A stretch of DNA of 64,000 bases from Streptomyces wuyuanensis (GTDB lineage Bacteria; Actinomycetota; Actinomycetes; Streptomycetales; Streptomycetaceae): positions 1 to 64,000 of the forward strand of contig NZ_FNHI01000004.1 in assembly GCF_900103455.1 (NCBI RefSeq), written 5' to 3'. Both the position numbers and the translations under genes were made by a program. Position 1 is the first letter of the stretch. Every line of letters starts with the position of its first letter. Shown here in pieces: positions 1-64,000 of this stretch. Under the pieces are notes generated by a model. That model was not told the DNA's origin. It searched no databases and was given only the letters and a program-made list of their open reading frames with translations.

Positions 1-12
1 ACTCTCCGTGAA
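1..12 (-). rRNA. 16S rRNA gene, 5' tip only (partial)
   Basis: Read on the minus strand, the window edge ends in TTCACGGAGAGT, the usual Streptomyces 16S start just before the conserved TTGATCCTGGCTCAG, which would lie outside the window. The mature 5' end is set by alignment with E. coli (AAATTGAAGAGTTTGAT) and could be off by a few bases. The rest of the rrn operon is off the left edge. Confidence 0.75.
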
Positions 13-80
13 TGCTTCCCCGTGATCGGGGCGAACACATCACGAGAGCGGAACCAGGAAGAGGAATAGTCTTCCCGGTT

Positions 81-104
81 CACAGCGTCCTCGCTGTGTT
101 TTTT
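81..104 (+). terminator. Intrinsic-terminator-like hairpin, antisense to rrn leader
   Basis: On the plus strand CACAGCG (81-87), loop TCCT, CGCTGTG (92-98) is followed at once by six T residues (99-104). This is a textbook rho-independent terminator, but it points against rrn transcription. In the rrn transcript the same bases form a hairpin preceded by a run of A. It may block antisense RNA or simply be part of the 16S processing structure. Confidence 0.5.
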
Positions 105-405
105 CAAAGGAACCACGACCATCCGTGCGGATGGACGGGGTTATCAACATATCTGGCGTTGACTTTTGGCACGCTGTTGAGTTCTCAAGGAACGGACGCT
201 TCCTTCGTACTCACCCGCAGAACATTCTCTGGGGCTTTCCTCCGGGCGCTTCCCTTCGGTGTTTCCAACCTTACCAGATCCGTTTTCCGTTCCGTTCCCG
301 GTTCGGAATTCATTTCCGGTGGCCGCTGGAGGGCCTTTTGCCTTTCGGCGTGTTCACTACGTTAACCGATTTCCCCTGCGACTCATAATCGAGGCGATCG
401 AGCAG

Positions 406-425
406 GATTTCGGCATGCCGAAATC
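406..425. repeat. 20-bp perfect palindrome in rrn upstream region
   Basis: GATTTCGG-CATG-CCGAAATC is fully self-complementary with no loop, centred at 415/416, about 80 bp downstream of the predicted rrn start site. It could be a protein-binding site or an RNA hairpin in the leader. Function unknown. Confidence 0.45.
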
Positions 426-501
426 GCACCCGTTGGGGTCCGTCATAGGTAGTGGATGGCCGCTCCGGGGGCTGTAGAACAGCAGTCCCTGTTTATGCGG
501 C

Positions 502-537
502 TCGGGCTACGTTAGGCGTCTTGCGACGCCGAGTCAA
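502..537 (-). promoter_or_regulatory. Strong vegetative promoter for the rrn operon
   Basis: On the minus strand TTGACT (532-537) and TAACGT (509-514) are separated by exactly 17 bp (515-531), a near-consensus HrdB-type promoter that points at the 16S gene. The start site should be near 502, which gives a leader of roughly 490 nt. The spacer carries a perfect 6-bp dyad (GGCGTC-GCAA-GACGCC). The -35 box contains the TGA stop codon of the upstream glycosylase gene. Confidence 0.75.
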
Positions 538-1184
538 GTTGCCCTACGGCGTGGCGAGTGGGCCCGATACGGACTCACCGTGGGGTCGCCGTCGATCCAG
601 TAGCGCCAGGGGTGGGTCGCGCCCTCTCCGCCGACGCCGGTGCGCGGTCCGTTCCGTACCTGGTCGCGGGCGGGCGGGGTGCCCGTGAGGACGGTCAGCG
701 GCTCGGGGGCTCCGTTCCCGTCGGAGCAGACGTCCGCGCCGTCGAGGGTGCGGTCGATGTCGAGGGCGGTCGCCAGCCGGGCCGGCCCTTTGGCCAGTTC
801 CTTGCTGCTGCGGGCCGAAAGTCGGCGTTTGAAGGCGAGTTCCTCGCCCACCCGGATCCGGCCGGCGCGGAGCAGAATCCCGCTCGCCGTGCCTTCCGGA
901 CCGCACACCAGGTTGAGGCAGTGCCACATGCCGTAGGTGAAGTAGACGTACGCGTGTCCGGGCGGCCCGAACATGACTCCGTTGCGGGCGGTGCGACCCC
1001 GGAACGCGTGCGAGCCCGGGTCGATCTCGCCCGCGTAGGCCTCCACCTCGGTGAGCCGGAGTTCGATGGTGCCGGCCTCGGACCGGCGCACCAGGGTCCG
1101 GCCGAGGAGATCGGGCGCGACCTCCAGGACGGGCCGGTCGAAGAAGTCCCGGGGCAGCGGCGTACGGTCGGGGCTCTCGATCAT
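534..1184 (-). CDS. DNA-3-methyladenine glycosylase (AAG/Mpg family)
   Basis: This 216-residue protein should excise alkylated purines such as 3-methyladenine as the first step of base excision repair in the cytoplasm. The family signature is clear: LGRTLVRR near the N-terminus, [19 protein letters not shown] containing the catalytic Glu region, [20 protein letters not shown], and GILLRAG / KGPARL further on. Length matches bacterial family members of about 200 residues. It starts with ATG at 1184 and diverges from the Spo0M gene across about 85 bp. Its stop codon (534-536) lies inside the -35 box of the rrn promoter, so the two units are abutted; reading on into rrn is possible because both run leftwards. 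Confidence 0.93.
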
Positions 1185-1269
1185 GCCGTACGAGGGTACT
1201 CGCCCCGTCCGGGGAACCGGCTACCGTCGTCGCGCGTATGTAGAGGTCAGTACACAGGAGGGATGGATC

Positions 1270-2052
1270 ATGGGCTTCAAGAAGCTGCTCGCGAGCCTCG
1301 GGGCCGGCGGTGCCTCGGTCGAGACGGTGCTCACCGAGGACAACGTCGTGCCGGGCGGGGTCGTGCAGGGCGAGGTTCGCATCCAGGGCGGTTCGGTGAA
1401 CCAGCAGATCGAGGGGCTGTCCGTCGGTCTGCAGGCGCGGGTCGAGGTCGAGGGCGGCGACCATGAGGTCAAGCAGGACATCGAGTTCGTCAAGCAGCGG
1501 CTCGGGGGCGCCTTCGAGGTGCAGTCCGGCGCGGTGCACGTGGTGCCGTTCGGGCTGGAGATCCCGTGGGAGACCCCCATCACGACGATCGCCGGGCAGC
1601 GGCTGCGCGGCATGGACATCGGCGTGACGACCGAACTGGAGATCGCGCGCGCCGTGGACTCGGGTGACCTGGACCCGATCAACGTGCACCCGCTGCCGGC
1701 TCAGCAGGCGGTGCTGGACGCTTTCATCCAGCTGGGCTTCCGCTTCAAGAGCGCGGACATGGAGCGCGGTCACATCCGCGGGACGCGCCAGCGGCTGCCC
1801 TTCTACCAGGAGATCGAGTTCTTCGCGCCGCAGCAGTACCGGGGGCTGAACCAGGTCGAGGTCACCTTCGTCGCCGACGACCGCGAGATGGACGTCGTGC
1901 TGGAGATGGACAAGAAGCCGGGCCTGTTCAGCGAGGGCAGCGACTCCTACCGGGCGTTCACGGTGGACCTGCACAACTTCCAGGGGACGGACTACGCCGC
2001 CTACCTCAACCAGTGGCTCGCTGAGGTCGGCGGCCGTCGTAACTGGCTGTAG
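1270..2052 (+). CDS. SpoOM-family sporulation protein
   Basis: This 260-residue protein belongs to the SpoOM (Spo0M) family, which has an arrestin-like beta fold. In Bacillus the homologue affects sporulation control; in Streptomyces the molecular role is not settled. Family hallmarks are the N-terminal MGFKKLLASLGAGGASVET, the arrestin-type VVPGGVVQGEVRIQGG segment, and the VPFGLEIPWETP motif. The start is the ATG at 1270, eight bases after AGGAGG (1256-1262); an upstream in-frame extension lacks a ribosome site. It is cytoplasmic, with no signal peptide or membrane segment. A short inverted repeat (TACGCTCG, 2058-2065, with 2080-2087) follows it. Confidence 0.9.
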   Translation: MGFKKLLASLGAGGASVETVLTEDNVVPGGVVQGEVRIQGGSVNQQIEGLSVGLQARVEVEGGDHEVKQDIEFVKQRLGGAFEVQSGAVHVVPFGLEIPWETPITTIAGQRLRGMDIGVTTELEIARAVDSGDLDPINVHPLPAQQAVLDAFIQLGFRFKSADMERGHIRGTRQRLPFYQEIEFFAPQQYRGLNQVEVTFVADDREMDVVLEMDKKPGLFSEGSDSYRAFTVDLHNFQGTDYAAYLNQWLAEVGGRRNWL

Positions 2053-2119
2053 GGCTCTACGCTCGGTGCCGTAAGCGCGCGAGCGTAAGCGCGGGACTCC
2101 CGATCACGGAGGTTCAGAC

Positions 2120-2653
2120 GTGTCCGAGGCGAAGAGGGCTCCGCTGCCTCATGACTTCCATCCGCAGGTGCCGTCCTTCACGGTGACGAGTACCGACGTC
2201 GAGGACGGCGGTGTCCTGCGGGACGCACAGGTCCACTCGGCGGGCAACACGTCCCCGCAGCTGCGGTGGGAGGGCTTCCCGGCGGAGACGAAGAGCTTCG
2301 CCGTGACGTGCTTCGACCCCGACGCCCCGACGGGCAGCGGCTTCTGGCACTGGGTGCTGTTCGACATCCCGGCGTCGGTGACCGAGTTGCCCGCGGGTGC
2401 GGGCAGCGGGAAGTTCGAGGGGCTGCCCGAGGGCGCCGTCCATGTCCGGAACGACTACGGGACGAAGGACTTCGGCGGCGCCGCCCCGCCGCCCGGTGAC
2501 GGTCCGCACCGCTATGTGTTCACCATGTACGCGGTGGACTCCGAGAAGCTGGGCCCCGGTGCCGATGTGTCGCCCGCGGTCGTGGGCTTCAATCTGCGGT
2601 TCCACACGCTGGCGCGTGCCCAGCTGATCGGCGAGTACGAGAACCGCGGCTAG
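2120..2653 (+). CDS. YbhB/YbcL-type PEBP family protein
   Basis: This is a 177-residue phosphatidylethanolamine-binding-protein (Raf kinase inhibitor-like) homologue. Family motifs are the [19 protein letters not shown] block, which lines the ligand pocket, and [13 protein letters not shown] near the C-terminus. Bacterial members are small soluble proteins with an anion-binding pocket; their true ligands and roles are mostly unknown. The start is GTG at 2120, eight bases after GGAGG. No signal peptide is visible. It sits 67 bp after the Spo0M gene in the same direction and ends before a strong terminator, so the two may be co-transcribed. Confidence 0.9.
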
Positions 2654-2678
2654 CTTTACGAGCGTTCGCCCGTTGTTT

Positions 2679-2713
2679 GCCCGCTCCTGGTCTTGGAGAG
2701 ATCAGGAGCGGGC
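2679..2713 (+). terminator. Rho-independent-type terminator after PEBP gene
   Basis: GCCCGCTCCTG (2679-2689) pairs perfectly with CAGGAGCGGGC (2703-2713) around a 13-nt loop and is followed by a T-rich ATCTTTCGTT. It sits 25 bp after the PEBP stop. Confidence 0.75.
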
Positions 2714-2826
2714 ATCTTTCGTTGTACGCGGATATTGCGTTGTCCAACGCGGCGTGCCCGGCCAGAGTTGATCCCAGCCCAGAGCCCGCCACAAGGGCCG
2801 GGCCTGCACACGGGAGGTGGGGCACA

Positions 2827-3369
2827 ATGCGGGACACGCTGGTACTGAATGCGAGCTTCGAGCCGCTTTCGACGGTGACGCTCAACCGTGCGGTGGTGCT
2901 GGTGCTGCAGGACAAGGCCGTCGTCGAGCAGGCCCACCCCGCGCTCCGGGTGCGTGCGGCAGCGGTGGAACTTCCCGTACCACGGGTGATCAGGCTCTGC
3001 AGATACGTACGGGTGCCGTTCCGAAGACAGGCGCCGTGGTCGAGACGGGGTGTGCTGGTTCGCGACCAGCACCGGTGCGCCTACTGCGGGAAGCGGGCGA
3101 CGACCGTGGACCATGTGGTGCCGCGGTCGCAGGGTGGTGCGGACAGCTGGCTGAACACGGTCGCGTCGTGCGCGGAGGACAACCACCGCAAGGCGAACCG
3201 CACGCCGGACCAGGCGGGGATGCCGCTGCTGCACGAGCCGTTCGTACCGACGCCGGCGGACGCGATGCTGCTGGCACTGCGGGCGGGTGAGCGGTCGTCG
3301 CTGCCGGAGTGGCTGGGTCAGCACGGCGGGCAGCCGGGTGTGCCGCCCGTCGCCCGGTCGGCGGCCTGA
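2827..3369 (+). CDS. HNH endonuclease family protein
   Basis: This is a 180-residue protein with an HNH nuclease fold in its second half. The motif is visible as CAYCG (zinc Cys pair), then TVDHVVPRSQGG (first His pair), WLNTVASC, and the final EDNHRKANRTP. The N-terminus (LVLNASFEPLSTVTLNRAVVLVLQ) is typical of a widespread actinobacterial subgroup of stand-alone HNH proteins whose target is unknown. The start is the ATG at 2827 after GGGAGGTGGGG. It is convergent with the TauE gene. It could be a genome-maintenance nuclease rather than a defence enzyme, because no methylase or restriction partner is nearby. Confidence 0.88.
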   Translation: MRDTLVLNASFEPLSTVTLNRAVVLVLQDKAVVEQAHPALRVRAAAVELPVPRVIRLCRYVRVPFRRQAPWSRRGVLVRDQHRCAYCGKRATTVDHVVPRSQGGADSWLNTVASCAEDNHRKANRTPDQAGMPLLHEPFVPTPADAMLLALRAGERSSLPEWLGQHGGQPGVPPVARSAA

Positions 3370-3421
3370 GAGTTCTCCGGCCGGCGCCGGCCGTATGCCG
3401 GTGCGGTCGTGGATGTACGCC

Positions 3422-3451
3422 GAAGCCCGTCTCCGGTGGGAGGCGGGCTTC
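3422..3451. terminator. Bidirectional terminator between HNH and TauE genes
   Basis: GAAGCCCGTCTCC (3422-3434) pairs with GGAGGCGGGCTTC (3439-3451) around GGTG, with one G-T pair. It lies between convergent genes and so probably ends transcripts from both sides. Confidence 0.75.
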
Positions 3452-3459
3452 CGTGTGCG

Positions 3460-4236
3460 TCAGCGCAGGAGGAGCTGGACGATGGCGGCCGTTCCGACGA
3501 GCACGATGAAGGTCCGCAGCACCACGGGTGAGAGCCTGCGGCCGATCCTGGCGCCGAGCTGGCCGCCGATGGCGGAGCCGACCGCGATGAGCAGCACGGC
3601 GGTCCAGTCGAAGTCGGCGACGAAGAGGAAGAAGAGCGCGGCCACGGAGTTGACGATCGCGGCGAGTACGTTCTTGGTGGCGTTGAGGCGCTGGAGGCTG
3701 TCGTCGAGCAGCATGCCCATGAGGGAGAGGTAGATGATCCCCTGGGCGGCCGTGAAGTAGCCGCCGTAGACGCTGGCGAGCATCAGGGCGGTGAACAGGA
3801 GCGGTCCGCCGTCGGGGTGGGGTGCACCGGTGCCGCGGCGTTCGCGCCGGCGCTGGACGACGGCGGAGATCCGGGGCTGGAGGACGACGAGGACGAGGGC
3901 GAGCGCAACGAGGACCGGGACGATGGTCTCGAAGGCCCTCGGCGGCAGCAGGAGCAGGAGCATCGCGCCGGCGAGTCCGCCGACGAGTGCGGCGAGGCCG
4001 AGCCGGAGGATGCGGCGCTTCTGGCCGGTGAGTTCGGCGCGGTAGCCGATGGCTCCGCTGATCGATCCCGGTATCAGGCCGAGGGCGTTCGACACGGTGG
4101 CGGTGACGGGCGGGAGTCCGGTGGCCAGCAGAACCGGGAAGGTGATGAGGGTTCCCGAGCCGACGATCGTGTTGATCGTGCCCGCTGCCGTGCCTGCCAC
4201 GAAGATCGCGACCGCTTCCCAGATGGACAAGGCCAT
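3460..4236 (-). CDS. TauE/SafE family sulfite exporter-like permease
   Basis: This 258-residue membrane protein has about eight hydrophobic segments and the family pattern GxxNTIVGSGTLITFPVLLATGLPPVTA in the first repeat and NATKNVLAAIVN in the second. TauE/SafE proteins export small organosulfur or organic anions such as sulfite or sulfoacetate; the substrate cannot be told from sequence. ATG at 4236 directly abuts GAGGAG, so the TTG two codons in (4230) has better ribosome-site spacing and may be the true start. It follows the SPFH gene by 80 bp, separated by a hairpin. Confidence 0.88.
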   Translation of the reverse strand: MALSIWEAVAIFVAGTAAGTINTIVGSGTLITFPVLLATGLPPVTATVSNALGLIPGSISGAIGYRAELTGQKRRILRLGLAALVGGLAGAMLLLLLPPRAFETIVPVLVALALVLVVLQPRISAVVQRRRERRGTGAPHPDGGPLLFTALMLASVYGGYFTAAQGIIYLSLMGMLLDDSLQRLNATKNVLAAIVNSVAALFFLFVADFDWTAVLLIAVGSAIGGQLGARIGRRLSPVVLRTFIVLVGTAAIVQLLLR

Positions 4237-4243
4237 CTCCTCA

Positions 4244-4298
4244 CATGATCAGTGCGTCGCCTCCCCGCCGTCGAGGTCGGGGGGCCGCACCGATCATG
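4244..4298 (-). terminator. Imperfect hairpin between SPFH and TauE genes
   Basis: CATGATC (4244-4250) pairs with GATCATG (4292-4298), continued by GTGCG/CGCAC after one mismatch and by a CCCC/GGGG inner helix. It may end the SPFH message or partly uncouple the downstream permease gene. Confidence 0.4.
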
Positions 4299-4316
4299 CA
4301 CGACCGTGCCGGGGTG

Positions 4317-5288
4317 TCAGTCGATCGGGGGCTGCTCGCGTCGCTCCGTGCCGCCGGTCTGGCGGGGGATGTTGTTCCCTCCGCCGTTCCCGCCGCCGCT
4401 GTTGCCGGAGAGGGGCCCGCCGAAGCTGCCGATGGCGCCGGAGAGGCCCTTGAGCGCGTCGCCGATCTCGCTGGGCACGATCCAGAGCTTGTTGGCGTCG
4501 CCCTCGGCGATCTTCGGGAGCATCTGGAGGTACTGGTACGAGAGCAGTTTCTGGTCGGGGTCGCCGGCGTGGATGGACTCGAAGACCGTGCGGATCGCCT
4601 GGGCCTCGCCCTCGGCGCGCAGGGCCGCGGCCTTGGCCTCGCCCTCGGCGCGGAGGATGGCGGACTGCTTCTCGCCCTCGGCGGTGAGGATCTGGGACTG
4701 GCGGATGCCCTCGGCGGTGAGGATGGCGGCGCGCTTGTCACGGTCGGCGCGCATCTGCTTCTCCATCGAGTCCTGGATGGAGGTCGGGGGCTCGATCGCC
4801 TTGAGCTCGACGCGGTTGACGCGGATGCCCCACTTGCCGGTGGCCTCGTCGAGGACGCCGCGGAGGGCTGCGTTGATCTCCTCGCGGGAGGTGAGGGTGC
4901 GCTCGAGGTCCATGCCGCCGATGATGTTGCGCAGGGTGGTGACGGTGAGCTGCTCGATCGCCTGGATGTAGCTGGCCACTTCGTACGTCGCCGCGCGGGC
5001 GTCGGTCACCTGGTAGTAGATGACGGTGTCGATGTTGACGACGAGGTTGTCCTGGGTGATCACGGGCTGGGGCGGGAACGGGACGACCTGTTCGCGGAGG
5101 TCGATCCGGTTGCGGATCGAGTCGATGAACGGGACGACGATGTTCAGCCCCGCGTTGAGCGTGCGCGTGTAGCGGCCGAACCGTTCGACGATGGCGGCAC
5201 TGGCCTGCGGGATGACCTGGATCGTCTTGATCAGGGCGATGAAGACCAGCACCACCAGAATGACCAGAACGATGATGATCGATGGCAT
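4317..5288 (-). CDS. SPFH/stomatin-like (band 7) membrane protein
   Basis: This 323-residue protein has one N-terminal membrane helix (MPSIIIVLVILVVLVFIALI) followed by an SPFH domain that begins IVERFGRYTRTLNAGLNIVVPFID. A long helical stretch with repeated AEGE (about residues 190-240) forms the coiled-coil oligomerisation arm, and the tail is Gly/Asn rich. Family members build membrane microdomains and influence protease or fluidity homeostasis. The start was placed at the ATG at 5288, preceded by GGGAAG, because the extension upstream is unlike the family. It lies 115 bp after an NfeD gene, the classical partner of this subgroup. Confidence 0.92.
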   Translation of the reverse strand: MPSIIIVLVILVVLVFIALIKTIQVIPQASAAIVERFGRYTRTLNAGLNIVVPFIDSIRNRIDLREQVVPFPPQPVITQDNLVVNIDTVIYYQVTDARAATYEVASYIQAIEQLTVTTLRNIIGGMDLERTLTSREEINAALRGVLDEATGKWGIRVNRVELKAIEPPTSIQDSMEKQMRADRDKRAAILTAEGIRQSQILTAEGEKQSAILRAEGEAKAAALRAEGEAQAIRTVFESIHAGDPDQKLLSYQYLQMLPKIAEGDANKLWIVPSEIGDALKGLSGAIGSFGGPLSGNSGGGNGGGNNIPRQTGGTERREQPPID

Positions 5289-5403
5289 CGTGCTTCCCGT
5301 GCCCTTCGCTGCCGGATGAGTCTCTGATGATCGAGTTTCCCAGACCGCGGCCGGTCGTGGGTGAGGTTCCGTCACATGATCATGACGAACCGCACCCGGT
5401 GTG

Positions 5404-5832
5404 TCACATCACCACGGCCGTCGCCCCGTCGATCTCGACCACGTCCACCTGCTCCCCCGGTTCGAAGGCGCGGGAGGCGTCGAGGGCGCGTGCGGACCAG
5501 ATCTCGCCTGCGAGCTTGATGCGGCCCCCGTCGCCGTCGACCCGTTCCAGCACGACGGCCTGACGGCCCCTCAGTGCGTCGACTCCGGTGGCGAGTTGGG
5601 GGCGCTGTGCGCTGTGGCGTGCCGCGATGGGCCGTACGACGGCGATGAGCGCGACCGAGACGGCGGCGAACACCACCACTTGGGCGACCACGCCGAAGCC
5701 GAGGCCCGCGGTGACGGCTCCGGCGACCGCGCCGACGGAGAGCATGCCGAGTTCGGGCATGGCGGTGATCACAAGGGGGATTCCCAGTCCCACCGCTGCG
5801 ACGAGCCACCACACCCATGCGTCGATGTCCAC
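5404..5832 (-). CDS. NfeD-like membrane protein (short type)
   Basis: This 142-residue protein has three or four hydrophobic helices in residues 5-70 and a C-terminal OB-like beta domain (about 80-142: GRQAVVLERVDGDGGRIKLAGEIWSARA...PGEQVDVVEIDGATAVV), the NfeD signature. Short NfeD proteins partner with SPFH proteins, here the next gene. It starts with ATG at 5832, 43 bp downstream of the ABC ATPase gene, so the three genes may form one unit. The long NfeD protease domain is absent, so proteolysis is not expected. Confidence 0.9.
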   Translation of the reverse strand: MDIDAWVWWLVAAVGLGIPLVITAMPELGMLSVGAVAGAVTAGLGFGVVAQVVVFAAVSVALIAVVRPIAARHSAQRPQLATGVDALRGRQAVVLERVDGDGGRIKLAGEIWSARALDASRAFEPGEQVDVVEIDGATAVVM

Positions 5833-5875
5833 ATGGGCATGGTAGGGCGGCGAACGCCGCCCCGACAGGGCGCGA

Positions 5876-6667
5876 TCAGGAGAGCGGCAGGCCCTGGGCC
5901 GTCCAGCGCTCGCCGTTGCGCTCGACGACGAGCGGGAGTCCGAAGCAGAGGGAGAGGTTGCGGGAGGTGAGCTCGGTCTCCATCGGGCCCGCGGCGAGCA
6001 CCTTCCCCTGACGGATCATCAGCACGTGGGTGAAGCCGGGTGCGATCTCCTCGACGTGGTGGGTCACCATGATCATGGAGGGCGCGTACGGGTCGCGGGC
6101 GAGCCGGCCGAGGCGGCGTACCAGGTCCTCGCGGCCGCCGAGGTCGAGGCCGGCGGCGGGCTCGTCGAGGAGCAGCAGTTCGGGGTCGGTCATCATCGCG
6201 CGGGCGATGAGGGTGCGCTTGCGCTCGCCCTCGGAGAGGGTGCCGAACTTGCGGTCCAGGTATTCGGACATGCCGAGGCGGTCGAGGAACGCGCGGGCGC
6301 GCTGCTCGTCGACGGCGTCGTAGTTCTCGTGCCAGGTGGCGGTCATGCCGTAGGCGGCGGTGAGGACGGTCTGCAGGACGGTCTGGCGCTTGGGCAGCTT
6401 CTCGGCCATGGCGATGCCGGCCACGCCGATACGGGGACGGAGCTCGAAGACGTCGACCTTGCCGAGGCGGTCGCCGAGGACGGTGGCGGTGCCGGTGGTG
6501 GGGAACAGGTAGCTGGAGGCGATGTTGAGGAGGGTCGTCTTGCCGGCGCCGTTCGGGCCGAGGATCACCCAGCGCTCGCCCTCCTTGACCGACCAGGAGA
6601 CGTCGTCCACCAGAGCACGTCCGTCGCGGACCACGGATACGTCCACCAGCTCCAGTACATCGCTCAT
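5876..6667 (-). CDS. ABC transporter-type ATPase, no permease nearby
   Basis: This 263-residue ATPase has Walker A GPNGAGKT (about residue 38), ABC signature LSEGERKR, Walker B LLLLDEPAAGLD and the switch His in MVTHHVEEI. The variant signature (LSEGE) and length recall the ModF/YlmA-like group of stand-alone ATPases. No permease or binding-protein gene is adjacent, so it may work with a distant permease or in a non-transport role. It starts with ATG at 6667, and its downstream neighbours are nfeD and SPFH genes. Confidence 0.9.
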   Translation of the reverse strand: MSDVLELVDVSVVRDGRALVDDVSWSVKEGERWVILGPNGAGKTTLLNIASSYLFPTTGTATVLGDRLGKVDVFELRPRIGVAGIAMAEKLPKRQTVLQTVLTAAYGMTATWHENYDAVDEQRARAFLDRLGMSEYLDRKFGTLSEGERKRTLIARAMMTDPELLLLDEPAAGLDLGGREDLVRRLGRLARDPYAPSMIMVTHHVEEIAPGFTHVLMIRQGKVLAAGPMETELTSRNLSLCFGLPLVVERNGERWTAQGLPLS

Positions 6668-6794
6668 GAGCGCGTTGTCTCCCCATGCAGTCGTCGAGTC
6701 TCGGGCCCTGCGCGCCTGTGGGCGCGGCTCCCCAGGTAAACCTACGCCACCCGTCCTGTGCTCCTGCCCCGGGTCCGGTACCTAGGCTGGGTCC

Positions 6795-7592
6795 ATGCTC
6801 TCGGAACCACGCTCAGGACGCCTGGCCGCTTGGGGAAATGCCCTCCTGGCCGGATTTGTATCACCAGATGACGCAGTGACCGCGATTGTCCGGGACGACG
6901 CGGTGCACCGTGTGGAAGGGCTCCCCGGCGAGGACGGACCGGTCGGGCTCACGCTGGGGCTGGGCCGGCTCCGCGCGGCCGGCGTGCGGGGATTCCGGGT
7001 CGCGCTGCCCGCGCCGGGGCATCCGCTGGGGCTGAGCGGACCGCCGGAGTTCAACGCGCGGGCCCTGGAGGCGGAGGAGGCGGTCGTCTGCCACGGCACC
7101 GCGTACGGCCTGGTCCCCGAGGTGCACGAGGCGGGCCCGGACGGCGATGTGCACGTCGAGGTGGTCTGGCACTGTCTGCCGGTGCGGGAGGCCCCGCCCG
7201 CCGACGTCCCCTCCCTCGGGGAGGCGGAGCGCGAGCTCGCGGAGGGGCTGCGGGAGGCGACGGAGGTGCTGTCGCGGCTGGACGTGGCGGCCTCCGGACC
7301 GGTGGCCGAGGCCGCGCTCGACGCGTACCGGGCGCGGGCGGAGGCCAGGGGGGCCCGCGACGTGCTCGCGCCCGGGTATCCCTCGCGCGCTGTGCGCGTC
7401 CTGGAGCTGGCCCAGCGCATCGGGCTCCTGCTGTCCCTGGCGTACGAGAACGGGCACGGCGGGGCGATGAGCGCGTCGGAAATGGCGGCCCGTGGGGCGG
7501 CGCTGCGGCCGGTGGAGCGTGTGGCGCGGCGCGCGCAGGTCGCGGCGTACAACGCGTACGTGGAGGACCAGGAGCGCCGGGCGGGTCTGTGA
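6795..7592 (+). CDS. Conserved hypothetical protein (actinobacterial)
   Basis: This 265-residue protein has no signal peptide or membrane helix. The N-terminal 150 residues are a mixed alpha/beta region (LAAWGNALLAGFVSPDDAVTAIV..., GFRVALPAPGHPLGLSGPPEFNARALEAEEAV), and the C-terminal part is helical and Arg/Ala rich. I recognise it as a conserved actinobacterial family without a named function. The start is ATG at 6795, with no strong ribosome site, only about 15 bp after a TACCTAGGCT -10-like element, so the mRNA could be nearly leaderless. It diverges from the ABC ATPase gene. Confidence 0.8.
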   Translation: MLSEPRSGRLAAWGNALLAGFVSPDDAVTAIVRDDAVHRVEGLPGEDGPVGLTLGLGRLRAAGVRGFRVALPAPGHPLGLSGPPEFNARALEAEEAVVCHGTAYGLVPEVHEAGPDGDVHVEVVWHCLPVREAPPADVPSLGEAERELAEGLREATEVLSRLDVAASGPVAEAALDAYRARAEARGARDVLAPGYPSRAVRVLELAQRIGLLLSLAYENGHGGAMSASEMAARGAALRPVERVARRAQVAAYNAYVEDQERRAGL

Positions 7593-7940
7593 CGGGAGCG
7601 GACCGCCCGCGCCGGTCCCGCGTCGCCCCTGGCCCGTGACGGAGGCGCGGCAGGAGGCGCGGCAGAAGATCGGCCCGTGACGGAGGCGGAGTAGGGGCGC
7701 GGGCCGGAAGGGGGGCCCGGCGTAAGACGCCCCAGGAGGTCGGCCCGTGACGGAGGCGTGGACCGGGGCCGGGAAGCCCGGCCCTGCCCCAGGTGCCCGG
7801 CCGCGGACGGCAGCTGCTCGCCGCCCTCCGGTGCGGGATGGAGACGGCCGCCGCGCACCCGGGCCCGGCAGGCCGGCGGGCCCCGGACGGTGCCCGGGGT
7901 CCGGCGGCGATGCCGGGCCGTCGAAGGACGGGCGGCTCGC
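7593..7940. other. Gene-free stretch with three 17-bp repeats
   Basis: No coding region is supported between the hypothetical gene and the chaplin. An exact 17-bp repeat, GGCCCGTGACGGAGGCG, occurs at 7631, 7672 and 7742. Each copy holds a GTG that would start MTEA, and the first two open frames close within 15 codons. This looks like locally duplicated non-coding DNA. Confidence 0.5.
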
Positions 7941-8183
7941 TCAGCCGTTGACGCCCGCGTTGCCGAAGGCCGGGTTCAGGGCGCCGATGACGTTGACCGT
8001 GTTGCCGACGGCGTTGACCGGGACGTGGACCGGCGCCTGAATCAGGTTGCCGGAGCCGACGCCCGGAGAGTGCGTGGCGTGGCCGTCCGCGTGCGCGCTG
8101 GTGGCAGACGCGACACCGGCACCGGCGGCGACGATTCCGCCGGCGACCATGGAGACGGCGAGGGCCTTCTTCAGGTTCTTCAC
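7941..8183 (-). CDS. chpE: Short chaplin, cysteine-free (ChpE-like)
   Basis: Chaplins are secreted amyloid-forming surfactants that coat aerial hyphae and spores. This 80-residue protein has a Sec signal peptide (KK, hydrophobic core, cut near SAHA-D) and one chaplin domain with the diagnostic VPVNAVGNTVNVIGALNPAFGN. The two cysteines found in most chaplins are replaced by Ala and Gly (NAVGN and GNAGVN), a trait I recall for ChpE. The start is GTG at 8183, eight bases after AGGAGG. It lacks the LPxTG anchor of long chaplins. It is followed upstream by a LuxR-type regulator gene, with 184 bp between. Confidence 0.88.
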   Translation of the reverse strand: MKNLKKALAVSMVAGGIVAAGAGVASATSAHADGHATHSPGVGSGNLIQAPVHVPVNAVGNTVNVIGALNPAFGNAGVNG

Positions 8184-8367
8184 TTCTGGATCCTCCTAGG
8201 CGTCACCGCGGCTGGACCGCCGCGGCTCGCCCTGGAGAACGCCCGGCACGGGCAGGGGATACGCCGTGTGGGCGACATACACACGACGGTATGAATCTCA
8301 CACCGGAAGGAACCGCTCCGCTCACCTGCCCCGATGACCTGCCGAAACGTTTTGACCAGGCCGGAGT

Positions 8368-9066
8368 TCAGCCGGAGAGCCCGTGCCGTACGGCCCAGAG
8401 CGCCGCCTGGGTGCGGTCCGCGAGATCGAGCTTCATCAGAATGTTCGACACATGGGTCTTCACGGTCTTCTCCGAGAGGACCAGCGCCCGGGCGATCTCC
8501 CGGTTGGAGCGGCCGTCGGCGATCAGCCCGAGCACCTCGCGCTCCCGCTCGGTGAGCGAGGTACCCCTCCCCTGTCCGCCGCCCGGCTCGTCCTGCGCGA
8601 GGAGCGCCCCCGCCACCTCCGGCTGGAGCAGCACATGGCCCGCGTGCACGGACCGGATCGCCGCGGCGAGTGCGTCGGGGTCGACGTCCTTGTACACATA
8701 GCCGGAGGCGCCGGCACGCAGCGCGGGAACGACCGTGCGCTGCTCGGTGAAGCTGGTGACGATCAGCACCTTCGCCGTGTTGTCGAGCGCGCGGAGCTTG
8801 CGCAGCGCCTCGATGCCGTCGGTGCCGGGCATCCGCACGTCCATCAGCACGACGTCGGGCCGCAGTTCCTCGGCGCGCGCCACGCCCTCGTCCCCGTCCC
8901 CCGCCTCGCCGACGACCTCGATGTCGTCCTGCACCTCGAGGAAGGTGCGCAGACCGCGGCGAACCACCTGGTGGTCGTCCACCAGCAGTACGCGGATCGC
9001 CCGCCCGTCCGCCGCCTGCGGCCCTCCGGCGGGGCGCTCTGCACCTCGGCTTTCCCTCTCAGCCAC
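8368..9066 (-). CDS. NarL/LuxR-family response regulator
   Basis: This 232-residue regulator has a receiver domain (VLLVDDHQVVRRGL, phospho-acceptor Asp in VVLMDVRMPG, conserved Thr in IVTSF and Lys in YVYKD) and a C-terminal LuxR helix-turn-helix (LTEREREVLGLIADGRSNREIARALVLSEKTVKTHVSNIL). It should bind DNA when phosphorylated by the kinase encoded just upstream. The start is GTG at 9066, which overlaps the kinase stop by 8 bp, implying translational coupling. Targets are unknown; the nearest downstream gene is the chaplin. Confidence 0.95.
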   Translation of the reverse strand: MAERESRGAERPAGGPQAADGRAIRVLLVDDHQVVRRGLRTFLEVQDDIEVVGEAGDGDEGVARAEELRPDVVLMDVRMPGTDGIEALRKLRALDNTAKVLIVTSFTEQRTVVPALRAGASGYVYKDVDPDALAAAIRSVHAGHVLLQPEVAGALLAQDEPGGGQGRGTSLTEREREVLGLIADGRSNREIARALVLSEKTVKTHVSNILMKLDLADRTQAALWAVRHGLSG

Positions 9067-10204
9067 CGGGGACCTCCATCTCGACCGTGGTGCCCTTGCC
9101 GGGCGCCGATTCCACCGTGAGTCTTCCGCCGACGCCGCTCGCCCGGTCGCGCATGGAGACCAGGCCGAGGTGGCGGCCGGCCCTGCGGACCGCTTCGGGC
9201 TCGAAGCCCCTGCCGTCGTCGGTGACGCTGAGGACCGCGCCCTGGCCCCGGCGGGCCAGGCTGACCGCGACCCGGGGTGCGCCCGAGTGCCGCAGCGCGT
9301 TGTGCAGGGCCTCCTGGGCGACCCGCAGCAGGGCCTCCTCCTGGGCGGCCGGCAGAGCGCGGACGCCGCAGCTGTCGAAGGTGACGCGTGCGCTGTGGGC
9401 GCGGTCGAGGACCTGGATCTGGGTGCGGAGCGTGTTGACGAGACCGTCCTCGTCCAGGGCGGCGGGGCGCAGCTCGACCACCGCGGCCCGCAGTTCGTCG
9501 GCGGCCTCGGCGGCGAGCGCGGCCACCTGCTGGAGCTCGCCCTTGGCCCGGGCCGGGTCCCGGTCCACGAGGCGGGCCGCGGCCTGTGCGGTCAGCCGGA
9601 GGGAGAACAGTTTCTGGCTGACGGCGTCGTGGAGTTCGTGCGCCAGGCGCGAACGCTCCTCGGCGATGGTGAGTTCGCGGCTGCGCTCGTACAGCCGGGC
9701 GTTGGTGAGGGCGATGGCGGCGTGCTGGGCGAGGATCGACAGCAGCTCCTCGTCGGCCTCCGTGAAGCCGCAGCTGCCGTCCGGCTTGGGGCACCGCTTG
9801 TTGGCGAGGAAGAGCGCGCCGATCGTCTCGTCGCCGTCCTTGATGGGCAGGCCCAGGAAGTCCGCCATGTCGGGATGGGCGGAGGGCCAGCCCTCGAACC
9901 GGGGGTCCTTCCGCACGTCCGCGAGCCGCTCGGTCCTCGCGCCCCTCAGCATCGCGGCGAGGATGCCGTGCTGGCGCGGGAGCGGTCCGATCGCCCGCCA
10001 TTGATCGTCGCTGACGCCGTCGACGACGAACTGGGCGAAGCCTCCGTGGTCGTCGGGGACGCCGAGCGCCGCGTACTCCGCGTCGAGCAGCTCGCGGGCC
10101 GAGGCCACGATCGTCTTGAGGACGTCCCGGACCTCGAGATGCCTGCTCATCGCGAGCAGAGCGGTGCTGACGGCGGCCAGGCCGGAGCTCGGTCGATGGC
10201 TCAT
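9059..10204 (-). CDS. GAF-domain sensor histidine kinase (HisKA_3)
   Basis: The predicted product has 381 residues and no membrane helix, so it senses a cytoplasmic or diffusible signal. A GAF domain occupies about residues 20-165 (LLDAEYAALGVPDDHGGFAQFVVDGVS... LGLPIKDGDETIGALFLANK), followed by the HisKA_3 phospho-acceptor (LAHELHDAVSQKLFSLRL) and an HATPase domain (NALRHSG, VTDDGRGF, GLVSMRDRA). This layout resembles DevS/NarL-type kinases. The start was set at ATG 10204, where family similarity begins; no clear ribosome site precedes it. It forms a pair with the overlapping response regulator. Confidence 0.9.
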   Translation of the reverse strand: MSHRPSSGLAAVSTALLAMSRHLEVRDVLKTIVASARELLDAEYAALGVPDDHGGFAQFVVDGVSDDQWRAIGPLPRQHGILAAMLRGARTERLADVRKDPRFEGWPSAHPDMADFLGLPIKDGDETIGALFLANKRCPKPDGSCGFTEADEELLSILAQHAAIALTNARLYERSRELTIAEERSRLAHELHDAVSQKLFSLRLTAQAAARLVDRDPARAKGELQQVAALAAEAADELRAAVVELRPAALDEDGLVNTLRTQIQVLDRAHSARVTFDSCGVRALPAAQEEALLRVAQEALHNALRHSGAPRVAVSLARRGQGAVLSVTDDGRGFEPEAVRRAGRHLGLVSMRDRASGVGGRLTVESAPGKGTTVEMEVPGG

Positions 10205-10390
10205 GGGATCACCGTACCGGGGCGGGGTGACGGTGCGTATCGGCCTGTGGACGGCAGCCGCCCCGGTCGCTGGGCCTAGGTCGAAGTGCCCTGCCCGGTA
10301 CGGCCGCGGGGACGAGGCGGCGGGCCCCGGCACCGGGCCAGCCTGAGTCCCATCGGTAACGGCACCGCACGGTAAGAGGGGACGGACGTC

Positions 10391-11089
10391 ATGCCTGTCG
10401 CGATCATCACGGGGGCTTCGAAGGGGCTCGGGCACGCACTGGGGGCCGCGCTCGCACGGCGCGGCTGGGACCTGGTGCTGGACGCGCGGACGGCGCCGGC
10501 CCTTGAGGCGTCGGCGCAGGAGCTGCGCCGGCACGGGACGAGGGTGAGGGCCGTGCCCGGGGACGTCACCGACGCGCGGCACCGGGCCGAGCTGGTGTCC
10601 GCGGCACGCGAGTTGGGCGGTTCCCTCGACCTGCTGGTGAGCAACGCCAGCGCGCTGGGTGCCGAGCCGCTGGTGCGGCTGGAGGACCTGCCGGTGGCGG
10701 GCCTGCGGACCGCGCTGGAGACCAATGTGGTGGCGGCGCTTGGGCTGGTGCAGGAGGCGCTGCCGCTGCTGCGGGCCGGTGGGCCGGGCGCGGTGGTCGC
10801 CGTGTCGTCGGACGCGGCGGCCGAGGCGTACGAGACGTGGGGCGGCTACGGGGCGTCGAAGGCCGCTCTCGACCTGCTGGCGGCCGTGCTCGCGGTCGAG
10901 GAGCCGGAGCTGCGGGTGTGGGCGGTCGACCCGGGCGACATGCGCACGGACCTGTACGCGGCGGCGGTGCCGGACGACGACGAGCCGAGGCCGGCGCCCG
11001 ACGACGTGGTGCCTGGGTTCCTGCGGCTGCTGGACGAGCGGCCGGCGAGCGGGCGGTACGCCGCGCCGGCGCTGGCGGCCGGCCGATGA
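10391..11089 (+). CDS. Short-chain dehydrogenase/reductase
   Basis: This is a 232-residue classical SDR. The cofactor motif ITGASKGLGHALG lies at the N-terminus, the NAS motif is LVSNASALG, and the catalytic Ser and YxxxK appear as VVAVSSDAA and YGASK. The substrate is unknown. The start is ATG at 10391 after GAGGGGAC. The stop overlaps the start of queA (ATGA), so the two are translationally coupled, although SDRs have no known role in queuosine synthesis. Confidence 0.9.
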   Translation: MPVAIITGASKGLGHALGAALARRGWDLVLDARTAPALEASAQELRRHGTRVRAVPGDVTDARHRAELVSAARELGGSLDLLVSNASALGAEPLVRLEDLPVAGLRTALETNVVAALGLVQEALPLLRAGGPGAVVAVSSDAAAEAYETWGGYGASKAALDLLAAVLAVEEPELRVWAVDPGDMRTDLYAAAVPDDDEPRPAPDDVVPGFLRLLDERPASGRYAAPALAAGR

Positions 11090-12183
11090 GCGTCCTGGAG
11101 GCCCTGCGGGTGCCGGACGGGCTGTCGGCGCGGGTCCCGGCCGAGGAGCGCGGGACGGGGCGGGACGACGTACGACTGATGGTGTCGCGCGGCAGCGCCG
11201 TGACGCACCACGCGTTCCGTGCGCTGCCGGGGCTGCTGCGGGCCGGGGACGTCCTGGCGGTGAACACCTCCGCGACGCTTCCGGCGGCCGTGAACGCGCG
11301 GCTGGGCGGGGAGCGGCTGGTCGTCCACTTCTCCACACGCGCGGACGGGGAGCGCGCCGGGACGGCGTCCGGTGGCGGGCTGTGGGCGGTGGAGCTGCGG
11401 TCGCCGGACGGGGCGGGCAGCACGCTGCCACGGGCGGGCGGGCCCGCGGGCGCCCGGATACGCCTCCCCGGGGGCGGGCTGCTCGTTCCGCGGGAGCCGC
11501 TGGTGGAGGGGTCGCCCCGGTTGTGGTGGGCCGCGGTGTCGGTGGACGTGCCCGGGCTGATGGCGCGGTACGGGCGGCCGATCCGGTACGGCTACACGGA
11601 GCGGGACCAGCCGCTCTCCGTGTATCAGACGGTGTTCGCGCTGCCCGAGCCGGACGGCGCGGGCTCGGCCGAGATGCCGAGTGCGGCGCGGCCCTTCACG
11701 GAGCCGCTGGTCGCGGAGCTGGTGCGGCGCGGGGTGCAGTTCGCCCCGGTCACGCTGCACACGGGCGTGGCCTCCTCGGAGGCGCACGAGCCGCCGTACC
11801 CGGAGCGCTTCGAGGTGCCCGCGGCCACGGCGTGGCTGCTGAACGCGGCTCGTGCGCGCCGTCGGGCCGGAGGCGGCGGGCGGATCGTGGCGGTCGGTAC
11901 GACGGCGGTGCGGGCGCTGGAGTCGGCGACGGATCCGGACGGGACGGTGCGTCCCGCTGCGGGCTGGACGGATCTCGTCGTCACGCCCGCGCGGGGCGTG
12001 CGGGTGGTGGAGGGCCTGCTGACGGGCCTGCACGAGCCGGCGGCCTCGCATCTGCTGATGCTGGCGGCGATCGCCGGGCGCGAGGCGCTGGCCAGGAGTT
12101 ACACCGAGGCGCTACGGCGTCTCTACCTGTGGCACGAGTTCGGCGACGTCCACCTCATCCTTCCGGACCAGGACACTCACTGA
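11086..12183 (+). CDS. queA: QueA-family tRNA ribosyltransferase-isomerase
   Basis: QueA moves the ribosyl moiety of S-adenosylmethionine to 7-aminomethyl-7-deazaguanine in tRNA, giving epoxyqueuosine. The 365-residue length fits. Family features include DVLAVNTSATLPAA near the N-terminus, VEGSPRLWWAAV, YGYTERDQPLSVYQTVFA, the VTLHTGVASSEAHEPPYPERFEVP block and the VVEGLLTGLHEPAASHLLML C-terminal motif. The start is the ATG at 11086 that overlaps the SDR stop. No other queuosine gene (tgt, queC-F, queG) is in the window. The sequence is more divergent than proteobacterial QueA, so a related SAM-dependent function cannot be excluded. Confidence 0.85.
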   Translation: MSVLEALRVPDGLSARVPAEERGTGRDDVRLMVSRGSAVTHHAFRALPGLLRAGDVLAVNTSATLPAAVNARLGGERLVVHFSTRADGERAGTASGGGLWAVELRSPDGAGSTLPRAGGPAGARIRLPGGGLLVPREPLVEGSPRLWWAAVSVDVPGLMARYGRPIRYGYTERDQPLSVYQTVFALPEPDGAGSAEMPSAARPFTEPLVAELVRRGVQFAPVTLHTGVASSEAHEPPYPERFEVPAATAWLLNAARARRRAGGGGRIVAVGTTAVRALESATDPDGTVRPAAGWTDLVVTPARGVRVVEGLLTGLHEPAASHLLMLAAIAGREALARSYTEALRRLYLWHEFGDVHLILPDQDTH

Positions 12184-12473
12184 GTGCATTGCTTGAGCAA
12201 CGGAAGGTGAGCGAGGCCGCAGCGCGATGTGAGCCCGCACATAGGACCCACATCACTTACGAAGCGCGCTAGTGGATACATAAAGGACATGTGAGCAGGC
12301 CAAGGTGAGTGACTTGTCCGATTTTGGGGCTTCCGTGTCCACTACCCAGGATCGTATGTCACACCTTTGCCACAGGATTTTGCTGCCGCTAAGAATTGCG
12401 TCCGTCGCCGCCGAGCAGGCGCTGCGCCGCCCCGGCCGAAGCGACACCCGCTATTCGAAGAGGTACGTCTCGC
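12184..12473 (+). promoter_or_regulatory. Candidate structured leader of SLT-domain gene
   Basis: This 290-bp gap has nested inverted repeats: TAGTGGATAC (12270-12279) faces GTGTCCACTA (12335-12344) with one G-T pair, and inside it GGACA (12285-12289) faces TGTCC (12315-12319). A separate GATGTG...CACATC dyad lies at 12226-12254. Cell-wall hydrolase genes in Streptomyces are often riboswitch-controlled, but I could not match this to the c-di-AMP (ydaO) consensus. It is recorded as an unidentified leader. Confidence 0.35.
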
Positions 12474-13220
12474 ATGTCCGCGTCCCGCACCCCCGGCTTC
12501 CGCCGTATGTCCAAGACCCACAAGTTCTCGATTGCCGGTGTGGCCGCCGTTGGCGCCTCCGCCCTCGCGTTCTCGCTCGTCCCGGGCAACGCCGTCGCCG
12601 GTACCGAGACGCAGGCCGCGCCGGCCTCCGAGGTCGCCTGGTCCACCACCGTCGACACCGCGAAGGCCACCGCGCTGCAGACCAGCATCGCCGAGCAGAA
12701 CGCCTTCACCGCCGCCCAGGCCAAGGCCGCCGCCCAGGCGAAGGCCCAGGCCGCCGCGAACGCCAAGGCCGCCGCCCAGGCCAAGGCCGCCGCGCAGGCG
12801 AAGGCCAAGGCCGTCGCCGCCGCCAAGGCCGAGGCCGCCGCCAAGAAGCGCGCCGTCGAGCAGGCCGCCAGCCGTGCCGCCGCCCGCAAGCCCGTCTACG
12901 CGAACAACCTGGACGGCTGGATCCGCGAGGCCCTGGACATCATGAAGAAGCACAACATCCCGGGCACCTACCACGGCATCCACAAGAACGTGATGCGCGA
13001 GTCCAGCGGCAACCCGCGCGCGATCAACAACTGGGACATCAACGCCATCAACGGCGTCCCGTCGAAGGGCCTGCTGCAGGTCATCAAGCCGACCTTCGAC
13101 GCGTACCACGTCCCCGGAACCGCCAAGGACCAGTACGACCCGGTCGCCAACATCGTCGCCGCCTGCAACTACGCGGCCGACCGCTACGGCACGATCGACA
13201 ACGTCAACAGCGCCTACTGA
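12474..13220 (+). CDS. Secreted SLT-domain (lytic transglycosylase-like) protein
   Basis: This 248-residue exported protein has an N-terminal signal region (basic MSASRTPGFRRMSKTHK, then a hydrophobic core, cut near NAVA-G). An Ala/Lys/Gln-rich helix follows (about residues 75-135, repeats of AKAAAQ), probably a rod or wall-binding coiled coil. The C-terminal SLT domain (about 140-248) carries the likely catalytic Glu in VMRESSGNP, GLLQVIKPTF and YDPVANIVAACNYAADRYG. It should cleave or bind peptidoglycan. The start is ATG at 12474, ten bases after GAAGAGG; ATG 12507 is an alternative. It ends before a very strong terminator. Confidence 0.9.
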   Translation: MSASRTPGFRRMSKTHKFSIAGVAAVGASALAFSLVPGNAVAGTETQAAPASEVAWSTTVDTAKATALQTSIAEQNAFTAAQAKAAAQAKAQAAANAKAAAQAKAAAQAKAKAVAAAKAEAAAKKRAVEQAASRAAARKPVYANNLDGWIREALDIMKKHNIPGTYHGIHKNVMRESSGNPRAINNWDINAINGVPSKGLLQVIKPTFDAYHVPGTAKDQYDPVANIVAACNYAADRYGTIDNVNSAY

Positions 13221-13246
13221 CGGACGCCGCGAGCCGGACACACATG

Positions 13247-13289
13247 CGCCGGAGGGCGGCACCCGCATTGCGGGTGCCGCCCTCCGGCG
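13247..13289. terminator. Very strong bidirectional terminator
   Basis: A perfect 20-bp stem (13247-13266 with 13270-13289) closes on a 3-nt loop, ATT. It sits between the convergent SLT and ABC transporter genes. Confidence 0.85.
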
Positions 13290-13319
13290 TCGTCCGTTCC
13301 GCGCGAGCGGAGCCGTCCG

Positions 13320-15884
13320 CTACTTGCGCATGACCTCCGGCTCGTGGCGGCGCAGGAAGCGTGCCACGAAGAAGCCGCACAGGGCGCCGAGCGCGAGCAG
13401 GGCGGCCATGTCCATGCCCCAGGCGCCCACCTCGTGGTCCCAGAGCGGGTCGGTGTTGCCGGGGTCGTCCTGGTTCGGGCTGATCTTGTTGAAGTCCAGG
13501 GTGGCACCGGCCGCCGCGACCGCCCAGCGGGACGGCATCAGGTACGAGAACTCGTTCACCCCGACGGTTCCGTTCAGGATGAACAGGCAGCCGGTGAAGA
13601 CGACCTGGACGATCGCGAACATCACGAGCAGCGGCATGGTCTTCTCGGCGGTCTTCACCAGCGCCGAGATGATCAGGCCGAACATCATCGAAGTGAAGCC
13701 GAGCGCCATGATCGGCAGCGAGAGCTCCAGGAGCGTGGCCGAGCCGAGGACCAGGCCCTCCTCGGGGATCTCCCGGCTGGAGAATCCGATGACGCCGACC
13801 AGCGCGCCCTGGAAAACCGTGATCATGCCGAGCACGATCACCTTGGACATCAGGTACGCGGAGCGTGACAGACCGGTCGCGCGCTCCCGCTCGTAGATCA
13901 CCCGCTCCTTGATCAGCTCGCGCACCGAGTTGGCCGCACCGGCGAAGCAGGCGCCGACGGCGAGGATCAGCAGCACCGTCGTGGCCGTGCCGTTCGGGAC
14001 GACCCTGCCGCTCTGCGGGTTCACCCCGTTCGGGAGCAGGCCCTTGTCCGGGTCGATGAGCAGGCTCACCGCTCCGAGGACCGCCGGCAGGACCACCATC
14101 AGCGCGAGGAAGCCCCGGTCGGAGACGATCACCGAGACATAGCGCCGGACCAGCGTGCCGAGCTGGGAGAACCAGCCCTGCGGCTTCGGCGGCCGGATCG
14201 CCTGCGGCGGCGGCATGTGCACCGACTGCGGGGCGACGGCGTCGATGTCCGCGGCGTACATCTGGTAGTGCTGCGAGCCCTTCCAGCGGCCCGCCCAGTC
14301 GTAGTCGCGGTAGTTCTCGAAGGCGGAGAACACATCGGCCCAGGTGTCGTACCCGAAGAAGTTCAGTGCCTCCTCCGGCGGGCCGAAGTAGGCCACCGAG
14401 CCGCCGGGCGCCATCACCAGCAGCTTGTCGCACAGGGCCAGCTCGGCCACGGAGTGCGTGACGACGAGCACCGTGCGGCCGTCGTCGGCGAGGCCGCGCA
14501 GCAGCTGCATGACATCGCGGTCCATGCCCGGGTCGAGACCGGAGGTCGGCTCGTCCAGGAAGATCAGGGACGGCTTGGTCAGCAGCTCCAGGGCGACGGA
14601 GACGCGCTTGCGCTGGCCGCCGGAAAGGGACGTGACCTTCTTGTCCTTGTGGATGTCGAGCTTGAGCTCGCGCAGCACCTCGTCGATGCGGGCCTCGCGC
14701 TCGGCCGCCGTGGTGTCCGCCGGGAAGCGCAGCTTGGCCGCGTACTTGAGTGCCTTCTTGACGGTCAGCTCCTTGTGCAGGATGTCGTCCTGCGGGACCA
14801 GACCGATGCGCTGGCGCAGCTCGGCGAACTGCTTGTACAGGTTCCGGTTGTCGTAGAGCACATCGCCCTGGTTGGCCGGGCGGTAGCCCGTCAGCGCCTT
14901 GAGCAGGGTCGACTTTCCGGAGCCGGAGGGGCCGATGACCGCGATGAGCGACTTCTCCGGGACGCCGAAGGAGACGTCCTTGAGGATCTGCTTGCCGCCG
15001 TCGACCGTGACGGTGAGGTGGCGGGCGGAGAAGGAGACCTCACCGGTGTCGACGAACTCCTCGAGCCGGTCGCCGACGAGCCGGAACGTCGAGTGACCGA
15101 CGCCGACGGTGTCGTTCGGGCCGATGAGCGCCGTGCCGGACTTGGCGAGCGGCTGGCCGTTGACGTACGTGCCGTTGTGCGATCCGAGGTCGCGGATCTC
15201 GAAACGGCCGTCGGGCGTCGCGTGGAACTCGGCGTGGTGGCGGGAGACCTGGAGGTCGGAGACCACCAGGTCGTTCTCCAGCGCGCGGCCGATGCGCATC
15301 ACGCGGCCCAGGGACAGCTGGTGGAACGTGGTGGGGCTGCGGTCGCCGTGGACCGGCGGGGCCCCCGCGGCACCGCCGGGCGTCTTCTGGACGTACTCTT
15401 CGCGCGGACCCTGCTGGTGCGGCACCTGGGCGGCGGGCTGCTGCCACTGCTCCCGGCCCTGGGGGGCCGGCTGCTGCGCCTGAGGGGCCTGCTGCTGCGA
15501 CCAGCCGTGCTGGGCCGGCGCCTGCTGGGCCTGGGCCGCCTGCTGCGGAACGGCTCCCTGTGCGCTGTACGCGCCGGCCTCGGTGCCGGACAGGCTCAGC
15601 CGCGGGCCGTCGGTCGCGTTGCCGAGATGCACCGCGGAGCCGGGGCCGAGCTCCATCTGGTGGATGCGCCTGCCCTGCACATACGTGCCGTTGGTGCTGC
15701 CGTGGTCCTCGATGAACCAACTCCGGCCGCCCCAGCCGATGGTGGCGTGCCGCCACGACACCCTGGCGTCGTCGATCACCACGTCACCCTGGGGATCCCG
15801 CCCCAGGGTGTACGACCTGGACGGATCGAGGGTCCAGGTCCTTCCGTTCAATTCCAGTACGAGTTCCGGCACTCCATGCCCCAC
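13320..15884 (-). CDS. FHA-FHA-ABC transporter fusion (Rv1747-like)
   Basis: This 854-residue protein joins two forkhead-associated domains, an ABC ATPase and an ABC-2 type membrane domain. FHA1 is at about 20-80 (GRDPQGDVV..VSWRHA..STNGTYV), a Gln/Ala/Pro linker at 105-185, FHA2 at 187-275 (GRALENDLVV..VSRHHAEF..SHNGTYVNG), the ATPase at 285-510 (GPSGSGKST, LSGGQRKRVS, LIFLDEPTSGLD) and about six membrane helices at 590-850. Mycobacterial Rv1747 has this order, and its FHA domains read phospho-Thr marks left by Ser/Thr kinases, with a proposed cell-envelope glycolipid cargo. The start is GTG at 15884 after GGGGGA; a second GTG lies at 15872. No kinase gene is adjacent. Confidence 0.93.
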   Translation of the reverse strand: MGHGVPELVLELNGRTWTLDPSRSYTLGRDPQGDVVIDDARVSWRHATIGWGGRSWFIEDHGSTNGTYVQGRRIHQMELGPGSAVHLGNATDGPRLSLSGTEAGAYSAQGAVPQQAAQAQQAPAQHGWSQQQAPQAQQPAPQGREQWQQPAAQVPHQQGPREEYVQKTPGGAAGAPPVHGDRSPTTFHQLSLGRVMRIGRALENDLVVSDLQVSRHHAEFHATPDGRFEIRDLGSHNGTYVNGQPLAKSGTALIGPNDTVGVGHSTFRLVGDRLEEFVDTGEVSFSARHLTVTVDGGKQILKDVSFGVPEKSLIAVIGPSGSGKSTLLKALTGYRPANQGDVLYDNRNLYKQFAELRQRIGLVPQDDILHKELTVKKALKYAAKLRFPADTTAAEREARIDEVLRELKLDIHKDKKVTSLSGGQRKRVSVALELLTKPSLIFLDEPTSGLDPGMDRDVMQLLRGLADDGRTVLVVTHSVAELALCDKLLVMAPGGSVAYFGPPEEALNFFGYDTWADVFSAFENYRDYDWAGRWKGSQHYQMYAADIDAVAPQSVHMPPPQAIRPPKPQGWFSQLGTLVRRYVSVIVSDRGFLALMVVLPAVLGAVSLLIDPDKGLLPNGVNPQSGRVVPNGTATTVLLILAVGACFAGAANSVRELIKERVIYERERATGLSRSAYLMSKVIVLGMITVFQGALVGVIGFSSREIPEEGLVLGSATLLELSLPIMALGFTSMMFGLIISALVKTAEKTMPLLVMFAIVQVVFTGCLFILNGTVGVNEFSYLMPSRWAVAAAGATLDFNKISPNQDDPGNTDPLWDHEVGAWGMDMAALLALGALCGFFVARFLRRHEPEVMRK

Positions 15885-16585
15885 TACTTGTCCCCCGAGC
15901 TACCCCCGTCAACGGGAGTCTAGGGATGGCGAACATCGTGAGGAACTATTCCAGGCACGGTCGCGTATCCGAAAGTCGGGCCTTGTGAAGACGGCCTCCA
16001 CCCTTCCGCCCGTGCACCGTTGACGGAGGAGAAACACCCCCGGAGTCGGCTATGCGGTCACGAGTGGGCACGGATCGGGTGTGAAGCGGTCAAGTCCATA
16101 CGGATCGGGGTCCTGACGGCGGCGAGCGGCCGCGCCGCGGCGAGGCGCACGGGGTGAGCCCGGGGTGGGCTGCCGCTCGCACCGCCTCCTCCACCGGCAG
16201 CGCCCCGCGCCGGCCGCCGGTGCGTACCGGTCGTCGGTACCCCGTCCCCCGCCGAACGGGGATGCGAACCCGGTCCGCGGCCGGCCGGCGCCGGCCGGCC
16301 GCGCGGCGCACCGGCGCGGCGGGAGCGACGGCCCCTCCGGCCCGTTCACACAACGGTCACACGACGGTCCCACGGGCGCGCTCCACGGGCCGCTCCCCGC
16401 CCCGGGGCCCCGGGTCGCGCCGCGTCCGGTGGGCGGCATCGCGCGCACTCCTCCGCCCGTACGGCCGCCGTCGGCCCTGCGGCAACCCCGGCGTCACCTG
16501 CACACGGCCGGGACGGGCCGCAGGCTGTCCGGTACGCGGGACGGGGCGGCGCCCGGCACGGAGTGCCCGATACGGTGGGAGCACC
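15885..16585. other. 700-bp divergent intergenic region with GC palindrome
   Basis: This is the longest gene-free stretch, lying between the divergent FHA-ABC and serB genes. Open frames here have no ribosome site or family resemblance. At 16276-16303 there is a perfect 28-bp palindrome made only of G and C, centred on GGCGCC. ACGGATCGGG occurs twice (16069 and 16099). I recognise no RNA gene or promoter with confidence. Confidence 0.5.
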
Positions 16586-17800
16586 ATGAGCGCATCGCAG
16601 CCCCCGCAGACGCCCGACTTCCCCACCCTGCTGGTGAAGATCTTCGGGAAGGACCGTCCCGGCATCACGGCCGGGCTCTTCGACACTCTCGCCGCCTTCT
16701 CCGTCGACGTCGTCGACATCGAGCAGGTCGTCACGCGGGGACGCATCACCCTGTGCGCACTCGTCACCGAGCCGACTGCCGGCACCGAGGGCGAGCTGCG
16801 TGCCACCGTGCACAGCTGGGCCGAGTCGCTGAAGCTCCAGGCCGAGATCATCTCGGGTCTCGGCGACAACCGGCCCCGGGGCAGCGGGCGTTCGCACGTG
16901 ACCGTGCTCGGGCATCCGCTCACCGCGGAGTCCACGGCCGCCATAGCGGCCAGGATCACGGGCACGGGCGGCAACATCGACCGTATCCACCGGCTCGCCA
17001 AGTACCCGGTCACCGCAGTGGAGTTCGCGGTCTCGGGCTGTGAGACCGAGCCTCTGCGGACCGCGCTGGCGACCGAGGCGGCGGAGATCGGGGTGGACGT
17101 CGCGGTCGTCTCGGCCGGACTGCACCGCCGGGCGCAGCGCCTGGTGGTGATGGACGTCGACTCGACGCTGATCACCGACGAGGTCATCGAGCTCTTCGCC
17201 GCGCACGCGGGCTGCGAGGCGGAGGTCGCGGAGGTCACGGCGGCCGCGATGCGCGGGGAACTGGACTTCGAGCAGTCGCTGCACGCCCGGGTCGCGCTGC
17301 TGGCGGGCCTGGACGCGTCGGTGGTGGACAAGGTGCGCACGGAGGTGCGGCTCACCCCGGGGGCGCGCACCCTGATCCGTACGCTGAAGCGCCTCGGCTT
17401 CCAGGTCGGCGTGGTCTCGGGCGGGTTCACCCAGGTCACCGACGATCTCAAGGAGCGTCTGGGTCTCGACTTCGCCTCGGCCAACTCGCTGGAGATCGTG
17501 GACGGCAGGCTCACGGGGCGCGTGACCGGCGAGATCGTCGACCGGGCCGGCAAGGCGCGGCTGCTGCGCCGTTTCGCGGCCGAGGCCGGGGTGCCGCTCG
17601 CCCAGACCGTGGCGATCGGTGACGGCGCCAACGACCTGGACATGCTGAACGCGGCCGGTCTCGGCGTCGCCTTCAACGCCAAGCCCGTGGTGCGCAGGGC
17701 CGCCGACACCGCCGTCAACGTGCCCTTCCTCGACGCGGTGCTCTATCTGCTCGGGATCACCCGTGAAGAGGTCGAGGCCGCGGACGCGCACGAGGACTGA
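16586..17800 (+). CDS. serB: Phosphoserine phosphatase with N-terminal ACT domain
   Basis: SerB removes phosphate from phosphoserine, the last step of L-serine synthesis. The 404-residue protein starts with an ACT-type regulatory region (about 12-95: LLVKIFGKDRPGITAGLFDTLAAF) and a second ACT-like repeat (about 105-180), then the HAD domain: nucleophile motif VVMDVDSTLI, VSGGFTQV, and the distal IGDGANDLDML. The start is ATG at 16586, preceded by GGGAG; longer reading frames upstream are not family-like. It is monocistronic and ends at a 15-bp hairpin. Confidence 0.95.
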   Translation: MSASQPPQTPDFPTLLVKIFGKDRPGITAGLFDTLAAFSVDVVDIEQVVTRGRITLCALVTEPTAGTEGELRATVHSWAESLKLQAEIISGLGDNRPRGSGRSHVTVLGHPLTAESTAAIAARITGTGGNIDRIHRLAKYPVTAVEFAVSGCETEPLRTALATEAAEIGVDVAVVSAGLHRRAQRLVVMDVDSTLITDEVIELFAAHAGCEAEVAEVTAAAMRGELDFEQSLHARVALLAGLDASVVDKVRTEVRLTPGARTLIRTLKRLGFQVGVVSGGFTQVTDDLKERLGLDFASANSLEIVDGRLTGRVTGEIVDRAGKARLLRRFAAEAGVPLAQTVAIGDGANDLDMLNAAGLGVAFNAKPVVRRAADTAVNVPFLDAVLYLLGITREEVEAADAHED

Positions 17801-17877
17801 GGCCCGCTGCGCCTCCGGCGACGGGTCGGGCGCCGGTGGCCTGCGAGGCATCCGCGCGGAGGACGGCGTCGGCGGTA

Positions 17878-17920
17878 CGGAACGGCCCCGGTGCGCCGAG
17901 TGCGGACCGGGGCCGTTCCG
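17878..17920. terminator. Bidirectional terminator, serB / histidine phosphatase
   Basis: CGGAACGGCCCCGGT (17878-17892) pairs perfectly with ACCGGGGCCGTTCCG (17906-17920) around a 13-nt loop between two convergent genes. Confidence 0.8.
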
Positions 17921-17937
17921 TCGTCGGCTCGGGCCGT

Positions 17938-18456
17938 TCAGTCGTGCGGGGCCCAGTAGTCGAGGAGCGTGCCCACGCCGTGCTCGACGGTCTTCCAGGA
18001 ACCCGAGAATCCGATCACGGCGAACGCGGCGGTCGGGAAGCCGCCGCGGCTCATCCGCTGCAGGGTGTCGCCCTCCGCCTTGCCGGCGAGGGCGTCGGCG
18101 AGGGCGTGCATCCCGGGGTTGTGGCCGATGAGCAGCAGATCGTCGACCTCGTCCGGGGTCTCGTTGAGCAGCGCGAGCAGATCTCCGAGGGAGGCCTCGT
18201 AGAGCCGCTCCTCATACACGGTCCTGGGCCGCTCGGGCAACTCGTGGACCGCGAGCTTCCAGGTCTCGCGGGTCCTCGTGGCGGTCGAGCACAGGGCGAG
18301 GTCGAAGGGGATGCCGGTGTCGGCGAGCCTGCGGCCGGCGACGGGGGCGTCCATGCGGCCCCGGTCGGCGAGCGGCCGCTCGTGGTCGGACACCTGGGGC
18401 CAGTCGGCCTTCGCATGGCGGAGTAGGACGATCCTTCGCGGTGTATCGGCGCTCAT
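17938..18456 (-). CDS. SixA-like histidine phosphatase family protein
   Basis: This 172-residue protein opens with RRIVLLRHAKADWP, the RHG-type catalytic motif of the histidine (phosphoglycerate mutase) superfamily. The second catalytic His is in LLIGHNPGMHAL. SixA-type enzymes remove phosphate from phosphohistidine; here the substrate is not known. It starts with ATG at 18456 and is soluble. It lies 110 bp from the next leftward gene. Confidence 0.9.
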   Translation of the reverse strand: MSADTPRRIVLLRHAKADWPQVSDHERPLADRGRMDAPVAGRRLADTGIPFDLALCSTATRTRETWKLAVHELPERPRTVYEERLYEASLGDLLALLNETPDEVDDLLLIGHNPGMHALADALAGKAEGDTLQRMSRGGFPTAAFAVIGFSGSWKTVEHGVGTLLDYWAPHD

Positions 18457-18565
18457 GCTCCCCAGCTTCGCATGAAATCAGCCAGCAGGCGCAGGGTGTT
18501 GAGGGGTCGCCGCACGAAGGGGGAACGCGTCCGCGACGGCAGGCGGGGCGCGCGCCGCGCCCCGT

Positions 18566-18874
18566 TCAGGAGCCGGTCAGGGCCACCTGGATCCAGCCGA
18601 GGAACGCGGGCGGGGAGTGGCCCGCGGCCGCCTGCGCCTGCCCCGTTCCGGTCATGAGCAGAAGCAGAACCGAGAAGGCGATCACCGGCAGGACGACCGC
18701 CCACCACCGCAGTCCGGTGCCGACGCCACTCGGCGCGGTACCGGCGACCCGCGGCCCGGTGACGACGCCCTGCGCTCCCGCGCCGACGGCCTTCGGGCCG
18801 GTGCCGCCGCTCCTCGCCCCGGTGTCGCCGGCGGCCGCCGGGGCGCGGTGCCGGGAGTGCGTACGGGCCGACAT
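18566..18874 (-). CDS. Small single-pass membrane protein, unknown function
   Basis: This 102-residue protein has a hydrophilic, Gly/Ala/Thr-rich N-terminal half and one hydrophobic segment (WWAVVLPVIAFSVLLLLMT, about residues 57-76), followed by a short tail. The topology cannot be fixed. It is the only frame here with a sensible start and a membrane helix. I do not recognise a family. It lies upstream of the sixA-like gene in the same direction. Confidence 0.55.
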   Translation of the reverse strand: MSARTHSRHRAPAAAGDTGARSGGTGPKAVGAGAQGVVTGPRVAGTAPSGVGTGLRWWAVVLPVIAFSVLLLLMTGTGQAQAAAGHSPPAFLGWIQVALTGS

Positions 18875-19036
18875 GGCCGCCTCCGTGAGGTCCGAAGCTG
18901 GGCTCCTGCTGAGCTGCTTCCAACCTACGGATCATGGACTCGGCCGCCCATCCGGTGAGCCACCCACTTCCCCCTGACACCGGCCCCCTAGGGGACGGTG
19001 GGGAAAACCCCCGCCGCGGCTGGGGTGGCCGGGTGT

Positions 19037-19153
19037 TCAGGGGGAGGCGATCGAGGCGATGATGCCGATGATCACGGTGATGCCGATCATGGTGCCGAAG
19101 ACGAGCAGGAGCTTCTTCTGGCCGTTCGGGGGGTTCGGGTCGAGCACAGGCAT
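19037..19153 (-). CDS. 38-residue transporter-associated membrane peptide (SGM_5486-like)
   Basis: The tiny frame MPVLDPNPPNGQKKLLLV... has one membrane helix (about residues 15-37, rich in Ile/Val/Gly). I recall a named Streptomyces family, the SGM_5486 transporter-associated protein, that sits directly after CynX/NimT MFS genes. Here its ATG (19153) follows the MFS stop after 4 bp, so it is almost certainly translated by coupling. It may stabilise or modulate the permease. Confidence 0.8.
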   Translation of the reverse strand: MPVLDPNPPNGQKKLLLVFGTMIGITVIIGIIASIASP

Positions 19154-19157
19154 GGGG

Positions 19158-20495
19158 TCAGTGTCGCATCCCGGCCTCGTCCTCGATCGTGCGGTCCCGG
19201 CCCGCCAGGACGCCGGCCGCCACCTGCGGCACGATCAGCCCGGCCATCAGCGCGAGCGGCAGGTCCCAGCCGCCGCTGTGCTGGTAGAGGACGCCGACGA
19301 GGAGCGGTCCGGGAATGGAGATCAGATAACCGGTGCTCTGCGCGAAGGCGGACAGCCGGACGACCCCGGCCCCGGTGCGGGAGCGCATGCCGATCATGGT
19401 GAGGGCGAGCGGGAAGGCGCAGTTGGAGATGCCGAGCAGAAGCGCCCATGCCCAGGCTCCGGCGGCGGGAGCGAGGAAGAGGCCCGTGTAGCCGGTCAGT
19501 CCGCACAGCCCGAGCGCGAGGACGATCGGGCCCTGCGTCCTCAGCCGGGCGGCGAGCCGGGGGATCACGAAGGCGAGCGGAACGCCCATGACCATGGTCA
19601 CGGCGAGCAGCACGCCCGCGGTACCGGCCGGGACCCCGGCGTCGCGGAAGATCTGCGGCATCCAGCCCATGGTGATGTACGCGCCGGTGGCCTGGAGGCC
19701 GAAAAAGCAGGCGAGGGCCCAGGCGGTGCGGCTGCGGGCGATGCGCGCCGCGGGGGCCTGCGGCGTGCGGGCCGTGCGCGGGCCGGGGGCCTGCGGCGTG
19801 GTGCCGGGGGCGCGGGTGCCCGTCACGGTGGGCCCGGAGGCGTCCGTACCCCGGACGCGGAACAGCGGGATCCACGGCAGTACGGCGGTAGCGGCCAGCG
19901 CGGCCCAGACGGCCAGGCCCGTGCGCCAACTGCCGCCCAGCGCCTGGGTCATGGGCACGGTCGCGGCGGCCGCGACGGCGGTGCCGAGGGACAGCGCCAT
20001 GGAGTACAGACCGGTGACGCTGCCGAGGCGGTCGGGGAACCAGCGCTTGACGATCACCGGCATCAGCACATTGCTGACGGCGATGCCCATCAGGGCGAGT
20101 GCGCTGGCCGCGAGGAACGTCGCGGTGCCGCCGGCGAACGGCCGGACCGCGAGGCCCGCGGTGATGGCCACCATGCCGGCACAGACGACCGCCGCGGGCC
20201 CGAAGCGACGGGCGAGCCTGGGCGCGGCGAGCCCGAAGGCGGCGAAGCAGAGCGGGGGCACGGAGGTCAGCACTCCGGCCACGCTGCCGCTCATGTGGAG
20301 GCCGTTCTGGACCTCCTCCAGGAGGGCGCCGAGGCTGGTGATGGCGGGCCGGAGGTTGAGAGCGGCGAGCACGAGACCGGCGAGGACGAGCCGGAGGACC
20401 CAGGCCGGAGGTTTTCCGGCCGGGGACGCGGAAGAATCGGCTGATGTACGGACCGCCGTGGCGGCGGGGTTCAGGGTCTGGGTCTCGTCCGGCAT
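19158..20495 (-). CDS. MFS permease of the CynX/NimT type
   Basis: This 445-residue permease has 12 predicted membrane helices, with family motifs LNLRPAITSLGALLEEVQ after helix 1 and LAPRLARRFGP in the loop after helix 2. Known relatives export nitroimidazole or handle cyanate; the substrate here is unknown. A basic, Pro/Thr-rich central loop separates the two halves. The start is ATG at 20495. TATGAT lies only a few bases before it (20503-20508 on the minus strand), so the mRNA may be leaderless. A GntR-family regulator is divergent across a region with a dyad operator. Confidence 0.9.
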   Translation of the reverse strand: MPDETQTLNPAATAVRTSADSSASPAGKPPAWVLRLVLAGLVLAALNLRPAITSLGALLEEVQNGLHMSGSVAGVLTSVPPLCFAAFGLAAPRLARRFGPAAVVCAGMVAITAGLAVRPFAGGTATFLAASALALMGIAVSNVLMPVIVKRWFPDRLGSVTGLYSMALSLGTAVAAAATVPMTQALGGSWRTGLAVWAALAATAVLPWIPLFRVRGTDASGPTVTGTRAPGTTPQAPGPRTARTPQAPAARIARSRTAWALACFFGLQATGAYITMGWMPQIFRDAGVPAGTAGVLLAVTMVMGVPLAFVIPRLAARLRTQGPIVLALGLCGLTGYTGLFLAPAAGAWAWALLLGISNCAFPLALTMIGMRSRTGAGVVRLSAFAQSTGYLISIPGPLLVGVLYQHSGGWDLPLALMAGLIVPQVAAGVLAGRDRTIEDEAGMRH

Positions 20496-20519
20496 GGAGC
20501 CATCATAGAATCATGGGAT

Positions 20520-20543
20520 GATTGGTTGTCCAATCTCGGACAA
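20520..20543. promoter_or_regulatory. Putative GntR/FadR operator in divergent promoter
   Basis: Two overlapping dyads are present: GATTGG-TTGT-CCAATC (20520-20535) and TTGTCC-AATCTC-GGACAA (20526-20543). The site lies 25-50 bp upstream of the MFS start and about 80 bp upstream of the regulator start. Its size suits a FadR-subfamily dimer, so it could serve as operator for both genes. Confidence 0.55.
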
Positions 20544-20622
20544 TCTCGTGGAGGCCGGGCCGCCGGAGGCCGGAACGCCGCGGGAGGCCGGGCCGTGGAC
20601 CCACACCCGGACAAGGAGCACC

Positions 20623-21297
20623 ATGGCGCTGACCTCCCCCCGGCGTTCCGCCCTCTCGGACCAGGTGATCACCGAGTTGCGGAACCAGATCACCTCGGGC
20701 GAGTGGCCGGTGGGCTCGCGGATCCCGACCGAGCCGGAACTGGTCGAGCAGCTGGGCGTCGCCCGCAACACGATCCGCGAGGCGGTCCGGGCGCTGGCGC
20801 ACAACGGGCTGCTGGACATCCGCCAGGGCTCCGGCACCTACGTGGTGGCGACGAGCGAGCTGGCCGGGGTGATGCACAGGAGGTTCGCCGACGCCGATCC
20901 CCGCCACATCGCCGAGCTGCGTTCCACGCTGGAGTCCTCGGCGGCACGGCTGGCGGCCGAGCGGCGCACCGAGAAGGACCTGAAGCAGCTGGACGCTCTG
21001 CTGGCCCGGCGGGAGGAGGCGTGGGAGTCGGGGGACGCCGAACGGTTCGTCGCCGCCGACGCCACCTTCCACCTGGCCGTGGTCGCGGCCTCCCACAACG
21101 ACGTGCTCACCGCGCTCTACGCCGACCTGGGCGATCTGCTGCGCGACTGGCTGCGGGACGACGTGGGCGGGGAGCTGCGCCCCGAGAACCACATGGACCA
21201 CGGCCGGCTGCTGGAGGCGATCCGCGCCCGCGACGGCGCGACGGCGGCCGCGGAGGCGGCGAGCTATCCGTTCCTGTGCCTGCGCGGCGGGGTGTGA
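20623..21297 (+). CDS. GntR-family regulator, FadR subfamily (FCD domain)
   Basis: This 224-residue regulator has a winged helix-turn-helix (about 10-75: LSDQVITELRNQITSGEWPVGSRIPTEPELVEQLGVARNTIREAVRALAHNGLLDIRQGSGTYV) and an all-helical FCD effector domain with the metal-ligand pattern (DATFHLAVVAASHN, HMDHGRLLEAI). FCD domains bind small organic acids. The start is ATG at 20623, six bases after AAGGAG. The divergent MFS gene is the probable target. Confidence 0.92.
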   Translation: MALTSPRRSALSDQVITELRNQITSGEWPVGSRIPTEPELVEQLGVARNTIREAVRALAHNGLLDIRQGSGTYVVATSELAGVMHRRFADADPRHIAELRSTLESSAARLAAERRTEKDLKQLDALLARREEAWESGDAERFVAADATFHLAVVAASHNDVLTALYADLGDLLRDWLRDDVGGELRPENHMDHGRLLEAIRARDGATAAAEAASYPFLCLRGGV

Positions 21298-21307
21298 GCG
21301 GTACGCG

Positions 21308-21343
21308 GTGCCCGCGGGTTCCCGGGCGGACCGGCCCGGGCAC
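21308..21343. terminator. Weak terminator-like hairpin after GntR gene
   Basis: GTGCCCG (21308-21314) pairs with CGGGCAC (21337-21343), with an outer GTAC/GTAC pair. It lies between convergent genes; the loop is long. Confidence 0.35.
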
Positions 21344-21408
21344 GCGGGGTACGAGGGGTGCGCGCGGCCCGCAGCGCCCCTGGCCCGCCGCCGCTCACCG
21401 CGGACGCC

Positions 21409-21747
21409 TCAGCGGCGCAGATGGCTCACCCACACGCTGCGTATCTCCTTCCAGCAGCGTTCGCTGAGTGTGGCGCGGCCGGTCGGGCCGAGGTCGACGG
21501 GCGTGCTGTCCGCGTCCACGTCCCACCAGCGCTCGCACTCGACGTGGAGCTGCACCCGGTCGGTGTCCAGGTACGGGTTGTGGCAGTGGGCCGTGGCCCT
21601 GGAGCCCTCGATGTAGACGCTGCACGCGGCCCCGAAGGGCCGCGGCGCGGGCTCGCCCGGCTGCTCGGAGACAGCCGCCGTGGAGGCGGGCCACACCAGG
21701 ACCCCGAGCACCCCGAGCAGGGACGCGGATCGCAACGACGTACGCAC
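21409..21747 (-). CDS. Small secreted protein with four cysteines
   Basis: The mature protein is about 85 residues after a signal peptide (RTSLRSASLLGVLGVLVWPASTAAVS). Four cysteines (AACSV, AHCHN, VECERWW, ERCWK) suggest two disulfides, so it probably acts outside the cell. The start is GTG at 21747, eight bases after GAGGAGG; a longer frame exists but has no ribosome site. I do not recognise the family. Confidence 0.75.
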   Translation of the reverse strand: MRTSLRSASLLGVLGVLVWPASTAAVSEQPGEPAPRPFGAACSVYIEGSRATAHCHNPYLDTDRVQLHVECERWWDVDADSTPVDLGPTGRATLSERCWKEIRSVWVSHLRR

Positions 21748-21866
21748 AACCAGGACCTCCTCGGCCGTACTGCGGCTTGCGCCGCTGCTGCACCACAAGG
21801 GAGGGATTGCCTCTCCAGGGTCCCCCGGACGGGTGCCTGCCCGCCCGCTGCATTGACCCGAACGGG

Positions 21867-21909
21867 CGATGCCCCGGCCCTCCGCACACAGCGGGTGACC
21901 GGGGCATCG
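21867..21909 (-). terminator. Terminator of fabG-fabI operon
   Basis: CGATGCCCCGG (21867-21877) pairs perfectly with CCGGGGCATCG (21899-21909), and an inner CCGC/GCGG helix shortens the loop. It lies 40 bp after the fabI stop. Confidence 0.75.
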
Positions 21910-21948
21910 AAAGCGACCAGGTGACGGCCGCCCGTGGGTTACGTTGCG

Positions 21949-22719
21949 TTACGCACCCATCATGTGCACGCCGCCGTCGACGTGGATGATCTCGCCCGTG
22001 GTCTTCGGGAACCAGTCGGACAGCAGGGCGACGATGCCGCGGCCGGTGGGCTCCGGGTCGGACATGTCCCACTCCAGCGGGGAGCGGTGGTTCCACACGT
22101 CCGCGAGGTCGCTGAAGCCGGGGATGGACTTCGCGGCCATCGAGCCGAGCGGGCCCGCCGAGATCAGGTTGCAGCGGACGTTCTGCTTGCCCAGGTCACG
22201 CGCGACGTAGCGGGAGGTGGCCTCCAACGCGGCCTTCGCCGGACCCATCCAGTCGTACTGCGGCCAGGCGAACTGGGCGTCGAAGGTCAGACCGACCACC
22301 GAGGCGCCCTCCTGCGGGAACAGCGGCAGGCAGGCCATGGTGAGCGACTTCAGCGAGAACGCCGAGACGTGCATCGCGGTCGAGACCGACTCGAACGGCG
22401 TGTTCAGGAAGTTGCCGCCGAGCGCGTCCTGCGGGGCGAAGCCGATGGAGTGGACGACTCCGTCCAGGCCGCCGAGCTCGTCGCGCACGATCTGCTCCAG
22501 GCGCCCGAGGTGCTCGTCGTTGGTGACGTCGAGCTCGATGACCTTGGTCGGCTTCGGGAGCTTCCTGGCGATGCGCTCGGTCAGGGTGGGCCGTGGGAAG
22601 GCCGTCAGGATGATCTCCGCACCCTGCTCCTGGGCCAGCTTCGCGGCGTGGAAGGCGATGGACGACTCCATCAGCACCCCGGTGACGAGGATGCGCTTGC
22701 CGGCGAGGATTCCACTCAT
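21949..22719 (-). CDS. fabI: Enoyl-ACP reductase (FabI/InhA)
   Basis: FabI carries out the last reduction in each round of type II fatty acid synthesis, using NADH. The 256-residue protein has the family cofactor motif ILVTGVLMESSIAFHAAKLAQEQGAEI, and the catalytic pattern with Tyr and Lys spaced YDWMGPAKAALEA (Tyr-x6-Lys), as in InhA. ISAGPLGSMAAKSIPGF is the substrate-loop region. The start is ATG at 22719, four bases after the fabG stop, giving tight coupling. It is a target class for diazaborine, triclosan and isoniazid-type inhibitors. Confidence 0.95.
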   Translation of the reverse strand: MSGILAGKRILVTGVLMESSIAFHAAKLAQEQGAEIILTAFPRPTLTERIARKLPKPTKVIELDVTNDEHLGRLEQIVRDELGGLDGVVHSIGFAPQDALGGNFLNTPFESVSTAMHVSAFSLKSLTMACLPLFPQEGASVVGLTFDAQFAWPQYDWMGPAKAALEATSRYVARDLGKQNVRCNLISAGPLGSMAAKSIPGFSDLADVWNHRSPLEWDMSDPEPTGRGIVALLSDWFPKTTGEIIHVDGGVHMMGA

Positions 22720-22723
22720 GTGA

Positions 22724-23443
22724 TCAGTGACCCATGCCCAATCCGCCGTCAACCGGGATGACGGCTCCAGTGATGTACGAGGCGTCGTCGGAGGCGAGGA
22801 ACTTCACCGCGGCGGCGATCTCCTCCGGCTTGGCATAACGGCCGAGCGGCACCTGGGAGACGATGCCCGAGCGCTGCTCGTCGTTGAGCACCTTGGTCAT
22901 GTCGGTGTCGACGAAGCCGGGCGCGACGACGTTGAAGGTGATGTTCCGCGAGCCGAGTTCGCGGGCGAGGGAGCGGGCGAAGCCGACGAGGCCGGCCTTG
23001 GAGGCGGCGTAGTTGGCCTGGCCCGCGGAACCGAGCAGCCCGACCACGGAGGAGATCAGGACGACGCGACCCTTCCTGGCGCGCAGCATGCCGCGGTTGG
23101 CGCGCTTGACGACCCGGAAGGTGCCGGTGAGGTTGGTGTCGAGGACGGAGACGAAGTCCTCCTCGGACATGCGCATCAGCAGCTGGTCCTTGGTGACGCC
23201 GGCGTTGGCGACCAGCACCTCGACGGGACCGTGCTTGTCCTCGATCTCCTTGTAGGCCTGCTCCACCTGTTCGGCGTCGGTGATGTCGCAGCGGACCGGG
23301 AGGCAGCCCAGCTCTGCCAGCTCCTTGGGGGGCTCGCCCGAGCGGTACGTGATCGCGACCTTGTCTCCGGCCTCGGCGAAAGCGCGGGCGATGGCGAGGC
23401 CGATGCCCCGGTTTCCTCCGGTGACGAGAACCGAGCGGCTCAA
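22724..23443 (-). CDS. fabG: 3-oxoacyl-ACP reductase (FabG)
   Basis: FabG reduces beta-ketoacyl-ACP with NADPH, the step two before FabI in the same cycle. The 239-residue SDR has VTGGNRGIGLAIA, NAGV, and the catalytic Ser and YxxxK in LISSVVGLLGSAGQANYAASKAGL. The start is TTG at 23443, preceded by AAAGGGTGATCC; no ATG or GTG fits the family N-terminus. This pairing of FabG with an InhA-type reductase is shared with mycobacteria (mabA-inhA). Confidence 0.95.
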   Translation of the reverse strand: MSRSVLVTGGNRGIGLAIARAFAEAGDKVAITYRSGEPPKELAELGCLPVRCDITDAEQVEQAYKEIEDKHGPVEVLVANAGVTKDQLLMRMSEEDFVSVLDTNLTGTFRVVKRANRGMLRARKGRVVLISSVVGLLGSAGQANYAASKAGLVGFARSLARELGSRNITFNVVAPGFVDTDMTKVLNDEQRSGIVSQVPLGRYAKPEEIAAAVKFLASDDASYITGAVIPVDGGLGMGH

Positions 23444-23642
23444 CGGATCACCCTTTCGATAGCGGTCTGATACTGCGAAAACCTATCGGTACCGCCCTCT
23501 GTGCAGGGGATCGACCCCTGACAGTGGCGTCACGGATGCGCTGTCGGGTCCCTACAGAAAGCGGTAGGCAGCGGGCAGCCGGGCGCGACATGATCGGGGC
23601 GACCGGTCCTGCCGACGGGTTCCACCATGACAGGAGACATTC

Positions 23643-25166
23643 GTGGCTCATTCCATCGACGAAGCCTTCACGGCCTTGCCGCTGCGGGCGCTCGCCGACG
23701 CGGCGCTCGCGCGGGCGCGCGTGCTCGGCGCCGAGCACGCCGACTTCCGGCTGGAGCGGGTGCGCAGCGCGGCGTGGCGGCTGCGCGACGCGAAGCCGGC
23801 CGGCTCGTCCGACACCACCGACCTGGGATACGCGGTGCGGGTGGTGCACGGCGGGGCCTGGGGATTCGCTTCCGGCGTCGATCTGACCATGGACGGCGCC
23901 GCCAGGGTGGCGGGCCAGGCCGTGGCGCTGGCGAAGCTGTCGGCGAAGGTGATCGCGGCCGCCGGCTCCGACGAGAGGGTCGAGCTGGCCGACGAGCCGG
24001 TGCACGAGGACCGCACCTGGATCTCCTCGTACGAGACCGACCCGTTCGACGTCCCGGACGCGGAGAAGTCCGCGCTGCTGGCGGACTGGAGCGCGCGGCT
24101 GCTGCGGGCGGACGGCGTGGCGCACGTGGACGCATCCCTGCTGACCGTGCACGAGAACAAGTTCTACGCGGACACCGCGGGCACGGTCACCACGCAGCAG
24201 CGGGTCCGGCTGCATCCGCAGCTCACGGCGGTCGCCGTGGACGAGACGACCGGCGAGTTCGACTCCATGCGCACCATCGCGCCGCCGGTGGGCCGCGGCT
24301 GGGAGTACCTGACCGGCACCGGCTGGGACTGGGACTCGGAGCTGGAGGAGATCCCGGAACTGCTGGGCGCCAAGATGCGCGCGCCGAGCGTCGAGGCGGG
24401 GACGTACGACCTGGTCGTGGACCCGTCGAACCTGTGGCTGACGATCCACGAGTCGATCGGGCATGCCACCGAGCTGGACCGGGCGCTGGGCTACGAGGCG
24501 GCGTACGCGGGCACGTCCTTCGCGACCTTCGACAAGCTCGGGAAGCTGCGCTACGGCTCGACGGTGATGAACGTGACCGGGGACCGGACCGCGGAGCACG
24601 GGCTGGCGACGATCGGTTACGACGACGAGGGCGTCGCGTCCCAGAGCTGGGACCTGGTGAAGGACGGCACGCTCGTCGGCTACCAGCTCGACCGCCGGAT
24701 CGCGCGCCTCACGGGCCTCGGCCGCTCCAACGGCTGCGCCTTCGCGGACTCGCCCTCGCACGTGCCGGTGCAGCGGATGGCGAACGTGTCGCTCCGCCCC
24801 GAACCGGGCGGACTCTCCACCGAGGACCTGATCGGCGGGGTGGAGCGCGGCATCTACGTCGTCGGCGACCGGTCCTGGTCGATCGACATGCAGCGGTACA
24901 ACTTCCAGTTCACCGGCCAGCGCTTCTACCGGATCGAGAACGGCCGGCTGACCGGGCAGCTGCGCGACGTCGCCTACCAGGCGACGACGACCGATTTCTG
25001 GGGCTCGCTGGAGAAGGTCGGGGGTCCGCAGACGTATGTCCTGGGAGGCGCCTTCAACTGCGGCAAGGCCCAGCCGGGCCAGGTCGCGGCCGTCTCGCAC
25101 GGCTGCCCGTCCGCGCTGTTCCGCGGCGTCAACATCTTGAACACCACCCAGGAGGCCGGTCGATGA
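23643..25166 (+). CDS. tldD: TldD-family metalloprotease subunit
   Basis: TldD and TldE form a heterodimeric zinc protease that degrades unfolded peptides and in some bacteria matures peptide antibiotics or CcdA. This 507-residue protein carries the zinc motif HESIGHATELD (HExxxH plus later ligand) near residue 277, and the C-terminal FNCGKAQPGQ region. The start is GTG at 23643, close to GGAGAC. It overlaps the tldE start by four bases (ATGA). No ribosomally made peptide precursor was seen nearby. Confidence 0.93.
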   Translation: MAHSIDEAFTALPLRALADAALARARVLGAEHADFRLERVRSAAWRLRDAKPAGSSDTTDLGYAVRVVHGGAWGFASGVDLTMDGAARVAGQAVALAKLSAKVIAAAGSDERVELADEPVHEDRTWISSYETDPFDVPDAEKSALLADWSARLLRADGVAHVDASLLTVHENKFYADTAGTVTTQQRVRLHPQLTAVAVDETTGEFDSMRTIAPPVGRGWEYLTGTGWDWDSELEEIPELLGAKMRAPSVEAGTYDLVVDPSNLWLTIHESIGHATELDRALGYEAAYAGTSFATFDKLGKLRYGSTVMNVTGDRTAEHGLATIGYDDEGVASQSWDLVKDGTLVGYQLDRRIARLTGLGRSNGCAFADSPSHVPVQRMANVSLRPEPGGLSTEDLIGGVERGIYVVGDRSWSIDMQRYNFQFTGQRFYRIENGRLTGQLRDVAYQATTTDFWGSLEKVGGPQTYVLGGAFNCGKAQPGQVAAVSHGCPSALFRGVNILNTTQEAGR

Positions 25167-26554
25167 GCCCCGTCAGCAAGCCGCACGAGATCGTCGAGCG
25201 TGCCCTCGAACTGTCCACCGCCGACGGCTGCGTCGTCATCGCGGACGAGCACTCGTCGGCCAATCTCCGCTGGGCCGGGAACACCCTCACCACGAACGGC
25301 GTGACCCGGGGCCGTACGCTCACCGTGATCGCGACCGTGGACGGGGCGCAGGGCACCGCGTCCGGAGTGGTGTCCCGGTCGGCCGTGACGGCCGCCGACC
25401 TGGAGCCGCTGGTGCGGGCGGCCGAGGCCGCCGCCCGGGCCGCGGGTCCCGCCGAGGACGCGCAGCCGCTGGTGGGCGGTGTCCCGGCGGCGGGCGACTT
25501 CACCGACGCGCCGGCGGAGACCTCATCGGCCGTCTTCGCCGACTTCGCGCCCGCGCTCGGCGAGTCCTTCGCCCGTGCCCGCGCCGGCGGCCGTGAGCTG
25601 TACGGCTTCGCCAACCACGAAGTGACCTCCACGTACCTCGGCACGTCCACGGGCGTGCGGCTCCGCCACGACCAGCCCAACGGCACGCTGGAGCTCAACG
25701 CGAAGTCGCCGGACCGCAGCCGCTCGGCCTGGGCGGGGCGCGCGACCCGCGACTTCAAGGACGTGGACCCGGCGGCGCTGGACGCCGAGCTCGCGACCCG
25801 GCTGGGCTGGGCGGAGCGCCGGATCGAACTGCCCGCGGGCAGGTACGAGACGCTGCTGCCGCCGACCGCCGTCGCGGACCTGCTGATCTACCAGCTGTGG
25901 TCCTCCTCGGGCCGGGACGCGGTGGAGGGCCGCACGGTCTTCTCCAAGCCGGGCGGCGGCACCCGGATCGGCGAGCGGCTGTCCGAGCTGCCGCTGACGC
26001 TCCGCAGCGACCCGGACGAGCCGGGTCTCGAGTGCGCGCCGTTCGTGATCGCCCACTCATCCGGCGGCGACGCCTCGGTGTTCGACAACGGCCTCGCGGT
26101 GCCCTCCACCGAGTGGATGCGGGAGGGTGCGCTGGAGCGGCTGATCACCACCCGGCACAGTGCGGGGCTGACCGGGCTGCCGGTCTCCCCGGCCGCCGAC
26201 AATCTGATCATGGACGCCGGCGGTGAGCGCTCGCTGGAGGAGATGGTCGCCTCGACCGAGCGGGGGCTGCTGCTGACCTGCCTCTGGTACATCCGGGAGG
26301 TCGACCCGGCCACGCTGCTGCTGACCGGGCTGACCAGGGACGGCGTCTACCTCGTCGAGAACGGCGAGGTCACCGGCGAGGTGAACAACTTCCGCTTCAA
26401 CGAGTCTCCCGTCGATCTGCTGTCGCGGGCCCGGGAGGCCGGGCGGACGGAGAAGACGCTGCCGCGTGAGTGGAGCGACTGGTTCACCAGGGCGGCGATG
26501 CCCGCGCTGCGCGTCCCGGACTTCAACATGAGCTCGGTCAGCCAGGGCGTCTGA
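25163..26554 (+). CDS. tldE: TldE/PmbA-family protease partner subunit
   Basis: The 463-residue protein is the inactive partner of TldD: it has the same overall fold but no HExxxH. Family sequence includes [14 protein letters not shown]-like [18 protein letters not shown], and the C-terminal [41 protein letters not shown] block typical of the PmbA C-terminal domain. The start is ATG at 25163, overlapping the tldD stop, with GGAGG just upstream. It is cytoplasmic and works as a 1:1 complex with TldD. Confidence 0.92.
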
Positions 26555-26636
26555 GGCCGCGGGCGAACCCATAGACTGCTGGATGCCCCCTGGGCGACCA
26601 TCACCTTCTTTCCACTGTTCGAGGAGAACCGGAACC

Positions 26637-27905
26637 GTGACGGACATCGTCGACGAGCTGAAGTGGCGCGGGCTGTTCGCCCTGTCCACCGACGAGGACG
26701 CTTTGCGCAAGGCGCTCGCGGACGGTCCCGTCACGTTCTATTGCGGTTTCGACCCGACCGCGCCCAGCCTGCACGTCGGTCATCTGGTGCAGGCGCTCAC
26801 CATGCGCCGGCTCCAGCAGGCGGGACACCGCCCGCTGGCGCTGGTGGGCGGGGCGACGGGGCAGATCGGCGACCCCAAGCCGACGGCCGAGCGCACCCTG
26901 AACGACCCGGAGACCGTCGCGGCCTGGGTGGAGCGGGTCCGCGCCCAGATCGAGCCGTTCCTGTCCTTCGAGGGCGAGAACGCGGCGGTCATGGTCAACA
27001 ACCTGGACTGGACGGCGGGCATGTCCGCCATCGAGTTCCTGCGGGACATCGGCAAGCACTTCCGGGTGAACAAGATGCTGACCAAGGACTCGGTCGCCCG
27101 CCGGCTCGAGTCCGACCAGGGCATCAGCTACACGGAGTTCAGCTACCAGCTGCTGCAGGGCATGGACTTCCTGGAGCTGTACCGGCGCTACGGCTGCACC
27201 CTGCAGCAGGGCGGCAGTGACCAGTGGGGCAATCTGACCGCCGGTCTGGACCTGATCCACCGCCTGGAGCCGCATGCGAGCGTGCACGCGCTCGCCACGC
27301 CGCTGATGACCAAGGCGGACGGCACCAAGTTCGGCAAGACCGAGGGCGGCGCGGTCTGGCTCGACCCGGAGATGACGACGCCGTACGCGTTCTACCAGTT
27401 CTGGCTGAACGTGGACGACCGCGACGTCTCCGGATACATGCGCATCCTGAGCTTCCGGAGCCGTGAGGAGCTGGAGGAGCTCGAGAGGCTCACGGAGGAG
27501 CGTCCGCAGGCCCGCGCCGCACAGCGTGCGCTGGCCGAGGAGCTGACGACGCTGGTGCACGGCGCCGACCAGTGCGCCGCGGTCATCGCCGCGTCCAAGG
27601 CGCTGTTCGGCCAGGGCGAGCTGAAGGAGCTGGACGAGGCGACCCTGGCGGCGGCGCTCTCCGAGCTGCCGCACGCACGGGTGCCGGAGCCGGCGCCGGT
27701 GGCGGACCTGCTGGCCGAGGTGGGCCTGGTGGCGAGCAAGTCGGCCGCCCGCCGCACCATCAAGGAGGGCGGTGCCTACGTGAACAACGTGAAGGTGGCC
27801 GCCGAGGACGCGGTCCCGGCCGCGGACGAGCTGCTGCACGGGCGCTGGCTGGTGCTGCGGCGCGGCAAGAAGAACCTGGCCGCGGTCGAGGTCACGGGCG
27901 GCTGA
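26637..27905 (+). CDS. tyrS: Tyrosyl-tRNA synthetase
   Basis: TyrS charges tRNA-Tyr. The 422-residue class I synthetase has the HIGH-like PSLHVGHL (about residue 45), tyrosine-binding [22 protein letters not shown], and the KMSKS equivalent KFGKT. A C-terminal S4 RNA-binding domain (about 350-415: [21 protein letters not shown]) completes it. The start is GTG at 26637, ten bases after GAGGAG. No T-box leader is visible in the short upstream gap. It ends at a 13-bp hairpin. Confidence 0.97.
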
Positions 27906-27928
27906 GCCCGCGCCCGTGCCCCGGGCAC

Positions 27929-27953
27929 GGCACACGGCACACGGCACACGGCA
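27929..27953. repeat. 7-bp tandem repeat (GGCACAC)
   Basis: Three perfect copies of GGCACAC with a partial fourth lie just after tyrS. This is probably slippage-prone spacer DNA. The rest of the gap to 28200 holds runs of CGTCGT and three near-copies of GTCGTAC, with nothing coding. Confidence 0.6.
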
Positions 27954-27963
27954 GAGCGTGAGG

Positions 27964-27995
27964 CGGCGGCCGGGCGGATTCCCGCCCGTCCGCCG
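27964..27995 (+). terminator. Terminator after tyrS
   Basis: CGGCGG (27964-27969) and CGGGCGG (27971-27977) pair with CCGCCCG (27982-27988) and CCGCCG (27990-27995), with one C-T mismatch and loop ATTC. Confidence 0.6.
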
Positions 27996-28200
27996 TCGTC
28001 GTCGTCGTACCGGAGCGCGTCGTACCGCGGCTCGTCGTACGGGGGCCGGCGGGTCCGGACGTGTCACGCCCGGACCCGCCGCCGCGGCCGTGGTCCCGGC
28101 CCGTGCCGCCCGCGCCCGTGGTCCCGCCGCGCTCAGGCCGCCGGCCCATCCGCCCGCCGGGGCACGCGCCTCGCGTCCCCCGGCCGTGCGCGCGGGCCCG

Positions 28201-28476
28201 TCAGGCCGTCTGTTTCCTGCCGCGCAGCGACATGTAGAGCATGTCGCCGACGCCGACGATGACCAGGGCGGCGATGATCTGCAGGGCATGGCGGCCCCAG
28301 TCGATACCGGGCGTCTCCCTGATCCCGAACGCTCCCGCGAGCGCGTTGCCGACGATGCCGCCGATGATGCCGAAGATCGTGATCAGCCAGAGCGGACTGT
28401 GCTGCTTCCCCGGCAGGATCGCCTTGGCGAGCAACCCCAGCACGAATCCGACGATGATCGCCCACAACCAGCCCAT
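28201..28476 (-). CDS. GlsB/YeaQ/YmgE-family stress membrane protein
   Basis: This 91-residue protein has three hydrophobic helices and the Gly-rich family pattern GFVLGLLAKAILPGK...LWLITIFGIIGGIVGNALAGA. This transglycosylase-associated/GlsB family is induced by stress in several bacteria; its biochemical function is unknown. The start is ATG at 28476 after GGGAGG. It diverges from the DUF3099 gene. Confidence 0.92.
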   Translation of the reverse strand: MGWLWAIIVGFVLGLLAKAILPGKQHSPLWLITIFGIIGGIVGNALAGAFGIRETPGIDWGRHALQIIAALVIVGVGDMLYMSLRGRKQTA

Positions 28477-28691
28477 GGCTGCCTCCCGCTTTCGGATCGA
28501 CGTGAGCAGTTACGGACAGTTTCGACGTATCTGCTATACAGCGCATGTCGGACAGCTGCGCTTGCGGTACGCGATGCCGCCATAGGCCCGACACAGGGGA
28601 CCCGGTCTCGAATGCGCCGGAGCTCCGGCGTACCGTGGAAACAGGTTCGCGCCGGGGAGGGCCCGGTGCGGCGGTTGAGCGGCGGAACGAC

Positions 28692-29117
28692 ATGCGGAAG
28701 CACAAGGAGACCGAGGTCTTCCGGATCACGGGTGCCCGTCAGGGTCTGGCCGACGACGTACGCGGCCGTCAGCGCCGTTATGTGATCTCGATGTCGATCC
28801 GCACCCTCGCGGTGGTCCTGGCCGCGGTCCTGTGGAACGTCGAGCGCCATGTGGCGATCGTGGCGTTGGTCCTGGGTGTGACGCTGCCGTACATCGCCGT
28901 GGTGATCGCCAACGCGGGCCGCGAGAGCGCGCCGAGGCCGCTCGCCACCTTCGTGCCGGCCCCCACGAGGCCCGCTCTGGAGAGCGGCACGCCGGCGCCG
29001 CGGCCGGCTCCGGAGGACACGGCGCACACCGCGGGCGCCACCTGGGCGGAGCCCGCGAAGGACGATGCGGAACGCCGAGCGGAGGACGCCCCGGAACGGC
29101 AGTTCCGGCACGGCTGA
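28692..29117 (+). CDS. DUF3099 membrane protein
   Basis: This 141-residue protein begins with the DUF3099 signature EVFRITGARQGLADDVRGRQRRYVISMSIRT, has two membrane helices (about 30-47 and 50-75), then a Pro/Ala-rich acidic tail that is likely cytoplasmic. Function is unknown; the family is limited to actinobacteria. ATG 28692 was chosen because the family N-terminus begins there, although the upstream ribosome site is weak (GGCGGA). Confidence 0.85.
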   Translation: MRKHKETEVFRITGARQGLADDVRGRQRRYVISMSIRTLAVVLAAVLWNVERHVAIVALVLGVTLPYIAVVIANAGRESAPRPLATFVPAPTRPALESGTPAPRPAPEDTAHTAGATWAEPAKDDAERRAEDAPERQFRHG

Positions 29118-29319
29118 ACGGCGGTTCCGCGAGGCCGTCCGCACCCGCGCCGCGAAGCTCAGGAAAAGCTCAGATCAATCATGAAGTTCCGGTGCACCAC
29201 GGCCCGTTCCGCGTGACATACTGCCAGTGCGCTCCGCATCCCCCGTCGGAGCGACGGACCGACGCCGGGCAGCTCCCCCCGTGGCTGCTCGGCGTCGCCT
29301 CGTTGTGGACAATGATCCG

Positions 29320-29580
29320 GTGAGTACTGACCCGGTGAGCGCCGACTTCCCCATCTGCTCCGCGAAGGGCTGCCGAGCCGCCGCCGTGTGGGTGCTGGCA
29401 TGGAACAACCCGAAGCTGCACACGCCGGAGCGCCGCAAGACGTGGCTGGCCTGCGAGGAGCACCGCGAGCACCTGTCCAAGTTCCTTGGTGTGCGCGGGT
29501 TCCTGAAGGACGTCGTGACGCTCGGCGAGTGGGAGGGGCGGGCGTCCGGCGAAGGGCGCGGCTCAGCCGCCGATGGCTGA
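29320..29580 (+). CDS. Conserved hypothetical actinobacterial protein, 86 aa
   Basis: This small soluble protein has the core ICSAKGCRAAAVWVLAWNNPKLHTPERRKTWLACEEHREHLSKFL: two Cys near the N-terminus and a later CEEHREH give a Cys/His set (CxxxxxC...CxxH) that could bind zinc. I recognise it as an unnamed acetone-carboxylase-like-free actinobacterial family. The start is GTG at 29320 (GTG 29335 is also possible); no ribosome site is evident, so a leaderless message is possible. It is convergent with moaA and overlaps its 3' end by 18 bp. Confidence 0.7.
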   Translation: MSTDPVSADFPICSAKGCRAAAVWVLAWNNPKLHTPERRKTWLACEEHREHLSKFLGVRGFLKDVVTLGEWEGRASGEGRGSAADG

Positions 29581-30552
29581 CATCGGGCGCTGCGGCTGAA
29601 GGAACTCCGGGTCGTCCAGGCCCGATCCCGCCTTCTTCCCCCACATCGCGAGCTTCCAGATCCGGGCGATCTCCTCGTCCGGCGCGCCGGAACGCAGCGC
29701 GCCGCGCAGATCGGTCTCCTCGCGGGCGAACAGGCAGGTGCGGACCTGCCCGTCGGCGGTGAGGCGGGTGCGGTCGCAGGCGCTGCAGAAGGGCCGGGTG
29801 ACGGAGGCGATGACCCCGACCCGGTGCGGGCCGCCGTCCACCAGCCAGCGCTCCGCGGGCGCGGAGCCACGTGCCTGGTCGCCCTCGGGCGTGAGCTCGA
29901 AGCGGGTGCGCAGCGACTGCAGGATGTCACCCGCGGTGATCATCCCGTCGCGCTTCCAGCCGTGCTGGGCGTCCAGCGGCATCTGCTCGATGAAGCGCAG
30001 TTCGTAGGCGTGCTCGACGGCCCAGGCGAGCAGCTCGGGGGCCTCGTCGTCGTTGAGCCCCGGCATCAGCACCGTGTTGACCTTCACGGGGGTCAGACCG
30101 GCGTCACGGGCGGCCTCCAGGCCCTCGATGACGTCGTGGTGGCGGTCGCGGCGGGTGAGGGTCTTGAAGACCTCGGGGCGGAGGGTGTCCAGCGAGACGT
30201 TGACCCGGTCGAGCCCGGCGGCCTTCAGGGCCGTCGCGGTGCGCTTCAGTCCGATCCCGTTCGTGGTCAGCGCCAGCTTGGGGCGGGGCTCCAGCGCGGC
30301 GCAGCGCTCCACGATCCCCACGAGCCCGGGCCGCAGCAGCGGCTCACCTCCGGTGAACCGGACGTCGGTGATCCCGAGCAGGGTCACCGCGATGCGGACG
30401 AGCCGGACGATCTCGTCGTCGGTGAGCAGCGTGGACTTCGAGAGCCACTGCAGGCCCTCCTCCGGCATGCAGTACGAACAGCGCAGATTGCACCGGTCGG
30501 TGAGCGAGACCCGCAGGTCAGTGGCCACACGGCCGTAGGTGTCGATGAGCAC
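29563..30552 (-). CDS. moaA: GTP 3',8-cyclase (MoaA)
   Basis: MoaA starts molybdenum cofactor synthesis by radical rearrangement of GTP. The 329-residue protein has the radical-SAM cluster motif CNLRCSYC (about residue 20), FTGGEPLLRPG for SAM binding, and the C-terminal second cluster CSACDRTRLTADGQVRTCLF. The usual GG dipeptide at the very C-terminus, needed for activity in known MoaA proteins, is present (SAIGG). The start is GTG at 30552, after GGGAGGGGG. No other moa or moe gene is in the window. Confidence 0.96.
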   Translation of the reverse strand: MLIDTYGRVATDLRVSLTDRCNLRCSYCMPEEGLQWLSKSTLLTDDEIVRLVRIAVTLLGITDVRFTGGEPLLRPGLVGIVERCAALEPRPKLALTTNGIGLKRTATALKAAGLDRVNVSLDTLRPEVFKTLTRRDRHHDVIEGLEAARDAGLTPVKVNTVLMPGLNDDEAPELLAWAVEHAYELRFIEQMPLDAQHGWKRDGMITAGDILQSLRTRFELTPEGDQARGSAPAERWLVDGGPHRVGVIASVTRPFCSACDRTRLTADGQVRTCLFAREETDLRGALRSGAPDEEIARIWKLAMWGKKAGSGLDDPEFLQPQRPMSAIGG

Positions 30553-30674
30553 TGTGGGCCCCCTCCCCGTGTCCGGAAGTCGTACTGGCACTCGTCGCGT
30601 GAGTGAGGAACTACTACAAGCGAGCCTACGCGAGACCTCCGACAACGGCAGGGGTCGATTGCCACGAGGTACGG

Positions 30675-30710
30675 CGCGGCCGCGTCGTAGGACCCTACGA
30701 CGCGGCCGCG
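30675..30710 (-). terminator. 36-bp near-loopless hairpin / terminator
   Basis: CGCGGCCGCGTCGTAGG (30675-30691) pairs perfectly with 30694-30710, leaving only two bases (AC) between the arms. It lies 25 bp after the symporter stop and 120 bp before moaA. It probably ends the symporter message. Two NotI sites (GCGGCCGC) lie in the arms. Confidence 0.7.
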
Positions 30711-30734
30711 TACAGGCGTATGACGTCTTCCTCC

Positions 30735-32369
30735 TCAGTGGGCGGCGACGCCTGTGAGGGACTTGACCTCCAGTTCCGCGTACTTGCCCTTGTCCGGCTC
30801 CTCCTTGGACAGCAGGGAGCCGAGCCAGCCGAGCAGGAAGCCCAGCGGGATGGAGACGATCCCGGGGTTCTCCAGCGGGAACCAGGCGAAGTCCACCGAG
30901 GGGAACATGGACGAGGGCTTGCCGGACACGACCGGGGAGAACAGCACCAGGACCACCGACGAGACCAGACCGCCGTAGATGGACCACAGGGCGCCCGAGG
31001 TCGTGAACCTCTTCCAGAACAGGCTGTACAGGATCGTCGGAAGGTTCGCGGAGGCGGCGACCGCGAAGGCGAGCGCCACCAGGCCGGCCACGTTCAGATC
31101 GCGGGCCATGGCCCCCAGCGCGATGGAGACGATGCCGATGAGGACCGTCGCCCAGCGGGCCGCGCGGACCTCCTCCTTCTCGGTGGCCTGTCCCTTGCGG
31201 ATGACGTTGGCGTAGATGTCGTGCGCGAACGACGAGGACGAGGCCAGCGTGAGCCCGGCGACGACGGCGAGGATGGTGGCGAAGGCCACCGCGGAGATGA
31301 CGGCCAGCAGGATCGCGCCGCCCGCGGAGTCGGCGCCGCCGATGTGGAGCGCGAGCAGCGGTGCCGCCGTGTTGCCGGCCTTGTTGGAGGCCGTGATCTC
31401 CTCGGGTCCGACCAGGGCGGCCGCGCCGAACCCCAGCGCGATCGTCATCAGGTAGAAGGCACCGATGATCCCGATGGCCCAGATGACCGACTTACGGGCG
31501 GCCCTGGCGGTGGGCACGGTGTAGAAGCGGATCAGGATGTGCGGCAGACCGGCGGTGCCGAGCACCAGGGCGATGCCGAGCGAGATGAAGTCCAGCTTGG
31601 AGGTGCCGGTGGCGCCGTACTTGAGGCCGGGCTCCAGGAACGCCGCGCCCTTGCCGCTCTGCTCCGCCGCGGTGCCGAGCAGGTCGGAGACGTTGAAGTT
31701 GAACTTCCAGAGCACCAGGAAGGTGATGAGCAGGGTGCCCGCGATCAGCAGGACGGCCTTGACCATCTGCACCCAGGTGGTGCCCTTCATGCCGCCGATG
31801 GTGACGTAGAGGATCATCAGCACGCCGACGAGGCCGACGATGGCGATCTTCCCCGCGTCGCTGGTGATGCCGAGCAGCAGCGAGACGAGCACGCCCGCAC
31901 CCGCCATCTGGGCGAGCAGGTAGAAGATCGAGACGACGATCGTGGACGTGCCGGCGGCGGTGCGGACGGGCCGCTGCCGCATGCGGTACGCGAGGACGTC
32001 GCCCATGGTGAACCGGCCGGAGTTGCGCAGCGGTTCGGCGACGAGAAGCAGGGCGACGAGCCAGGCCACGAGGAAGCCGATGGAGTACAGGAAGCCGTCG
32101 TAGCCGAAGAGGGCGATGGCGCCGGCGATGCCGAGGAAGGACGCGGCGGACATGTAGTCGCCGGAGATGGCGAGTCCGTTCTGGAAGCCGGTGAACTGGC
32201 GCCCGCCGGCGTAGAAGTCGGCGGCGTCCTTGGTCTGCCGGCCGGCCCAGACCGTTATGAACAGCGTCGCGACGACGAAGGCCGCGAACAGGGTGATGAT
32301 CAGCGGGCGGTGCTCACTGGCGTCGCTCGCCGCCGCGAGCCCGACGGCCTGGAGTGTCGTGTTGCTCAT
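30735..32369 (-). CDS. Sodium:solute symporter, acetate permease ActP-like
   Basis: This 544-residue SSF-family transporter has about 13 membrane helices and the motif set of the ActP/MctC group: ISGDYMSAASFLGIAG, GGMKGTTWVQMVKA, GTAGLPHILIRFYTVP, and ASSSSFAHDIYANVIRKG. The likely cargo is acetate or other short monocarboxylates driven by sodium. The start is ATG at 32369, overlapping the DUF485 stop (ATGA), the universal partner of ActP. The exact substrate is not proven. Confidence 0.92.
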   Translation of the reverse strand: MSNTTLQAVGLAAASDASEHRPLIITLFAAFVVATLFITVWAGRQTKDAADFYAGGRQFTGFQNGLAISGDYMSAASFLGIAGAIALFGYDGFLYSIGFLVAWLVALLLVAEPLRNSGRFTMGDVLAYRMRQRPVRTAAGTSTIVVSIFYLLAQMAGAGVLVSLLLGITSDAGKIAIVGLVGVLMILYVTIGGMKGTTWVQMVKAVLLIAGTLLITFLVLWKFNFNVSDLLGTAAEQSGKGAAFLEPGLKYGATGTSKLDFISLGIALVLGTAGLPHILIRFYTVPTARAARKSVIWAIGIIGAFYLMTIALGFGAAALVGPEEITASNKAGNTAAPLLALHIGGADSAGGAILLAVISAVAFATILAVVAGLTLASSSSFAHDIYANVIRKGQATEKEEVRAARWATVLIGIVSIALGAMARDLNVAGLVALAFAVAASANLPTILYSLFWKRFTTSGALWSIYGGLVSSVVLVLFSPVVSGKPSSMFPSVDFAWFPLENPGIVSIPLGFLLGWLGSLLSKEEPDKGKYAELEVKSLTGVAAH

Positions 32370-32731
32370 GCGTCGGCCTCCATACGGGACTTGATCGCAT
32401 CCGCCTTGGGGTCGAGCTTCTCGGCCGCGTGCCGTGCGTAGAACCAGGCGATGAGGAAGGTGGTGGCGAACTGGGCGAGGCCGAAGACGAAGGCCACGTT
32501 GATGTTGCCGAAGAGCTTGGCGCCCATGAAGCCGCCCGCGTAGTTGGACAGCAGGACGTACAGCAGGTACCAGAGGATGAAGGCGACGGTCAGGGGGAAG
32601 GCGAAGGACCGGTAGGTGCGGCGCAGTTCGGCGAATTCCGCGCTCTCCTGCACCTCGACGAACTGTTCGGTCGTGGGCTGGGCGGGACCGAGGTCCTTGC
32701 CCCCGGGGGGCGGCGGTGCATCGGTGGTCAC
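32366..32731 (-). CDS. DUF485 membrane protein (ActP partner)
   Basis: This 121-residue protein has two membrane helices (FAFPLTVAFILWYLLYVLLSNY and NVAFVFGLAQFATTFLIAWFYA). DUF485 proteins such as YjcH are always encoded just before ActP-type symporters and probably assist them. The start is GTG at 32731 after GAGGAGAG. Translation is coupled to the symporter by a four-base overlap. Confidence 0.92.
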   Translation of the reverse strand: MTTDAPPPPGGKDLGPAQPTTEQFVEVQESAEFAELRRTYRSFAFPLTVAFILWYLLYVLLSNYAGGFMGAKLFGNINVAFVFGLAQFATTFLIAWFYARHAAEKLDPKADAIKSRMEADA

Positions 32732-32952
32732 GGACTCTCCTCGCGCCGCGGTGCGGCAGACATGGACGGGACGGGGTCTCGTTGCGGGGAGCGGGGCGGC
32801 TCGCCCCTTCCCCTGACAACGGCACGGAGCGCACCGCGGAGCGGTTCACCTCCCGCCGTAATCGCGACCGCATTTCTGCCCGATTTTCGGAACCGAGTTC
32901 CCGAAGTCGTTGATGCGCGTGGATGATCGGCGATAGCTTCACTCGTCATGTA

Positions 32953-32982
32953 CCCGCCCATACGCACGGGGTGTCTGGGCGG
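32953..32982 (+). other. Hairpin upstream of subtilase gene
   Basis: CCGCCCA (32954-32960) pairs with TGGGCGG (32976-32982), with a partial inner CAC/GTG helix. It ends 24 bp before the protease start and could be a leader hairpin or operator. Confidence 0.35.
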
Positions 32983-33006
32983 CCAACCGGATGATGTGGA
33001 GATCCC

Positions 33007-34545
33007 ATGGCTCATCTGCGATCCAGACGAACGCGCGCGATAGCACTGCCCGCGGGTCTGGCGCTCACGGCCTCGCTCGGATTCCTGCCCGCGGGCGCGG
33101 CGACCGCCGCCCCCGCCGACGACACGCCCGCAGCCGTCTCGACCAACGGCCCGAAGCTGTCCTACGTCGTCAACGTCGACGGCGGCCGAGCGGCCGTCGC
33201 CAAGGTGAAGAGGGCGGTCGCGAAGGCCGGCGGCACGGTGGTGATCGCCTACGACCGGATCGGCGTCGTCGTCGTCCACTCGCAGAACCCTGACTTCGCC
33301 AAGCAGATCCGCACGGTGAAGGGCGTCGCCTCGGCGGGCGCCACGCGCACCAACCCGCTGGTCCCCCAGCGGGACAACGCCATCGAAGCCGAACAGCCCC
33401 TGACCGCCGCTCAGGCGAAGGCGGCCGCGGCCAAGGCGACGGACGAGCAGGACCCGCTGGAGCCCCTGCAGTGGGATCTGCCCGCCATCAAGGCCGACAA
33501 GGCCCACCAGCGCTCGCTGGGCAGCAGCAAGGTCACGGTCGCCGTCCTGGACTCGGGTGTCGACGACACCCACCCGGACATCGCGCCGAACTTCGACCGC
33601 CGGGCGTCCGCGAACTGCGTGAGCGGCGTGCCCGTCACGGAGAACGACGCATGGCGTCCGGCCGCGGACGAGAGCGACCACGGCATGCACGTGGCGGGCA
33701 CCATCGCCGCCGCGAAGAACGGTTTCGGGGTCACCGGCGTGGCGCCCGGAGTGAAGGTGTCCAGCCTCAAGGTGGCGAACCCGGACGGGTTCTTCTACAC
33801 CGAGGCGGTCCTCTGCGGCTTCGTCTGGGCCGCGGACCACGGCGCCGACGTGACCAACAACAGCTACTACGTCGACCCGTGGCTGTACAACTGCAAGAAC
33901 GACGAGGACCAGAAGGCCCTCGTCGAGACCCTCGCCCGGGCCACCAGGTACGCGGAGCGCAAGGGCGTGGTGAACGTCGCCGCGGCCGGCAACTCCCGTG
34001 CCGACCTCGCCGCCGACCAGGTCACCGACACGACGAGCCCGAACGACACCACTCCGGTCTCACGGGTCGTCAACCCGCGCGAGTGCCCGGACATCCCGGC
34101 CATGCTGCCGGGTGTGGTGACGGTGTCGGCGACCGGGGCCAAGGGCCTCAAGTCGTCGTACTCGAACTACGGCAACGGGGTCGTGGACATCACGGCGCCG
34201 GGCGGTGACTCCACCGCCCTCCAGCCGCCGGAGGCCCCCGCCACCAGCGGGCTGATCCTCTCGACCACGTTCAGGGGCGGCCACACCTGGAACTACAAGG
34301 CGGGCACGTCGATGGCGTCGCCGCACGTCGCGGGTGTCGTCGCGCTGATCAAGTCGAAGCACCCGAAGCTGTCGGCGGCCGGGGTGAAGGCCCTCCTGTA
34401 CGCACAGGCCGACGACCGTGCCTGCACCAACCCGTACGACATCAACGGCGACGGCACGGTCGACGCGGTGTGCGAGGGCGGAAAGGGCAAGAACGGCTTC
34501 TACGGCGCCGGGATGGCGGACGCGCTGGACGCCGTGCGCTGGTAG
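33007..34545 (+). CDS. Secreted S8 family (subtilisin-like) serine protease
   Basis: This 512-residue preproprotein has a signal peptide (RRTRAIALPAGLALTASLGFLPAGAATAAPA), a propeptide of about 90 residues with I9-like features (KLSYVVNVDGGRAAVAKVKRAV), and the S8 catalytic domain: Asp in VAVLDSGVDDTHPD, His in HGMHVAGTIAA, oxyanion Asn in AAAGNSRAD, and Ser in GTSMASPHVAG. It should be exported and self-processed. A long insertion (about 285-365) separates His and Ser motifs. The start is ATG at 33007, with TGGAG upstream. No C-terminal anchor is seen, so it is soluble outside the cell. Confidence 0.95.
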   Translation: MAHLRSRRTRAIALPAGLALTASLGFLPAGAATAAPADDTPAAVSTNGPKLSYVVNVDGGRAAVAKVKRAVAKAGGTVVIAYDRIGVVVVHSQNPDFAKQIRTVKGVASAGATRTNPLVPQRDNAIEAEQPLTAAQAKAAAAKATDEQDPLEPLQWDLPAIKADKAHQRSLGSSKVTVAVLDSGVDDTHPDIAPNFDRRASANCVSGVPVTENDAWRPAADESDHGMHVAGTIAAAKNGFGVTGVAPGVKVSSLKVANPDGFFYTEAVLCGFVWAADHGADVTNNSYYVDPWLYNCKNDEDQKALVETLARATRYAERKGVVNVAAAGNSRADLAADQVTDTTSPNDTTPVSRVVNPRECPDIPAMLPGVVTVSATGAKGLKSSYSNYGNGVVDITAPGGDSTALQPPEAPATSGLILSTTFRGGHTWNYKAGTSMASPHVAGVVALIKSKHPKLSAAGVKALLYAQADDRACTNPYDINGDGTVDAVCEGGKGKNGFYGAGMADALDAVRW

Positions 34546-34570
34546 CCGGTCACGTCGTCCGGTAGGCGGC

Positions 34571-34591
34571 GCGCCGTCCGTCGGACGGCGC
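34571..34591 (+). terminator. First terminator after subtilase gene
   Basis: GCGCCGTCCG (34571-34580) and CGGACGGCGC (34582-34591) form a 10-bp stem with a single-base spacer. Confidence 0.55.
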
Positions 34592-34604
34592 GGGCACGGA
34601 CGAG

Positions 34605-34636
34605 GGGCCCGGGCGTGGGGGAACACGCCCGGGCCC
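34605..34636. terminator. Second, bidirectional terminator
   Basis: GGGCCCGGGCGTG (34605-34617) pairs perfectly with CACGCCCGGGCCC (34624-34636) around GGGGAA, followed by TTCG. It lies between convergent genes. Confidence 0.75.
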
Positions 34637-34694
34637 TTCGCGTGGCCGGACGGGCACGGGCGGATACGCCGGGGCCGCGGGGGCCAGGTGCGGC

Positions 34695-35738
34695 TCAGGG
34701 CTTGACGAGCACCTTCAGGGCCGTGCGCCCGTCCATGGCCCGGTAGCCCTCGGGGACGCCGTCCAGGCCGACCGTCATGTCGAAGACGGGCGACGGGTCG
34801 ACAGTGCCGTCCAGGACGTCCGGGAGCAGTTCGGGGATGTAGGCGCGGACCGGCGCGACCCCGCCGCGCAGCGCGATGTTGCGGTCGAACATCACACCGA
34901 GGTCGAGTCCGGTGCCGCTGCCGTGCGGGACGCCGACGTAGCCGACGGCGCCGCCGTCCCGGGTGATGCCGACGGCGGTGCGCATCGACTCCTCCGTGCC
35001 GACCGCCTCGATCACTGCGTGCGCGCCGTGACCGCCGGTCAGCTCGCGCACGGCCGCGACGGCCTCGTCGCCGCGCGCGGCGACGACGTCCGTGGCGCCG
35101 AAGGTGCGGGCGATGTCGGTGCGGACGCGGTGGCGGCCGAGGGCGATGATCCGCTCGGCACCGAGCCGCCGGGCGGCGAGGACGCCGCACAGCCCGACCG
35201 CGCCGTCGCCGACGACCGCGACCGTGCTGCCCTTGGTGACGCCCGCGCCGAGTGCGGCGTGGTGGCCCGTGCCCAGGACGTCGGAGAGCGCGAGGAGCGC
35301 GGTCAGCAGCCGTTCGTCGGAGAGCGCCGCGGCGGGGAGCCCGACCAGCGTGGCGTCCGCGAACGGGACGCGCACTGCCTCGCCCTGGCCGCCGTCGCTG
35401 CCGGGCGATCCCCAGAAGCCGCCCTGCGGGCAGGACGTCTGCAGCCCCTCCACGCAGAACTCGCAGGTGCCGTCGGACCAGACGAAGGGCGCGACGACGA
35501 GGTCGCCGGGGGCGAAGCCGGTCACCTGGTGGCCGGCCTCCTCGACGACGCCCAGGAACTCGTGGCCGATGCGCTGGCCGGGCTGCCGCTCGGCCTCGCC
35601 GCGGTAGGCCCAGAGGTCGCTGCCGCAGATGCAGGCACGCACCACGCGCACCACCGCGTCGGTAGGTTCCCGGACACGGGCGTCGGGCACCTCCTCCACC
35701 CGCAGGTCGAACGGGGCGTGGATGGTGGTGGCGCGCAT
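34695..35738 (-). CDS. Zinc-dependent alcohol dehydrogenase family protein
   Basis: This 347-residue medium-chain dehydrogenase has the catalytic zinc set (ACICGSDLWAYRG, GHEFLGVVEE), a reduced structural zinc site (CEFCVEGLQTSC, C-x2-C-x7-C), and the NAD(P) fold motif VAVVGDGAVGLCGVLAARRLGA. The FWGSPGSDGGQGEAVRVPFAD insert is typical of a widespread actinobacterial subgroup with unknown substrate. The start is ATG at 35738 after GAGGATCC. It is third in a leftward operon, 20 bp after the lysoplasmalogenase gene, so it may act on a long-chain aldehyde made by those enzymes; this is inference. Confidence 0.9.
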   Translation of the reverse strand: MRATTIHAPFDLRVEEVPDARVREPTDAVVRVVRACICGSDLWAYRGEAERQPGQRIGHEFLGVVEEAGHQVTGFAPGDLVVAPFVWSDGTCEFCVEGLQTSCPQGGFWGSPGSDGGQGEAVRVPFADATLVGLPAAALSDERLLTALLALSDVLGTGHHAALGAGVTKGSTVAVVGDGAVGLCGVLAARRLGAERIIALGRHRVRTDIARTFGATDVVAARGDEAVAAVRELTGGHGAHAVIEAVGTEESMRTAVGITRDGGAVGYVGVPHGSGTGLDLGVMFDRNIALRGGVAPVRAYIPELLPDVLDGTVDPSPVFDMTVGLDGVPEGYRAMDGRTALKVLVKP

Positions 35739-35758
35739 GTCGGGCGGATCCTCGCTGC

Positions 35759-36451
35759 TCAGACGTCGGTACGCGCCTCACCGTACGCCCGGTCCCCGGC
35801 GGACGCCCGCCCGAGGGCACCCAGCGTGAGCAGGCACTGGGCCGCGGCATAGGTGAGCATGATCCAGAAGTCGGCGGCCGGGAGCCGCGGCCAGGCGGCG
35901 AGGCCGGTGGCGATGAGCATGTCCGAGAGCAGGAAGAGCGCCCCGCCGAGGCCCGCGAGGGCGCCCGCGGCACTCGACCGGTACGCCATGGCCGTGAGCA
36001 GAAGCGAGTACGCGGCGACGGGCAGGCGCAGTCCCGCGGGGAGGTCCGGCCACAGCGCCACGAGGGCACCGGCGAGGACGACGGCGTACCCGGCACCGAG
36101 CAGCGGACTGGTCCGCCCGCGTCCGAACAGCGTGAGATAGCAGCAGTGCCCGGCGGCGAACGCCGCCATGCCCAGGAGGAACGCCAGGTCCGCTCCGGCC
36201 ATCAGGAGCACGTCGCCGACCCAGCCGAACAGCAGCGCGGCGACCAGGGTCCGCGGACCGCCCCGGGCCGCCGCGTACGCCGCGAGCAGCGGCATGAGCA
36301 GCGGCTTCGCGACGAGGTGCCCGGTTTCCCAGCCGACGAGGAGGGAGGCGAGGTCGAGCAGGACGGCCGCCGCGAAGGCGGCCGGCAGCAGCCGCACCGC
36401 CCGGGCCGTCGGCCGGACAAGGCCGCCGAGCGCGCGGCCGGCAGTGCTCAC
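35759..36451 (-). CDS. YhhN-type lysoplasmalogenase family membrane protein
   Basis: This 230-residue protein has about eight membrane helices and YhhN hallmarks: HLVAKPLLMPLLAAY, the paired acidic motif FGWVGDVLLM and the later FLLSDMLIA. Family members such as TMEM86 hydrolyse the vinyl-ether bond of lysoplasmalogens to give a fatty aldehyde and a glycerophospho headgroup. The start is GTG at 36451, overlapping the preceding gene's stop by four bases (GTGA). Actinobacterial plasmalogens are poorly studied, so the lipid target is open. Confidence 0.88.
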   Translation of the reverse strand: MSTAGRALGGLVRPTARAVRLLPAAFAAAVLLDLASLLVGWETGHLVAKPLLMPLLAAYAAARGGPRTLVAALLFGWVGDVLLMAGADLAFLLGMAAFAAGHCCYLTLFGRGRTSPLLGAGYAVVLAGALVALWPDLPAGLRLPVAAYSLLLTAMAYRSSAAGALAGLGGALFLLSDMLIATGLAAWPRLPAADFWIMLTYAAAQCLLTLGALGRASAGDRAYGEARTDV

Positions 36452-37380
36452 GCGAGGCGCTCCGCGGCGGCGGGGGCACCGGCCGTGCCCGCGGGTCCGG
36501 GGGCGCCGGCGGGTCCCGGAGCGGTGGCGGCAGCCACCGGGGCGGCGCCCTGCGGCTGCCAGCCGGGCCCGCGGAACAACCGCCCGGCCCGCTCGCGCCA
36601 GTCGGCCGCCGACCGTACGTCACGGACGATCGCCACGTACTCGTGCGTGGCGACCCGCAGCGGGTTGTACGTCGCGATGTTCTTGGTCAGCCCGTACACG
36701 GGCCGCTCGGTCTCGGCCGCGAAGGACCCGAAGAGCCGGTCCCAGAGGATGAGGATCCCGCCGAAGTTCCGGTCCAGGTAGCCGCCTTGGGAAGCGTGGT
36801 GCACCCGGTGGTGGGACGGGGTGTTGAGCACGTACTCGACGGGGCGCGGCAGTTTGCCGACCCGTTCGGTGTGGATCCAGAACTGGTAGACGAGATTCAC
36901 GGAGGAGCAGAACGCCAGGGCGGCCGGGTGCACTCCGCACGCGATCATCGGGAGGTAGAACGGCCATGAGCTGAAGGCGGTCCACGGCTGGCGCAGCGCG
37001 GTGCTGAGGTTGAACTTCCGGCTGGAGTGGTGGACGACGTGGCAGGCCCACAGAACGCGGATGACGTGGTGGCCGCGGTGGGACCAGTAGTAGCAGAAGT
37101 CCTGTGCGAGCAGCATCAGCAGCACGGTCCACCACAGGACGGGCACCCGCAGCGGCGTGAGTTCGTACACGGCGGTGTGGATCGCGACGACGGGGATCTT
37201 CCACAGCAGGTCGAAGAACAGGCTGCCGAGTCCCATGCCGATGCTGGTGGCGGCGTCGCGTGCCTCGTAACCGGCGGCCTCGTCGTCGGGATGGAGCCGG
37301 TAGCTCACCATCTCCACGACGGTGAGCAGGACGAAGGCCGGGATCGACCACAGCACGACATCGGGCAGGTTGGACGGCAT
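36448..37380 (-). CDS. Fatty acid hydroxylase/sterol desaturase family protein
   Basis: This 310-residue membrane protein carries the di-iron histidine boxes of the superfamily: FCYYWSHRGHH, HVVHHSSRKFNLS, and NTPSHHRVHHASQGGYLDRNFGG. About four helices place the metal site at the cytoplasmic face. Relatives include sterol oxidases, carotenoid hydroxylases and alkylglycerol monooxygenase, which cleaves ether lipids. The start is ATG at 37380; longer frames are not family-like. The C-terminal 40 residues are Ala/Pro/Gly rich. It is first in an operon with lysoplasmalogenase and dehydrogenase genes. Confidence 0.9.
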   Translation of the reverse strand: MPSNLPDVVLWSIPAFVLLTVVEMVSYRLHPDDEAAGYEARDAATSIGMGLGSLFFDLLWKIPVVAIHTAVYELTPLRVPVLWWTVLLMLLAQDFCYYWSHRGHHVIRVLWACHVVHHSSRKFNLSTALRQPWTAFSSWPFYLPMIACGVHPAALAFCSSVNLVYQFWIHTERVGKLPRPVEYVLNTPSHHRVHHASQGGYLDRNFGGILILWDRLFGSFAAETERPVYGLTKNIATYNPLRVATHEYVAIVRDVRSAADWRERAGRLFRGPGWQPQGAAPVAAATAPGPAGAPGPAGTAGAPAAAERLA

Positions 37381-37590
37381 GCGGGCACCGTAGAGGCGGG
37401 TGCGGCGGCTCGGCCAGATGGTGTTACCGACAAGTTTGTGAGACGGGTTGTCAGGAAGTTTTGGCGACTTCCGCCAACCGGCCCCGGGGGGGGCGGACGC
37501 GCGGCGCGGAGGCCGGAGCGGCCGGGTGGGGGCCGGACGGCGGGCCCGGTGCCGCACCGTACGCCCGCCGGGACCGCGGGGCAGCAGCGC

Positions 37591-38304
37591 TCAGATCCCC
37601 GCAGCGCCCAGCAGCGAGCCCGCCGCGTACGTCACTCCCATCGCCAGCGCGCCCCCGCACACGTTGCGCACCATCGCCCGCCCGGCCGGTGCCACACCGA
37701 GGCGGGCGCTCCACCAGCCGGTGAAGGCGAGGGCGACCAGCACCGACACGACGGTCACCGGCAGCCGGGCGGTGGACGGCGGCAGGACGATGGCCAGCAG
37801 GGGCAGCAGCGCGCCCACGGTGAAGGCCAGGAAGCTGGCGCCGGCCGCGTGCCAGGGGTTGGCGAGCTCGTCGGGGTTGATACCGAGTTCGACCCGGGCG
37901 TGGGCGCGCAGCGCGTCGCGTGCGGTGAGCTGTTCCGCGGCCGCACGGGCGACCTCGCGGGAGAGGCCGCGGGCGGCCAGGAGGGCCGTCAGTTCGTCGA
38001 GTTCGGCCGCGGGCTGCTCCCTGAGCTCGCGCTTCTCCAGGGCCAGTGCCGCCTTCTCCGAGTCGCGCTGGGTCGAGACCGAGACGTACTCGCCGGCGGC
38101 CATCGACATGGATCCGGCGAGCAGTCCCGCGAGTCCGGCCGTGAGCAGCGTCGCGCGGTCGCCGGTCGCACCCGCCACGCCCACGACGATGCCGGCGGTC
38201 GACACGATGCCGTCGTTGGCGCCGAGGACCGCGGCGCGGAGCCAGTTGAGACGGGTGCCCATGGATGCGCCGTGGGGCTCGTGGTGGGGTGTCGGTTGCG
38301 TCAC
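37591..38304 (-). CDS. VIT1/CCC1-family metal transporter
   Basis: This 237-residue protein has five predicted membrane helices and the family motifs LRAAVLGANDGIVSTAGIVVGVAGA and AAGEYVSVSTQRDSEKAALA, plus a helical cytosolic metal-binding segment rich in Glu. Plant and yeast relatives move Fe2+ or Mn2+ into vacuoles; bacterial ones probably export or buffer iron or manganese. The start is GTG at 38304; ATG 38262 is possible because both have weak ribosome sites. A TetR-family gene is divergent. Confidence 0.9.
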   Translation of the reverse strand: MTQPTPHHEPHGASMGTRLNWLRAAVLGANDGIVSTAGIVVGVAGATGDRATLLTAGLAGLLAGSMSMAAGEYVSVSTQRDSEKAALALEKRELREQPAAELDELTALLAARGLSREVARAAAEQLTARDALRAHARVELGINPDELANPWHAAGASFLAFTVGALLPLLAIVLPPSTARLPVTVVSVLVALAFTGWWSARLGVAPAGRAMVRNVCGGALAMGVTYAAGSLLGAAGI

Positions 38305-38398
38305 GCCGGGAGGGTCTCACTCCGGGCGCCGCGGGCGCAGCCGCCACACGCGCGTGAAGGCGGGGCAGTCACGCGGGACACAGACCGGAGCACCTGCC

Positions 38399-38460
38399 TG
38401 TAACGCAGTTACACCGTCGGCCGATGAAGAGCGAAGAGGCAGTTGTGCAACGTAGTTGAC
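38399..38460. promoter_or_regulatory. Two related dyads, putative TetR operators
   Basis: TGTAACGCAGTTACA (38399-38413) is a perfect 6-3-6 palindrome. A related TGCAACGTAGTTGAC (38446-38460, 10 of 15 matches) lies 47 bp on, just before the TetR start. They fall in the divergent VIT1/TetR promoter region and are good candidates for autoregulation. Confidence 0.55.
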
Positions 38461-38476
38461 CGAAGCTGGGGGTTTC

Positions 38477-39103
38477 ATGTCACGTACCGCACTGACCCGC
38501 GAGGAGGTGCTGGAGGCCGCGGACGACCTCGTGAAACAGCACGGTCCCGACGCACTCACCATGCGGGGGCTCGCCGCCCGGCTCGGTACGGCCGTGACGT
38601 CCATCTACTGGCACGTCGGCAATCGCGAGTCGCTGCTCGACGCGCTCGTCGAGCGGACGGTGGAGGAGATGGGGGCGATACAGCCGACCGGCCGCACCCC
38701 GGCCACCCGGATCGTCTCGGTCGCCCGGCGGCTGCGCGGCGAGCTGCACGCCCGGCCCCATCTGATCGCCGTGGTCCATGAACGCGGCCTGACCGAGCGG
38801 GTGTTCCTGCCCGCGCAGCGCGCGCTCGTACGCGAGGTGCACAGCGCCGGGCTGCGGGGAGCGCGCGCCGCCGAGGCGGTCCGCGCGGTGCAGTTCCAGG
38901 TGGTCGGTTTCGTCCTGGTCGAGTGTGCCCGCGAACTGGCGCCGGCGCAGGCGACCGGGCGGGAGCGGCCGGGGAAGACCGTGAGCGCGAGGAAGGACCC
39001 GGCCCTGGCCCGTGCGCTGGCGCGCCCCGTGGACCCCGAGCGGTTGTTCACCGCGTCCGTCAGGGCGCTGGTGAAGTCCCTGCTGGCCCAGGGGAACAAC
39101 TGA
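38477..39103 (+). CDS. TetR/AcrR-family transcriptional regulator
   Basis: This 208-residue protein has an N-terminal TetR helix-turn-helix (LTREEVLEAADDLVKQHGPDALTMRGLAARLGTAVTSIYWHVGNRESLLDALVE) and a helical ligand-binding C-terminal domain. The start is ATG at 38477 after GGGGG. The nearby dyads suggest self-repression; the divergent VIT1 gene may be a second target. The ligand is unknown. Confidence 0.92.
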   Translation: MSRTALTREEVLEAADDLVKQHGPDALTMRGLAARLGTAVTSIYWHVGNRESLLDALVERTVEEMGAIQPTGRTPATRIVSVARRLRGELHARPHLIAVVHERGLTERVFLPAQRALVREVHSAGLRGARAAEAVRAVQFQVVGFVLVECARELAPAQATGRERPGKTVSARKDPALARALARPVDPERLFTASVRALVKSLLAQGNN

Positions 39104-39305
39104 GGGAGGGGGAGCCGGTGCACCGCCTCGTCACGGAATTCCGGACGTATCAGGCAAGATCCGCATCAGTCGGCCGTGGTGAATTCCGCCGTTTCCGTAC
39201 GGGACTGACGGGGCCCCAGACATGCGCCCCGCCGGACGGGCGCCGGGCCCGGCGGCACACGGTCCGGATCGGCCGTGTCAGTGGCGGCCCGTAAGCTCTG
39301 TGACC

Positions 39306-40283
39306 ATGCTCGACGACCGTACGACAGCAGCAGCGTGGCCGGCCGCGTATCCACAGGGGTACGCGGTCGTCGACGTGGAGACCACCGGACTCGCCCGTGA
39401 CGACCGGATAGTGTCGGCTGCCGTCTACCGCCTGGACGCACAGGGAAACGTCGAGGACCACTGGTACTCCCTGGTCAACCCGGAGCGGGATCCCGGTCCG
39501 GTGTGGATCCACGGGCTGACGAGCGACATGCTGGAGGGCGCGCCGCTCTTCGGCGACATCGCCCGTGAGTTCGCGCACCGGCTGGACGGCCGGGTGCTCG
39601 TCGCGCACAACGCCGTATTCGACTGGTCCATGATCGCCAGGGAGTACGCACGGGCGGAGCACGTCGCGCCCGTGCGCCAGCGGCTGTGCACGATCGCGCT
39701 GTCCAAGGAGCTGTCGCTGCCGCTGCCCAACCACAAGCTGGAGTCGCTCGCGGCGCACTTCGGCGTCGTCCAGCGTCATGCGCACAACGCCCTGGACGAT
39801 GCCCGGGTGCTGGCCGAGGCCTTCCGGCCGAGCCTGCACACGGCGGCCGAACGCGGCGTGCGGCTGCCGCTGCTGGAGTGCCGTCCGCTCACGGAGTGGT
39901 CCACCGCGCCCTCCGCGCCGCGGATCGGGCGGCAGGCGTCGGGGTCCTCGTACCGGCCGAACGGCTGGCGCCCGGCACGCAAGCGGCCACCGTGCCCGCA
40001 CCCGAACCCGGGTCGCTACGAAGCGGACAAGCCACTCAAACAGGGCATGCGGGTGGCCTTTTCGGGTGACACCTCGGTGGAGCGGGAGCTGCTGGAGGAC
40101 CGTGCTGTCGAGGCGGGTCTCCATGTCGCGACGAGCGTCTCGCGGCTGACGAGCCTCCTCGTGACCAACGACCCGGACGCGCCCACGTCGAAGACGGTCC
40201 GGGCGAAGTCGTACGGGACGCCCATCATCGACGAGGCCGCGTTCACCCAGCTGCTCAGGGACGTGGCCCCGGCCGGGGAGTGA
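39306..40283 (+). CDS. DEDDh 3'-5' exonuclease with C-terminal BRCT domain
   Basis: This 325-residue protein has an exonuclease domain like DNA polymerase III epsilon (about 18-180: DVETTGLARDDRIVSAA, VWIHGLTSDML, VLVAHNAVFDWSMI, and HNALDDARVLAEAF with the DEDDh His/Asp) and a BRCT domain (about 250-320: GMRVAFSGDTSVERELLEDRAVEAGLHV...TSKTVRAKSYGTPIIDEAAFTQLL). A basic Pro/Arg linker joins them. It probably trims DNA in repair. The start is ATG at 39306. Confidence 0.92.
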   Translation: MLDDRTTAAAWPAAYPQGYAVVDVETTGLARDDRIVSAAVYRLDAQGNVEDHWYSLVNPERDPGPVWIHGLTSDMLEGAPLFGDIAREFAHRLDGRVLVAHNAVFDWSMIAREYARAEHVAPVRQRLCTIALSKELSLPLPNHKLESLAAHFGVVQRHAHNALDDARVLAEAFRPSLHTAAERGVRLPLLECRPLTEWSTAPSAPRIGRQASGSSYRPNGWRPARKRPPCPHPNPGRYEADKPLKQGMRVAFSGDTSVERELLEDRAVEAGLHVATSVSRLTSLLVTNDPDAPTSKTVRAKSYGTPIIDEAAFTQLLRDVAPAGE

Positions 40284-40446
40284 CGCCTCGCCGACGCCCC
40301 CGCCGGTCTCGCTCACGGCCTCTCTCCCGGCCGGGCCCCGGCCGGGCGACGCGCGGCCCGGTGCGCGTGCGCCGGTCGGGTGCAGCCGCCCCGACCCGCC
40401 CGGAGGGATCTTGCTCCGGTCCGCCGCCCTCCGGACCATGCGGCGC

Positions 40447-40680
40447 ATGGCACGTTGCGAGGTCTGCGGAAACGACTACGGCATGTCCTTCGAGGTGCAC
40501 GCGCAGGGCGCGGTGCACGTCTTCGACTGCTTCTCCTGCGCCATCCACCGGATGGCCCCCATCTGCGAGCACTGCAGGGTCCAGATCATCGGCCAGGGCG
40601 TCGAGGTCCAGGGCCACTGGTACTGCGGCGGGCACTGCGCCCGCGCCGAGGGGAGGACGGGCATCGTCGACAAGGTGTGA
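40447..40680 (+). CDS. Small LIM-like zinc-binding protein, 77 aa
   Basis: The protein has eight cysteines at 4, 7, 28, 31, 40, 43, 60 and 64, arranged as three CxxC pairs and one CxxxC, with several nearby His. This spacing suggests two treble-clef or LIM-like zinc sites. I recall an actinobacterial family of this length sometimes labelled prokaryotic metallothionein, but no reaction is known. The start is ATG at 40447; ATG 40438 is an alternative with no better ribosome site. No operon partner is obvious. Confidence 0.75.
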   Translation: MARCEVCGNDYGMSFEVHAQGAVHVFDCFSCAIHRMAPICEHCRVQIIGQGVEVQGHWYCGGHCARAEGRTGIVDKV

Positions 40681-40761
40681 CGCGGCCGGTTCCCCGGCCC
40701 CGCAGCACTCCCCCGCCCGCCCGGCACGATCCCGGGCCACGCCCGGGACCCTGCTGCCCGG

Positions 40762-40794
40762 CACCCCACGACCGAGTTGTACGGTCGTGGGGTG
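40762..40794 (+). promoter_or_regulatory. Perfect 13-bp hairpin enclosing the SURF1 start codon
   Basis: CACCCCACGACCG (40762-40774) pairs perfectly with CGGTCGTGGGGTG (40782-40794) around AGTTGTA. The last three bases of the 3' arm are the GTG start of the SURF1 gene, and the loop contains an in-frame TTG (40777). Confidence 0.6.
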
Positions 40795-41595
40795 TACCGC
40801 TTCCTGTTGTCCCGGCAGTGGGTGATCCTCACCCTCGTCAGCCTCGTCCTCATTCCCGTGATGGTCGAGCTGGGCTTCTGGCAGATGCACCGGCACGAGC
40901 GCCGCGTCGCGCAGAACGAGCTGATCGCGGACAACCTCGCCGCACGGCCTGTCCCCGTCACCGAGCTGACCTCCCCGGGACACACCGTCCCGCGCGCGGA
41001 CTACTGGCGGCACGTCACGGCCACGGGCACGTACGACACCGCCCACGAGGTCGTCGTACGCCGCCGCACCGACAACGACGAGCGGGTCGGGGTGCACGTC
41101 GTCACCCCGCTGGTCCTCGCCGACGGCCGTGCCGTCCTGGTCAACCGCGGCTGGGTGCCCGCGGCGGCCGACCAGACCGCCTACCCGGCCGTGCCCCCCG
41201 CGCCGAAGGGCGAGGTCACCGTCACGGGCCGGCTGATGGCCGACGAGACCACCGGCGCGAGCGGGATCAAGGACCTCAGCGGGCTGCCTCCGCGTCAGAT
41301 CATGCTGATCGACAGCGCGCAGCAGGCCAAGGGCCTGGGCCGGCCGGTGCTCGGCGGCTACCTCCAGCAGACCTCCCCGGAGCCGGCCGGCGGCACCCCC
41401 GAGCTGATCGCGGAACCCGACCACGACTCCATCGGCGCGCACATGGCGTACGCGGTGCAGTGGTGGTTGTTCGCGGCCGGTGTCCCGGTGGGCTGGGTCG
41501 TCCTCGTACGCCGCGAGAAGCGCGACCGGGCCTCGGCGGCCGTCGCGCCCGCCGCCGAGGAGACGCCCGCGACGGCGGGCGCGGCGGCAGGCTGA
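40792..41595 (+). CDS. SURF1-family cytochrome oxidase assembly protein
   Basis: SURF1 proteins help insert heme a into cytochrome c oxidase. The 267-residue protein has an N-terminal helix (VILTLVSLVLIPVMVELGFWQMHRHERR), an extracytoplasmic beta domain (about 55-215, with VNRGWVP), and a C-terminal helix (YAVQWWLFAAGVPVGWVVLVRREKRD). This two-helix layout is family-standard. The start is taken as GTG 40792, giving MYRFLLSRQW, the usual actinobacterial N-terminus; TTG 40777 in frame is an alternative. The start codon is within a strong hairpin. Confidence 0.9.
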   Translation: MYRFLLSRQWVILTLVSLVLIPVMVELGFWQMHRHERRVAQNELIADNLAARPVPVTELTSPGHTVPRADYWRHVTATGTYDTAHEVVVRRRTDNDERVGVHVVTPLVLADGRAVLVNRGWVPAAADQTAYPAVPPAPKGEVTVTGRLMADETTGASGIKDLSGLPPRQIMLIDSAQQAKGLGRPVLGGYLQQTSPEPAGGTPELIAEPDHDSIGAHMAYAVQWWLFAAGVPVGWVVLVRREKRDRASAAVAPAAEETPATAGAAAG

Positions 41596-41847
41596 CCCTC
41601 CGGGCCCGGTCCGACGGACATGGTCGACCCGGGCTGCGGCAACCCGACGGACCCGGCCGGGACACCCGCGGTCCGGCCCGCCCGGCGGCCGAGTGCCGCA
41701 CCCCTCGCGGCCGACGCGAGCCCCTCCCTCACGACAGCCCGCCGATCCCCCGCACGAGCCCCGGGCCGGCTCGGCTCCGCGACGGCCGTCGCGCACGTGG
41801 GCAACGCAACCGCTTAGGCGGCCGCAGGCGAGGGAAAACGGCATGTC

Positions 41848-43644
41848 GTGACCCAACGCATCGAGGACTACGCCCTGATCGGCGATCTGCAGACCGCGGG
41901 TCTGGTGGGCAGAGACGGCTCGGTCGACTGGCTGTGCCTGCCGCGCTTCGACTCCGGGGCCTGCTTCGCGGCCCTGCTCGGCGACGAGAACAACGGCCAC
42001 TGGCGGCTCGCCCCCAAGGGCGCCGGGCACTGCACCGGCCGCCGCTATGTGCCGGGCACTCTCGTCCTGGAGTCGTTCTGGGAAACCCGGACCGGCACGG
42101 TCAAGGTCACCGACTTCATGCCGCAACGCGACAAGGCCCCCGACGTCGTACGGATCGTGGAGGGCGTCAGCGGCACCGTCGAAATGGGCGCGACCCTGCG
42201 GCTGCGCTTCGACTACGGCTCTGTCGTCCCGTGGATGCGGCGGACGAACGACCACCGGGTCGCGGTCGCCGGCCCCGACTCCGTGTGGCTGCGCCTGGAG
42301 AACCCCGACTCCGTGCCGGTGAAGACCTGGGGACAGCAGTTCAGCACCGTCTCGTCGTTCACCGTCGGCGCCGGGCAGACCGTGGCCTTCGTCCTCACCT
42401 GGCACCCCTCGCACGAGGAGGCTCCCCGGCTCGTCGATCCCTTCGAGGCGCTGAGGGCGAGCGTCGCCGACTGGCAGGAGTGGTCCGCGCGGTGCGATTA
42501 CGAGGGTCCGTACCGGGATGCCGTGGTCCGCTCCCTGATCACCCTCAAGGCGCTGACGTACGCCCCGACGGGCGGGATCGTCGCCGCCCCCACCACCTCG
42601 CTGCCCGAGGATCCGGGCGGTGTACGGAACTGGGACTACCGCTACTGCTGGCTGCGCGACTCCACCCTGACCCTCGGCGCACTCCTCGCCACCGGCTACG
42701 CCGACGAGGCCGCCGCCTGGCGCGACTGGCTGGTGCGCGCGGTGGCGGGCGACCCCTCGGACCTGCAGATCATGTACGGCGTGGCCGGGGAGCGCCGACT
42801 GCCGGAGACGGAACTGCCCTGGCTGCGCGGGTACGAGGGCTCCGCCCCGGTCCGGATCGGCAACGGCGCCGTCGACCAGCTCCAGCTCGACGTCTACGGC
42901 GAGGTCATGGACTCGCTGCGGCTGGGCCGCGAGGCCGGTCTGGAGTCCCCGCCGCACGCCTGGAACCTCCAGCTGAGCCTGCTGGGCTTCCTGGAGTCGA
43001 CCTGGCGTGAGCCCGACGAGGGCCTGTGGGAAGTGCGCGGGCCGCGGCGCCACTTCGTGTTCTCCAAGGTGATGGCCTGGGTCGCGGCCGACCGTGCCGT
43101 ACGGACGCTGGAGGACGACCCCGGTCTGCCCGGTGACGTGACGCGGTGGCGGGCGATGCGGGACGCGGTGCACCGGGAGGTGTGCGACAGGGGCTTCGAC
43201 GCGGAGCGGAACACCTTCACGCAGTACTACGGTTCGGACGAACTGGACGCCGCGGCCCTGCTCATTCCCCGGCTGGGCTTCCTCCCGCCGGACGACCCGA
43301 GGGTCGTGGGCACGGTCGACGCGGTGCGGGCCGGGTTGAGCCGGCACGGGCTGATCGACCGCTACAGCACCAAGGGTCCGTCCGTCGACGGGCTGCCCGG
43401 CCGTGAAGGAACGTTCCTCGTCTGCTCGTTCTGGATGGTCGACGCGCTCCGTGCGACCGGCCGGGTGGAGGAGGCCAAGGACCTCTTCGAGCGGCTGCTG
43501 GAACTGCGCAACGACGTGGGGCTGCTGGCCGAGGAGTACGACCCGGTGGCGCGGCGGCAGCTCGGGAACTTCCCCCAGGCGTTCAGCCATGTGGGGCTGG
43601 TGGGCTCAGCCCTGGCCCTCGCCGCACGCGGCGCGGCAGGATAG
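41848..43644 (+). CDS. GH15-family glycoside hydrolase (glucoamylase/trehalase-like)
   Basis: This 598-residue cytoplasmic enzyme has an N-terminal beta-sandwich domain (IEDYALIGDLQTAGLVGRDGSVDWLCLPRFDSGACFAALLG) and a C-terminal (alpha/alpha)6 barrel with RNWDYRYCWLRDS, PWLRGYEGSAPVRIGNGAVDQLQLDVYGE and VGLLAEEYDP, where the catalytic Glu residues lie. In mycobacteria close relatives are trehalases; others act on alpha-glucans. The start is GTG at 41848, with GAGGG further upstream. No signal peptide is present. It is followed after 5 bp by an SDR gene. Confidence 0.92.
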   Translation: MTQRIEDYALIGDLQTAGLVGRDGSVDWLCLPRFDSGACFAALLGDENNGHWRLAPKGAGHCTGRRYVPGTLVLESFWETRTGTVKVTDFMPQRDKAPDVVRIVEGVSGTVEMGATLRLRFDYGSVVPWMRRTNDHRVAVAGPDSVWLRLENPDSVPVKTWGQQFSTVSSFTVGAGQTVAFVLTWHPSHEEAPRLVDPFEALRASVADWQEWSARCDYEGPYRDAVVRSLITLKALTYAPTGGIVAAPTTSLPEDPGGVRNWDYRYCWLRDSTLTLGALLATGYADEAAAWRDWLVRAVAGDPSDLQIMYGVAGERRLPETELPWLRGYEGSAPVRIGNGAVDQLQLDVYGEVMDSLRLGREAGLESPPHAWNLQLSLLGFLESTWREPDEGLWEVRGPRRHFVFSKVMAWVAADRAVRTLEDDPGLPGDVTRWRAMRDAVHREVCDRGFDAERNTFTQYYGSDELDAAALLIPRLGFLPPDDPRVVGTVDAVRAGLSRHGLIDRYSTKGPSVDGLPGREGTFLVCSFWMVDALRATGRVEEAKDLFERLLELRNDVGLLAEEYDPVARRQLGNFPQAFSHVGLVGSALALAARGAAG

Positions 43645-43649
43645 GGCCC

Positions 43650-44405
43650 ATGGATCTTGGACTGAAGGACCGTGTCTACGTCGTCACCGGGGCGACCCGC
43701 GGGCTGGGCAACGCCGCCGCCCGGGCGCTCGCAGCCGACGGCGCGAAGCTGATCATCACCGGACGGGACACGAAGGCCGCGGCGGACGCGGCGGCCGAGA
43801 TCGGCCCGGACGCCGTCGGCATCGCGGCCGACAACGCCGACCCGGAGACCGCCGAGCGGCTGATCGGGGCCGCCCGAGCGCACTTCGGCCGTTTCGACGG
43901 CGTGCTGATCAGCGTCGGCGGCCCGCCGCCGGGCTTCGTCGCCGACAACTCGGACGAGCAGTGGCAGGCGGCCTTCGAGTCGGTGTTCCTGGGCGCGGTC
44001 AGGCTGGCGCGGGGCGCGGCTGCCGCACTGGGTGAGGGCGGCGTCGTCGGCTTCGTGCTGTCCGGCTCGGTCCACGAGCCGATTCCCGGGCTGACCATTT
44101 CGAATGGCCTGCGGCCCGGCCTGGCCGGTTTCGCGAAGTCGCTCTCCGACGAGCTGGGCCCGCGTGGCATCCGCGTCGTGGGACTGCTGCCCGCCCGTAT
44201 CGACACCGACCGGGTGCGCGAGCTGGACTCGCTGTCCGGAGACGCGGACGCGGCCCGTGCCGCCAACGAGGCCCGTATTCCGCTGCGGCGCTACGGCACT
44301 CCGGAGGAGTTCGGGCGCACGGCGGCGTTCATGCTGTCGCCCGCCGCGTCGTACCTCACGGGTGTGATGCTGCCGGTGGACGGCGGGGCGAGGTCCGGTT
44401 TCTGA
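43650..44405 (+). CDS. SDR-family protein lacking the YxxxK pair
   Basis: This 251-residue protein has an SDR fold (VVTGATRGLGNAAARALAADGA, SVGGPPPG in place of NAG). Where YxxxK should follow the active-site Ser it reads SGSVHEPIPGLTISNGLRPGLAGFAKSL, with Asn and Arg instead of Tyr and Lys. This matches a known SDR subgroup with an imperfect catalytic tetrad (BKR-like). It may bind NAD(P)H without classical catalysis, or use other residues. The start is ATG at 43650, 5 bp after the GH15 gene, so both are probably co-transcribed. Confidence 0.88.
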   Translation: MDLGLKDRVYVVTGATRGLGNAAARALAADGAKLIITGRDTKAAADAAAEIGPDAVGIAADNADPETAERLIGAARAHFGRFDGVLISVGGPPPGFVADNSDEQWQAAFESVFLGAVRLARGAAAALGEGGVVGFVLSGSVHEPIPGLTISNGLRPGLAGFAKSLSDELGPRGIRVVGLLPARIDTDRVRELDSLSGDADAARAANEARIPLRRYGTPEEFGRTAAFMLSPAASYLTGVMLPVDGGARSGF

Positions 44406-44511
44406 CGCGTGCGTGCGAGGCCCGGTCCGGAGGGCAGCGGCCGTCCGCCGGCGGGCGGGGCGGCCCTTCACGGACACGGCCCCGCGCCGCGTGCCGGTGC
44501 CGGGCCCGTAC

Positions 44512-44552
44512 ACGCACCGGCCGGTGACGCGGACGGTCACCGGCCGGTGCGT
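44512..44552. terminator. Very strong bidirectional terminator
   Basis: A perfect 17-bp stem (44512-44528 with 44536-44552) surrounds loop GCGGACG. It lies between the convergent SDR and coiled-coil protein genes. Confidence 0.8.
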
Positions 44553-44564
44553 ACGGCACGGCGG

Positions 44565-44750
44565 TCACTCCATGGGGTAGATGTCCCCGGACCCCATCGC
44601 GCTCTCCTGCTCGCTCTGCTCCTGGAGCCTGCGCGCCTTCTCCTTGAGCCGCTTGCTCTCCTCGGGATCGTTCACGCGCTCCGCGGCCTGCTTCAGCTCC
44701 TCGGCCTTCTGCCGCATCTGCCGGACCCGGCCGCCGATTTCGTCTGACAT
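44565..44750 (-). CDS. Small coiled-coil protein (DUF6381-like)
   Basis: This 61-residue, highly charged helical protein (VRQMRQKAEELKQAAERVNDPEESKRLKEKARRLQEQSEQE) forms a two-helix coiled coil with a central NDPEE turn. I recall a Streptomyces family, DUF6381, of this form. The start is ATG at 44750, eight bases after GAGGAGG; ATG 44756 is too near the ribosome site. Function is unknown. It lies downstream of the Asp23/AmaP operon, 260 bp away. Confidence 0.75.
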   Translation of the reverse strand: MSDEIGGRVRQMRQKAEELKQAAERVNDPEESKRLKEKARRLQEQSEQESAMGSGDIYPME

Positions 44751-44938
44751 GCTCATGCCCTCCTCGGACGTCGCTTCCAGCGGACCACTCTCAGCGAACC
44801 AGGGCACCTGCCCGCTCGCATCCCGAACGCCGACCGCGCCCCGGACACCCACCGCCCGAGCGCGCTCTCCCGGTGCCCCGCGCTCCCGGCACGGCCCGCA
44901 ACAGCCCTGCCCGCCGAACCACCCGCCGCACGACGGCC

Positions 44939-45010
44939 GTCGCCCCAGGCCACGCGCCGCCCGGAACCGTCGCCCCAGGCCACACGCCGGCCTGACCCGT
45001 CGCCCCAGGT
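44939..45010. repeat. 30-bp tandem repeat, about 2.5 copies
   Basis: GTCGCCCCAGGCCAC starts at 44939 and 44969, and GTCGCCCCAGGTCAC at 44999, giving a 30-bp period with decay between copies. The last copy runs into the stop of the AmaP-like gene. A minus-strand frame through it would give repeated WGDGSGRRVA, but nothing supports translation. Confidence 0.65.
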
Positions 45011-45597
45011 CACGTCACGCGCTTCGCCCGGTGCTTCTGGGCGCGCAGCCGCACCTCCGCGGGCAGCGACGCCAGCCCCGCCGAGTCGCGCGCGTGGGTC
45101 AGGGCCTCGGCCGAGAGGCGGTGCAGGGTCTCGCCCGGTGACGCGAAGGGTTCGAGAAGAAGCCGCACACGGGCCGCCGGGGCCGTGCGGCGGCCGTGCA
45201 GGACGACCTGGGTCCGGGCCACACCGTCCAGGTCCTCTGCCTCCCTCGCGAGCACGGCCTCCATGGCCCGGCCCCGCAGCAGCGCCCCCTCCCCGTCACC
45301 GCTGTCCACCAGCACCTCGGTCAGCCGCGAACGGCGGAACTGCGCCAGCAGCCACCAGAGAGCGAGGAGGACGACGACCACCAGTACCGCGATCGCCACG
45401 GGCCACCACCAGCCCTGGTCCTCCCACCGCTGCCGGCGGCCATCGCTCAGCAGGACGGCGTCGGCCCCCGGCCACGGCCACCAGGACGGCACCGGCAGCC
45501 GCAGCCCCGCCGCCAGGACCGCTCCCCCCAGCAGGACGAGCACCAGACCGGCCAGCCCGATCAGCACCCGGTTGACGACCCGCAGCATCCCGCTCAC
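45010..45597 (-). CDS. amaP: AmaP-like alkaline shock membrane anchor protein
   Basis: This 195-residue protein has an N-terminal helix (VLIGLAGLVLVLLGGAVLAAGL) and a second helix (WWPVAIAVLVVVVLLALWWLLAQF, about 63-87), then a cytosolic Asp23-like domain. AmaP in Staphylococcus anchors Asp23 at the membrane. It is the last gene of a five-gene operon and overlaps the DUF6286 gene by four bases. The start is GTG at 45597. Confidence 0.85.
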   Translation of the reverse strand: MSGMLRVVNRVLIGLAGLVLVLLGGAVLAAGLRLPVPSWWPWPGADAVLLSDGRRQRWEDQGWWWPVAIAVLVVVVLLALWWLLAQFRRSRLTEVLVDSGDGEGALLRGRAMEAVLAREAEDLDGVARTQVVLHGRRTAPAARVRLLLEPFASPGETLHRLSAEALTHARDSAGLASLPAEVRLRAQKHRAKRVT

Positions 45598-46265
45598 CCC
45601 TTCTTCGCCGGGCGGCGCACCTGTACGGACAGAGCCGGCCGCCGCACCAGCCCGAGCTCACGGATGCCCTCGCCCAGCACGGTGTCCAGATCGGATCTGA
45701 CCTCGTCCAGTTCGCGGAAGTGGGACACCGCCCGCACCGCGACCCGGGAGCGCCGTACCCGCACCCGTACCGACTGCACCCCGGAGACCTCCATCGCCCG
45801 GTCGCGCAGGACGAGTTCGGCGGCGTCCCGGTCGAGCCCGGCCCGCACGTCCGCGTCGCCCGCCCGGCGGCGCATGGGCAGCAGATTCCGCAGCCCCGGC
45901 GTCACGGCGAGCACCACCAGCCAGACTCCGACCGCGACGGCCGCACCCGCACCCGCCAGCACCCAGGTGTCGTCCACCGGTCGGCTCGCCAGTTCGCCGG
46001 CGAGCGACCGCCGCCAGCCCATCCCGGGGCGCTCGGCCCGTACCGAGGCGACGTCGAACAGCAGCAGCCCCGCCCCGGCCGTCACCACCAGGGCGAGCAG
46101 CGCGGCGGGGACCCGCCGCCGCGACCAGAAGCGCCCGGCGCCGCCGTCGTCGTCGGCCGCCGGCAGCGGCCGGTACGCGGCGGCGGAGGCCGACTGGTCC
46201 AGTTCCCGTGCGGATTCCGTGACCGGGCCGCTCCCCCGGACGGATCCCTTCACCGGTTCGCTCAT
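45594..46265 (-). CDS. DUF6286-type membrane protein of Asp23 operon
   Basis: This 223-residue protein has a polar N-terminal tail, two membrane helices (VPAALLALVVTAGAGLLLFDVA and DTWVLAGAGAAVAVGVWLVVLAV), and a C-terminal basic soluble part (about 150-223: VRVRVRRSRVAVRAVSHFRELDEVRSDLDTVL). The order resembles a second AmaP-like anchor. I recall DUF6286 as its Streptomyces label. The start is ATG at 46265, overlapping the upstream gene by four bases. Function is inferred from the cluster only. Confidence 0.75.
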   Translation of the reverse strand: MSEPVKGSVRGSGPVTESARELDQSASAAAYRPLPAADDDGGAGRFWSRRRVPAALLALVVTAGAGLLLFDVASVRAERPGMGWRRSLAGELASRPVDDTWVLAGAGAAVAVGVWLVVLAVTPGLRNLLPMRRRAGDADVRAGLDRDAAELVLRDRAMEVSGVQSVRVRVRRSRVAVRAVSHFRELDEVRSDLDTVLGEGIRELGLVRRPALSVQVRRPAKKG

Positions 46266-46684
46266 CGGAGCCTCCCCTGGGCAGCCCGGCGCGTGTGGAC
46301 GGAGTGCAGCCGCTCGATCCGTACGGCGACCTCCGGCACCGCCATTCCCGCCAACGCCTCTACCCGCTGGGCGACATGACGACGCACGGCACGGCACTGC
46401 CCGCCGATGTCGCACGGGTAGTCGAGCTCGAGGCTGATCCGTACCCGGGCGTGGTCATGGTGCACGGTGACCGTCGCATGCGGTGCGGAGCCGCCCTCCG
46501 GCACATGGGTGAGTGCCTCACGGGCCGCCTGGGCGGCGATCTTCGCGACCACCCGGTCGGCGATGGCGGTCGCACCCCGCTCGGCCGGGGGGATCCGTTT
46601 CCCCCCGTGGTTCGAGGACGCCGGTGCGGGCGGGCCCGCGGCCGGTGCCGAAGGGACCGGGGAGGGAGGCGTCTCGGCGGCCAC
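46262..46684 (-). CDS. Asp23/Gls24-like protein, short
   Basis: This 140-residue protein has a Pro/Ala-rich start and then an Asp23-like domain (GATAIADRVVAKIAAQAAREALTHVPEGG...ATVTVHHDHARVRISLELDYPCDIGGQCRAVRRHVAQRVEALAGMAVPEVAVRIERL). The pattern of a helix followed by beta strands with alternating Val matches Asp23. The start is GTG at 46684, just after the preceding stop. It probably pairs with the full Asp23 protein encoded first in the operon. Confidence 0.8.
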   Translation of the reverse strand: MAAETPPSPVPSAPAAGPPAPASSNHGGKRIPPAERGATAIADRVVAKIAAQAAREALTHVPEGGSAPHATVTVHHDHARVRISLELDYPCDIGGQCRAVRRHVAQRVEALAGMAVPEVAVRIERLHSVHTRRAAQGRLR

Positions 46685-46690
46685 GCCGGG

Positions 46691-46882
46691 TCACCCCCGC
46701 CGGTCGCCGTGCTCGCGGCCCCGGAAGAAGTCGCTCGGTTCGAGATCGCCGTCGAGCACGCGCCCGACGACGAAACCGACCGCACCCAGTGCCGCCACCA
46801 GCAGGAACGCCGCGAACCCGCCGAAGTACCCGGCGAATCCGAGCGCCATTCCGGCCAGCAGACCGGCCACCGCCATGCTCAT
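46691..46882 (-). CDS. Small Gly/Ala-rich membrane protein (DUF2273-like)
   Basis: This 63-residue protein has two short hydrophobic helices (AVAGLLAGMALGFAGYFGGFAAFLLVAALGAVGFVVG) and a charged tail (DGDLEPSDFFRGREHGDRRG). In Firmicutes Asp23 operons a DUF2273 membrane peptide takes this place, and this is probably the counterpart. The start is ATG at 46882 after GAGAGGGG. Confidence 0.8.
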   Translation of the reverse strand: MSMAVAGLLAGMALGFAGYFGGFAAFLLVAALGAVGFVVGRVLDGDLEPSDFFRGREHGDRRG

Positions 46883-46906
46883 TACGGGCCCCTCTCTCGA
46901 GCTCCG

Positions 46907-47365
46907 CTACTGGATCCGCGGTTCCGTCTCTTCGTCTTCCTCGTCCGGCAGCTTCACATCGCCGACGGCGATGTTGACCTCGACGACCTCCAAGCCGGTC
47001 ATCCGCTCGACGGCGGCGACGACGTTCTCGCGGACGGCGCGGGCCACGTCCACGATCGCGACGCCGTAGTCGACGACGATCTCCAGGTCGAGGGCGGTCT
47101 GCTTCTCGCCGACCTCGGCCTTCACCCCGCGGGTGACGGGCGGTTTGCCACCGGGCACCCGGTCGCGCACCGCGCCGAAGGTGCGGGACAGTCCGCTGCC
47201 CATGGCATGGACACCGACCACGTCCCGAGCCGCGAGCGCGGCGATCTTCTCGACGACGCCGTCGGCGATGGTGGTGCGGCCCCGGGTCGCCGGGTCGCCG
47301 CCGCCTCGCCGGACCGTGCCGGCCGGTTCCTTGGTCACACTGACATCCGTGTCGGTCATCGCCAT
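46907..47365 (-). CDS. Asp23/Gls24 envelope stress response protein
   Basis: This 152-residue protein is the clearest Asp23-family member in the cluster: TTIADGVVEKIAALAARDVVGVHAMG, VKAEVGEKQTALDLEIVVDYGVAIVDVARAVRENVVAAVERMTGLEVVEVNIAVGDVKLP. Asp23 forms a membrane-tethered network and answers cell-wall stress in staphylococci. It heads the operon. The start is ATG at 47365 after GGAAAGG; ATG 47359 is possible. The acidic C-terminus (DEEDEETEP) is typical. Confidence 0.9.
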   Translation of the reverse strand: MAMTDTDVSVTKEPAGTVRRGGGDPATRGRTTIADGVVEKIAALAARDVVGVHAMGSGLSRTFGAVRDRVPGGKPPVTRGVKAEVGEKQTALDLEIVVDYGVAIVDVARAVRENVVAAVERMTGLEVVEVNIAVGDVKLPDEEDEETEPRIQ

Positions 47366-47478
47366 GCGTACCTTTCCGGGCGGTGGTGAACTCCCGACTA
47401 CGCTGACCACACTAAGTCCGCTTGCACGCTCCCGCGCCGGTGGATGCGGCAGGCTGGAGCAATGACGAGGCGGTGCCG

Positions 47479-48315
47479 ATGACGACGGCCGAGGGTTGGA
47501 CCGGGGCGGTGCGGGCCCGGCTGGGGCTGGGCAGACTGCTTCCGCTCGGTACCGCGCAGGACGGCGCCTGGCTGGCGGAACGGGCGGCGGAGCCGGTGTT
47601 GCGGCGGGCCGCGGCGGAAGTGCCGGGCGTGGTGCCCGGCACGATCAGGACCGGACTCGCCGACCCGGGCTCGGCCGGGACGCCGGCCGTCCCGCCTCCC
47701 CCGGCCGCGCTGCCGCCGGGGCCGCTGCGGATCGAGGCGGAGTTCGCTTCGGCCACCGCGGCGCCCCTTCCCGAACTGGCCGAGCAGCTGCGTACCGCGC
47801 TGCTCACCGCCGCCGGGGAACACCTCGGACTCCCGGTCACGGTCGTCGATCTCCGGGTGACGACCCTGCTGGACGCGCCGCCGGAACCCGCGGGAGCACC
47901 GGCGCCGGTACCCGCCCCCGGGTCAGAGGGCTTGCGGCCGGAAGAGGCGCCTGCCGCGGCGAAGGAGCCGGGTGACGGGGCACGCGCCGGGGACGCCCTG
48001 CGGGGGTCACGGGGGACGGCAGCAGCCGAGAGGCCGGTGGAGGGTGCCGCTGAGCGGCGGGGCGGCGCCGGTGCGGCGGAACCGCGGGACGTGATCGCCG
48101 CCGCCGCGGCCGCAGTCCCGGGCGTCGCCCGCCTCACCGGCACGCTCGGGGCCGCCGTACGGGTCGAGGAGTCCGGCGTACGGGTGGAGTGCGCGACGGC
48201 GTCGGGGCACCGTCCCGTGGAGGTGGCCCGCGCGGTCCGCGCCGCGGTCACCTCGGTCCTGTTGTCGCCCCTCCCGGTCACGGTCCTCGTCACCGAGGTC
48301 GACTGCGGGGCGTGA
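47479..48315 (+). CDS. P10-family-labelled protein with two degenerate Asp23-like modules
   Basis: This 278-residue protein is divergent from the Asp23 operon across 113 bp. I recall Streptomyces homologues labelled nucleopolyhedrovirus P10 family, which tells nothing about role. By eye, residues about 20-120 (WLAERAAEPVLRRAAAEVPGVVPG... LRIEAEFASATAAPLPELAEQLRTALLTAAGEHLGLPVTVVDLRV) and about 205-278 (DVIAAAAAAVPGVARLTGTLGAAVRVEESGVRVECATASGHRPVEVARAVRAAVTSVLLSPLPVTVLVTEV) each follow the Asp23 pattern of helix, AVPGV turn and beta strands. A Pro/Ala/Glu-rich linker joins them. The start is ATG at 47479 with GAGG upstream. Confidence 0.7.
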   Translation: MTTAEGWTGAVRARLGLGRLLPLGTAQDGAWLAERAAEPVLRRAAAEVPGVVPGTIRTGLADPGSAGTPAVPPPPAALPPGPLRIEAEFASATAAPLPELAEQLRTALLTAAGEHLGLPVTVVDLRVTTLLDAPPEPAGAPAPVPAPGSEGLRPEEAPAAAKEPGDGARAGDALRGSRGTAAAERPVEGAAERRGGAGAAEPRDVIAAAAAAVPGVARLTGTLGAAVRVEESGVRVECATASGHRPVEVARAVRAAVTSVLLSPLPVTVLVTEVDCGA

Positions 48316-48461
48316 CGGCGCCCGCTGATGGACGTCCCCGGGCGACGGTGGGGCCCCGCCGCCGGGAGCCGGCCTCCCTTGCCTACGCGCGTCGTATCCA
48401 CGCGGGCACGGAACCGCCCCCACACTCCCGGCCGGGGTCCGCCCGGAAAAGGGCGCGAACG

Positions 48462-48493
48462 GCACCGGCCGGCGCGAAGGCGCCGGCCGGTGC
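48462..48493. terminator. Bidirectional terminator
   Basis: GCACCGGCCGGCGC (48462-48475) pairs perfectly with GCGCCGGCCGGTGC (48480-48493) around GAAG, between convergent genes. Confidence 0.8.
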
Positions 48494-48515
48494 GAGCGGG
48501 ACCGGCCCGCGTCGT

Positions 48516-49307
48516 TCAGTCGGCGAGCCCCGCCAGATCACGCAGCCGGCGTGCCTGCGCGGCGCGCTCGGCGGTGCGCTGGTCCTCGTACGCACGCGAC
48601 TGGGCACCACGCAGCAGCGCCTTGGTCTCGATCACCGCGTCACGCGGCGCGGCGAGCAGCGCTGCGGTCAAGTCCCGCACCGACCCGTCGAGTTCCTCGG
48701 CGGCCACGGCGAGATTGGCGAGTCCGATCCGCTCCGCCTCGTCAGCCAGGACGAAGCGGCCCGTGGCGCAGATCTCCAGCGCACGGGCGTAGCCGACCAG
48801 CGAGACGAGAGGGTGCGTCCCGGTGAGGTCGGGGACCAGGCCCAGCCCGGTCTCGCGCATGGCGAACTGCACGTCCTGCGCCACGACCCGCAGGTCGCAG
48901 GCGAGGGCGAGCTGGAACCCGGCACCGATCGCATGCCCCTGGACGGCCGCGATCGACACGATGTCGTTGCGGCGCCACCAGGTGAACGCCTCCTGGTACT
49001 CGGCGATGACGGCGTCGAGCTCGGCGTCCGAGCCGCGTGCGAGATCGATGAACGACGGCTCGCCGTCGAATCCCTCCGGCGTGAAGGCCTGCCGGTCCAG
49101 CCCCGCGGAGAAGGACTTGCCCTCGCCGCGCAGCACGACGACCCGCACGGTACCCGGCAGCGACCGCCCGGCCTCGGCCAACGCCCGCCAGAGAGCGGGG
49201 GATTGGGCATTGCGCTTGGCCGGGTTGGTGAGGGTCACCGTGGCCACCGCGTCTTCGACGGTGAGCCGTACGCCGTCCTTGTCGAGCACAGAGTCCAGCG
49301 AAGTCAT
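48516..49307 (-). CDS. Enoyl-CoA hydratase/isomerase family protein
   Basis: This 263-residue crotonase-fold protein has the oxyanion-hole motifs VVVLRGEGKSFSAGLD and IAAVQGHAIGAGFQLALACDLRV, and RETGLGLVPDLTGTHPLVSLVG, where the acid/base residue usually sits. A long Phe/Trp-rich insertion (about 105-115: YQEAFTWWRRND) is family-consistent. It could hydrate enoyl-CoA or act on another acyl-CoA. The start is ATG at 49307. The next leftward gene upstream is gbn. Confidence 0.9.
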   Translation of the reverse strand: MTSLDSVLDKDGVRLTVEDAVATVTLTNPAKRNAQSPALWRALAEAGRSLPGTVRVVVLRGEGKSFSAGLDRQAFTPEGFDGEPSFIDLARGSDAELDAVIAEYQEAFTWWRRNDIVSIAAVQGHAIGAGFQLALACDLRVVAQDVQFAMRETGLGLVPDLTGTHPLVSLVGYARALEICATGRFVLADEAERIGLANLAVAAEELDGSVRDLTAALLAAPRDAVIETKALLRGAQSRAYEDQRTAERAAQARRLRDLAGLAD

Positions 49308-49446
49308 GAGGCGCCTCCGGTTCCGGTGCGGTCAGTGCAGCAAACATCAAGTGACTGCACAGTAACCACCCGGCCGACCGCTGGATCGGCCGGGTGGCCG
49401 GCACCGGAGACCGGCCGGCCTCAGACGACGCTCGGGAAATCGGTCG

Positions 49447-49668
49447 TCAGGTCGAAGCCGCCTTCTTGCCTCGCGTCGCCCCGCCGCGTCCACGCAGCGT
49501 GACTCCGGACTCGCTGAGCATCCGGTGGACGAATCCATAGGAGCGGCCGGTCTCCTCGGCCAACGCCCGGATGCTCGCACCGGAGTCGTACTTCTTCTTC
49601 AGGTCTGCCGCGAGCTTGTCGCGCGCGGCGCCGGTCACCCGGCTGCCCTTCTTCAGAGTCTCGGCCAC
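49447..49668 (-). CDS. gbn: Gbn, GATC-binding nucleoid-associated protein
   Basis: This 73-residue basic protein (GSRVTGAARDKLAADLKKKYDSGASIRALAEETGRSYGFVHRMLSESG) has one helix-turn-helix (about 28-55) and a basic C-terminal tail (RGRGGATRGKKAAST). I recall its S. coelicolor counterpart, SCO1839, as Gbn, a nucleoid protein that binds GATC and affects sporulation and antibiotic production. The start is GTG at 49668, five bases after GAGGAGG. A dense run of GATC lies about 290-340 bp upstream. A GC-rich hairpin follows the stop. Confidence 0.88.
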   Translation of the reverse strand: MAETLKKGSRVTGAARDKLAADLKKKYDSGASIRALAEETGRSYGFVHRMLSESGVTLRGRGGATRGKKAAST

Positions 49669-50102
49669 CCGTGCCTCCTCATGGGAAGTGCGCTCTGGAC
49701 TCTCATGATCACCCCTACAGGGCTTCATGGCCACCCATTCGACAAGGTCCGTACGACGAGCTTTGACCGTCGTACGCGCCCGAGCGCGACCGGAATGCGT
49801 CATTCCGGCGGCGGCCGCGAGGGAACTCCGGCGGCCCGGAGGCCGAAATTCCAGGTCAGGGGCGCCCTCGCCCGCACCGCTCGCCCGTGCGGGTGGCGGA
49901 CCGTTTCGGCGCACCGCCACGCCGCGGTACGAGACGCACTCACTCAGATGAAGGATCACGCGTGAGCCGAATGATCCATACGGAGTGGATCAGTCCGGAT
50001 CGATCTTCCCGGACGGGGGCACTCGGCAGGCGCGGGAAGCAGCCCGGCCGGTCGCCGAGCCGCCTCTGGAGCCGTCCGGCCGCCGATCCCGCCGCGCAGC
50101 CC
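49669..50102. promoter_or_regulatory. gbn upstream region with GATC cluster
   Basis: This 434-bp gap has no supported gene. Five GATC sites fall within 52 bp (49954, 49973, 49988, 49998, 50002), with a sixth at about 50084 and one at 49707 within TGATCA, 39 bp before the gbn start. GATC is Gbn's core target, so this may be an autoregulatory or nucleation region. Confidence 0.6.
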
Positions 50103-51701
50103 TCAGGCCAGGGAGACGAGATCCGCGTAGTCCGCGCCCCACAGGTCCTCGACCCCGTCCGGCAGCAGAATGATCCGCTCCGGCTGCAGGGCCTCGACCG
50201 CGCCCTCGTCGTGGGTCACCAGGACGACGGCGCCCTTGTAGGTGCGCAGGGCGCCGAGGATCTCCTCGCGGCTGGCCGGGTCGAGGTTGTTCGTCGGCTC
50301 GTCGAGCAGCAGGACGTTCGCCGAGGAGACGACCAGCGTGGCCAGTGCCAGCCGGGTCTTCTCCCCGCCGGAGAGCACGCCGGCCGGCTTGTCGACGTCG
50401 TCGCCGGAGAACAGGAACGACCCCAGCACCTTGCGGACCTCGACGAGGTCGAGATCGGGCGCGGCGGAGCGCATGTTCTCCAGGACCGTGCGGTCCGGGT
50501 CGAGCGTCTCGTGCTCCTGGGCGTAGTAGCCCAGCTTCAGCCCGTGGCCTTCCAGGACCTCGCCGGTGTCGGGCCTCTCCACCCCGCCGAGGAGCCGCAG
50601 CAGGGTGGTCTTGCCGGCGCCGTTGAGGCCGAGCACGACCACGCGGGAGCCCTTGTCGATGGCCAGGTCGACATCGGTGAAGATCTCGAGCGAGCCGTAG
50701 GACTTGGACAGCCCCTCGGCCGTCAGCGGGGTCTTTCCGCAGGGCGCCGGCTCGGGGAAGCGCAGCTTCGCGACCTTGTCGGAGAGGCGCACGTCCTCCA
50801 GGCCCGCCAGCAGCCGCTCGGCTCGGCGGGCCATGTTCTGCGCGGCGACGGTCTTGGTGGCCTTGGCGCGCATCTTGTCGGCCTGGGCGTTGAGCGCGGC
50901 GGCCTTCTTCTCCGCGTTCTGGCGCTCGCGCTTGCGGCGCTTCTCGTCCGCCTCGCGCTGCTGCTGGTAGAGCTTCCAGCCCATGTTGTAGACGTCGATC
51001 GTGGACCGGTTGGCGTCCAGGTAGAAGACCTTGTTGACGACGGTCTCCACGAGGTCGACGTCGTGGGAGATGACGACGAAACCGCCACGGTAGGTCTTCA
51101 GGTACTCGCGCAGCCAGACGATCGAGTCGGCGTCGAGGTGGTTCGTGGGCTCGTCGAGCAGGAGCGTGTCGGCGTCCGAGAACAGGATCCGGGCGAGCTC
51201 GACGCGGCGGCGCTGGCCACCGGAGAGCGTGTGCAGCGGCTGGCCGAGGACCCGGTCGGGCAGGTTGAGCGCGGCGGCGATCGTGGCGGCCTCGGACTCG
51301 GCGGCGTACCCGCCCTTCGTCAGGAACTCGGTCTCCTGGCGCTCGTACTGCCTGAGCGCCTTCTCGCGGGTGGCGCCCTGGCCGGTGGCGATGCGGTGCT
51401 CGTTCTCGCGCATCTTGCGGATCAGGACGTCGAGGCCGCGCGCGGAGAGGATGCGGTCGCGGGCGAACACGTCCAGGTCGCCGGTGCGCGGGTCCTGCGG
51501 CAGATAGCCGACCGGGCCGGAACGGGCGACCTGGCCGGCGGCGGGGATGCCCTCGCCGGCGAGACACTTGGTGAGGGTCGTCTTGCCCGCTCCGTTGCGG
51601 CCGACCAGGCCGATCCGGTCGCCCTTGGCGATGCGGAAGGTGGCGGACTCGATGAGGACGCGGGCGCCGGCACGCAACTCGATGCCGGAAGCGGTGATCA
51701 C
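50103..51701 (-). CDS. ABC-F family ATPase
   Basis: This 532-residue soluble protein has two ABC ATPase domains joined by a charged P-site-tip linker (about 245-290: READEKRRKRERQNAEKKAAA). Walker A motifs are GRNGAGKTTL and GLNGAGKTTL, signatures LSGGQRRRV and LSGGEKTRL, and Walker B LLLDEPTNHLD and LLLDEPTNNLD. ABC-F proteins act on ribosomes in translation or antibiotic resistance. The linker is of the general EttA/YjjK-like housekeeping type rather than a long resistance tip. The start is GTG at 51701, eight bases after GGAG. Confidence 0.93.
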   Translation of the reverse strand: MITASGIELRAGARVLIESATFRIAKGDRIGLVGRNGAGKTTLTKCLAGEGIPAAGQVARSGPVGYLPQDPRTGDLDVFARDRILSARGLDVLIRKMRENEHRIATGQGATREKALRQYERQETEFLTKGGYAAESEAATIAAALNLPDRVLGQPLHTLSGGQRRRVELARILFSDADTLLLDEPTNHLDADSIVWLREYLKTYRGGFVVISHDVDLVETVVNKVFYLDANRSTIDVYNMGWKLYQQQREADEKRRKRERQNAEKKAAALNAQADKMRAKATKTVAAQNMARRAERLLAGLEDVRLSDKVAKLRFPEPAPCGKTPLTAEGLSKSYGSLEIFTDVDLAIDKGSRVVVLGLNGAGKTTLLRLLGGVERPDTGEVLEGHGLKLGYYAQEHETLDPDRTVLENMRSAAPDLDLVEVRKVLGSFLFSGDDVDKPAGVLSGGEKTRLALATLVVSSANVLLLDEPTNNLDPASREEILGALRTYKGAVVLVTHDEGAVEALQPERIILLPDGVEDLWGADYADLVSLA

Positions 51702-52066
51702 GGAAAGACTCCAGGACGGATGGACGACGGAAGGACGACGGGGCGTGCGGAGGCTTCGACGCCGTCTAATCCATGAGGAGAATTGCCATACGGCCAGTCT
51801 ACCGGGCCCCGGCAACCGGATTTCTGTGGCGCCCGCCACGGCGCGGAGGTGCCCGGGCGCACTGCGGGCGGGAGTTCGGGCGGCCAGGGCGCGGAGCCGG
51901 CGGTCGGCCGGGCGGCGACGGAACCGCCGGGGGCAGCGTGCCGGCGTCCGGCAGGGGCGCGGGGCCCAACGGGGGACGCGGGCAGGTGCCGGGGCACGGC
52001 GGCCGGGGGTCCCGGCACAGGCGATCAAAACGGGCGGGGGGCACCGTACTGATCGATACTCGGGTC
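51702..52066. other. Divergent intergenic region, ABC-F / zinc peptidase
   Basis: This 365-bp stretch lacks any supported gene. On the plus strand GATACT (52054-52059) lies 7 bp before the peptidase ATG, so that message may be leaderless. I found no convincing -35 for either direction. Confidence 0.4.
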
Positions 52067-52957
52067 ATGCAGTTCGACGACGACGCCGACCTGGACACCT
52101 CGGAGGTCCAGGATGTGCGCCGCAGCCGCGTCCCCGGCGGGAGAGCGACCGTCGGCGGCGGCATCGCCGGTCTTCTGGCCCTGATCCTGGGCCTGTTCTT
52201 CGGTGTCGGCCCCGAGCAGCTCGGGCTCACGGAGGACGGCACCGCCCCCGAGCAGACGTCCGAGTCCGCCGCCCAGGTGGCGCAGACCTGCCGCAAGGGC
52301 TCCGACGCGAACACCCGCGAGGACTGCCGGATCGTCGCCGTGGTCAACAGCCTGCAGGACTTCTGGCGGGCCGAGTACACGAGGCGCGGCGGCCGCTACA
52401 CGGACGCCTCGACCGTGCTCTTCACCGGCCGGGTCGCCACGGCGTGCGGGACGGCGACCTCCGCGGTGGGGCCCTTCTACTGCCCGGCCGACCGGAAGGT
52501 CTATCTGGACCTCGGCTTCTTCGACGAGCTGCGCAACCGGTTCGGGGCGACCGGCGGCCCGTTCGCCCAGGCGTACGTCGTGGCGCACGAGTACGGCCAC
52601 CACATCCAGAACCAGATGGGCACCCTCGCCCGTGCCCAGGACCAGCGGCAGGGCGAGGGCAGCAACGCGGTGCGCGTGGAACTGCAGGCGGACTGCTACG
52701 CCGGGGTGTGGGCGCGGCACGCGACGGCCACGCCGGACGACAGGACCGGACGGCCGCTGCTGACCCGGCTCACGGACGAGGACATCCGCGACGGGCTCGA
52801 CGCGGCCGCCGCGGTGGGCGACGACCGGATCCAGGAGCGGATCCAGGGCCGGGTCACCCCGGAGACCTGGACGCACGGCTCGGCCGCCCAGCGCCAGCAG
52901 TGGTTCTACCAGGGCTACCGCACCGGTGACATGGCCCGGTGCAACACCTTCCGCTGA
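52067..52957 (+). CDS. Neutral zinc metallopeptidase (KPN_02809/YpfJ family)
   Basis: This 296-residue protein has a polar N-terminus, one membrane helix ([20 protein letters not shown], about 25-45), then the peptidase domain with zinc motif [15 protein letters not shown] and the later [15 protein letters not shown], which gives the third ligand. Two cysteine pairs (TCRKG...EDCR, ACGT...YCPAD) suggest disulfides outside the membrane. The start is ATG at 52067. Physiological substrates are unknown. Confidence 0.9.
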
Positions 52958-53066
52958 ACGTCCCGGCGGCTGCCGGGCGATGTCGGTGCCCCCTGCCAGA
53001 CTGAGACGCGGGTCACATCCCACCGTCCATGAGAAGACCGCCGAGAAGCGGTGAAGAGGAGAGGGG

Positions 53067-53480
53067 GTGGTCGGCGTGGCGGAGGCACCGAGCATCTGCC
53101 CCACGCTGCTCTACCGGGACGCAAGGGCCGCCATCAAGCAGCTCACCGAGGCCTTCGGCTTCACCCGGAGCGCGGTGTACGAGGGCGAGGACGGCGCGGT
53201 GGCGCATGCCGAGCTGGCCTACGGGAACGGGGTGGTGATGCTGGGCAGCAAGGGCACGGGCAGCGAGTTCGACAGAGTCATGGCGTCCTCGGGCCCGGCC
53301 GGGGTCTTCGTCCACGTGGACGACGCGGACGCGCACCACGACCGGGCGGTGGAGCACGGGGTGGAGATCCTGATGCCGCCCACCGACCAGGAGTACGGCG
53401 CCCGCGACTACATGGCCCGCGATCTGGAGGGGAACGTCTGGAGCTTCGGCACGTACCGGCCCGGGGCCGGGGAGTCCTGA
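53067..53480 (+). CDS. VOC/glyoxalase-fold protein (PhnB-like)
   Basis: This 137-residue protein has paired beta-alpha-beta repeats of the VOC superfamily: CPTLLYRDARAAIKQLTEAFGFTRSAVYEG, AHAELAYGNGVVMLGS, GVFVHVDDADAHHDRAVEHGVEILMPPTDQEYGARDYMARDLEGNVWSFGTYRP. Members bind metal or small ligands and include antibiotic-binding and glyoxalase enzymes; the ligand here is not clear. The start is GTG at 53067 after GAGGAGAG; GTG 53076 is possible. Confidence 0.88.
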   Translation: MVGVAEAPSICPTLLYRDARAAIKQLTEAFGFTRSAVYEGEDGAVAHAELAYGNGVVMLGSKGTGSEFDRVMASSGPAGVFVHVDDADAHHDRAVEHGVEILMPPTDQEYGARDYMARDLEGNVWSFGTYRPGAGES

Positions 53481-53532
53481 GGGCCGCCGCGGCCGCGTCC
53501 CCCTCCCCGCACGGCGGCTCGGGCGACCGCGG

Positions 53533-54894
53533 TCACGCGCCTCCGGTGTGCACCTGGAAGGCCGCCCGCCGGACGGCCTTCGCCAGGGCCGGGTCGGGGT
53601 GCGCGGCCGCGAGGGCGACCAGGACCTGCACGGTGCGCGGATGGCCCACGGCCCTGACCTCGTCGAGCAGGGCGGGGACGGTGCCCTGCACCGCCGAGTC
53701 CAGATGGCGCACCAGCAGGGCGCTCTCGCCGTGGTCCGCGACGGCGGCTGCGGTGTCCACCCAGAGCCAGGTCGCCTCCTCCCGGGTGAGTACCTCGGCG
53801 GTGTCCTCGGGGTCGGCTCCTTCGTACTCGGCCAGCCACAGCAGGGCGTACGGGCGCAGCGAGGGCTCCTCCGCCGCCGCACGGACATCTGCCTCGGCGG
53901 CGGCTCCGACGACGCGGAGGGCTTCGAAGGCCAGTCCGCGCAGCAGGGCGTCCTCGCCCCGGGCGGCGGCGACGAGTTCGGTGACCGCGCTGGAGACGGA
54001 ACGGGCCGCGAGCCAGGCCCGGTACTCGGCGCGGGCGGGGCCCGGGCTGAGCCGGGCGCAGCCCCTCAGCATCTCCTCGGCGGACTGCTCGATGTGGCCC
54101 GCGGGGCTCTGCGCGGCGACGCAGATCTGCTCGAGCTTGACCCACACGGCCCAGTTGCCGAGCGGGGTGAGGGTGGCGTGGCCCTCGCCGAGGGTCAGCG
54201 CGCCGACGGCCGCAAGGCCCTCCATGGCCCAGTCGAGCAGCGCGGGGAGAACGGTCTCCGGCGGGCCGGCGGGGGCGGCGGGGTCGGGCTCGGGCCCGTA
54301 GGGCACCTCGCAGCGCTCCTCGCGCAGTTCCGCCACCCGCTGCTGGAGCAGGTCCAGCAGCACGGGCAGGAGCACCGGCCCGGCGGAGAGCTGGAGGAGG
54401 GAGAGCACCTGCGGGACGGCCTCCACGGCCTCGGCGACCGCGGCGGGCACCACGTCCGCGGGGGCGGGGTGCACGAGGGGCCATGCGTCGAACAGCGCGA
54501 CCCAGCCGCGCAGGACGGCGCTGTCGTCGCGGTCCCAGGCGTTCAGCCGCCAGCCGGGACGCGCCGTGCCCGCATGCAGTTCCACGAGCCCGGCGAGCCG
54601 GGCGCGGTCCCAGCCCGCGTGGACCTGTCCCGGTGTCAGCCGCAGGTCCTCGGCGGCCCGTTCCCGCTCGGCCGCGCTGCCCTCCGCGTGGTGGGCGGCC
54701 GCCCAGCGGGCGATGCGCACCGCGTCGGCGAGTACCTCGCGTGCCTGGCCGGCCAGCTCCGCGGTCGGCGGTGTGCCCTCGGGCGGGCGCGGAGCGGGGC
54801 GCGTGCGCCGGTTCGTCACGGCGCGGCGGGCCGTGGCGGTGGGCCGTGGGCGGACAAGTCGGAGCCTGGAGTCGCGCAGGTTACGGGACGTCAC
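53533..54894 (-). CDS. Conserved hypothetical protein, helical, 453 aa
   Basis: This soluble protein is largely alpha-helical with many Ala/Leu/Glu. Its N-terminus is basic (RDSRLRLVRPRPTATARRAVTNRRTR), followed by a helix-turn-helix-like segment (AAERERAAEDLRLTPGQVHAGWDRARLAGLVEL) and later HEAT-like repeats (EDALLRGLAFEALRVVGAAAEADVRAAA; TVPALLDEVRAVGHPRTVQVLVALAA). I recognise no named family. The start is GTG at 54894; the ribosome site is weak, so the first 30 residues are uncertain. Confidence 0.75.
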   Translation of the reverse strand: MTSRNLRDSRLRLVRPRPTATARRAVTNRRTRPAPRPPEGTPPTAELAGQAREVLADAVRIARWAAAHHAEGSAAERERAAEDLRLTPGQVHAGWDRARLAGLVELHAGTARPGWRLNAWDRDDSAVLRGWVALFDAWPLVHPAPADVVPAAVAEAVEAVPQVLSLLQLSAGPVLLPVLLDLLQQRVAELREERCEVPYGPEPDPAAPAGPPETVLPALLDWAMEGLAAVGALTLGEGHATLTPLGNWAVWVKLEQICVAAQSPAGHIEQSAEEMLRGCARLSPGPARAEYRAWLAARSVSSAVTELVAAARGEDALLRGLAFEALRVVGAAAEADVRAAAEEPSLRPYALLWLAEYEGADPEDTAEVLTREEATWLWVDTAAAVADHGESALLVRHLDSAVQGTVPALLDEVRAVGHPRTVQVLVALAAAHPDPALAKAVRRAAFQVHTGGA

Positions 54895-55094
54895 GGGGAG
54901 CAGTCTCCCCGCTGTCGGCCCGAAAGCCCAATCGGAATGGGGGAACCGGTGCCGAGCGGTCGGCGCGGGGCCCTTGCCGGTGCTCGGACCGGGCCGCCGG
55001 GCTGCCGGCCGTCGCCTGGAACTCCCGCCCCGCGGCCTCCGGGCGGACGGCGCCGCGGGGCGGACGCGGGGCGCCGACCCCGCGGGGACAGCCC

Positions 55095-56222
55095 TCAGAG
55101 CAGTGGTGTGAGGAAGCGCCGGAGGGCTTCCTCGTAGCGGGCCGGGTCGGCGTTCCACATGGCCGCGTGCGGGGCGTGCGGCACGGTCTGCAGGCTGACC
55201 AGATCGGGCCGCCGGGCCGCCAGTTCCCGGGACGGGCCCCAGGGCGAGATGGTGTCGTCCGGGCCGTGGAAGATCAAGGTGGGCACGCGCAGGGCGTCCG
55301 GGTCGGCGGCCGCCCTCAGCCGGTCGCCGTGGAGTCCGGTACGCCCCTGTGCGGCGCGTACGGCGAGCGGCAGCAGGGGTGTCGGCATCCGGCGGGCGGC
55401 GGCGAGGGAGCGCAGGGTGGTCTCCCAGTCGAGGACCGGGGAGTCCAGTACGAGGCCGGCGACCCTCTCGCGCAGTGCGGAGTTGGCGGCGGCGTGCAGG
55501 GCCATGGACGCGCCCGTGGACCAGCCGTGCAGGATCACGCGGTCGGCGCCGCCGCGGACCGCGAAGCGCACGGCGGCGTCGAGGTCGCGCCACTCGGAGT
55601 CGCCGAGGTGGCCGAGGCCGTCGGGGGACGCGGGCGCGCCGGGGTCGCCGCGGTAGGCGGGCGCCAGCACCGGGAGGCGCTGATCGGTGAGGAACGGCAT
55701 GAGGTTCATGGTGAGTTCGCGCGTGGTGCCCAGGCCGTGCACCACGATGACCCAGGTGGAGCGGGGGCCGGAGACGAACCAGCCGGGGAGGGTCCCGAGT
55801 TCGCCGGGGATGTCCACGTCCTCGTAGTCGATGCCGAGTGCACTGCCCGGGTCGCCCACGTGCAGCTGCGGGGTGAATCGCAGCTTGGTGCCGGTGTCGA
55901 GGCTGCCGAGCTCGACCCGCTCCAGCCGGCGCACCACGCTGTCCGCCGCGTGCGGCACCTGGTCCAGCACGGGGCCGGCGACGGCGTGCACCTCGTGTCC
56001 GCAGAGCCCGTACGTGCCGGGGCGCAGGGAGACGAGGCTGCGGGTGAGGGTGATCCGGCCGGGCCCGGTGCCGTGGACGGTGAGCCGCCCCTCACCCGGC
56101 AGGGGCCGTCCGGTGGGAGCTCTCAGCGCGGCGTCGCTGGCGTACCGGCCGGCCGCGAACGCGGCCGCGCCGAGACCGATCAGAGTGGTGACGGCCGCTG
56201 CCGTCGCTGTTGCCGGGCGCAC
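55095..56222 (-). CDS. Alpha/beta-fold hydrolase, membrane-anchored
   Basis: This 375-residue protein has an N-terminal signal or anchor helix (ATATAAAVTTLIGLGAAAFAAGRYA), an all-beta region (about 45-130), and an alpha/beta hydrolase domain with nucleophile GWSTGASMALH, acid HGPDDTISP and His in PHAPHAAMW. The oxyanion HGLG motif is IVVHGLGTTREL. It is probably an esterase or amidase outside the membrane. The start is GTG at 56222; longer frames are not family-like. Confidence 0.88.
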   Translation of the reverse strand: MRPATATAAAVTTLIGLGAAAFAAGRYASDAALRAPTGRPLPGEGRLTVHGTGPGRITLTRSLVSLRPGTYGLCGHEVHAVAGPVLDQVPHAADSVVRRLERVELGSLDTGTKLRFTPQLHVGDPGSALGIDYEDVDIPGELGTLPGWFVSGPRSTWVIVVHGLGTTRELTMNLMPFLTDQRLPVLAPAYRGDPGAPASPDGLGHLGDSEWRDLDAAVRFAVRGGADRVILHGWSTGASMALHAAANSALRERVAGLVLDSPVLDWETTLRSLAAARRMPTPLLPLAVRAAQGRTGLHGDRLRAAADPDALRVPTLIFHGPDDTISPWGPSRELAARRPDLVSLQTVPHAPHAAMWNADPARYEEALRRFLTPLL

Positions 56223-56281
56223 CGTTCCAGTGTGGTGAGGTCCGTGCCGGGGTGCCAGTGGACCGGGCGGCGGGGGTGACG

Positions 56282-56953
56282 TCAGCGGGACTGGCCGTAG
56301 CCGCGGAGCTTCTCGGCGACCTCGTCGAGCTGCGGCTCGGAGAGCAGGGTGGGTGCGCGCCCGGGGACCGAGCCGGCGGCGAGCCAGAGGCGGCACATCC
56401 ACTCGAGCTGGGCGGTGCGGTCGAAGGCCTGGTCGAGCGAGGTTCCGTAGGTGACCGCTCCGTGGTTGCGCAGCAGGCAGCCGGTCCGGTCCTCCAGGGC
56501 CCGGAGCATGTTCGCGGCCAGCTCGTCGGTCCCGTACAGGGCGTAGGGGGCGACGCGGACGGGGCCGCCGAGGGCCGCCGCCATGTAGTGGATCAGCGGC
56601 AGTTCGTCGACGAGCGTGGAGACGGCGGTGGCGTGCACGGCGTGGGTGTGGACGACGGCCACCGCGTCGGTGGTGCGGTGGATCGCGAGGTGCATCGGGA
56701 GCTCGCTGGTCGGCGTGAGCTCGCCGAGGACCTGCCGGCCGTCGAGGCGGACGCCGACGGCGTCCGCGGCGGTGAGCCGGTCGTAGTGCACCCCGCTGGG
56801 CGTGACCAGCACGAGGTCGCCTGCGCCGCCGCGCACGCGTACGGAGACGTTGCCCGAGGTCCCGACGACGAGGCCGTCCGTGACGGTTCTGCGGGCGGTG
56901 GCCACGAGGTCCGACCAGGCCCGGGATATCGCTTCCTGTTCCGTTTCCGTCAT
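56282..56953 (-). CDS. Class II aldolase/adducin family protein
   Basis: This 223-residue protein has the family metal site and loops: VVGTSGNVSVR, TPSGVHYDRL, ELPMHLAIHRTTDAVAVVHTHAVHATAVS, and LLRNHGAVTYG. Relatives include fuculose-1-phosphate aldolase, ribulose-5-phosphate 4-epimerase and methylthioribulose-1-phosphate dehydratase. The exact reaction is not known. The start is ATG at 56953. It diverges from the phosphate transporter gene. Confidence 0.9.
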   Translation of the reverse strand: MTETEQEAISRAWSDLVATARRTVTDGLVVGTSGNVSVRVRGGAGDLVLVTPSGVHYDRLTAADAVGVRLDGRQVLGELTPTSELPMHLAIHRTTDAVAVVHTHAVHATAVSTLVDELPLIHYMAAALGGPVRVAPYALYGTDELAANMLRALEDRTGCLLRNHGAVTYGTSLDQAFDRTAQLEWMCRLWLAAGSVPGRAPTLLSEPQLDEVAEKLRGYGQSR

Positions 56954-57348
56954 GCGGGCGATCGTGTCAGCCGGAGGCGGTGGGACGGGCGGCGGGGGCG
57001 GATGCCGGGGCCCCGCGGCGCGGTGACCGGACCCGGCCGGGCGGGTCCGGTGGCGGAAAGTCCCGAGTGACCAGAATCTCTTCTGATGTTCACCCAGACG
57101 ACGGAAATTGATCACGCAGCGGCCACTGCACGACCACCCGAGACCGGTAGAGGCCCGAGTTTTGGCCGATTCTGAACGGTCAGGACCAGCTCCAAGGGTT
57201 GCCGGTGCGTCGCCGAAGACATAAACGGAGGGATCGCACCCCACTTGGGGACACTGCAAAGCCCGCCCCAGTTCACCTTCCGTTCACTCAGAAACCCTAC
57301 GTTCACCCGAGCCACTGACATCCGAACGATTGCCTGGGTACCCGGTAA
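56954..57348. other. Divergent intergenic region, aldolase / pitH2
   Basis: This 395-bp region holds the PhoP-type repeats (57088-57311) described separately. No gene is supported. The remainder shows no other clear element. Confidence 0.6.
57088..57311 (+). promoter_or_regulatory. PhoP-type direct repeats (PHO box) upstream of pitH2
   Basis: Streptomyces PhoP binds 11-nt repeats beginning GTTCAC. Here GTTCACCTTCC (57271-57281) and GTTCACTCAGA (57282-57292) are directly adjacent, GTTCACCCGAG follows at 57301-57311, and GTTCACCCAGA lies farther up at 57088-57098. The site is 38-78 bp before the pitH2 start. Confidence 0.78.
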
Positions 57349-58605
57349 ATGGAGCACATCACCCTGCTGCTCGCGATTGTCGTCGTGACAGCACTCGTGT
57401 TCGATTTCACGAACGGCTTCCACGACACCGCCAACGCCATGGCGACGACCATCTCGACGGGTGCGATGAGACCGAAGGCAGCAGTGGCGATGTCCGCCGT
57501 GCTGAACCTGGTCGGCGCGTTCCTCTCCGTCGAGGTCGCCAAGACGATCTCGGGCGGCATCATCAACGAAGAGGGCATCCGCACAGAAGTGATCTTCGCC
57601 GCGCTCGTCGGCGCGATCCTCTGGAACCTGCTGACCTGGCTGCTGGGCCTGCCGTCCAGCTCCTCCCACGCCCTCTTCGGCGGCCTCATCGGCGCCGCCG
57701 TGATGTCCGCCGGCTTCTCGGCCGTCGACGGCGGCACGATCGTCACCAAGGTCCTGATCCCGGCCGTCGCTGCTCCGGTCGTCGCCGGCCTCGCCGCACT
57801 GGTCGCCACCAGGCTGACGTACCGGATCGGTGGCACGGCCGAGAACAAGGCCACGTCCAAGGGCTACCGCGCCGGCCAGATCGCCTCCGCCGGCCTGGTG
57901 TCCCTCGCCCACGGCACCAACGACGCGCAGAAGACCATGGGTGTCATCACCCTGGCGCTCGTCACCGGTGGCGTCCTGGCACCCGGCTCGAACCCCCCGA
58001 TGTGGGTCATCGTCTCCGCCGGTGTCGCGATCGCGCTCGGCACCTACCTGGGCGGCTGGCGCATCATCCGCACGATGGGCAAGGGCCTGACCGACCTCCA
58101 GCCGCAGCAGGGCTTCGCCGCCCAGACCAGCGCCGCGACGGTCATCCTGGCCTCCTCCAACCTCGGCTTCTCGCTCTCCACCACCCAGTCCTGCTCGGGT
58201 GCCGTCATGGGCGCGGGTCTCGGCCGCAAGGGCGGTGTGGTCCGCTGGTCCACCGCGACCCGGATGTTCGTCGCCTGGGGCCTGACCCTGCCCGCCGCCG
58301 GCCTGGTCGCCGCGGCCGCGGAGTTCCTGACCAAGCAGGGCCCCTGGGGCATCGCCGCCGTGGCCGTGCTGCTCGTCGCGGGCTCCGGAGCCATCTGGGT
58401 GATCTCCCGCCGCAAGCCGGTCGACCACACCAACGTCACGGATGACGAGATCGAGCCCGCGGGCGTCGTCACCACCGCCATCGCGGCCGTCTCCCCGCCC
58501 CCGATCGGGGTCGCCGAGAACGTGGTGGCCGAGTCCGAGGCGCTGAAGGCCACCGTCCCGGCCCCGGCCCCCGAGTCCACTCCGGCGCCCGCCGCCACGG
58601 TGTAA
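57349..58605 (+). CDS. pitH2: Low-affinity inorganic phosphate transporter (PiT)
   Basis: This 418-residue PiT-family permease has about 10 membrane helices and both family repeats: [23 protein letters not shown] and [15 protein letters not shown], with the linker [18 protein letters not shown]. It imports phosphate, probably as a metal-phosphate complex with H+. The C-terminal 60 residues are Pro/Ala-rich. The start is ATG at 57349. PhoP boxes upstream match its recalled S. coelicolor counterpart pitH2 (SCO1845). A small membrane-protein gene follows 12 bp on. Confidence 0.93.
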
Positions 58606-58617
58606 GGAAAGAACAGA

Positions 58618-58839
58618 ATGAAGATCGACTGGGCAGCTCTGGGCTCCGTCTTCGGCGTGAGCCTCGTCGTGACCGTCGCCCTGGTGGGCCTGTTCACCCT
58701 GGGCGTCGCGGGCCTCTCCAAGCAGGAGGCCGCGGCCGCGCAGGGAGGCTCCGCCGGCCTCGCCCGCACGGGTGCGTACGCCTGCTTCGCGCTCTGCGCC
58801 GCCGCGGTGGCCTTCGGGATCTATCTGATCGTGGTCTGA
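58618..58839 (+). CDS. Small membrane protein co-encoded with PiT
   Basis: This 73-residue protein has two membrane helices ([26 protein letters not shown] and [19 protein letters not shown]) with a short polar loop. It lies 12 bp after pitH2, with AAGGAAAG as ribosome site, so it belongs to the PhoP-controlled unit. Function is unknown; a transporter helper is likely. Confidence 0.82.
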
Positions 58840-58891
58840 CGGCAGCACGGCACGTGCCCGTACGGCACAGCCTCGTACGGCACCTCCTCGC

Positions 58892-58931
58892 ACAGGGGCC
58901 GGGCCCACCTCCGGGTGGGTCCGGCCCCTGT
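58892..58931 (+). terminator. Terminator of the pitH2 unit
   Basis: An 18-bp stem (58892-58909 with 58914-58931, one G-T pair) closes on TCCG. Confidence 0.82.
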
Positions 58932-58979
58932 CGTGCACGGCCCCGGACGCGCCCATGTGGGCCTCCGCACACTGTCCCG

Positions 58980-59181
58980 TCGCAGGTCAAGGGCGAGTTG
59001 ACGGGCGTTCGGGGCCCGTGGTGGACTTCCGGAGCCATTTACGGCGGCAGAAGAGGAAGCCGGTGCGAATCCGGCGCGGTCCCGCCACTGTCACGGACGC
59101 GCTCCCCCTCACGGAGCGCCCCGGAGCCAGGAACTCTCTCCCGCCGGTCACGTCGAGCCAGGGCGCGGACCCTGAGTGAGG
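58980..59181 (+). promoter_or_regulatory. Cobalamin (AdoCbl) riboswitch leading the cob genes
   Basis: The B12-box core is clear: GAGGAAGCCGGTGCGAATCC then GGCGCGGTCCCGCCACTGT (about 59053-59091), followed by AGCCAGGAACTC near 59125. A small hairpin (CAGGG, 59159-59163, with CCCTG, 59170-59174) lies directly before the ribosome site GAGG (59178-59181) of cobD and may act as the expression platform. The outer limits are approximate. Confidence 0.9.
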
Positions 59182-59187
59182 ACGAAC

Positions 59188-60171
59188 ATGCCTGCCGAAC
59201 CGGGGGGGCCGGGCGTGCTGCGCCCGGACATCACGTTCGCGTACGGCGCCGCGGCCGGACTGGCCGGCGACCTGCTCCTCGGCGATCCACGCCGCGGGCA
59301 CCCGGTCGCCGCCTTCGGCCGGGCCGCCGCCGCGGTCGAGCGGAGACTCTGGCGCGACCACCGCGGCTGGGGCGCCCTGCACACCGCGGTGTGCACCGGC
59401 GGCGCGGTCGCCGCGGGCGCGCTGGCCGCCGCCTGCACACGCCGGTCGCGCGCCGCCGCCGTCGCCCTGACCGCCGCCGCCACCTGGGCCGTCGTCGGTG
59501 GTACGTCGCTCGGCCGGGAGGCCCGGGCGATCGGCGGGGCCCTGGCGGCCGGGGACATCGAGGTCGCCAGGGAGCGGCTGCCGCATCTGTGCGGGCGCGA
59601 CCCGCAGGCGCTGGACGGTCCCGGCATCGCCCGCGCCGTCGTCGAGTCCGTCGCCGAGAACACCTCGGACGCCGTCGTGGGCGCGCTGGTCTGGGGCGCG
59701 GTCGGCGGAGTGCCCGGACTCGTCGGCTTCCGCGCGGTCAACACCCTGGACGCGATGGTGGGCCACAAGTCCCTCCGGCACCGCCGCTACGGCTGGGCCT
59801 CGGCCCGGCTCGACGACATCGCGGGCTGGCCCGGTGCCCGGCTCACGGCGCTGCTGGCGACCGCCTCGGGCGGCGACCCGCGCGGCGCGGCCCGCGCCTG
59901 GCGCCGGGATGCCGCGAAGCATCCGAGTCCCAACGCCGGGCCCGTGGAGGCCGCGTTCGCCGGAGCCCTCGGCGTACGGCTCGGCGGGACGCTCTCGTAC
60001 GGCGGACGGGTCGAGCACCGGCCCGTGCTCAACGGCGACACCGGGCGGGCCGTCCGGGTCGCGGACATCGAACGGGCGGTACGGCTCTCGCATCGCGTGG
60101 GAGTGCTGGCGCTCGCGGTGTGCGCGGGCGGCCGTCTCGCGGCCGGGGCCCTGCGGCGGAGGCGCGCATGA
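59188..60171 (+). CDS. cobD: Adenosylcobinamide-phosphate synthase (CobD/CbiB)
   Basis: CobD/CbiB joins aminopropanol (or its phosphate) to adenosylcobyric acid. This 327-residue membrane protein has family motifs [72 protein letters not shown], and [23 protein letters not shown]. The start is ATG at 59188, six bases after GAGG. It is first in a riboswitch-led operon. The stop overlaps the cobQ start (ATGA). Confidence 0.93.
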
Positions 60172-61721
60172 GCGGGGGCGGACTGCTGGTCGCCGGCACC
60201 ACCTCGGACGCCGGCAAGAGCGTCGTCACGGCGGGGATCTGCCGCTGGCTGGTGCGCCGGGGAGTGAAGGTCGCGCCCTTCAAGGGGCAGAACATGTCCC
60301 TCAACTCCTTCGTCACCCGCGAGGGCGCCGAGATCGGCCGGGCCCAGGCGATGCAGGCGCAGGCCGCGCGGGTCGAGCCCACGGCGCTGATGAACCCCGT
60401 CCTGCTGAAGCCCGGCAGCGACCGCTCCAGTCAGGTCGTGCTGATGGGCAGGCCGGTGGGCGAACTCAGCGCGCGCGGCTACCACGGGGGGCGCCAGAAG
60501 ACGCTGTTCGAGCCGGTGATGGCCTGCCTGGAGGAGCTCCGCGGCTCGTACGACGCGGTGATCTGCGAGGGCGCCGGCAGTCCCGCCGAGATCAATCTGC
60601 GGCGCACGGACATCGTGAACATGGGCATCGCCCGAGCCGCGCGCCTCCCCGTGCTGGTCGTGGGCGACATCGACCGGGGCGGGGTGTTCGCCCAGTTCTT
60701 CGGCACGACGGCGCTGCTCGCCCCGGAGGACCAGGAGCTGATCGCGGGCTACCTCGTCAACAAGTTCCGCGGCGACGTCTCGCTGCTGGAGCCGGGTCTG
60801 GAGATGCTGCACGGGCTCACCGGGCGGCGGACGTTCGGCGTACTGCCGTACGCGCACGGGCTCGGCATCGACGAGGAGGACGGACTGCGGGTGTCGCTGC
60901 GCGGCGCCGTGCGCGAGTCGGTGGTGGCGCCGCCGGTCGGCGAGGACGTGCTGCGCGTGGCCGTGTGCGCCGTGCCGCTGATGTCCAACTTCACCGACGT
61001 GGACGCGCTGGCGGCCGAACCGGGCGTGATCGTGCGCTTCGTCGACCGCCCGGAGGAACTGGCCGACGCCGACCTGGTGATCGTGCCCGGTACGCGCGGC
61101 ACCGTGCGCGCCCTGGAGTGGCTGCGCGAGCGGGGTCTCGCCGATGCGCTCGCCCGGCGCGCGGCGGAGGGCCGGCCCGTGCTCGGCATCTGCGGCGGCT
61201 TCCAGGTGCTCGGCGAGCACATCGACGACGAGGTCGAGTCGCGGGCCGGAGCCGTCCCGGGCCTCGGACTGCTCCCGGTCCGGGTGCGGTTCGCCGCGGA
61301 GAAGACGCTCGCCCGCCCGTCCGGTGAAGCACTGGGGCAGCCGGTCGACGGCTACGAGATCCACCACGGCGTGGCCGAGGTGCTCGGCGGCGAGCCGTTC
61401 CTCGACGGCTGCCGGGTCGGTGAGGTGTGGGGCACCCACTGGCACGGGTCCCTGGAGAGCGACGCGTTCCGCCGGGCGTTCCTGCGGGCCGTCGCCGCGG
61501 CGTCGGGCCGCCGCTTCGTCCCCGCCCCTGACACCTCCTTCGCCGCACTGCGCGAGGCCCAGCTCGACCGCCTCGGCGACCTGATCGAGGAGCACGCGGA
61601 CACGGACGCCCTCCTCCGTCTCATCGAGGGCGGCGCGCCCTCGGGCCTGCCGTTCATCCCGCCGGGCGCACCCGACTTCCCCGGTGCGCCCGCCGCCGGA
61701 ACCCCTGGAGCCGCACAGTGA
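60168..61721 (+). CDS. cobQ: Cobyric acid synthase
   Basis: CobQ amidates four side chains of adenosylcobyrinic acid a,c-diamide using glutamine and ATP. The 517-residue enzyme has an N-terminal P-loop ATPase ([23 protein letters not shown]) with [14 protein letters not shown], and a C-terminal glutaminase with Cys in [11 protein letters not shown] and the His triad in THWHGSLES. The start is ATG at 60168, overlapping the cobD stop; the stop overlaps the chelatase GTG. All three are thus coupled. Confidence 0.95.
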
Positions 61722-63817
61722 GCAACGCACCCCACTATCCGTTCACGGCGGTCGTCGGCATGGACGACCTGAGGCTCGCCCTGCTGCTGAACGCGGTCAG
61801 CCCGGCCGTCGGCGGTGTGCTGGTGCGCGGGGAGAAGGGCACCGCCAAGTCGACGGCCGTGCGCGCCCTCGCCGCGCTGATGCCGGACGTCGACGTGGTC
61901 GCGGGCTGCCGGTTCTCCTGTGCGCCCGGCGCACCCGACCCGGGCTGCCCGGACGGGCCGCACGAGGCCGCGCCCGGCACGGCACGGCCGGCCAGGATGG
62001 TCGAACTGCCCGTCGGCGCCTCGGAGGACCGGCTCGTCGGCGCGCTGGACATCGAGCGCGCCCTCGCGGACGGGGTGAAGGCGTTCGAGCCCGGTCTGCT
62101 CGCCGACGCGCACCGGGGCGTGCTGTACGTCGACGAGGTCAATCTGCTCCACGACCACCTGGTCGACCTGCTGCTGGACGCGGCCGCGATGGGCGCCTCC
62201 TACGTCGAGCGCGAGGGCGTGTCCGTGCGGCACGCCGCACGTTTCCTGCTCGTCGGCACGATGAACCCCGAAGAGGGGGAGCTGCGGCCGCAGTTGCTCG
62301 ACCGCTTCGGGCTGACGGTGGAGGTCGCCGCCTCCCGGGAGCCGGAGCAGCGGGTGGAGGTCGTCCGGCGCAGGCTCGCGCACGACGACGACCCCGCGGC
62401 CTTCGCGGCCCGCTGGGCGGACGAGGAGGCGGCGCTGCGCGAGCGCGTCGCGGACGCGCGGACGCTGCTGCCCCGGGTGGAGCTCGGGGACGCCGCCCTG
62501 CGCCAGATCGCGGCCACCTGCGCGGCGTTCGAGGTGGACGGCATGCGCGCCGACATCGTCATGGCCCGCACCGCGACGGCACTGGCCGCGTGGGCGGGCC
62601 GTGCGGACGTACGCGAGGAGGACGTGCGGCAGGCCGCACTCCTCGCGCTCCCCCACCGGCGCCGGCGCAACCCGTTCGACGCGCCCGGCCTCGACGAGGA
62701 CAGGCTCGACGAGACGCTGGAGCGGTTCGGCGGGGACGACCGGCCGGACCCGGACACCGACCCCGATCCGGACCCCGGCACGGATCCGTCCGGCCCGGAC
62801 GGCGGAGGCGGCGGAGGCGTCCCGCCGCAGGGCCAGGGCCCCGAATCCGGCCCGCCCGCAGAACAGCCCGGGCCCTCGGAATCGTCCACCGGGCAGCCGG
62901 AGCCGTCCGAACCCGCCGGGGCGCCGGCCGCGGGAGCCGGCGCGGGCGACCGGTCCGCCGAGCGGGCCGCGGAGCCGTTCCGTACGAAGGTGCTCAGCGT
63001 TCCCGGTCTCGGCGAGGGAGCGGCGGGGCGCCGCTCCCGGGCCCGTACCGAGCACGGCAGGACCACCGGGGCACGCCGGCCGCGGGGGACGCTGAGCAAG
63101 CTGCACCTGGCGGCGACCGTGCAGGCGGCGGCCCCGCACCAGCGTGCCCGAGGCCGCTCCGGACCGGGCCTGGTGGTCCGACGGGACGATCTGCGCCAGG
63201 CCACCCGCGAGGGGCGCGAGGGCAATCTCGTGCTCTTCGTCGTGGACGCCTCCGGCTCCATGGCGGCCCGCAGGCGCATGGGTTCCGTGAAGGGCGCGGT
63301 GCTGTCGCTGCTGCTGGACGCCTACCAGCGCCGGGACAAGGTCGGCCTGGTCACCTTCCGGGGCACCGGCGCCGAGGTGGCGCTGCCGCCGACCTCGTCC
63401 GTGGACGCCGCCGCCGCACGGCTGGAGGAACTGCCGACGGGCGGCCGGACGCCGCTGGCCGCCGGGCTGCTGAAGGCCCACGACGTCCTGCGGGTGGAGC
63501 GGCTGCGCGACCCGTCGCGGCGGCCGCTGCTGGTGGTCGTGACCGACGGCCGCGCGACCGGGGCGCGCGGCGGCGACGCCCTCGCGCTCGCCGGGCGCGC
63601 CGCCCGGCTGCACGCGGCCGAGGGCACGGCCGCGGTGGTCGTGGACTGCGAGGCGGGGCCGGTGCGGCTCGGCCTCGCCGGGAATCTCGCCCGTGACCTC
63701 GGCGGCACCGCCGTCACCCTGGACGAGCTGCGCGCCGACAGCATCGTGGGGCTGGTCCGGGACGTCCGGGCGGCGACGGGAACCGACAGCACGGTCCGCA
63801 ACAGGAGGGCAGCGTAG
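61718..63817 (+). CDS. Putative cobaltochelatase, ChlI-ChlD fusion (AAA + VWA)
   Basis: This 699-residue protein joins an AAA+ domain (about 5-330: GEKGTAKST Walker [10 protein letters not shown] Walker [22 protein letters not shown]) with a C-terminal von Willebrand A domain (about 500-680; [39 protein letters not shown]). A Pro/Asp/Gly-rich linker (about 345-415) separates them. With CobN, outside the window, it should insert cobalt. The start is GTG at 61718. The C-terminus overlaps cobO by one base (TAGTG). Confidence 0.92.
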
Positions 63818-64000
63818 TGCCGCAGGGAAAGCCGGACGTCGTTCCGGACGACGGTCTCACCACCCGCCAGCGCCGCAACCGGCCGCTGGTGATGGTGCAC
63901 ACGGGCATCGGCAAGGGGAAGTCCACGGCCGCCTTCGGGATGGCGCTGCGCGCCTGGAACCAGGGCTGGCCGGTCGGGGTGTTCCAGTTCGTCAAGTCGG
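63817..64000 (+). CDS. cobO: Corrinoid adenosyltransferase CobO/CobA, 5' part
   Basis: The first 61 codons encode a P-loop of the CobA/CobO family: PLVMVHTGIGKGKSTAAFGMALRAW, which binds ATP to transfer adenosyl to the corrinoid. It starts with GTG at 63817, overlapping the chelatase stop, after AGGAGGG. The gene runs off the right edge. It completes the coupled cob unit seen here. Confidence 0.93.
   Translation, partial: MPQGKPDVVPDDGLTTRQRRNRPLVMVHTGIGKGKSTAAFGMALRAWNQGWPVGVFQFVKS

Follow-up and report, generated by a model that had tools for sequence, protein, structure and literature searches.

Gene content of the operon

The window analysed here, a stretch of 64,000 nucleotides from Streptomyces wuyuanensis, carries an operon of five tightly packed genes, all on the minus strand (45010-47365), and a sixth gene, here called div, that diverges from it. 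In order of transcription, the operon encodes Asp23-A, a DUF2273-like peptide, Asp23-B, a DUF6286 protein and AmaP, with gaps of 24 and 6 bp followed by two overlaps of 4 bp. Third-position GC is of the coding type (0.84 to 0.92) in all of these genes. The initial annotation had described this same set, namely an Asp23 protein, a small membrane peptide, a short Asp23 protein, DUF6286 and an AmaP-like protein in a leftward operon plus a divergent gene, and we found every member in its place.

The first gene, asp23A (46907-47365), encodes a soluble Asp23 family protein of 152 amino acids (PF03780, E-value 6.6e-29, 100.9 bits for a cut-off of 28), and no transmembrane segment was found in 29 homologues. 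A second, shorter Asp23 protein of 140 amino acids is encoded by asp23B (46262-46684, GTG start); it also exceeds the PF03780 cut-off (31.5 bits for 28), all 20 homologues match the same family, and hhalign relates it to Asp23-A with a probability of 99.7.

Between these two lies the gene for a 63-residue peptide (46691-46882) with two hydrophobic segments in its hydropathy profile. Its match to the DUF2273 family PF10031 stays below the cut-off (E-value 0.022, 15.2 bits for 25.4). Seventeen of 21 homologues match PF10031 at E-values up to 0.1, that is, weakly, and the best among them, a paralogue in the same genome (1.7e-4), reaches 22 bits for the same cut-off of 25.4; the position of the gene and the two hydrophobic segments agree with the assignment. 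A DUF2273 protein accompanies Asp23 in staphylococci, and the definition of an Asp23/AmaP module does not require one.

The last two genes encode membrane proteins. The DUF6286 protein (45594-46265, 223 amino acids; PF19803, E-value 8.5e-34) has an N-terminal tail of about 50 residues, two transmembrane helices, predicted in 28 of 28 sequences, and a C-terminal alpha-beta-beta-alpha-beta domain whose blocks mostly reach a pLDDT of 88 to 97 in the AF2 model. AmaP (45010-45597, 195 amino acids) is a membrane anchor with two transmembrane segments; it matches NF033218 with an E-value of 9.3e-24 (84.1 bits for a cut-off of 55), as do 21 of 21 homologues at E-values up to 0.01, and profile comparison gives a weak link between its C-terminal domain and Asp23. 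The earlier count of two anchors and two Asp23-like proteins needs a correction: DUF6286 and AmaP are both membrane proteins for which a cytoplasmic alpha/beta domain is predicted, the DUF2273-like peptide comes in addition, and div brings two further Asp23-like domains.

All six genes keep their order and orientation in 20 of 20 sampled loci of other Streptomyces, which had been picked for a match to div (type I loci); such an arrangement is not a matter of chance. A second, paralogous set (type II) was found in eight loci.

The divergent gene and its two Asp23-like domains

The open reading frame of div is listed from a TTG at 47422, and we set its start at the ATG at 47479, which is the best candidate since homologous proteins begin there. 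The real gene (47479-48315, plus strand) encodes a soluble protein of 278 amino acids, modelled by AF2 with a mean pLDDT of 84 as two domains of related alpha/beta architecture (residues 30-131 and 200-275, approximately) joined by a low-confidence linker. It scores below the PF03780 cut-off, and only two of 26 homologues match that family, weakly (best E-value 0.012).

Its origin is better seen in comparison with loci where the place of div, divergent from asp23A, is taken by an ECF sigma factor, an anti-sigma candidate and a small Asp23-like protein (74 of 80 loci). The N-terminal domain of div aligns with the Asp23 domain of the anti-sigma candidate with an hhalign probability of 99.7 (E-value 5e-26), including the linker helix that precedes this domain, and its C-terminal domain aligns with the adjacent small Asp23-like protein (probability 98.6, E-value 8.5e-16). 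In profile comparison, the anti-sigma candidate is in turn related to Asp23-A (93.5) and Asp23-B (91.7). Homology of div to the Asp23 family is therefore reached through this intermediate, the direct probability between its N-terminal domain and Asp23-A being only 33.6. The tandem Asp23-like nature of div, and its relation to two proteins of a locus of ECF sigma/anti-sigma type, had been overlooked in the initial annotation.

The alpha-beta-beta-alpha-beta order is common to the first domain of div and the C-terminal domain of DUF6286, and when the div profile was run against loci devoid of div, DUF6286 was the best match (E-value 1.4e-4). The two models retrieve the same PDB fold in first position, their top matches being C-terminal domains of cation diffusion transporters (Z-score 9.7 over 76 residues, rmsd 2.2, for div). 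What these matches have in common is an arrangement of helices and strands, and we did not read a transporter-type function from them for either protein. A single-sequence search found no solved structure of an Asp23 relative. The models provide a first structural interpretation of DUF6286 and of a family of Streptomyces proteins for which every Pfam or NCBIfam model stays below its cut-off.

Relatives linked to an ECF sigma factor

In 80 named sigma-linked loci, the gene of the anti-sigma candidate has an ECF sigma gene upstream in 79 and a small Asp23-like gene downstream in 79; the sigma genes that were checked are true ECF genes. The candidate carries a zinc motif, C-x20-H-x3-C-x2-C, in 76 of the 80 proteins, and a separate count of sigma-linked proteins gave 10 of 10. 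The Pfam zf-HC2 domain, sought in these proteins, gave no match at the motif segment, and the 'anti-sigma' label therefore rests on motif and adjacency. Div lacks the zinc-type segment, and an ECF sigma gene adjoins neither the locus in the window nor div in any of the 20 type I loci sampled. Complete div genes are confined to Streptomyces; zinc-motif proteins of full length are also present in other genera. In a FastTree phylogeny, div sequences form a single clade (support 0.998) next to the sigma-linked clade, proteins of other families falling outside; the grouping of the two has a support of only 0.756, and the root depends on few outside sequences.

Asp23-linked ECF groups are already predicted in the literature: a review predicts soluble anti-sigma factors of Asp23 type for ECF286 and ECF292, along with their binding and inhibition of sigma (PMC8999054). 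The N-terminal domain of div is homologous to an ECF-adjacent Asp23 domain of this description and occupies the same divergent position by asp23A, a likeness by description. The window locus differs in having neither sigma gene nor zinc motif, and div is fused with its small Asp23-like neighbour. Because its halves match adjacent proteins of the sigma loci, which sit in the same divergent place, div has the appearance of a sigma-locus module whose remaining parts have fused, minus sigma factor and zinc motif.

The 113-bp region between asp23A and div (47366-47478) contains two blocks conserved in the alignment of type I intergenic regions (47405-47425 and 47443-47457). The paired ECF-like promoter motif present at sigma-linked loci, with sites of the form GTRACG-N15/16-GTGTC, was found by motif scan in none of 29 div loci, this region included, and simple -10/-35 assignments were dropped as not decisive.

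A second Asp23 cluster, linked to a sigma factor and overlooked in the initial annotation, is present elsewhere in the same genome (contig C43, L014 5268-9715). Genes for Asp23-A, the DUF2273-like peptide, Asp23-B, DUF6286 and a protein in the AmaP position follow each other in the same order; however, this cluster opens with an ECF sigma gene and a zinc-motif Asp23 gene, runs in one direction throughout, and includes one further Asp23 gene and a gene for a product of 105 amino acids. A regulon scan of this genome with GTGACG-N16-TGTCC matched at 17 places and its reversed control at 5; as the spacing does not agree with the 15 bp of the second cluster's own site, we base no regulon on it.

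A probable membrane-tethered scaffold and the proposed place of div

Among the closest described systems is the Asp23-AmaP (alkaline shock) module of S. aureus, where AmaP holds Asp23 at the membrane, Asp23 forms filaments, and losing either protein induces the cell-wall stress response (PMC6954212). An Asp23 protein, a two-helix AmaP-type anchor above the NF033218 cut-off and a DUF2273-like peptide share one operon in both species; the window locus adds the short second Asp23 protein, the DUF6286 anchor and the divergent tandem protein. The S. aureus module is further marked by its control through SigB, its location at the membrane and its filaments.

We consider it probable that the operon encodes an Asp23 scaffold tethered to the membrane and that div is a soluble accessory subunit of it, descended from a sigma module. 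AmaP and DUF6286 would both be anchors and would keep the soluble Asp23-A and Asp23-B at the inner membrane face by their cytoplasmic alpha/beta domains, and the DUF2273-like peptide would be a third membrane component. Div may have arisen when an ECF-linked protein of anti-sigma type contributed its Asp23 domain to a fusion with the adjacent small Asp23-like protein. As a tandem adaptor it would probably still dock on the scaffold, in an accessory or capping role, and no longer control a linked sigma factor, since both this factor and the zinc motif are gone. We infer the tethering, the docking and the direction of evolution, as well as, by analogy with S. aureus Asp23/AmaP, a function in envelope maintenance; the gene set is conserved in Streptomyces, and the scaffold is expected to line the inner face of the cell membrane. 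The heteropolymer first proposed keeps its Asp23/AmaP-type basis, and a hetero-oligomer beneath the membrane is plausible because several different Asp23-fold proteins accompany more than one anchor. That the module is unstudied in Streptomyces was nearly right: a literature search yielded only the ECF286/ECF292 mention and an S. venezuelae Asp23 transcript, RS07310, which falls rather than rises after ethanol shock (PMC9769785), a decrease that we count against the scaffold and envelope reading.

Could div still act as a regulator? It might bind a sigma factor encoded elsewhere, such as that of the second cluster, or compete with the anti-sigma candidate of that cluster for the scaffold, so that the two clusters would cross-talk. 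The presence of this cluster in the genome and the homology to an anti-sigma-type protein, linker helix included, speak for such a role, but we judge it unlikely given that div lacks the very segment expected to bind sigma and that its intergenic region has no ECF-like motif. Slightly less probable again is that the operon, instead of building a physical scaffold, serves lipid or acetyl-CoA balance. Such a role has been proposed for YqhY of B. subtilis, an Asp23 family protein with an effect on acetyl-CoA carboxylase (PMC8144471). The genes adjoining the module in the sampled type I loci, an enoyl-CoA hydratase in 20 of 20 and an SDR in 19 of 20, would fit; yet they lie outside the operon, type II copies lack them, and the AmaP and DUF6286 anchors point to membrane structure. 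YqhY itself has the Asp23 domain in common and a different neighbourhood, accB-accC-yqhY (PMC8144471). Finally, div is cleanly absent from 12 type I loci that retain the whole operon, which makes it dispensable to the scaffold, but that it is a decaying relic of a lost sigma locus with no present function is very improbable. Of the 148 genomes sampled across the order, about 104 have a complete div, with 37 invariant columns among 26 diverse sequences and a confident fold, and a neutral relic would not keep such conservation.

The Asp23 family is widespread in Gram-positive bacteria. If a membrane-tethered scaffold is indeed encoded here, a broader and more speculative extension is that actinobacterial Asp23 scaffolds serve as envelope sensors: a zinc-type anti-sigma/Asp23 fusion would read the membrane polymer and free an ECF sigma factor that re-makes the scaffold, and the window locus would be a sigma-free version whose sensor has turned into a structural or cross-talking adaptor. 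Taken together, the present locus and the related loci with a sigma gene connect the Asp23 scaffold with a defined signalling partner, on the grounds of homology, of position and of a promoter-like motif that they share. Whether an anti-sigma factor senses the scaffold can therefore be tested directly in harmless Streptomyces strains.

The operon and its divergent gene

The five leftward genes proposed in the initial annotation are real and were placed correctly. Transcription runs from asp23A (46907-47365) through a gene for a DUF2273-like peptide of 63 aa (46691-46882), asp23B (46262-46684) and a DUF6286 gene (45594-46265) to amaP (45010-45597). All pass the curated cut-offs of their families except the DUF2273-like peptide (15.2 vs 25.4 bits), 17 of whose 21 homologues match the DUF2273 family weakly. 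Third-position GC is of coding type in all six genes, including the divergent gene (div, 47479-48315, plus strand, 278 aa), as expected for Streptomyces. A DUF6381 gene (44565-44750, minus strand; PF19908, E 1.4e-29) sits between an SDR gene and amaP; none of 20 other loci of the same type (type I) compared has it.

The start of div is the ATG at 47479, where homologous proteins begin, and not the TTG at 47422. Other div loci use the ATG that follows a conserved intergenic block; the corresponding ATG in the window runs into a stop, so that the start has shifted to 47479. The hexamer ATGACG occurs twice within 47462-47484, 17 bp apart. An AF2 model (mean pLDDT 84) places two alpha/beta domains at residues about 30-131 and 200-275, with a linker of low confidence between them. 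We found no convincing transmembrane segment in div, and 22 of 29 homologues have none at all; the single weak hydropathy peak of the window protein falls within a helix and strand of the second domain.

Sigma-linked relatives and the origin of div

The same genome carries a second Asp23 cluster on another contig (C43; locus L014, 5268-9715). It begins with an ECF sigma factor, followed by a 184-aa protein combining a C-x20-H-x3-C-x2-C-type segment with an Asp23-like domain, then by more Asp23-type genes, a DUF2273-like gene, Asp23-B, DUF6286 and a gene in the AmaP position. Zinc-type anti-sigma factors are known to carry this type of motif. Across ten aligned zinc-motif proteins the four metal-ligand-type residues do not vary, and Pfam zf-HC2 does not recognise the segment in the sigma-linked proteins.

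In other Streptomyces the arrangement is divergent: the sigma factor shares a strand with the zinc-motif Asp23 protein and a small Asp23-like protein, and the opposite strand carries asp23A, DUF2273-like, DUF6286 and AmaP. In 80 named loci, picked by a peptide pattern from the zinc-motif protein and thus a sample of its close relatives, the sigma gene lies directly upstream in 79 (sigma identity was confirmed by Pfam in four cases) and the small gene directly downstream in 79, while asp23A is divergent in 74 and the zinc motif recognisable in 76.

Profile comparison relates div to both products. Its N-half aligns over 118 columns with the zinc-motif protein's Asp23 domain (prob 99.7, E 5e-26, 36 percent identity), and the similarity takes in a short helix and GRxLPLG segment preceding the domain. 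The counterpart of its C-half is the small protein of the next gene (prob 98.6, E 8.5e-16); this protein shows no match to the N-half (prob 2.7). From these two matches, div, which lies in the same divergent position, corresponds to both genes joined but lacks the zinc segment. The FastTree phylogeny has div as a single clade (0.998) with a sigma-linked Streptomyces clade as sister (0.923; junction 0.756), and C43-type and other-family proteins fall outside this group. Since zinc-motif proteins are also found in another family of the class, loss of the zinc segment and sigma factor on the div branch is the simpler reading, with moderate support. A relative of the zinc-motif Asp23 protein in a genome of another family in the class (L151) has largely lost its cysteine/histidine motif, perhaps another independent loss.

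Between sigma and asp23A, sigma-linked loci display a GTRAC-type/GTGTC-type pair at fixed spacing on both strands. Of 65 regions, 50 have a relaxed pattern on the sigma side and 32 on the asp23A side; a strict one gives 31 and 21, against 0.04 per set in base shuffles. A site of this type also precedes the sigma genes of C43 and of an other-family locus. The pair would fit an ECF promoter serving both operons. No such pair lies within 260 bp upstream of the div gene in any of 29 loci, the window included. Intergenic regions of the window's locus type (type I) have other conserved blocks (window 47405-47425 and 47443-47457) common to most such loci; these are partly dyad-like in some species.

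Soluble Asp23-family proteins encoded beside sigma factors of groups ECF286 and ECF292 have been predicted to act as anti-sigma factors (PMC8999054), so the Asp23-sigma link was already predicted. A Streptomyces Asp23 gene appears in a passing transcript result (PMC9769785). A search of the open-licence literature turned up no description of the div family, of its origin as a two-gene fusion or of the sigma-free locus.

Spread of div and of the type I locus

Of 121 Streptomyces genomes, 105 gave a div-like match in a single-sequence search. Profile search matches split in two: those at E about 1e-30 or better are complete div, and the others cover the N-half only and were sigma-linked proteins in those cases examined. 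Among 148 genomes sampled from the order, about 104 have complete div at the E about 1e-30 level, every one a Streptomyces; in a phylum-wide sample of 296 genomes it is likewise confined to this genus. In twenty 12-kb loci of other genomes, picked among div matches, all six genes keep the same order and orientation (20/20), next to genes for an enoyl-CoA hydratase (20/20), an SDR (19/20) and GH15 (17/20). Eight further loci, devoid of these neighbours, carry a second copy of the gene set, with genes missing or truncated in some.

Genomes without a div match often still have the type I operon; 12 loci without div retain the set from asp23A to amaP in its normal location, and div is thus not needed for operon persistence. 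Seven genomes, two of them less than 85 percent complete, have neither DUF6286 nor Asp23 matches.

Membrane proteins and a possible assembly

In Staphylococcus aureus, filament-forming Asp23 is held at the membrane by AmaP, and loss of either protein induces the cell-wall stress response (PMC6954212). By analogy, the operon may encode a membrane-tethered hetero-oligomer with two anchors, on which div, judging from homology, could dock as a soluble two-domain adaptor.

Is DUF6286 itself an Asp23 relative? It is predicted to have two transmembrane helices and a C-terminal alpha-beta-beta-alpha-beta domain, with the element order of the first div domain, and the DUF6286 and div models share the same best solved-fold match. 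Sigma-linked proteins weakly match both PF03780 and PF19803, and in loci without div the best match of the div profile is DUF6286 (E 1.4e-4). With hhalign, DUF6286 gives prob 45 against div and 0.06 against asp23A. A distant relationship to Asp23 domains is likely, albeit not proven. Asp23-A and Asp23-B weakly match the AmaP model in its C-terminal part. A type I locus of another Streptomyces (L133, 4099-5783) has kept its DUF6286 and AmaP genes and lost asp23A and most of asp23B.
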